A program made the position numbers and the translations under genes. 20,009 nt of DNA from a virus, in the IMG/VR virus record IMGVR_UViG_3300028393_000401, positions 1-20,009 of that record. One strand, given 5' to 3'. Of this stretch, positions 1 through 20,009 are shown piece after piece. How positions within the stretch are numbered: position 1 is the first letter of the stretch; every line of letters starts with the position of its first letter. Under the pieces are notes generated by a model. That model had not been told where the DNA came from, did not search any database, and saw nothing but the letters and a program-made list of their open reading frames with translations.

Positions 1-357
1 TTCTTCACTTGATAATTCACCTCCTTTTACTTGCCCACTGGCGTTGATGTCCCCGACACGCTGTTCTTGCCTTTTAAGCTCTGGCAACCGCACTTGTTTG
101 GTGCGTATCCCTGCTTCAGAGGAAGGTTGCTCTTGTTGGTCGCCTTCTCGTGGTGCATTGCCTTCCAAGTTGGTTTGTGGCTGATTGATGACTTCTTCAT
201 TTTGTGTTTCACCTCCTTTTAGTGTATCTGATAAATTTTCTGCAAATGCTTCATCAATAACATTTCCTTTGGGAGACAAGTCCTCCGAAAAAGCATCATC
301 AACAACACTTCGGTTTGTAGAAATGTTCTCTGCAAATGCTTCATCAATAACGCCCAT
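1..357 (-). CDS. Repeat-bearing acidic phage protein, C-terminus cut by window edge
   Basis: An open frame on the minus strand begins at ATG 357 and stays open to base 1 (119 codons), so the gene continues off the left edge. I do not recognise the family. The N-terminus carries three near-copies of a nonapeptide: VIDEAFAEN (residues 3-11), VVDDAFSED (about 18-26) and VIDEAFAEN (about 33-41). Two LKGGE/VKGGE segments follow in a Gln/Glu-rich, probably disordered stretch. It starts 6 bp after the stop of the upstream gene (364-1338), so it is very likely translated as part of the same structural-gene string. A virion-associated protein is the natural guess from position only. Confidence 0.7.
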   Translation of the reverse strand, partial: MGVIDEAFAENISTNRSVVDDAFSEDLSPKGNVIDEAFAENLSDTLKGGETQNEEVINQPQTNLEGNAPREGDQQEQPSSEAGIRTKQVRLPELKRQEQRVGDINASGQVKGGELSSEE

Positions 358-363
358 AGTTGA

Positions 364-1338
364 TTAAAAGGCATAGCCGTCTTTGGTCATCATGTCCACG
401 ATTTCTTCTTTAGTGGCGTTTGGATTCTTCCTCCTGTATCCCATCACATCGTCTTTTGTCGCTGGCATTGATTTTGTTGTTGGAGCGGCAGAAGGAGTTG
501 GCGATGGAACTGGTTCCTTTGCTGGCTGTGTAGCCATTGGAGTTCCAGTTGTTTGCGTTGGAATCTGACCAGCCGAAAAAAGAATACTTGGTGCAGTTTT
601 GTATGGCTGAACTCCTTTTGCGATGTCCACCTTTTCCTGCACCCTTGCCGCAATGGCTTCTGGAGACAACTTAATCCCCTGCTTCTTCTCATAAGCCTCT
701 AATTCAAGCTGTGCCTTCTCTCTAGCCAATTTAGATGCCCTTTGCTCCCTTATATCAGACAATTGCTGGGCATTTGCAGTTCCAAGCTGTCTAACATAAG
801 TCCAATCTGGTTCTCCCTCCATAGTTCCAACCTCATCTACGCCAACACCCCTTGGTAGATATTTCTGTATTCCAGCCCTATATGACTGATGGCTCTTGGT
901 TGCAGAAGTCACGGCAAGATCATACCCCTTGGCAATCTTCTCATCGTTTGCACCAGCAAGATAAGAATACTTTTGTGCAATATCATCTATGCGTTCTTGA
1001 GCGTTAAGGTTTTTAGTATTAACTTGGGCAATCTCCTGCCTCATCTTGCCATAATCATCATCCCAAGTTGCCTGCTTGATCTGATCCTCAAGGTCTGCCT
1101 TTTTATGGGATTGCTGTGCCTCCCACTTCTTTGCAATAAGATCACGAGCATCTTTAACCTTCCAACCATTCTTTTTGGCAACTTCAATAGCCATCAAATC
1201 AAATTGATGTTCTCTGTCTAATTTGGCCTCTCCTTCAATTTGTGACCAAGAACTAACAGGAGATCCAATCTCCCTTCCAATTGGTTGATATGGAGAATAA
1301 CTTCCAGCGTAAGGTGAATTGCTCTGTTCTTCGTCCAT
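364..1338 (-). CDS. Hypothetical coiled-coil phage protein (probable virion component)
   Basis: A 324-aa protein with no recognised family. The N-terminal 30 residues are Ser/Pro/Tyr-rich. Residues 40-130 and 185-235 are long charged helices rich in Lys, Glu, Gln and Ala, likely coiled coil. Residues about 245-290 are a Pro/Thr/Ala-rich linker (PSPTPSAAPTT), and the last 35 residues form a compact charged domain ending in DGYAF. No signal peptide or membrane segment is seen. It begins 2 bp after the stop of the gene at 1341-2192 and lies 6 bp before the next start, so it belongs to the same operon. The helix-linker-domain build is compatible with an internal virion or tail protein, but this is inferred from context. 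Confidence 0.8.
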   Translation of the reverse strand: MDEEQSNSPYAGSYSPYQPIGREIGSPVSSWSQIEGEAKLDREHQFDLMAIEVAKKNGWKVKDARDLIAKKWEAQQSHKKADLEDQIKQATWDDDYGKMRQEIAQVNTKNLNAQERIDDIAQKYSYLAGANDEKIAKGYDLAVTSATKSHQSYRAGIQKYLPRGVGVDEVGTMEGEPDWTYVRQLGTANAQQLSDIREQRASKLAREKAQLELEAYEKKQGIKLSPEAIAARVQEKVDIAKGVQPYKTAPSILFSAGQIPTQTTGTPMATQPAKEPVPSPTPSAAPTTKSMPATKDDVMGYRRKNPNATKEEIVDMMTKDGYAF

Positions 1339-1340
1339 AT

Positions 1341-2192
1341 TTAAAAAGAGTTATAAATGTCCATGTATTCTGGTGCATATACACCATTTCCATATTTTGG
1401 TTTTTCTTGAATTGTGCGTCCAGAAAAGTCAGTGCCGGGAACCAGTGCATTTGGTTTACTTGTTTCATTCATTGCCTTCATTGCATCAAGTCTTGGCGTT
1501 GGAGTCGCAATTGGCTGTCCTTGCCTTGCTTGCATTGCGTCAAGTCTTGGGGTTGTAGATTCTTTAGATGAGAATCCAACCCAAGGGGCCGCTCCACCCG
1601 GTTTCATTGGCTTAAACAAATCATATTCATGGCTTATTTTTGAAGTTGATGCGTGTTGACCTTTTCCAACGCCACCACCACCCCACTTCATAAGCTCTAT
1701 TCCGCCTAAACCGGGATCCATTGCACCCATCTTTGTATACTTTTGAGGATTTTCCTTCCTATCAAGTATTTCTGAAACTGCTTGGAACTCTGCAAAATTT
1801 GTATTTACAATTCCTTGTAATTTTTCGGTAAGCTCTCTTTTTCCCATTGCCGCATCAAACGCCATTCCTTTTTCTCCAGAAAAAGGATTCTTTCGAATGT
1901 TACCATACTTCTTAAATGCATCTTGCTTTTGTTTGTCAAAATCAGATAATTCTTGCTGTGGTGTTCTAGGAACCAAGTCCTTTGCTTTTTGAACTGCATC
2001 ATATGCATCCTTCATTCCACTCGCCACGCTCTTGCTCCTCTGTGCAGTATTCTGGGCATCTGGCCTTCCAATAACTTCCTCCGAAGAAAGGAAATCCTGC
2101 GGCTGTCCCATCCCGGCATTATTTGCTTGTCCACCTTGTGGCTTCTTGTAGATCCCTAAAAATGGATTTCTGTTTGGGTCTTCAATAGCCAT
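1341..2192 (-). CDS. Hypothetical low-complexity phage protein with internal repeat
   Basis: A 283-aa protein of unknown family. It starts with a Gly/Gln/Asn-rich region, then has a charged helical part (about residues 60-150), a glycine cluster (WGGGGVGKG, near 165) and a Pro/Thr-rich C-terminal third. The heptad TPRLDAM occurs twice about 20 residues apart (TPRLDAMQARQ, TPRLDAMKAMN) and matches a direct repeat in the DNA near 1484-1545. The ATG is 1 bp past the TGA of the upstream gene (2194-3141), so translation is probably coupled. Composition and position suggest a minor virion protein, but nothing in the sequence proves it. Confidence 0.78.
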   Translation of the reverse strand: MAIEDPNRNPFLGIYKKPQGGQANNAGMGQPQDFLSSEEVIGRPDAQNTAQRSKSVASGMKDAYDAVQKAKDLVPRTPQQELSDFDKQKQDAFKKYGNIRKNPFSGEKGMAFDAAMGKRELTEKLQGIVNTNFAEFQAVSEILDRKENPQKYTKMGAMDPGLGGIELMKWGGGGVGKGQHASTSKISHEYDLFKPMKPGGAAPWVGFSSKESTTPRLDAMQARQGQPIATPTPRLDAMKAMNETSKPNALVPGTDFSGRTIQEKPKYGNGVYAPEYMDIYNSF

Positions 2193-2193
2193 A

Positions 2194-3141
2194 TCAGATT
2201 AGGTTTTGAATCAGCGAAGGCGAGAATGCCTTGGTTTGAATATCCACTTGATCAGCACTTCCCTCTTCAAAGGAAGCCGCTTCCTCGTTTAAGCTCTGAT
2301 AAGCCAACTGCCAATAGACTTGTGCCCTCTCCAGTTCGTTTATATTCTCGTAGTTAAATGCCTGTATGCCATAACGATAGGCATTGCGGTTAGAAGGAAC
2401 AAGCTGGTCAGTGTTCTTAACCAATGGCACATACCCTCTCTTCACGATACAATACATCGTGCGTGTCTCTGGAACTTTGCCAATGATGCGATAGCGTTGC
2501 GTGTCTGAAAGCTGTTTGCTTTCAACAACACTCACGCCAGTGGGCCAAATGCAATCCCAAGGGGAAGTTGTTGGATAATCTCCAGACAAAGATGTAATCT
2601 CAAGTAGATCACCATTCTTTATTCTCCATCCGGGGCTGTTTGATTCAATCGTAGTTCCATTTTGATTCTGCCAATAAGGTTGCGTTGGATCTCCTTCAGA
2701 ATAAAACAAAGAATAAAGACCATCCCCAATTGATCCAGTTCCACTAACCAAAGCATATGTGGCGGTCGTTTGCCCCTGCCGAATGATCTGCGTGTCACCA
2801 GCATAGTTAGGGGGAATAAACCCAAGTCCAGCATCATTAAATGGATACCAATCCCCCATGATCTCGACAATCTCTCCCTGTGGACTCCCTTGCGAGTAAT
2901 CCACGGCAATTGCCCTCATCACACTCTCCACGCCGGGTTCCGTATCAAAGTAATAATTCCCTTCAGAATCTTCCCCCACAGAGAATGTTTTAATAAACCG
3001 ATTCCCCTTCCATTGCCCAGAAGAAATAAACCTCTCGTTAACAAAGTTAATTGCCGCCCCCACAGCAGGATCAGTAGGCCCCTGTGATGTGAAATAGGGA
3101 GCTAAAAGAACTTTAGCTTGTGCAAATGAAAGGGAGGGCAT
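2194..3141 (-). CDS. Putative virion protein, possibly head-tail adaptor or tail-tube-like
   Basis: A 315-aa protein. The N-terminal part (FAQAKVLLAPYF, then a segment rich in Gly, Tyr, Phe and Trp) and the middle (about 60-230) look like beta-rich structural protein. Near the C-terminus a helical stretch (about 245-285) reads YGIQAFNYENINELERAQ followed by YWQLAYQSLNEE, a pattern I associate loosely with phage connector or adaptor proteins where a helix pair precedes a short tail. No catalytic motif is seen. The start follows a CA-rich leader without SD (AATAACAACGATCATG). It heads the tight cluster 3141 to 1. Assignment as adaptor or tail-tube protein is tentative, but a structural role is likely. 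Confidence 0.72.
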   Translation of the reverse strand: MPSLSFAQAKVLLAPYFTSQGPTDPAVGAAINFVNERFISSGQWKGNRFIKTFSVGEDSEGNYYFDTEPGVESVMRAIAVDYSQGSPQGEIVEIMGDWYPFNDAGLGFIPPNYAGDTQIIRQGQTTATYALVSGTGSIGDGLYSLFYSEGDPTQPYWQNQNGTTIESNSPGWRIKNGDLLEITSLSGDYPTTSPWDCIWPTGVSVVESKQLSDTQRYRIIGKVPETRTMYCIVKRGYVPLVKNTDQLVPSNRNAYRYGIQAFNYENINELERAQVYWQLAYQSLNEEAASFEEGSADQVDIQTKAFSPSLIQNLI

Positions 3142-3166
3142 GATCGTTGTTATTGCTACTCACACC

Positions 3167-3192
3167 TAACTAACCAGTCAAGGGGTTAGTTA
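3167..3192. other. Intergenic hairpin, 9-bp stem
   Basis: TAACTAACC at 3167-3175 pairs perfectly with GGTTAGTTA at 3184-3192, loop 8 nt. It overlaps the stop codon of the 81-aa gene and lies in the 44-bp gap before the gene starting at 3141. There is no U-run behind it on the minus strand, so it is more likely an mRNA-stability or processing hairpin, or an operator, than a Rho-independent terminator. Confidence 0.5.
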
Positions 3193-3431
3193 TCCTCATC
3201 ATCCTCAAATTCAATCTCTATCTCTGGCTCAAACTCTCCATCAATATAAGCCTCAATCATCCCCTTAATAGCAAACTGATTCCCAATAACGGCATGGAAA
3301 TACTCCGTCCCACCATCCTTCTCCCTAGAAACCATGATAATGCCATGATCAAAATGCTCTCCAGCTATCGCCCTTAACTGGGCCATCACAAAGTTAGCCT
3401 CGTTATCTTCTGGGATTCTAGTTGCTGGCAT
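3186..3431 (-). CDS. Small acidic-tailed hypothetical protein (81 aa)
   Basis: An 81-aa protein of unknown family. The N-terminal 60 residues form a plausible small alpha/beta fold (AQLRAIAGEHFDHGIIMVSR, then TEYFHAVIGN). The last 20 residues are almost all acidic (FEPEIEIEFEDDEDN). The start is supported by an SD-like AGGAGAGG directly before ATG 3431. It lies 24 bp downstream of the glycosyltransferase stop and 44 bp upstream of the structural gene at 3141. The acidic tail could bind a basic partner or be a DNA mimic, but there is no direct evidence. Confidence 0.75.
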   Translation of the reverse strand: MPATRIPEDNEANFVMAQLRAIAGEHFDHGIIMVSREKDGGTEYFHAVIGNQFAIKGMIEAYIDGEFEPEIEIEFEDDEDN

Positions 3432-3455
3432 CCTCTCCTATTAAAACCACCCTCC

Positions 3456-4139
3456 CTACTTTGCAAGTATCTTCTCTATCTCTACCCTATGCTCCCCTAT
3501 GCCTCCCCAACTCCAATACTGCTTGCAATACACAGGCCAATCCTTCGGATGCAACCAAGTAAACTCTCTCCTATGGAACTTATATGCCCACTGACCCAAA
3601 GTATTAAACTCACTAAACTCATGCCCCGGCTGTCTCCCAATCCAATCCCCCACCTTACATCCATGCTTCTCCTCCATCCAGATCCTAAACGCCTTGTAAA
3701 TCCACCTCGGATAAATAATCGGTAAACGCCTCATATACTCGCCATCACACTTCCACCCAAGCGACCTAGCGGAAATCTCAAACCAAGGGCTTTCCACGCC
3801 CTCCTCACGCAAAATAACAGGCTTCCCATCAAGAAAGAAATCCTCTGGCCTAGTATCCCGATAAAACACGCAGTCACTATCCACATGAAGCACATACTCC
3901 CCCCTGCAAAACTCATCGGCATGGAGCTTGGTCACTTGCTGATCCAAATACCCAGTCAGTCTCTGCTCCACCAAATGAACCACCTCTCCCCCCACAGAGG
4001 GCATCGTCCCCATGTCAGAAGCAGGAATCGCCACATGGACTCCCCCAAACCCATCACAATACTTCTCCACAGACTTCAAGCTGTATTTCAGCCACTCCGC
4101 ATCCCCTGCATAGCTCCTATAAAAAATATCAATTGACAC
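3456..4139 (-). CDS. GT-A-type glycosyltransferase (family-2-like / DUF6492-like)
   Basis: A 227-aa protein with the layout of a small nucleotide-sugar transferase. An N-terminal Rossmann-like start (IDIFYRSYAGDAEWLKYSL) is followed by a Gln/Lys region (LDQQVTKLHADEF) and a DxD motif in HVDSDCVF (about residues 106-113), which in GT-A enzymes binds the metal and sugar nucleotide. A C-terminal part with EFSEFNTLGQWAY resembles the acceptor-side motif of DUF6492-type proteins. The start is GTG at 4139, preceded by GGAG at 6-nt spacing; an in-frame TGA lies two codons upstream, so no longer start exists. It is the first gene of the leftmost minus-strand block. It may glycosylate host surface or virion components; the target is unknown. 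Confidence 0.8.
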   Translation of the reverse strand: MSIDIFYRSYAGDAEWLKYSLKSVEKYCDGFGGVHVAIPASDMGTMPSVGGEVVHLVEQRLTGYLDQQVTKLHADEFCRGEYVLHVDSDCVFYRDTRPEDFFLDGKPVILREEGVESPWFEISARSLGWKCDGEYMRRLPIIYPRWIYKAFRIWMEEKHGCKVGDWIGRQPGHEFSEFNTLGQWAYKFHRREFTWLHPKDWPVYCKQYWSWGGIGEHRVEIEKILAK

Positions 4140-4359
4140 GCATCACTCCATATCCTAGATTCCCCCAATCCAGCAACAAGATTGTTGGATGGTGTAGCCA
4201 CCGAGGTAGTTCCGAACAGGGCCTCGCTGGTGAAGGAAAGAAGCAGGGTACTCGCCGTCCTGCTTTAATAATGAGAGCCATCTTCGCATTGGCTCCTTCT
4301 ACTCCCAGTCAACCAATCCAGACAAGGCTCCATAGGTCGTTCTTTAGCCGAGGGGAATC

Positions 4360-4387
4360 AAGAAGCTCTATCAACATAGGGCTTCTT
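4360..4387 (+). terminator. 12-bp hairpin, terminator-like on plus strand
   Basis: AAGAAGCTCTAT (4360-4371) and ATAGGGCTTCTT (4376-4387) form a 12-bp stem with one T-G wobble and the tetraloop CAAC. On the plus strand it is followed after six bases by a long T/C-rich run (TTTTCTTTTCTTCC). That resembles an intrinsic terminator, although the T-tract starts late. No plus-strand gene lies upstream of it, so it would end only a non-coding transcript from 4140-4360. Confidence 0.35.
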
Positions 4388-4475
4388 ATGCAGTTTTCTT
4401 TTCTTCCTTTTTAGGGATTTTCCTTCTTTTCTTTTCGCCAGCGGGTTCTACAATCTGTCTACACCATAAACACAT
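4386..4475 (-). CDS. Possible 29-aa basic CxxC micro-ORF
   Basis: A short frame starts at ATG 4475 with MCLWCRQIVEPAGEKKRRK and ends in a Lys/Glu-rich tail at TAA 4386. It has a CxxC pair near the N-terminus. The basic tail is simply the translation of the purine strand of the mirror repeat at 4394-4435, and no good SD is present. It starts 10 bp from the divergent gene at 4485. I list it because it is a clean frame in an otherwise empty stretch; it may well be spurious. Confidence 0.22.
   Translation of the reverse strand: MCLWCRQIVEPAGEKKRRKIPKKEEKKTA
4394..4435. repeat. Perfect homopyrimidine mirror repeat (H-DNA-prone)
   Basis: TTTTCTTTTCTTCC at 4394-4407 is followed by a 14-nt spacer and then its exact mirror CCTTCTTTTCTTTT at 4422-4435. 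The spacer (TTTTTAGGGATTTT) is itself nearly mirror-symmetric. Homopurine/homopyrimidine mirror repeats of this kind can form intramolecular triplex (H-DNA) under supercoiling. It lies 50 bp before the plus-strand start at 4485. Confidence 0.85.
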
Positions 4476-4484
4476 CTTCCAATC

Positions 4485-4733
4485 ATGTCTAAAAAAGCTA
4501 CAAACCTAAACATATCAGACGAACTCTACCTCAAAAACCAACAAAAACTTTACTCCAAAGCAACCCAACTCGCCTCGCAAGGAGCCGAGTTCTCCGACAT
4601 CGTTGGCCTCCTAAACGCAGAATACGCCCTACGCCTCAAAATATTCGTCCAACAGTTGCCTGAAAGCGTAGCCGAGCAGACGATCTACGGAAGAGCAGTG
4701 AAAGCACAGATAGTCAAACCAAAGAAGAAGTGA
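4485..4733 (+). CDS. Hypothetical 82-aa helical protein
   Basis: An 82-aa protein of unknown family, with basic ends (MSKKATN and VKPKKK) around a predicted all-helical middle (NQQKLYSKATQLASQGAEF, then a Leu/Ala-rich helix to about residue 60). No membrane segment is seen. The start has no SD and follows an A/C-rich leader (ATAAACACATCTTCCAATC), like several other genes here. It is the only plus-strand gene left of 6.9 kb and stands alone, divergent from the glycosyltransferase. It is followed by 500 bp of repeat-rich non-coding DNA. A small DNA- or protein-binding role is possible but unsupported. Confidence 0.65.
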   Translation: MSKKATNLNISDELYLKNQQKLYSKATQLASQGAEFSDIVGLLNAEYALRLKIFVQQLPESVAEQTIYGRAVKAQIVKPKKK

Positions 4734-4914
4734 CACTGGATTTTAGAAAAAATTGTATGGGGACTTTTGGAAAAAAAGAGGAATGAACCTTCCTTGGCCC
4801 AAGGGGGTGCCCGTCAGCTGTTATTCCCGCAAAAAGAATGCTTAAAAGTTAACTCCCCCCGCCTCGCTTCGCTCGGCGGTTGTTCGGGCACAAAGCCCTC
4901 ACTGGCAAGCACCA

Positions 4915-4928
4915 TGCCACCTCAACTC
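4915..4928. repeat. 14-bp direct repeat, left copy
   Basis: TGCCACCTCAACTC is identical to 9842-9855. In both places it follows a CCTCGCTTCGCTCGGC palindrome (4862-4877 on the left, 9810-9825 on the right) and is followed shortly by ACATCC. The pair brackets the HTH gene, the non-coding region and the amidoligase operon. Confidence 0.8.
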
Positions 4929-5014
4929 TGAAAGCCACATCCTCGCCTCGCTCCGCTCGGCGTAGTTCGGGCACAAGGCCCTCACCGCAACGCTCCACCC
5001 TAACTCGGACAACG

Positions 5015-5126
5015 CTCGGATGAAGTATCATCCTCGTATGCTTCGGGCTTAATGCCCTCGCATAGAGTTAACCCCCCCAGCCTCGCTTCGCTCGGCTGAT
5101 GTTCCTCGGATGAAGTATCATCCTCG
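5015..5126. repeat. 22-bp hairpin repeat, two exact copies
   Basis: The copies are 5015-5036 and 5105-5126. Each begins CTCGGATGAAGTATC and ends ATCCTCG and folds into GGATGA-AGTA-TCATCC. One GCCTCGCTTCGCTCGGC palindrome (5080-5096) lies between them. Confidence 0.85.
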
Positions 5127-5252
5127 GAACCCTCGTCCATAAAGGACTCGGCTCGCTATGACCGCAGTCTAGCTTCGTTCCAGCTTACTCTTGGCCGTCT
5201 TATTTTGCCTCCCGGCAAAACAAGGACTGGGACTTCAGTAAGCCTCCACTGG

Positions 5253-5756
5253 CTAGCCAGCTCGCTCTGGCAACGCTCCAGCCGCCACAAACGAGTCCAA
5301 ACTAAAACTCAACACATTCACACTCAACCCAGCCTCATCAGCCATGCTTGGGAATACCTTGCTTGCGGCGGTAGCCAAATCAACCATCCTCCTGCTGTTG
5401 TCCAATGCAGACAATCCATCCATCTCGGCTAAAGCCGAGCTAGATCGTGCTAACGCACCAGCCATGTTCGTCTTGAATGTGTGCGAGGAGTTCTCCAAGT
5501 GTTGGTTAAGTGCGTCAGCACTGTGTGACACAGGCGTTACATCTCCATGTCCATTCTCTCTTTTGATTGCCACAATCGCATCCGCTTTTGCTCGTAGCTT
5601 CTGCACATTGGTGGCAGTCTCCCATTGGTAGCGTTTAGCCCATTGTCTGATGGTGCTTTCTTTTATGCCGTGGAGTTGCCCTGTCTCTTTTAAACTGCCG
5701 GTAGCTACAAAGGTTGCTCGTACTTGTTCTCTGTCGATTGTGAGTGCTTTTGCCAT
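5253..5756 (-). CDS. HTH DNA-binding protein, small-terminase-like or regulator
   Basis: A 167-aa protein taken from ATG 5756 (MAKALTIDREQ); a 17-residue longer start at 5804 is possible but less natural. Residues about 8-45 form a helix-turn-helix (VRATFVATGSLKETGQLHGI, then ESTIRQWAKRYQWE), as in phage small terminase subunits and Trp-zone HTH proteins. A basic stretch (NVQKLRAKADAIVAIKRENG) and a helical Ala/Ser-rich C-terminal half follow. The role could be DNA recognition for packaging, but it sits 9 kb from terL inside the repeat-bounded module, so a regulator of the neighbouring operon is equally possible. Its last codons are built from the neighbouring repeat vocabulary. Confidence 0.7.
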   Translation of the reverse strand: MAKALTIDREQVRATFVATGSLKETGQLHGIKESTIRQWAKRYQWETATNVQKLRAKADAIVAIKRENGHGDVTPVSHSADALNQHLENSSHTFKTNMAGALARSSSALAEMDGLSALDNSRRMVDLATAASKVFPSMADEAGLSVNVLSFSLDSFVAAGALPERAG

Positions 5757-6037
5757 ATGCTTATTTAACTTAATATCATGAGCGTTACATCGTGTCGAGT
5801 TCATTTGGGGGAAAGGTCTTTCCCCCCGAATGAGCCAGCAAAGCTGTCTCCTTCTCCCCTTTCTAGCGGGGGTTCCCCCCGCAACGCCCCCAGAAACAGT
5901 GTAGCCTTCGGCTAATTGTCCACTATTGTTTTCATTTGTAGGTTGGTATTCTGCTCGTTGTTACGCCACTTATCGTCGTCGCTTTGGCTCCTCCTTAATT
6001 GGCTACAACGGCATGGTATATCCTGTTATGATCCAAA
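5757..6037. other. Non-coding region with strong hairpins
   Basis: No gene is seen. TCATTTGGGGGAAAG (5801-5815) pairs with CTTTCCCCCCGAATGA (5818-5833), a very long near-perfect inverted repeat just upstream of the HTH gene, well placed for an operator or leader hairpin. GCGGGG-GTTC-CCCCGC near 5866-5882 and TAGCC-TTC-GGCTA near 5902-5914 are further stems. None is followed by a T-run. Confidence 0.6.
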
Positions 6038-6046
6038 TGGTATAAT
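6038..6046 (+). promoter_or_regulatory. Extended -10 promoter candidate
   Basis: TGGTATAAT is a perfect TGnTATAAT extended -10 element. No convincing -35 hexamer is visible at normal spacing, which extended -10 promoters can tolerate. The box lies in the loop of an inverted repeat, GATCCAA (6030-6036) with TTGGATC (6055-6061), so a protein bound there could block it. Transcription would begin near 6053 and run into the stem-rich region. Confidence 0.5.
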
Positions 6047-6052
6047 GGTTGT

Positions 6053-6740
6053 TGATTGGATCTGTCCAGATGTTAGGTATGTTATATGCTGAATTAATTG
6101 ATCAACTTTGTAGCTAACATTGCTCATGTGCTGGGGCACAGGAAGGCTTCGCAGGAATCTAATAGTGTGCCATCTTACATTCGCACACGCTCTTTTATTG
6201 TTACGATATTGTAACAATTCTTTAGTATACGCCAACCTGTTATCTGTTATCTTAACTGTATCGGAGACCCTCGAGACCAGCCAAGGTGAGCAACTCCGAT
6301 TCTGACGATAGCGGCCGCAGTACGGACGCCCTTCCCCGATTTTTCGGGCGGGTTTAGCCATGCCTGCCAAGCCGATCGGCGACCACCATCGCCGGGTCTC
6401 CTCCGGGAGGCTTTAGGGAGACCCCCCTACTTCGCAGATGCGAGCGTGAACCGCTCGGACAAGTATGGTAGCTGACACGCTCGTTCCTGCCTCCATTGAA
6501 TTGTGAGGAAGTGTTTAATGTGTTTTGCCCTGCCCCACCCGATTGACTCTGACCAGTATTAGCACACCCCAGAATGTCGGCAAAGGTAAGCAAACACGGA
6601 ACACTTCAAGTGGCCTAGATTTTCGCTTAACAGCTTTTGCTCGTTATTAGCGGCCCCGCCAGACACGACCGATGCGATAAAGTCAGAAAAGGCCTTTGCC
6701 TACTCTACCTTCCCCGAAAGGCGTAAAGCAGTATTCACCC
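6053..6740 (+). ncRNA. Candidate large structured non-coding RNA
   Basis: About 700 nt without a convincing gene on either strand but with many perfect stems. ATGTTAG 6069-6075 pairs with CTAACAT 6113-6119; GTGTGC with GCACAC near 6165-6188; TTGTTAC with GTAACAA near 6199-6218; ATCGGAG 6260-6266 with CTCCGAT 6294-6300; CGGCGA with TCGCCG near 6377-6394; GGGTCTCC with GGGAGACCC near 6394-6424; CGAGCGTG 6441-6448 with CACGCTCG 6476-6483; GGCAAAGG 6579-6586 with CCTTTGCC 6693-6700. An extended -10 lies just upstream. Size and style recall phage-borne ornate RNAs such as GOLLD or ROOL, but I cannot match a family. Boundaries are estimates, and the strand is inferred from the promoter. A replication origin is the main alternative. 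Confidence 0.4.
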
Positions 6741-6742
6741 AC

Positions 6743-6808
6743 ACTAACATTTATTTAGTGGTATTATTAATCAACAACCTAGCATTGATGTTAGTTCAAT
6801 GTTAGTTC
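6743..6808. promoter_or_regulatory. Operator-like ATGTTAGTTC repeats with extended -10
   Basis: ATGTTAGTTC occurs at 6788-6797 and 6799-6808, an 11-bp helical-phase tandem. AATGTTAGT occurs in inverse orientation at 6743-6751, within the hairpin CACTAA-CATTTAT-TTAGTG (6742-6760). Between them TGGTATTAT (6759-6767) is a good extended -10 for the plus operon, with a start near 6774. A repressor or activator binding the repeats could control the amidoligase operon. Confidence 0.45.
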
Positions 6809-6942
6809 TTTTTAAGAAAAAAAATTTTCCGCTCCCGCTGGGAGCGGAAAGCTTCTTTTCTACCAACTTGCTAACGCTTTCCGCTTTAGCATCACACAAC
6901 AACCGAGTTGGTCGCTCGCTAACTGAACCAAACGCAGTATGA
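6799..6942 (+). CDS. Possible leader ORF (47 aa) coupled to the operon
   Basis: A frame starts at ATG 6799 (MLVLFKKKNFPLPLGAESFF) and ends at TGA 6940-6942. That stop overlaps the ATG of the next gene at 6939 in an ATGA arrangement, like genuine gene pairs in this window. It runs straight through the hairpins at 6826-6885, so ribosomes translating it would change which stem can form. The composition is not protein-family-like and no SD is visible. It may be a leader peptide used in attenuation or a chance frame. Confidence 0.3.
   Translation: MLVLFKKKNFPLPLGAESFFSTNLLTLSALASHNNRVGRSLTEPNAV
6826..6885 (+). promoter_or_regulatory. Mutually exclusive hairpins, attenuator-like
   Basis: Segment A TTTCCGCTCCC (6826-6836) and segment B GGGAGCGGAAA (6840-6850) form an 11-bp perfect hairpin with loop GCT. 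Segment B extended, AGCGGAAAGC (6843-6852), can instead pair 10 bp with segment C GCTTTCCGCT (6876-6885). A-B is followed on the plus strand by GCTTCTTTTCT, a weak terminator tail. On the minus strand A-B is followed by AATTTTTTTTC, a strong terminator, so it may also stop antisense transcription. Confidence 0.5.
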
Positions 6943-7088
6943 AAACAACACAAGATGCCAAATGGCAAAAATGGGAAACCGCCAAAATCCAAGCTGGCGG
7001 AATCCGCAAAGCAATAGCAAAAACAGCCGCATACACAGCGGTATTTGCATTCATTGTCTACATCGAAGCAGTTATCTTCTTCGTGTAA
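6939..7088 (+). CDS. Small single-pass membrane protein (49 aa)
   Basis: A 49-aa frame: a charged amphipathic N-terminal half (MKTTQDAKWQKWETAKIQ) with Lys/Arg up to about residue 28, then a hydrophobic segment (AAYTAVFAFIVYIEAVIFFV) to the C-terminus. It reads as a small N-in membrane protein. It precedes the amidoligase by 31 bp on the same strand and is probably the first structural gene of this operon. The start lacks SD but follows the CA-rich leader type (AACTGAACCAAACGCAGT). It could recruit the enzymes to the inner membrane. No homolog is recognised. Confidence 0.6.
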   Translation: MKTTQDAKWQKWETAKIQAGGIRKAIAKTAAYTAVFAFIVYIEAVIFFV

Positions 7089-7119
7089 ACGCAACCACAC
7101 CCAAACAACAACATTAACT

Positions 7120-8376
7120 ATGAACTACCAAGCCATCGTTAAGTCCCAAGGCTCGCTATATGCCGCTGGCCTTACCATCATGCAGGCTCGCAACTGGGGC
7201 ACATCCCCTCGCAATGCGGGTCTGTCAGACATACTAGAGCGTGATCAATTCAAACGCTTGCACGACATCTATCGCCGCAAGCAATGGTATACCAACGCAA
7301 CTAACACTGAAGAAACCACAAAGCTTGAGCGTGAGACTATGCGTAAAGTTTACCGCATGGCATTAGGTCGCCGCAAGTTTAGGGCAATCTTCCGCAAATA
7401 CTCGGTCAAAGATGTGTGGCGGCAAGTAACTCAACGCACAAATATATATATCGGTTGCGAATTAGACCTGCAACTACGAAAAGAAATTGGTTATGCCATA
7501 CACAAGCTGGAAAAGGCTCACATCGACAGCAATATCATAACTAAAGTCGAGAAGCCGCTCTATGAGTCAATGCCGCTCTACACTTGCTCTGGTGAGCTTG
7601 AGGCAACCAGCATGGATACATTCCGCATCCGCAAGCTTGCCAAAGGCAAAAGCTCTGCAAGCAGTCGCCATGAGTATTGGAAGCACTCGGCTCATCTGAA
7701 CTTCGCTCGTGATGGCGGAGGGCAGGCAGAGACGCAGTTCCTCATCCGTCCAGAACTCACTCGCATTGTATGCGGTCTGGTTCGCACACTGGGCAGTCAA
7801 TCCCGCAATGGTGGTCACATCCACATTAACTGCGGCAAAAACGAAGCCATAGGCGAGAGCGTCTATTCAGCACTGCGTTATAACCTGACTTGGATGCGTT
7901 GGCTTGTTCCATACAGCCGCCGCTCCGGGCACTGGTCGCAGATGAATACTGTCTGTTGCTCGTTCAATCGTGCAAAATCAGTTAAGGCAACAGCCTTATC
8001 TGCAAACACTTGGAACAGAACAGGCACTGTAGAGATGCGTCTGTGGGGCACTTCCAAGAAAGTCGAAGACTGGATCGGTCGCCGTGACATCATGCAGGCA
8101 ATAGCCAAGTGGTCAGAATGGCAAGATGTAGATAGCCTTAACAGCTATCCACTTGCAGAAGAGACAACCCGCATTGCTTGGCCCGAGTTCGTTCGCTGGT
8201 CATCAGTTAACGCACCAGAGGCTCTTGCATATGCATTGCGTGTAATCCGCAAAAAGTGCAGAGCGGCATCAACGCCACAGAAAGACAGGGAAGCCTGCAA
8301 CCTACTCTGGCAAGAGTTTGAAGCAACAGGCATCCGAGTCCGTGGCTTTCGTCGCCGTAACCCAGTCGTATTATGA
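7120..8376 (+). CDS. Amidoligase-family enzyme (glutamine-synthetase-like fold)
   Basis: A 418-aa protein. The start is ATG 7120 (MNYQAIVKSQG), after the CA-rich leader AAACAACAACATTAACT; the upstream in-frame ATG at 7045 lies inside the previous gene. Residues 1-105 are a basic helical extension. The amidoligase signature follows: IGCELD (111-116, equivalent of the family's GxExE start), ARDGGGQAETQF (197-207), GGHIHIN (231-237) and NRTGTVEMRLWGTS (299-312, equivalent of N...TVEFR). Such enzymes use ATP to join an amine to a carboxylate, forming amide bonds, often in cell-wall or peptide modification. The glutamine amidotransferase two genes downstream would supply ammonia. The ATGA overlap with the next gene implies coupling. 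The substrate is unknown. Confidence 0.85.
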   Translation: MNYQAIVKSQGSLYAAGLTIMQARNWGTSPRNAGLSDILERDQFKRLHDIYRRKQWYTNATNTEETTKLERETMRKVYRMALGRRKFRAIFRKYSVKDVWRQVTQRTNIYIGCELDLQLRKEIGYAIHKLEKAHIDSNIITKVEKPLYESMPLYTCSGELEATSMDTFRIRKLAKGKSSASSRHEYWKHSAHLNFARDGGGQAETQFLIRPELTRIVCGLVRTLGSQSRNGGHIHINCGKNEAIGESVYSALRYNLTWMRWLVPYSRRSGHWSQMNTVCCSFNRAKSVKATALSANTWNRTGTVEMRLWGTSKKVEDWIGRRDIMQAIAKWSEWQDVDSLNSYPLAEETTRIAWPEFVRWSSVNAPEALAYALRVIRKKCRAASTPQKDREACNLLWQEFEATGIRVRGFRRRNPVVL

Positions 8377-8621
8377 AACAGAGAAAACACAAAGCTGGAG
8401 ACACCAGAGAAGACGGATTCAGATACTGGGGGCTTCAGCATAAAAAGCGGAAATCTGGCTGGAAGACATACGAGGTCTGGCTCTCTCCAGAAACCTACCA
8501 GAAGCAAATTGAATACAACAGGGTAAGAAGCCGCAGGGTTGCTAAAGAAAAATCCTACAGGCTTCGCAAAAAACCATTCCTTGCACGACTTGCAAAGGCA
8601 TGGACAACAATCGTCGGTTAA
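8373..8621 (+). CDS. Basic 82-aa protein, HNH-associated-type domain without HNH
   Basis: An 82-aa, very Lys/Arg-rich protein starting at ATG 8373, overlapping the amidoligase stop as ATGA. GDTREDGFRYWGLQ, then KTYEVWLSPETYQK, resembles a short beta-strand module (DGF...GYxxx..YExWxSPE) that often precedes HNH nuclease domains in phage proteins. Here no His-Asn-His motif follows, only a basic helix (RVRSRRVAKEKSYRLRKK). It might be a nucleic-acid-binding adaptor or a decayed HNH endonuclease fragment. Being sandwiched between the amidoligase and the amidotransferase with tight spacing argues that it is expressed with them, possibly as substrate or accessory. Confidence 0.65.
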   Translation: MKQRKHKAGDTREDGFRYWGLQHKKRKSGWKTYEVWLSPETYQKQIEYNRVRSRRVAKEKSYRLRKKPFLARLAKAWTTIVG

Positions 8622-8643
8622 CAACAATAAAGGAAACAACATT

Positions 8644-9660
8644 ATGTGTAAATTAGTCGGATGGACATCAAGCAAGAATAATCCACTTGCAAAAGCAATG
8701 GCAGATGCGGCACTACAAGCCGCTCACGATCAGATCAGAAAAACCGAGCGTGACGGCTTCGGCTACGCACAGGCTGGTTCGACTGGCCTTCGTGCCCGAT
8801 ACCTCGACCCGCATGAGTTCCACGATATGAATGGGATTCCGAATCTATATCGCAGAGCTGGCAAGATGGCAGAAGCCTTCGCAACCACCTATCGCACAGC
8901 CCACGAGGGCAGTTACAAGCCAGACCGTCATATGATCGGTCACGGCAGAACAGCCACTTGCGGCATCAACCTAGAGAATGTGCATCCGTTCCGCAGGAGC
9001 GGTTGGACACTCGCCCACAATGGCGTGATCAACTGGGAAGGCCCAAAGTGCAAATCACACGAGAAAGTAACTTGCGACAGCCAGCACTTGCTTATCGCAA
9101 TGGCTGACAACACGCCAATGCTCAAGCGTAAGGAGCAATTGGAACACATCAGCGGTTACGCCGCTTTCCTTGCACTTAACCCGCAAGGCAAGCTTATCGT
9201 TGCCGTTGACGACAGGGCAAGGCTCTACGCTGGCATAACTAGCAAAGAGCGTTGGATCTTTGGCACCACGCCAGAGATTGTCGAAGCCGTCGCAGATGCA
9301 TGGAACTGCAGTGGAGTCACTGCTTATCCACTAGCCGCTTGGACTTGGCTTGAGTTTGCCGAAGGTGGCAAAGAGCCAGAGTTAAGCGACTGGAAGCACA
9401 AGCAGGCGACAACCCGCCAGCTTGGTTTTGCCTCGCAAAGCCTCGGCAAAGGCTGGGACAAGTCAACGCACCGCAAACGCAAGGAATACCCTGCGTCATC
9501 AGCCGGGGCTTGGCAGTATAGCAACTACGGATCAGCCAGTAACAGCAGTGCTACTTGGCTATCCGCACACGAGGCCGCAGAACAGCGGGAGCATATGACT
9601 GAAGCGGATGCCATCGCCGCAGTTGACGCTTCCGAACTCGGAATCGGAGACTACAAGTGA
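8644..9660 (+). CDS. Class II glutamine amidotransferase (Ntn-type GATase)
   Basis: A 338-aa protein. ATG 8644 is chosen because it places the nucleophile at Cys2 (MCKLVGW), as the N-terminal-nucleophile family requires; the start follows AAAGGAAACAACATT. Visible signatures are RDGFGYA (36-42), GHGRTATCG (99-107, Arg binding the glutamine carboxylate), HPF (114-116), AHNGVIN (124-130) and CDSQHL (144-149). It should hydrolyse glutamine and deliver ammonia. The domain ends near residue 240; the last 100 residues are a Lys/Ser/Trp-rich tail with no known domain. There is no sugar isomerase or synthetase domain as in GlmS or AsnB, so the amidoligase upstream is the likely partner. Confidence 0.88.
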   Translation: MCKLVGWTSSKNNPLAKAMADAALQAAHDQIRKTERDGFGYAQAGSTGLRARYLDPHEFHDMNGIPNLYRRAGKMAEAFATTYRTAHEGSYKPDRHMIGHGRTATCGINLENVHPFRRSGWTLAHNGVINWEGPKCKSHEKVTCDSQHLLIAMADNTPMLKRKEQLEHISGYAAFLALNPQGKLIVAVDDRARLYAGITSKERWIFGTTPEIVEAVADAWNCSGVTAYPLAAWTWLEFAEGGKEPELSDWKHKQATTRQLGFASQSLGKGWDKSTHRKRKEYPASSAGAWQYSNYGSASNSSATWLSAHEAAEQREHMTEADAIAAVDASELGIGDYK

Positions 9661-9749
9661 GCAACAGCCGTAAACGACTTCTGGAATGGCTGATCGCCTT
9701 CTGGCTCGTCGCAATGGCTACTTGCGTTAACGATCACTTCAGACAATAA
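9657..9749 (+). CDS. Tiny membrane peptide (30 aa) at operon end
   Basis: GTG 9657 overlaps the amidotransferase TGA (GTGA), giving VSNSRKRLLEWLIAFWLVAM then ATCVNDHFRQ. It has positive residues at the N-terminus followed by one hydrophobic segment (LIAFWLVAMATC). The cysteine after the hydrophobic stretch is faintly lipobox-like, but the match is weak. It lies 8 bp before a strong terminator, so it is the last gene of the operon if real. Overlap, position and membrane character support it; length limits confidence. Confidence 0.5.
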   Translation: MSNSRKRLLEWLIAFWLVAMATCVNDHFRQ

Positions 9750-9757
9750 CAGAATCT

Positions 9758-9794
9758 GGGTCGGGGGGCTTACGCCTCCCGGCCCTTTTTTTTT
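9758..9794 (+). terminator. Strong Rho-independent terminator of the amidoligase operon
   Basis: GGGTCGGGGGGC (9758-9769) and GCCTCCCGGCCC (9774-9785) form a 12-bp stem with two G-T wobbles and loop TTAC, followed by nine T (9786-9794). Confidence 0.93.
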
Positions 9795-9809
9795 GTTGCA
9801 AAAATAGTC

Positions 9810-9928
9810 CCTCGCTTCGCTCGGCCCTTTCGATGCTTTAGTGCCACCTCAACTCGGACATCCACGCCCGCCCCTTATTATGCGGGGCGATGCCTTTGCA
9901 GGGCGATCCCATTATTATGCGGGGCGAT
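9810..9928. repeat. Right-hand repeat cluster between convergent operons
   Basis: CCTCGCTTCGCTCGG at 9810-9824 matches the palindromes at 4862, 5081 and (variant) 4946. TGCCACCTCAACTC at 9842-9855 is the second copy of the 14-bp repeat. TTATTATGCGGGGCGAT occurs at 9875-9891 and 9912-9928; the first lies in the hairpin GCCCC-ttattatgc-GGGGC and the second encodes the C-terminus of the peptide gene at 9915. No plus-strand gene is present. Confidence 0.8.
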
Positions 9929-10022
9929 CTGGGTCGTCGCCCTTCGGTAGCAGGCACAGCCCAATGAAGATAAGGCAGAACGCCAACATGAGTGCTAGGA
10001 ATATGATTATATTCGTTATCAT
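9915..10022 (-). CDS. Small membrane peptide (35 aa) after GT4
   Basis: ATG 10022 overlaps the glycosyltransferase stop as ATGA. The frame reads MITNIIIFLALMLAFC, continues hydrophobic (LIFIGLCLL) and ends PKGDDPDRPA at TAA 9915. It is one clear transmembrane segment with a short hydrophilic tail. The perfect overlap with the preceding gene and the coherent membrane design make it likely real. It may anchor or assist the glycosyltransferase, or act in lysis. The last codons are made of the TTATTATGCGGGGCGAT repeat, so the tail may have been acquired with it. Confidence 0.6.
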   Translation of the reverse strand: MITNIIIFLALMLAFCLIFIGLCLLPKGDDPDRPA

Positions 10023-11152
10023 TGCGGGTAGTTGCGTGAGAGCCAGCTTAACTCTGTTCGTGATTCGTTAAGTTCATACCATCCAGCCTTGCCATAAATG
10101 TTGGATATGCTGGTAAAGTATTCCTCATACATTGCGGCAACTTTCTCCATGCTAAAGTTTTCGGCCCAAGCCCTACACTTTTTGGGGTCGATGGTATGGA
10201 TGTTCTTTGCGGCCCAGACAAACTGCTCAAAGGTGCGGCATCGGTATCCTGTTACGCCGTGGAGGTTAAGCTCTTGGAAGCAACCCCAGTCAGTAGAGAT
10301 GATAGGAGTGCCAGATAGCATACCTTCAATCTGAACTCCGCCGAAAGGCTCCCCATACATGGTGGCTACGAATTGCCCTTTAGCGTTTGCCATTAGCTTA
10401 CGCCTCTCTTCCACTCCTGCGTAGCCCACGAACTCCACATGACTAGGTATTTCCGTGTAGCCCATAGCCTTTATGTCTCCCTGTCCCGCCACTTTTAGCT
10501 TGGCTCCGATGGCTTGCGTCACTTCAATAGCGATATGCAACCCCTTATGATGGCCTATCCTGCCAATGAATAGGAAGTAGTCCTCCTTGTCTGCGTTGAA
10601 AGTGAACTGCCTCGTGTCAAAGTAGTTAGGAATCACGGCATCATACCAGCTGAACTTATCTGGCGTTCCCACGGCCTCGGTTCCGTGGAAGGCCCCTAGC
10701 ATATACTGCGATTCGTAAACCTTATATGGGGCGAATGTGCCGCCGGGATACCCGATCCCCGGCTCTACGACGATCATATCGGGGTTAGCGTCTGCTACAG
10801 GGCGATGTCCATGCCCCCAGAAGCAGAGGAGGAAGTCGCCATACTGCTTGCGTTTAGCGATCTCCTCGTTTGTTCTGGCATAGAACATCTTGTAGGCAGG
10901 ATCATCCATTGCGAACTTAAACACATTGCTGTGCCAATCGTAGTCGCCGTAGGCTTCCTTTAGGACGGCATCGTTAGTAGTGCCGACGATCTCATCAGCC
11001 ACCACTTCGCTTCTGTCATGTCCGTAGTGAATTATGTAGTGGCCTCTGGCCTTCATCATCTCGCAGAACTTAACCACCTTCTGCGTGAACGCACAGGCTA
11101 TGTAGTCAGCGTTGCTAATTGTGTGGGGAATACCCAAGCAGTGAAATCTCAT
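10019..11152 (-). CDS. GT4-family glycosyltransferase (GT-B fold)
   Basis: A 377-aa protein. The N-terminal domain begins MRFHCLGIPHT with H and Y residues typical of acceptor-side Rossmann folds. The C-terminal domain has the donor-site signatures FLFIGRIGHHKGLHIAIE (about 192-210) and GEPFGGVQIEGMLSGTPII (about 267-285), where EPFG...E matches the E-x7-E motif of retaining GT4 enzymes. It transfers a sugar from a nucleotide-sugar donor; the acceptor is unknown. The start overlaps the upstream stop as ATGA and has a strong SD (GGAGGAAG) about 6 bp before it. It is near the end of the long minus-strand operon. It could modify host polysaccharide, virion or DNA. Confidence 0.88.
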   Translation of the reverse strand: MRFHCLGIPHTISNADYIACAFTQKVVKFCEMMKARGHYIIHYGHDRSEVVADEIVGTTNDAVLKEAYGDYDWHSNVFKFAMDDPAYKMFYARTNEEIAKRKQYGDFLLCFWGHGHRPVADANPDMIVVEPGIGYPGGTFAPYKVYESQYMLGAFHGTEAVGTPDKFSWYDAVIPNYFDTRQFTFNADKEDYFLFIGRIGHHKGLHIAIEVTQAIGAKLKVAGQGDIKAMGYTEIPSHVEFVGYAGVEERRKLMANAKGQFVATMYGEPFGGVQIEGMLSGTPIISTDWGCFQELNLHGVTGYRCRTFEQFVWAAKNIHTIDPKKCRAWAENFSMEKVAAMYEEYFTSISNIYGKAGWYELNESRTELSWLSRNYPQ

Positions 11153-11340
11153 TTCTTCTTCCTCCTATCGTGCATGAATGTAGTTAAGCGTTCTGGTTCC
11201 TTATCGAATCCCCTCCGCTTCCAGAAGCCATCAATGGCCTTCCTCATCACATAGGATAAGTGTAGCTCATTAGCATGGCTCCCAGATTCGTCGGCCTCAA
11301 TCCTTAAAGGAACTCCATTGTGGGTTCCGTTATCGCTCAT
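11149..11340 (-). CDS. Hypothetical 63-aa basic protein
   Basis: A 63-aa protein of unknown family. The N-terminus is polar (MSDNGTHNGVPLRIE), followed by a helix (LHLSYVMRKAIDGFWKRRGF) and a basic C-terminus (FMHDRRKKK). It overlaps both neighbours as ATGA (start with 11337-11681, stop with the glycosyltransferase), so it is firmly embedded in the operon. Its last codons supply the SD of the glycosyltransferase gene, which may explain the RRKKK end. Confidence 0.72.
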   Translation of the reverse strand: MSDNGTHNGVPLRIEADESGSHANELHLSYVMRKAIDGFWKRRGFDKEPERLTTFMHDRRKKK

Positions 11341-11681
11341 TCTGGCAGGATACCGCTATTGACCTTACGCAGAATGTCCTCCATCTGACAAAGGGGACAA
11401 TCGGTCTTATCCTCGTCATCGTTTCCGTGGTCGAATCCTTCCCGCTGTGCGGCAAATATAAAGATAATGGTATAAGCCCTGCCAAGAATCTCAAACATCT
11501 CTGGAGCGGCGGCAAATAGCTTTGCTATATTGATGCTCTCCTTGATGGCGATGGCGGCAGAGATTGATGCCACCTCACGGCCTTCTGCATCTAGGATGCA
11601 ATCACCATCCGCTCGGAATGGGAACTGCATGGGGACTAAAGCTCTGTCCTTAAACTCTTCTGGCACGATTAGGTTACTCAT
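11337..11681 (-). CDS. Hypothetical 114-aa phage protein with CPLC motif
   Basis: A 114-aa protein from ATG 11681 (MSNLIVPEEFKD), chosen over the longer frame because it follows the CA-rich leader AAACCAAAACAAAACAA used elsewhere. It has a compact N-terminal beta part (VPMQFPFRADGDCILDAEGR), a helical middle (KLFAAAPEMFEILGRAYTII) and a C-terminal CPLCQMEDILRK. The AAPEMFEILGRA segment resembles the AAPEL(L/F)xAL motif common in small phage proteins of unknown role. The first bases overlap the upstream gene by 8 bp. No catalytic function can be assigned. Confidence 0.75.
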   Translation of the reverse strand: MSNLIVPEEFKDRALVPMQFPFRADGDCILDAEGREVASISAAIAIKESINIAKLFAAAPEMFEILGRAYTIIFIFAAQREGFDHGNDDEDKTDCPLCQMEDILRKVNSGILPE

Positions 11682-11979
11682 TTGTTTTGTTTTGGTTTGG
11701 TGTTTTCTGGCTGATTCTCTCGTCTGGATAGAGGCGTTGTCTGGCTTGCGTCTCGGTGTATCCAAGAAGCTCTAGGCCCTCCAGTACCTCGTGATCCTCA
11801 AGCTCTCTGCAATTCTGATTCACATACTTGTCTAGGTGATCCCAGCGATCTGAAACGATGCGAGGGCCGAACCAATCCCACCATACGATCTTGGCGATCT
11901 GGGTGCGGATCTTCTTCGGCAATAGCTCAATGTGAGCGGCCCACTGGTCGGGGGTGCGATGCTTTAGGACTGCTTGCAT
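11674..11979 (-). CDS. Hypothetical 101-aa protein (Trp-rich, HTH-like)
   Basis: A 101-aa protein of unknown family. MQAVLKHRTPDQWAAHIELL is followed by a helical Trp-rich part (IAKIVWWDWF, DRWDHLDKYV) and by LEDHEVLEGLELLGYTETQA, which looks like a short helical bundle; the tail is Lys/Asn/Gln-rich. The tail codons (NQNKTNE) are produced by the CA-rich leader of the next gene, which overlaps the end by 8 bp. It overlaps the upstream gene by 16 bp. Possibly DNA-binding, but not demonstrated. Confidence 0.72.
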   Translation of the reverse strand: MQAVLKHRTPDQWAAHIELLPKKIRTQIAKIVWWDWFGPRIVSDRWDHLDKYVNQNCRELEDHEVLEGLELLGYTETQARQRLYPDERISQKTPNQNKTNE

Positions 11980-12125
11980 AGTGCTTCGTTTATGGTGTCG
12001 GCAATCTTCTTTGTCTTGCCTAGTGAGTTGAGGGTCTGGATCTGCTTGAGCGTGTTGACAAGCTCTTGGATCTGGTTGAGGTATTCACGGATCTCCCACT
12101 TGAGGGTGTCGATGTCATTCTGCAT
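11964..12125 (-). CDS. Small coiled-coil protein (53 aa)
   Basis: A 53-aa protein starting at ATG 12125 (MQNDIDTLKWEIREYLNQIQ). This start is preferred because it follows GCAAAACAAA, the leader type seen elsewhere; the frame could be extended upstream but only inside the previous gene. Leu/Ile at heptad spacing through residues 8-35 suggests a coiled coil, followed by a basic helix. It overlaps the gene on each side. A small regulatory or scaffold partner is possible. Confidence 0.6.
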   Translation of the reverse strand: MQNDIDTLKWEIREYLNQIQELVNTLKQIQTLNSLGKTKKIADTINEALCKQS

Positions 12126-12324
12126 TTTGTTTTGCGATCTCCTGTTTGGTGATGTCGATTGCGATGTTGTAGAAATACAAGTCAAAGTTGGCACGATCAT
12201 CTCGGAAGAGACGAGCGAGTTGTTTGAGTTGCTGTTGCTTCACATGGAGGCCATAGCAGTGCAGGCCCAGCATATAGGCCATTGCACAGCCCAAGCCGCC
12301 CCAGATAATAACGAATACGCTCAT
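12115..12324 (-). CDS. Small membrane-anchored protein (69 aa)
   Basis: A 69-aa protein with an N-terminal hydrophobic segment (MSVFVIIWGGLGCAMAYMLG) followed by a soluble helical part (HVKQQQLKQLARLFRDDRAN) and a Gln/Lys tail. It looks like a membrane-anchored cytoplasmic helix, a layout seen in Rz-like spanins and holin-associated proteins, but no lysis genes lie next to it. The start has GGAG at short spacing and overlaps the upstream stop as ATGA. The 3' end overlaps the next gene by 11 bp. Confidence 0.68.
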   Translation of the reverse strand: MSVFVIIWGGLGCAMAYMLGLHCYGLHVKQQQLKQLARLFRDDRANFDLYFYNIAIDITKQEIAKQNAE

Positions 12325-12491
12325 CTGTTCTCCTTGATGGCCTTGCCTGCCACAACGATGTCGTGGAGGATTTCCTTGGCACGAGGGACGGAGATGCGGA
12401 TCTCGTCAAGCCCATGTCGTCTTGCTTGTGCAATGCTCACCTTGAACAAGGGAGCTAGATTTAGTAGCGGTGCGATGTGTTGTGTTTTCAT
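12321..12491 (-). CDS. Hypothetical 56-aa protein
   Basis: A 56-aa protein starting at ATG 12491 (MKTQHIAPLLNLAPLFKVSI), preceded by CGCCAACCACA without SD. The middle and C-terminus (ARRHGLDEIRISVPRAKEIL) could form a small HTH-like or ribbon-helix fold, which would suit a phage regulator, but the match is weak. It is the first gene after the terminator at 12553-12593, so it probably opens a new transcription unit that runs to the glycosyltransferase, with all following genes overlapping. Confidence 0.65.
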   Translation of the reverse strand: MKTQHIAPLLNLAPLFKVSIAQARRHGLDEIRISVPRAKEILHDIVVAGKAIKENR

Positions 12492-12552
12492 TGTGGTTGG
12501 CGGGTGTTGTGCCGCTTGAGAAAAGTCTTTCAGAAATTCGGGGCGATGCAAG

Positions 12553-12593
12553 AAAAAAAGAACCCCCCTCCGTATGAACTCGGAGAGGGGTTC
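12553..12593 (-). terminator. Rho-independent terminator after the SSB-like gene
   Basis: On the minus strand GAACCCCTCTCCG (12593-12581) pairs with CGGAGGGGGGTTC (12572-12560), 13 positions with one wobble and an 8-nt loop, followed by a run of seven T (12559-12553). It ends the TerL/nuclease/DnaB/SSB-like block. Confidence 0.9.
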
Positions 12594-12627
12594 CCCACAC
12601 CCAATCGTCAACAACTACGACTGGAAA

Positions 12628-12852
12628 CTAAAATGGGATTTCCTCGCTTGACTTCTTGAAGTCCTTCTTGGGGCGAGGAGGGCCAACTTTGATGGAGAAG
12701 AAAGGCTTTCCAGCCTTACTGGTCTTCTCCCAGATACTGACCTCAAACTCCTTGCCATCCACATTGAGAGGGCCAGAGTATTGAGGGGCTTTAGGATTAG
12801 CGTTGAACACCTTGAAGGCGGCTCCGCTGTTTGTGTTATCGTATTCGGGCAT
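12628..12852 (-). CDS. Short SSB-like protein (74 aa) with EEIPF tail
   Basis: A 74-aa protein from ATG 12852 (MPEYDNTNSGAAFKVF), which follows CAACAAAACAAAACA; an alternative start at 12879 (MSGNQQNKT) adds nine residues and overlaps DnaB by 11 bp. PQYSGPLNVDGKEFEVSIWE followed by KAGKPFFSIKV is a compact beta-rich segment like the small OB-type/DUF736-like proteins of phages. The C-terminus (KKSSEEIPF) copies the acidic DDIPF-type tail through which SSB proteins recruit partners. Next to DnaB, an ssDNA-binding or SSB-mimic role is likely. It is shorter than canonical SSB (about 150-180 aa). Confidence 0.72.
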   Translation of the reverse strand: MPEYDNTNSGAAFKVFNANPKAPQYSGPLNVDGKEFEVSIWEKTSKAGKPFFSIKVGPPRPKKDFKKSSEEIPF

Positions 12853-12868
12853 TGTTTTGTTTTGTTGA

Positions 12869-14116
12869 TTACCGCTCATCGAACCGCAGGAACTGCGACT
12901 TGAACGATAAAGGGATACTAGCTCTTGGACAGGCTCTTGCAAGCTTTATATTTAGATACCAGTCTTCGGGCCGTTCTTGATCTTGGTTGATTGTCAAGAA
13001 TAAATCGCAATCATGTTCGATTGCCCTTGATTCTCTGGATGCTCCATCAGCATTGAGTTGCGTAAGTGCAACGATGGTGATGTTCATTTCCTTGGCAAGC
13101 ATCTTGAGCGTTCTGGAAGCCTCTGCCACTTGACGCTCACGGCTGTCCTTGCGGTCTGTAGGCTCCAGAAGCTGGATGTAGTCAACGACTACAAGCTTGA
13201 CTTGGTGAACGGCTACAAGCCTACGGATTGCCGCACGAAGCTGGAGGCAGTTCATGGACGACTCATCTCGGATATACAGCTTGAGCTTGGATAACTGGGC
13301 CACGCCAAGACTGATCTTATCCATAAGCTCCTTGTCGGGATCTTTGGACAGGCGGCTCACATCAGCCCCGCTATAAGACGCTACAAGCCTGTCAACAAGC
13401 TCTCCGCTACTCATCTCCAGTGAGAGGATTCCAGTGGGATTGCCGCCAACATCGCTCGTTCTCATAGCCATGTTGAGTGCCATAGCGGTCTTGCCGCCCT
13501 TGGTAGGGGCACCAATGACCACAAGCTGGCCTCCACGGAAGCCTCCAGTAAGCTCATCAAGCTGGCTAAAGCCTGTAGTGATACCGAGTAGCTTGCCCTT
13601 GTTCTTGACCATGTTCTCGTATTCATCAAGCCTGTTGCCAGCGGCCTCCTTGATGCTCTGGATCTTGGTCGTTGTCTCGGCATCGGCGGCTACTGCAACC
13701 AAAGCCTTCTGCACGATCTCGCTCAAATCCCCTTCGTGTGCAGGATCGTTTGCACTGGCAATGATCCGCTCTGCGGCACTGATCGAAAGTCTTGCAGTGT
13801 GCTTATTGCGTAGGATGTCTAGGTATTCCCTCCAGTTTGACCTAACGGAAAATGAGGTGAATATTTCCGTCACGAAAGCTGGCCCTCCAGAAAGCTCAAG
13901 AGTGCCAGCGTTCATCATGTGGTTGGTGATGGTGATAAGGTCGCAGTCGCTACCCTCCTTCCAAAGTTCCACCAGCCCCTCAAACACCTTGCGATGCGAG
14001 GGGTGATGGAACAGCTTGGGGGAAGCAAGGTCTGCAATCTCATCCATTACGGATGGGTTCTGCATGATGCAGGAGAGGAGTGCCCTCTCTGCATCTTGTG
14101 AGGATGGAAGGTTCAT
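12869..14116 (-). CDS. dnaB: Replicative DNA helicase, DnaB family
   Basis: A 415-aa protein. The N-terminal primase-interacting domain (about 1-110) opens with SSQDAERALLSCIMQNPSVM, typical of DnaB. A linker leads to the RecA-like ATPase. GITTGFSQLDELTGGFRGGQ (178-197) precedes Walker A GAPTKGGKT (202-210). EMSSGEL (234-240) is the usual DnaB motif, LVVVDYIQLL (308-317) is Walker B, and ALTQLN (350-355) is sensor-like H3. The arginine-finger region LARACPRASIPLSF departs from the usual K(x)RNGPTG. It unwinds DNA at the phage fork. The start overlaps the upstream nuclease stop as ATGA. Length is slightly below host DnaB (about 450-470 aa). Confidence 0.95.
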   Translation of the reverse strand: MNLPSSQDAERALLSCIMQNPSVMDEIADLASPKLFHHPSHRKVFEGLVELWKEGSDCDLITITNHMMNAGTLELSGGPAFVTEIFTSFSVRSNWREYLDILRNKHTARLSISAAERIIASANDPAHEGDLSEIVQKALVAVAADAETTTKIQSIKEAAGNRLDEYENMVKNKGKLLGITTGFSQLDELTGGFRGGQLVVIGAPTKGGKTAMALNMAMRTSDVGGNPTGILSLEMSSGELVDRLVASYSGADVSRLSKDPDKELMDKISLGVAQLSKLKLYIRDESSMNCLQLRAAIRRLVAVHQVKLVVVDYIQLLEPTDRKDSRERQVAEASRTLKMLAKEMNITIVALTQLNADGASRESRAIEHDCDLFLTINQDQERPEDWYLNIKLARACPRASIPLSFKSQFLRFDER

Positions 14117-14862
14117 GCCTTCTTCTTACGCTTTGGCTCTGGCTTTGCGGCTTGCAAGGCCCAGTAAAGGTCAACTTGCTTCTGGAACACAAACCACTCC
14201 TTGGAAAGATCCTCCTTCCATACCACTTCAAAGTCACCTTCCTCCTCCTTGCCGATACGCACGATGGCAACGGATTGAATCTGTTTATGCCCTGCTTCTT
14301 TGATTTTCAAAACTCCTGCAGGATCAATAACTATCCATTTCCCATATTCTTCTTGATTGCAGTTCCACAAAGCAGAGTACCCAGCACATTGCCTCCAATA
14401 GCCATCGCTGATTTTCTTGGAAGTTTTGAAGTCAAGAAGCACATGATCGCCGCCATCATTAACTGCAATGAGGTCAATCGTGCCTCCATAGCGGAACTCC
14501 TCATTAACTAACTGGATCTCCGTAGCTACCACCTTGAGGTTCTGAAGCTCCCACCAGTCGAGGAACTTGGTGTAGCAGACTAAAGCCTTGGCTATGTCAG
14601 CCTCGTCGTAATCGGAGAGATCAGCCACATTACCATTAAGCATACACTCAATCATGAAGTGAGCGATGGTTCCAATGTCAGCGGCCTTATCTCGCTCCTT
14701 GCGATAGTCCTTGCCTTGTGATCCGAGGTTCCACGCCCAGTGGATTAGGGCAGATGGATCGTCTCCGATCTTGCAGATAGTGCTACCCCCCGGCACTTGG
14801 GTTCCATCAGCTAGATGGTATTTTTGATGAGGTGCATTACGCACCAGTTTTGTTTTTTCCAT
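14113..14862 (-). CDS. PD-(D/E)XK nuclease, RecB/Cas4-like exonuclease
   Basis: A 249-aa protein from ATG 14862 (MEKTKLVRNAPHQKY); the longer open frame to 15000 lies inside terL and is not used. RecB/Cas4-type active-site elements appear in order: DIGTIAHFMIE (62-72, His68), ATEIQL (113-118), YGGTIDLIA (125-133, Asp130), LLDFKTSK (142-149, Asp144 and Lys146) and RQCAGYSALW (157-166, Gln158 and Tyr162). No Cys cluster for an Fe-S site is evident, so phage RecB-like exonuclease fits better than true Cas4. It would process DNA ends in recombination or packaging-linked replication. It begins 4 bp after terL and overlaps dnaB by 4 bp. Confidence 0.85.
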   Translation of the reverse strand: MEKTKLVRNAPHQKYHLADGTQVPGGSTICKIGDDPSALIHWAWNLGSQGKDYRKERDKAADIGTIAHFMIECMLNGNVADLSDYDEADIAKALVCYTKFLDWWELQNLKVVATEIQLVNEEFRYGGTIDLIAVNDGGDHVLLDFKTSKKISDGYWRQCAGYSALWNCNQEEYGKWIVIDPAGVLKIKEAGHKQIQSVAIVRIGKEEEGDFEVVWKEDLSKEWFVFQKQVDLYWALQAAKPEPKRKKKA

Positions 14863-14866
14863 GCGA

Positions 14867-16555
14867 CTACCGATAGTCAGATTCCATATCGTTGTCCATA
14901 ACAAATTCATCCCAGTTGTCATTATTTTGTTCTTGACTTCCAGTGGCTTCTCCAAGGCCGTTTTGTGATACAAACAACTCCACAAGCAACGCAAGGGCAT
15001 CGGCCCTATCTGGCGAGTTTCCCTTGGTTCTCCGCTTTAACTCCTTCTTGCTCTCAAGAAGAATCTTCTCATTTTTTAGCGAGTAAATCCTGGCACAAAG
15101 CTCTCTTGCAGTTTGATCATCCATGCCTCGGAGTCTTCCTCCCATAACGACAACCTTGATCTGCCCCCATAGTTGAGTCACCCGATTGGCATAGACTTGC
15201 TTGGCTGGCCTTGTGTCCTCAACGCTTACTGGAGCGTCTGTAGATGCCCCTCCAAAGCTCACCCTAGTAAAGCCACCCTGCCATCTCTGGGAGATGATGT
15301 CGGCTATACCAGCACCAGCACCAGTTGAGTCCAGTGCAAAGTCTTCTGGCTGAACTCCACGCTTCTCAAGCTCGTTAATCGTCTGGTCTGCGACTTGATA
15401 GAACAGCGGGTAGTTCGGATCATCCATGAGATTAAGACGGATGGTATCGGTGAGGAGCATCGTGATGTCTCCGTCAGCGGCCTTGCCCACCTTTGCAAAC
15501 CTCAAGATACAATCGTCTCCTTGCGTAGTGAATGCGGGATCAAGCCCAGCAATGGTCTTAATGCCACCACCAGCCCATATAACGCCCTCTCTGGCCTTTC
15601 CTTCCGTGATCATTGCGGAGTCTAGGATGGTATTCCTCGCCCCGCTCTTGCTCCACATTCCCCTGCAATAGCTATTCCACTCCAAGCTACCCTCTCCGTA
15701 GTTCTTTTTGATGATGTCAACATTCTCCTGTGAGAAGAGATAAGGATAGATAACCCTGCCAGCCTTGATGTTGGGAGACTTTAGCCCATCAAACCTCACG
15801 CAGATTCCGCTCTTGGTTTCCCAATGCTCATCATCATCACCAATGCTTCCCCAGCCCATCTTTGGCTCACAGAACAGGCCGTGAGGGTCGAACATGGATG
15901 ATGCGTTGGCAATAGCGATAAAGTGATAGAAATCCGTTCCCACTTGCAAGTTGGCCCTAGCCGAGAAGATAGCTGGATTTGTCTGGGCGGCTTCGTCAGC
16001 CATGATGCAAACCCTTGGCAAGTGAACGCCCTGCAATTTGCCAACGGCCTGCTCCACGGCCCCGCTATCTACTGCCAGTGCTATGATGGCACTCCTATCG
16101 TCGCCCTTCTTAAACTGGATCTTGGTCTGGGAGTCCACCACATTAAGCCCAAAGAGCGGGACGCATGGCCTCACAAACCTCATCATTTCGGCCCAGATAC
16201 GCCCACGCAGGGATGGAACAGTTGTGCTGGTTAGGGCCACACGAGTCCCCATCGGCCTAGCCAAGTATTCAACAAGGGACAGGAGAGTGAATGTGAAGGT
16301 CTTGCCAGCGGCGGCACAGCCAGTAACCCCGATCTCGTCGTAGTTTGTCCAAGCCCATAGAGCCAGTTCGTTCCAGTCATTCCATGACTTAATCACATCG
16401 GGCCAGAGCATGGAGATACAATGCTTAATGTGTTGCCCCCGGCTAATCCCGGTGATGCGTGATGGGTCTTGATCAGCAACCATCAGCAACTCTATCTCCA
16501 GTTGCGTTATGGCTGGGTGCTTACTGAAATCTAGGCCGTATGTCTGTAGCTTCAT
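14867..16555 (-). CDS. terL: Terminase large subunit
   Basis: A 562-aa protein, the ATP-driven DNA packaging motor and headful/cos nuclease. ATPase domain: GCAAAGKT (79-86, Walker A, in a non-classical form), VCIMADEAAQ (182-191, Walker B with Asp187 and catalytic Glu188) and IAIANAS (213-219, coupling motif). Nuclease domain: GLDPAFTTQGDD (337-348, Asp339), FALDSTGAG (406-414, Asp409) and SPDRADALAL (514-523, Asp516/Asp519), the RNase-H-like acidic triad. Length is normal for TerL. A hairpin lies in the 66-bp gap before it. The recB-like gene follows 4 bp later, instead of the usual portal gene. Confidence 0.95.
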   Translation of the reverse strand: MKLQTYGLDFSKHPAITQLEIELLMVADQDPSRITGISRGQHIKHCISMLWPDVIKSWNDWNELALWAWTNYDEIGVTGCAAAGKTFTFTLLSLVEYLARPMGTRVALTSTTVPSLRGRIWAEMMRFVRPCVPLFGLNVVDSQTKIQFKKGDDRSAIIALAVDSGAVEQAVGKLQGVHLPRVCIMADEAAQTNPAIFSARANLQVGTDFYHFIAIANASSMFDPHGLFCEPKMGWGSIGDDDEHWETKSGICVRFDGLKSPNIKAGRVIYPYLFSQENVDIIKKNYGEGSLEWNSYCRGMWSKSGARNTILDSAMITEGKAREGVIWAGGGIKTIAGLDPAFTTQGDDCILRFAKVGKAADGDITMLLTDTIRLNLMDDPNYPLFYQVADQTINELEKRGVQPEDFALDSTGAGAGIADIISQRWQGGFTRVSFGGASTDAPVSVEDTRPAKQVYANRVTQLWGQIKVVVMGGRLRGMDDQTARELCARIYSLKNEKILLESKKELKRRTKGNSPDRADALALLVELFVSQNGLGEATGSQEQNNDNWDEFVMDNDMESDYR

Positions 16556-16562
16556 AAAATAA

Positions 16563-16603
16563 GAAACCCCTCCCTATCTGCACTTGCAGGAGAGAGGGGC
16601 TTC
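16563..16603 (-). terminator. Hairpin between scaffold-like gene and terL
   Basis: GAAACCCCTCCC (16563-16574) pairs with GAGAGGGGCTTC (16592-16603) over 12 positions with wobbles, and CTGCA/TGCAG extends the stem inside. On the minus strand it is followed by TTATTTTATG, a moderate T-tract running into the terL start. It may be a partial terminator or an RNA-processing site that sets terL below scaffold. The plus strand also shows a T5 run on the far side, so it could be bidirectional. Confidence 0.55.
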
Positions 16604-16621
16604 CGTTTTTCCCACGCTGAA

Positions 16622-17818
16622 TTAGTAGCTTCGCAGTTGTGAGCGGATGGAGTCAAGTGCCGATTTCGGCTTTCCTCTAGTTTCTCCCTCATCGTCAGAC
16701 GAGCTTCCTTTTGTGATACGAGGCTGGACTGCGGCATCAGCCGCCGCCCTGCTCTTGTATTTGGCAAGCTCGGCCTTCAGCTTCTCGTTCTCTGCAACTG
16801 CCTCCTTTGCGATCACCGCAAGGAAGGGGGCGACAACCATTTCATTTTGGCTGGCGTTGCCGTGGATGATTGCACGAGCGGCCTCAACTCTTGCACTCAC
16901 GGCCTTATTGTGGTCATCGTCCCCTTCCACCTCACGGAAGAACTCACTCTTATTGGCAAGGTGAGCCTTCATGCGGTCAAAGTTTTTGTTTATCGTTTCC
17001 GCTGTTTGGACTTGGGACTGGGTTTCTGCTTGCTGAATTTCAACGGCAGTGTTCCGATAATCTGCCAAAGCTCCTTCCAGACTTCCCCGCTTGCTGTCAG
17101 CATCGTTGACAAGCTGAAGGAACTGGGCCGAAGCCGCTCCACCGCCGAAGCTCTCGTCGATGAACTCAATCCGCTCTTTGCCTTTGAGCGAGAGGGCTTT
17201 CTCCGCAATGGTTGGATCGTCTGCAATCTCTTGGGCGAATGCCGCCGCTTGTTCAATGCTTGCTTTGTATGGTGCTTCATATTTTTCCTTGAATTTAGGG
17301 GAACGCTCAAATGCGGTTCGTTCCAGTTCCGCTTCCAGTTTCTCTAGCTTCTCCCGATAGGTCTGGACTTCCGTATCTTTGGATTTAAGAGTCTCCTCGT
17401 AGCTCTCCGCTTTCTTGCGAAGCTCTGCGATGTTGTCTTCCTTGGACTTCTTCTTCTTCTCGGCAACAGGCTCTGGGTCTTTGGACAGATCAATGTCCGA
17501 GATGTCAAAACTGTTCTCTGGCTTTGTCTCCTCGGCCTTAACCTCCTTCTTGGATTCGGCCTTGGATTCCGTGGAACCTCCCTCCATCTGCTTGAGGAAG
17601 TCTTCGCTCTCCTGCGTGGACACCTCGTCCATGCCATCTGGAACAGGGACAGCCATCTCTGGCAGACTCTCCAAGCTCTTTAGGTCTGTCCTCTCAATCT
17701 TGGGCTTGCTCTTTAGTTGGCGGGAGATTTGGCTCTCCCAACTTTCGTCCACTGGGGGTGGCGTGTTTCCGATGTTTGGTTCTGCGGGTGCAGTCGTGTT
17801 TAGGTTTGGGTCTGACAT
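16622..17818 (-). CDS. Scaffold-like or capsid-assembly acidic coiled-coil protein
   Basis: A 398-aa protein. It opens with a Pro/Asn-rich disordered segment (MSDPNLNTTAPAEPNIG), then a strongly acidic and Lys-rich stretch to about residue 145. A long coiled coil follows (about 130-180, EELKSK/EKLEKLEAELERTAF type), and then helical Ala/Glu/Gln-rich sequence to about 365. It ends in a small basic helix (KSALDSIRSQLRSY), the arrangement of phage scaffold proteins whose C-terminal helix-turn-helix binds capsid protein. No protease motif is seen. It follows the 92-aa gene by 3 bp and precedes terL by 66 bp and a hairpin. No major capsid or portal gene is in the window, so the call rests on architecture. 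Confidence 0.7.
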   Translation of the reverse strand: MSDPNLNTTAPAEPNIGNTPPPVDESWESQISRQLKSKPKIERTDLKSLESLPEMAVPVPDGMDEVSTQESEDFLKQMEGGSTESKAESKKEVKAEETKPENSFDISDIDLSKDPEPVAEKKKKSKEDNIAELRKKAESYEETLKSKDTEVQTYREKLEKLEAELERTAFERSPKFKEKYEAPYKASIEQAAAFAQEIADDPTIAEKALSLKGKERIEFIDESFGGGAASAQFLQLVNDADSKRGSLEGALADYRNTAVEIQQAETQSQVQTAETINKNFDRMKAHLANKSEFFREVEGDDDHNKAVSARVEAARAIIHGNASQNEMVVAPFLAVIAKEAVAENEKLKAELAKYKSRAAADAAVQPRITKGSSSDDEGETRGKPKSALDSIRSQLRSY

Positions 17819-17821
17819 AAA

Positions 17822-18100
17822 TTAAAACTCTCCAATATAGGATGGCGGGATTTCGTTAACTTCTTCTGGGACAACTGCAAGGTTATGGAGGTCAGAGACA
17901 ATACTGGCTCGTCCAGCATCATAACCAAACAGCACATGGCTATTGGATGCCACTTGCAGGATAGCGTTAGTGCTTCCAAGGGCTTTAGCGGCAGTAAGCG
18001 AATCCACAACGGATAATGCTTTCTGGATAACAGGCAAGGCAAGTGCCTCCTTTAACTGCGAGGCAAGACTTACATCATGCCTCCACTCTTCGTATGTCAT
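17822..18100 (-). CDS. Hypothetical 92-aa phage protein
   Basis: A 92-aa protein of unknown family. It is helical at the N-terminus (MTYEEWRHDVSLASQLKEAL) and ends with a polar part (VPEEVNEIPPSYIGEF). VLFGYDAGRASIVSDLHNLA resembles the GYxxGxxxxLxxL turn of small proteins that occur next to phage portal or scaffold genes. It overlaps the ATP-grasp stop as ATGA and lies 3 bp before the scaffold-like gene, so it may be a head-assembly accessory; this is inference from context. Confidence 0.68.
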   Translation of the reverse strand: MTYEEWRHDVSLASQLKEALALPVIQKALSVVDSLTAAKALGSTNAILQVASNSHVLFGYDAGRASIVSDLHNLAVVPEEVNEIPPSYIGEF

Positions 18101-19380
18101 TTAATTAAGTCTTTTTTCTTTGGGAGCTTTTCATCACTGAAGATTATCCCATGCTCTTCAGCTTTAGTGATTTCATCAAGACCATCAATAAGAGAGTCCG
18201 TATTAACCACCACATTAAATCCATCTACAGATTCGGCGTGATCTTTGCAAGCATTAATTGCTTCTTCCATAGTGCCGCCAACGCCGATGCAATCCCCAAT
18301 CTCAATCATCTTAACTCCATCTGTGGGGATGATATAGCCTTGGCCTTCAATGTTTGCGTAGTTACGCCACTTAATCCACTGATCCACTTCTGGATCGTTG
18401 CTAACTGGGCACCAGCGTTCTGCGGCAAAGTCAGAAGTGATGACGGCTAACGCACCATACTTATATCTCCACTCTGGCTCAACCAGATCACCATTAGCTC
18501 CACCCTCCACAATGTCCGCCACATTATCAATCATCTCCCAATACAGGGCAGATGGAGGGGCTGGACAGCGGGTAGTGAGGTCAATGAGATAAGGCGTGTT
18601 ATCCTCCGTAACTCGGATTTCCGTGGAGAACCACTGGCGATATTCAGCTTCAGCTAGAAACGGAGCCAACTTCTCGTTAACAATCCTAACTGGATCTGAC
18701 AGCTTTGAGTAATCACGGATAGCACCAAGGTAGCCCTTGTCCTTAATCTCAACCCCTGTAAGGCAAGTAGATGGGAACTTGCCATCAATGCAGAAGCCGT
18801 CATAACCAGCTTCCACAACACTCTCCACCTTATGCTCTACAACAAACGGAAACACCTCACAGGCTCCACCAAGGTGATCCCAAAGCTCGTTCATGCGAGG
18901 CTCTGCTGTCTTCCAATTTTTGGAATGGAAGGTTTCGGCTAGTCCACGGAAGCCGCTTATCTTCACATAGACATCCTCGTTATCCTCAAGATAAGATCGA
19001 AGGTTGCTCATCCCGGTAACAAGCTCACACTTGCCCACAGGAAGCCCCAAGGATTTCATGGTTTCCTTGGCCCTCCACCTCTGGACTTCCAGCTTCTCTC
19101 CTAGACCAGCCCCCCAGACCTTGTAGCCTCTGGAGCGTAGCCATTCCTGCAACTGGTAGAATCCCACATCTGGGAACACAATGAAGTCAACTTCATCCAC
19201 GAGCCTCCACATATCCTCGACCCGCTCCACGCCTTCAATGCCATCCCCAACCATAGCTGGGCCATGCTTTGGAAACGAGCGGTCAGCGTAGGGAACGAAG
19301 TAATAAACCTCGTGCATCTCTCCCAGCCTCTTTGCGAAGCTGGTGAAAATTCCGTGGTCAATTACTAGGCACTTGCTCAT
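18097..19380 (-). CDS. ATP-grasp ligase-like protein
   Basis: A 427-aa protein with ATP-grasp features. A Rossmann-like N-terminal part (MSKCLVIDHGIFTSFAKRLG, then VDFIVFPDVGFYQLQEWL) precedes GLGEKLEVQRWRAKETMKSL (92-111), typical of the helix before the grasp. VYVKISGFRG (137-146) holds the ATP-binding Lys140. FSTEIRVTEDNTPYLIDLTT (251-270) with RCPAPP (271-276) gives the Glu254, Asp267 and Arg271 set that binds Mg-ATP in PurD/carboxylate-amine ligases. It should activate a carboxylate as acyl phosphate and join it to an amine or thiol. The substrate is unknown. It overlaps the previous gene by 23 bp and the next as ATGA. It might cooperate with the amidoligase/GAT cassette, but it is distant. 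Confidence 0.83.
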   Translation of the reverse strand: MSKCLVIDHGIFTSFAKRLGEMHEVYYFVPYADRSFPKHGPAMVGDGIEGVERVEDMWRLVDEVDFIVFPDVGFYQLQEWLRSRGYKVWGAGLGEKLEVQRWRAKETMKSLGLPVGKCELVTGMSNLRSYLEDNEDVYVKISGFRGLAETFHSKNWKTAEPRMNELWDHLGGACEVFPFVVEHKVESVVEAGYDGFCIDGKFPSTCLTGVEIKDKGYLGAIRDYSKLSDPVRIVNEKLAPFLAEAEYRQWFSTEIRVTEDNTPYLIDLTTRCPAPPSALYWEMIDNVADIVEGGANGDLVEPEWRYKYGALAVITSDFAAERWCPVSNDPEVDQWIKWRNYANIEGQGYIIPTDGVKMIEIGDCIGVGGTMEEAINACKDHAESVDGFNVVVNTDSLIDGLDEITKAEEHGIIFSDEKLPKKKDLIK

Positions 19381-19549
19381 ATTCTTCCGCTTGATCGTGT
19401 CTGATGTCTTTAATTAGGTTCTTGAGAATCAACGCTTGCTCACTATCTTTTCCGTGGAAAGTCACTTGATGGCAATAGTTGTGATAGATGAGAGCCACTA
19501 ACTGCTCCCGCATTTCTTCCCGACCAGCATCGAAGCTAGTGGATTTCAT
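19358..19549 (-). CDS. Hypothetical 63-aa protein
   Basis: A 63-aa protein of unknown family starting MKSTSFDAGREEMREQLVAL. It is helical in most of its length, with a His/Tyr-containing middle (IYHNYCHQVTFHGKD) and an acidic tail. The start follows a leader of the CA-rich type (AAAACAAAACTGAAATACA) without SD. It overlaps the ATP-grasp gene by 23 bp, so the two are probably co-translated; a small accessory subunit is possible but unproven. Confidence 0.65.
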   Translation of the reverse strand: MKSTSFDAGREEMREQLVALIYHNYCHQVTFHGKDSEQALILKNLIKDIRHDQAEEYEQVPSN

Positions 19550-19572
19550 TGTATTTCAGTTTTGTTTTAGGT

Positions 19573-19833
19573 TTACCGACATTTCCAAGCCCGAAGGGAC
19601 TTGTTAATCCTGCTATTGGGATCTCGCTTTGTTGCCTCGCTGGTCAACTTGCTCTTCATCCCTTTCATCCTAGCACAGAATGATTTCTTCCTTGCGGCAT
19701 CCTTGGATGTTTTAGGATTCGGTGCAGGGGCTTTAAGGTTGCCACCATGTGCCTTGTTGTAGGATGCCCTTCCCTTTGCGTTAAGGCCACCCTTGGGGTT
19801 CTTACCTTCTTTGCGTGTCCATGCTTCGCTCAT
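19573..19833 (-). CDS. DUF6321-like phage protein
   Basis: An 86-aa basic protein with a highly recognisable sequence: WTRKEGKNPKGGLNAKGRAS (about 5-24), then a Lys/Pro linker and RKKSFCARMKGMKSKL (about 48-63), ending RAWKC. This is the DUF6321-type pattern widespread in aquatic tailed phages (T7-like cyanophages and relatives), where the function is unknown; the basic, Gly-rich character suits nucleic-acid binding. It lies 5 bp after the edge gene and 23 bp before the next. Confidence 0.85.
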   Translation of the reverse strand: MSEAWTRKEGKNPKGGLNAKGRASYNKAHGGNLKAPAPNPKTSKDAARKKSFCARMKGMKSKLTSEATKRDPNSRINKSLRAWKCR

Positions 19834-19838
19834 ATTAT

Positions 19839-20009
19839 TTATGGTTGGATCGACCCATACTTTTGGGCCATTTTTACACGATCAATCATCAGCCTCTGTG
19901 CTGTTTTCTTGTCCTGTAATTGCATCTGATGCTGGGCCTTGGCCTGTCTGATCTGTGCATCATTTTGGAATTTCATACGATCAAGTTCAATTTTGTTCAT
20001 TGCAACCAT
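19839..20009 (-). CDS. Gln-rich coiled-coil protein fragment at window edge
   Basis: The minus-strand frame from the window end (ATG at 20009, MVAMNKIELDRMKFQNDAQI) to TAA 19839 encodes 56 residues rich in Gln, Lys, Ala and Met with coiled-coil spacing, ending KYGSIQP. Because the ATG sits exactly on the edge, the true start may be further upstream or at internal Met4. Proteins of this kind often occur among phage virion genes. It is 5 bp upstream of the DUF6321-like gene. Confidence 0.62.
   Translation of the reverse strand: MVAMNKIELDRMKFQNDAQIRQAKAQHQMQLQDKKTAQRLMIDRVKMAQKYGSIQP

Follow-up and report, generated by a model that had tools for sequence, protein, structure and literature searches.

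A divergent phage amidoligase and class II glutamine amidotransferase encoded with predicted membrane micropeptides: a candidate minimal amidation module

The window analysed here, 20,009 nucleotides of the IMG/VR virus record IMGVR_UViG_3300028393_000401, contains on its plus strand a five-gene unit (6939-9749), in which a transmembrane (TM) micropeptide, an amidoligase, an 82-aa protein, a glutamine amidotransferase (GATase) and a second TM micropeptide are encoded in this order and followed by a strong terminator. Our best reading, with the chances about even, is that the unit encodes a minimal glutamine-dependent amidation module, probably membrane-associated, which would act on the host envelope. 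The evidence was obtained by computation and comprises the folds and motifs of the enzymes, their pairing and co-inheritance, and the conservation of the micropeptides.

Organization and distribution of the cassette

The original prediction of a plus-strand operon of five ORFs was confirmed, and the unit and its flanking elements are as follows.

6815-6882, no strand assigned: leader hairpin region upstream of the cassette, a GC-rich hairpin and then ACGCTTTCCGC
6939-7088, plus strand: head micropeptide, 49 aa, C-terminal TM segment (maximum hydropathy 2.44)
7120-8376, plus strand: GS-fold amidoligase, 418 aa from the ATG, divergent, assigned by fold match and motifs
8373-8621, plus strand: 82-aa basic protein, pI 10.8, an insertion present in this phage only
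8644-9660, plus strand: class II (Ntn, Cys2) GATase, 338 aa, beginning MCK, assigned by profile, alignment and fold
9657-9749, plus strand: tail micropeptide, 30 aa, one TM segment (maximum hydropathy 2.04), GTG start, GTGA-coupled to the GATase
9758-9794, plus strand: intrinsic terminator, 12-bp stem with 10 GC pairs and a T9 tail (z -6.5)

The genes had been described as overlapping, which holds for the ATGA at 8373-8376 and the GTGA at 9657-9660, but at the remaining junctions the genes are separated, by 31 and 22 nt. The strong terminator was found as predicted, and so was the opposite orientation of the unit, since the sizeable genes outside it are all on the minus strand, except 4485-4733. 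The leader hairpin (window z-scores -4.8 and -6.1) is flanked by T-runs on both sides, i.e. it is terminator-like on both strands, and the same element is present at both cassette ends in locus L003. A search of the window against Rfam gave no match. The unit is best explained as a moron-like amidation module, complete in itself and transcribed against its neighbours, an explanation about which belief and doubt are equally balanced.

The amidoligase was found on 26 contigs, and on each of the 25 that continue beyond its gene the GATase adjoins it. The deep clades of the two gene trees are congruent, the amidoligase evolving faster (median end branch 0.77 vs 0.23 for the GATase). Relatives devoid of the small genes and the GATase, which would have spoken against a conserved cassette, were not the pattern encountered; the GATase was always there, and micropeptides were present in most. 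The phages carrying the cassette are some freshwater phages. Scanning the five proteins with the PADLOC models gave no match to known anti-phage defence systems.

The two enzymes

The window amidoligase had no match in Pfam, PHROGs, NCBIfam or PADLOC. Within its family, 3 of 17 members matched PF12224 (Amidoligase_2) at all, the best relative reaching 18.4 bits (E 0.0022) against a gathering cut-off of 22 bits. In hhalign comparisons of the 17 amidoligases with three known ones the motifs lined up but the score was not significant, and fold evidence was therefore used. The AlphaFold model (pLDDT 87) places all four motifs on or beside beta strands. In Foldseek searches against the PDB, the model matched 1tt4 (YbdK, a carboxylate-amine ligase) with probability 1.00 and in second place PafA (4bjr, probability 0.87-0.84), no other match standing out, and against BFVD there were 19 matches at E<=1e-3, with probability 1.00 to amidoligases, the named ones being mostly phage amidoligases. 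TM-scores of the structural matches were modest, about 0.3-0.4. By fold, the protein thus belongs with the GS-fold carboxylate-amine ligases, as its original naming as an amidoligase implied.

The four motifs, all on the plus strand, are the following.

7588-7605, plus strand: SGELEA (residues 157-162, with E159 and E161), invariant in 17 relatives
7711-7731, plus strand: DGGGQAE (D198, E204), counterpart of DGSLRDGKE in alignments
7807-7830, plus strand: NGGHIHIN (H233, H235), counterpart of STHLHMD in alignments
8026-8052, plus strand: TVEMRLWGT (E305, R307), counterpart of SIEFRG in alignments

The order E-x-E, DG..E, HxH, ExR is invariant in the 17 relatives, and as E-x-E, DG..E, HxH, GxxExR it is the same in LUZ24, UFV-P2 and phiEco32. 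SGELEA corresponds to the G-I/F-E-V-E-L-E of known phage amidoligases, against which hhalign placed it at low probability. From the motifs originally proposed, GGHIHIN and TVEMRLW are invariant or nearly so, but GCELD is not conserved in relatives and was rejected as a catalytic motif, the conserved E-x-E being SGELEA.

The GATase scored above the cut-off of PF13522 (GATase_6; 28.4 vs 27 bits), its catalytic set C2, R102, N126-G127 and D145 was invariant in an alignment of 15 sequences, and Foldseek matched its fold to PurF, EgtC and GlmS. By both profile and fold, the protein is a class II Ntn glutamine amidotransferase and a predicted glutaminase, in agreement with the earlier Cys2 assignment. 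Sequence searches of the PDB with the amidoligase and GATase profiles gave no match for either. A host or prophage source was considered and dropped, as a single scan of genome contigs with the GATase profile returned just two weak matches. The predicted chemistry of the pair, a glutamine- and ATP-dependent conversion of an acid to an amide, is well supported.

Membrane micropeptides and the 82-aa protein

TM segments of the micropeptides were called from hydropathy only. In all four clades a TM peptide of about 30 aa comes first in the operon; locus L013 lacks it. The tail micropeptide, coupled to the GATase stop codon, was present in 11 of the 12 scored cassettes of two clades, against a background of 12 in 247 other gene ends of the same loci (about 5%); clades 3 and 4 (L014, L016, L020, L028) have the head TM peptide and no tail one. 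Among related phages, the short micropeptide ORFs differ mainly at synonymous sites, e.g. five synonymous to zero nonsynonymous changes in the L009/L010 tail micropeptide, and pS 0.80 and pN 0.23 for the L018/L021 head micropeptide. The peptides are very divergent, share no invariant acidic residue, and gave no significant family in Pfam. No TM micropeptides were present in the nine known phage amidoligase cassettes checked, and very short membrane peptides have not been reported with such enzymes. Their conservation and this absence support the view that the membrane peptides are genuine, previously undescribed components. That the micropeptides of about 30 aa are obligate parts, either as a ribosomal substrate that becomes an amidated membrane peptide encoded by the phage, or as membrane adaptors specific to the enzymes, is a tentative proposal, held at slightly under an even chance.

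The 82-aa protein had been suggested as a tag or substrate of the system. This role found no support and was discarded, because no relative has the gene: neither tblastn in phages at E 1 nor a scan of viral sequences nor phmmer on the full set of loci revealed a homologue, and the weakest hint was to the HNH family phrog_3106 (E=0.64). The conserved system probably does not include the protein. In phage UFV-P2, an HNH gene occupies the matching junction between amidoligase and GATase, which indicates that this junction tolerates insertions.

Comparison with known systems

The cassettes of phiEco32, LUZ24, UFV-P2, PA11 and RIO-1 likewise contain a GS-fold amidoligase near or beside a co-oriented class II GATase. 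These cassettes have been proposed to catalyse amidation or ligation of the host cell wall with glutamine (Iyer et al. 2009, as cited in PMC10580990 and PMC5498523), and for comparable phage cassettes peptidoglycan modification against superinfection has been proposed (PMC5498523, PMC10580990). The window family shares the joint presence of amidoligase and GATase with the phage peptidoglycan cassettes, but differs in its amidoligase, unrecognised by PF12224, and in the TM micropeptides, which phiEco32/LUZ24-type cassettes lack. Two hallmarks of the LUZ24/phiEco32 cassettes, PF14395 (GCS-like COOH-NH2 ligase) and GGCT (gamma-glutamyl cyclotransferase, PF06094), were absent from the 37.5-kb contig and from 11 family records, possibly incomplete, and both were found in LUZ24, which served as positive control for PF14395. 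Neither is there an adjacent ATP-grasp ligase; a PurD-like protein is located elsewhere, in one clade only.

The siphovirus ctUh1700 (MW202637) has a similarly compact order of amidoligase, 43-aa ORF and GATase, and no other GATase of the phage collection is closer to that of the window (37% identity over ca. 105 columns, hhalign 98%). Its amidoligase (684 aa), however, is clearly recognised by PF12224 (62.7 bits), and the small ORF between the enzymes has a hydropathy of 1.6, below the TM threshold used. In OM43 phages (MEP401/402), amidoligase (PF12224) and GATase (PF13522) occur together as auxiliary genes (PMC10580990), but there the amidoligase is recognised by PF12224. MurT/GatD is alike in outline, a carboxylate of the cell wall being amidated by an ATP-dependent ligase with ammonia from a GATase (PMC3267633); MurT is, however, related to the Mur ligases and GatD is another kind of GATase, unlike the GS-fold and class II Ntn combination, and the likeness is one of analogy only. 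The two-enzyme unit probably represents a reduced and divergent form related to the phage modules that are presumed to modify the cell wall of the host.

Proposed mechanism and alternative explanations

In the proposed mechanism, the GATase would hydrolyse glutamine through its Cys2 nucleophile and supply ammonia, which would pass to the amidoligase, where ATP would activate a carboxylate for conversion into an amide. The micropeptides, one or two per cassette, each crossing the membrane once and translated together with the enzymes, would most probably keep or arrange the two enzymes at the inner membrane. As target, a carboxylate of the host envelope close to the membrane would be the likeliest, e.g. 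that of the stem peptide in a peptidoglycan precursor, and the infected cell might thereby be protected from competing phages, or lysis tuned. The analogy with the published phage cassettes (PMC5498523, PMC10580990) makes it plausible that the module may act at the host membrane or on peptidoglycan.

The micropeptides could instead be the substrates themselves, in a RiPP-like manner, an acidic residue being amidated to yield a membrane-active or exclusion peptide. The peptide genes directly adjoin the modifying enzymes, and most head and tail peptides of the window clade have an acidic residue at a TM edge (Glu in LLEW, LIEA, LVEA, VAEF, IFVEA; D/E close to the C-terminus of the tail peptides); the faster evolution of the amidoligase also fits. 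The cassette, however, has no leader/core organisation, protease or exporter, the divergent peptides keep no acidic position throughout, the L012 head peptide is without the TM-edge Glu, and tail peptides of the L015/L018/L021 clade are without a C-terminal acid. This explanation is unlikely. Amidation of a phage virion protein or soluble host protein, with the micropeptides as separate small membrane effectors sharing the transcript, appears similarly improbable: PafA, a GS-fold ligase acting on protein side chains, was the second structural match and the micropeptide partners vary between clades, but the head micropeptide is kept across otherwise unrelated gene contexts, which argues for its linkage to the enzymes.

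Rather doubtful is an auxiliary metabolic unit, amidating a small metabolite or feeding nitrogen metabolism, as offered for the amidoligase and GATase genes of Phage-ZRK32 (PMC10945688); the single contig scan with the GATase profile revealed no close cellular homologue, and a link to membrane micropeptides is unexpected for a soluble metabolic step. Very doubtful is a dispersed peptidoglycan cassette of the seven-gene type whose third enzyme would be the PurD/ATP-grasp-like protein (18097-19380). LUZ24-type cassettes do carry an ATP-grasp enzyme, and the gene was present in all five searched window-clade records, but it lies about 8 kb off on the other strand, encodes a weakly PurD-like protein (E 0.01), is missing from its usual place in L003, and was found in none of the six searched records of other clades, all with amidoligase and GATase.

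Significance

Peptidoglycan modification by phage amidoligase/GATase cassettes has been hypothesised since 2009 (Iyer et al., as cited in PMC10580990 and PMC5498523), and no test of it is reported in the papers found here, in part because the known cassettes comprise at least seven genes. The lineage described here reduces the problem to two enzymes and one or two peptides of about 30 aa, small enough to reconstitute, and it adds a phage amidoligase family missed by current profile libraries. The conserved micropeptides also direct attention to the membrane and offer a way of approaching the substrate. If they are indeed obligate, the cassettes would represent a class of phage amidation modules, made up of two enzymes tethered to the membrane, that has not been described before.

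Organisation of the cassette

The plus-strand unit of the original prediction (6939–9749) proved real and its five ORFs were confirmed. As had been claimed, the unit runs opposite to nearly everything else, the other sizeable genes being on the minus strand (4485–4733 excepted), and ends in a terminator. Of the four junctions, two have the proposed ATGA/GTGA gene overlaps and two do not. A 37.5-kb IMG/VR contig matched the 20-kb phage record (99.995% over the 18.4 kb compared).

Features of the unit
6939–7088, plus: 49-aa ORF, head of the unit
from the ATG at 7120, plus: 418-aa ORF, amidoligase
8373–8621, plus: 82-aa ORF, basic protein
8644–9660, plus: 338-aa ORF, GATase, N-terminus MCK
9657–9749, plus: 30-aa ORF
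directly after 9749: T-tailed hairpin

Identity of the two enzymes

Profile searches of both enzymes were successful for the GATase (PF13522, 28.4 against the Pfam cut-off of 27 bits), whereas the amidoligase had no significant match in Pfam, PHROGs, NCBIfam or PADLOC; three of its 17 relatives touched PF12224, at best with an E-value of 0.0022, under the cut-off. In the GATase, C2, R102, N126-G127 and D145 were invariant across an alignment of 15 relatives, and the structural model (mean pLDDT 65, confident only in the catalytic core) resembled PurF, EgtC and GlmS, all of which upholds the class II assignment. One search of bacterial genomes, made with the GATase profile, turned up no close relative.

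For the amidoligase, the AlphaFold model (pLDDT 87) settles the question of the fold, which is predicted to be that of GS. In the PDB structure search, just two GS-fold carboxylate-amine ligases matched with high probability, 1tt4 (YbdK-like) and PafA (Pup ligase), and 19 BFVD proteins matched at E≤1e-3, most of the named ones being phage amidoligases. The invariant motifs are, in order, SGELEA, DGGGQxE, NGGHIHxN and GTxExR, and those of the LUZ24, UFV-P2 and phiEco32 amidoligases (GxEVELE, DGSLxxGxE, STHxHxD, GSxEFR) follow in the same order. Fold and shared ordered motifs together support the amidoligase claim; of the motifs first pointed out, GGHIHIN and TVEMRLW were conserved in relatives and GCELD was not.

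Conservation and gene context

A two-sequence profile scan of 2.9 million viral contigs returned 26 with the amidoligase, and an enlarged 17-sequence profile the identical set. The predicted pairing held throughout: the GATase adjoined the amidoligase in 25/25 contigs running beyond the latter, in most directly after it, and in reversed order in loci L028/L029. The two trees have two deep clades in common and compatible subclades, with the amidoligase evolving about three times faster (median end branch). TerS-like, TerL, DnaB and exonuclease genes are common to the window and one group and missing from the others; the surroundings are otherwise unrelated between groups. In six clade 3 loci (L014, L016, L017, L020, L023, L025), the flanking genes of the pair encode a 119-aa conserved protein (MRKVT...) and, in place of the tail micropeptide, a 91–97-aa protein (MS..LLKPIDTGG...) without a significant NCBIfam model.

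The 82-aa basic protein, proposed as part of the system, had no counterpart in any other phage or relative searched; present only in the window's phage, its gene is an insertion between amidoligase and GATase, which is unremarkable since UFV-P2 carries an HNH gene at the same junction. A PurD/ATP-grasp-like protein (18097–19380, minus, 427 aa; PDB profile E 0.01, unrecognised by Pfam and PHROGs) is 71–77% identical among related freshwater phages. Its gene was present in 5/5 searched records of the window's clade and 0/6 from other clades, and is missing from its usual place in the relative L003; on this distribution it is probably not a partner of the cassette.

Upstream of the cassette, a hairpin element (6815–6882) is terminator-like on both strands and is followed by ACGCTTTCCGC, which could alternatively pair with the hairpin 3′ arm GCGGAAAGC. 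In L003, two copies (2697–2853 and 5619–5774; direct repeats of about 155 nt, 77–90% alike) flank the cassette. The element is possibly an alternative-structure leader or a recombination site. Elsewhere, intergenic 4847–5150 holds repeats of CCTCGCTTCGCTCGGC and two 45–46-nt direct repeats, with similar CTTCGCTCGG repeats in L003, and 236–351 holds a 45-nt unit three times in tandem (26-nt core TTTTCTGCAAATGCTTCATCAATAAC). Judged by its genes, the phage seems rich in candidates for surface- or DNA-glycosylation:

10019–11152, minus: glycosyltransferase (PF00534), adjoining the cassette
3456–4139, minus: DUF6492 protein
756–1787 of viral contig L081, minus: further glycosyltransferase-like protein

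Membrane micropeptides

In the window and in loci L003, L005, L010, L011, L012, L015, L018, L021, L024, L026 and L027, the gene before the amidoligase is a short ORF whose product has a single strong hydrophobic segment. In the six clade 3 loci this ORF is found another gene upstream, and in L028, where the order is reversed, before the GATase. A second such ORF of about 30 aa begins a few bases from the GATase stop in 11 of the 12 scored cassettes (two clades), against 12 of 247 other gene ends of the same loci, a comparison between non-independent loci and so not a formal probability. Between relatives, the micropeptide ORFs differ mainly at synonymous sites (L009/L010, five synonymous and no nonsynonymous changes; L018/L021, pS 0.80 and pN 0.23). 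In many of the peptides an acidic residue borders the hydrophobic stretch, but no such residue is invariant. No convincing equivalent was found in nine published phage amidoligase cassettes; phiEco32 has two unannotated short ORFs near its amidoligase.

Proposed function

Class II GATases deliver ammonia taken from glutamine; GS-fold ligases use ATP to activate carboxylates. A primary amide would therefore be the most likely product of such a pair. That membrane micropeptides constantly accompany the enzymes suggests that the pair acts at the inner membrane. For published phage cassettes, a role in remodelling peptidoglycan and blocking superinfection has been proposed (PMC5498523, PMC10580990), and by analogy the likeliest target would be an envelope carboxylate. 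The unit is alike in working to the cassette of phiEco32, LUZ24 and RIO-1 but not a member by full definition, because it has no adjacent ATP-grasp gene and lacks PF14395 and GGCT, which were absent from 11/11 searched records of the family and both found in the LUZ24 control. The closest annotated relative, ctUh1700 (MW202637), has the order amidoligase, 43-aa ORF, GATase. The cassette is a variant on the known phage amidoligase/GATase theme.
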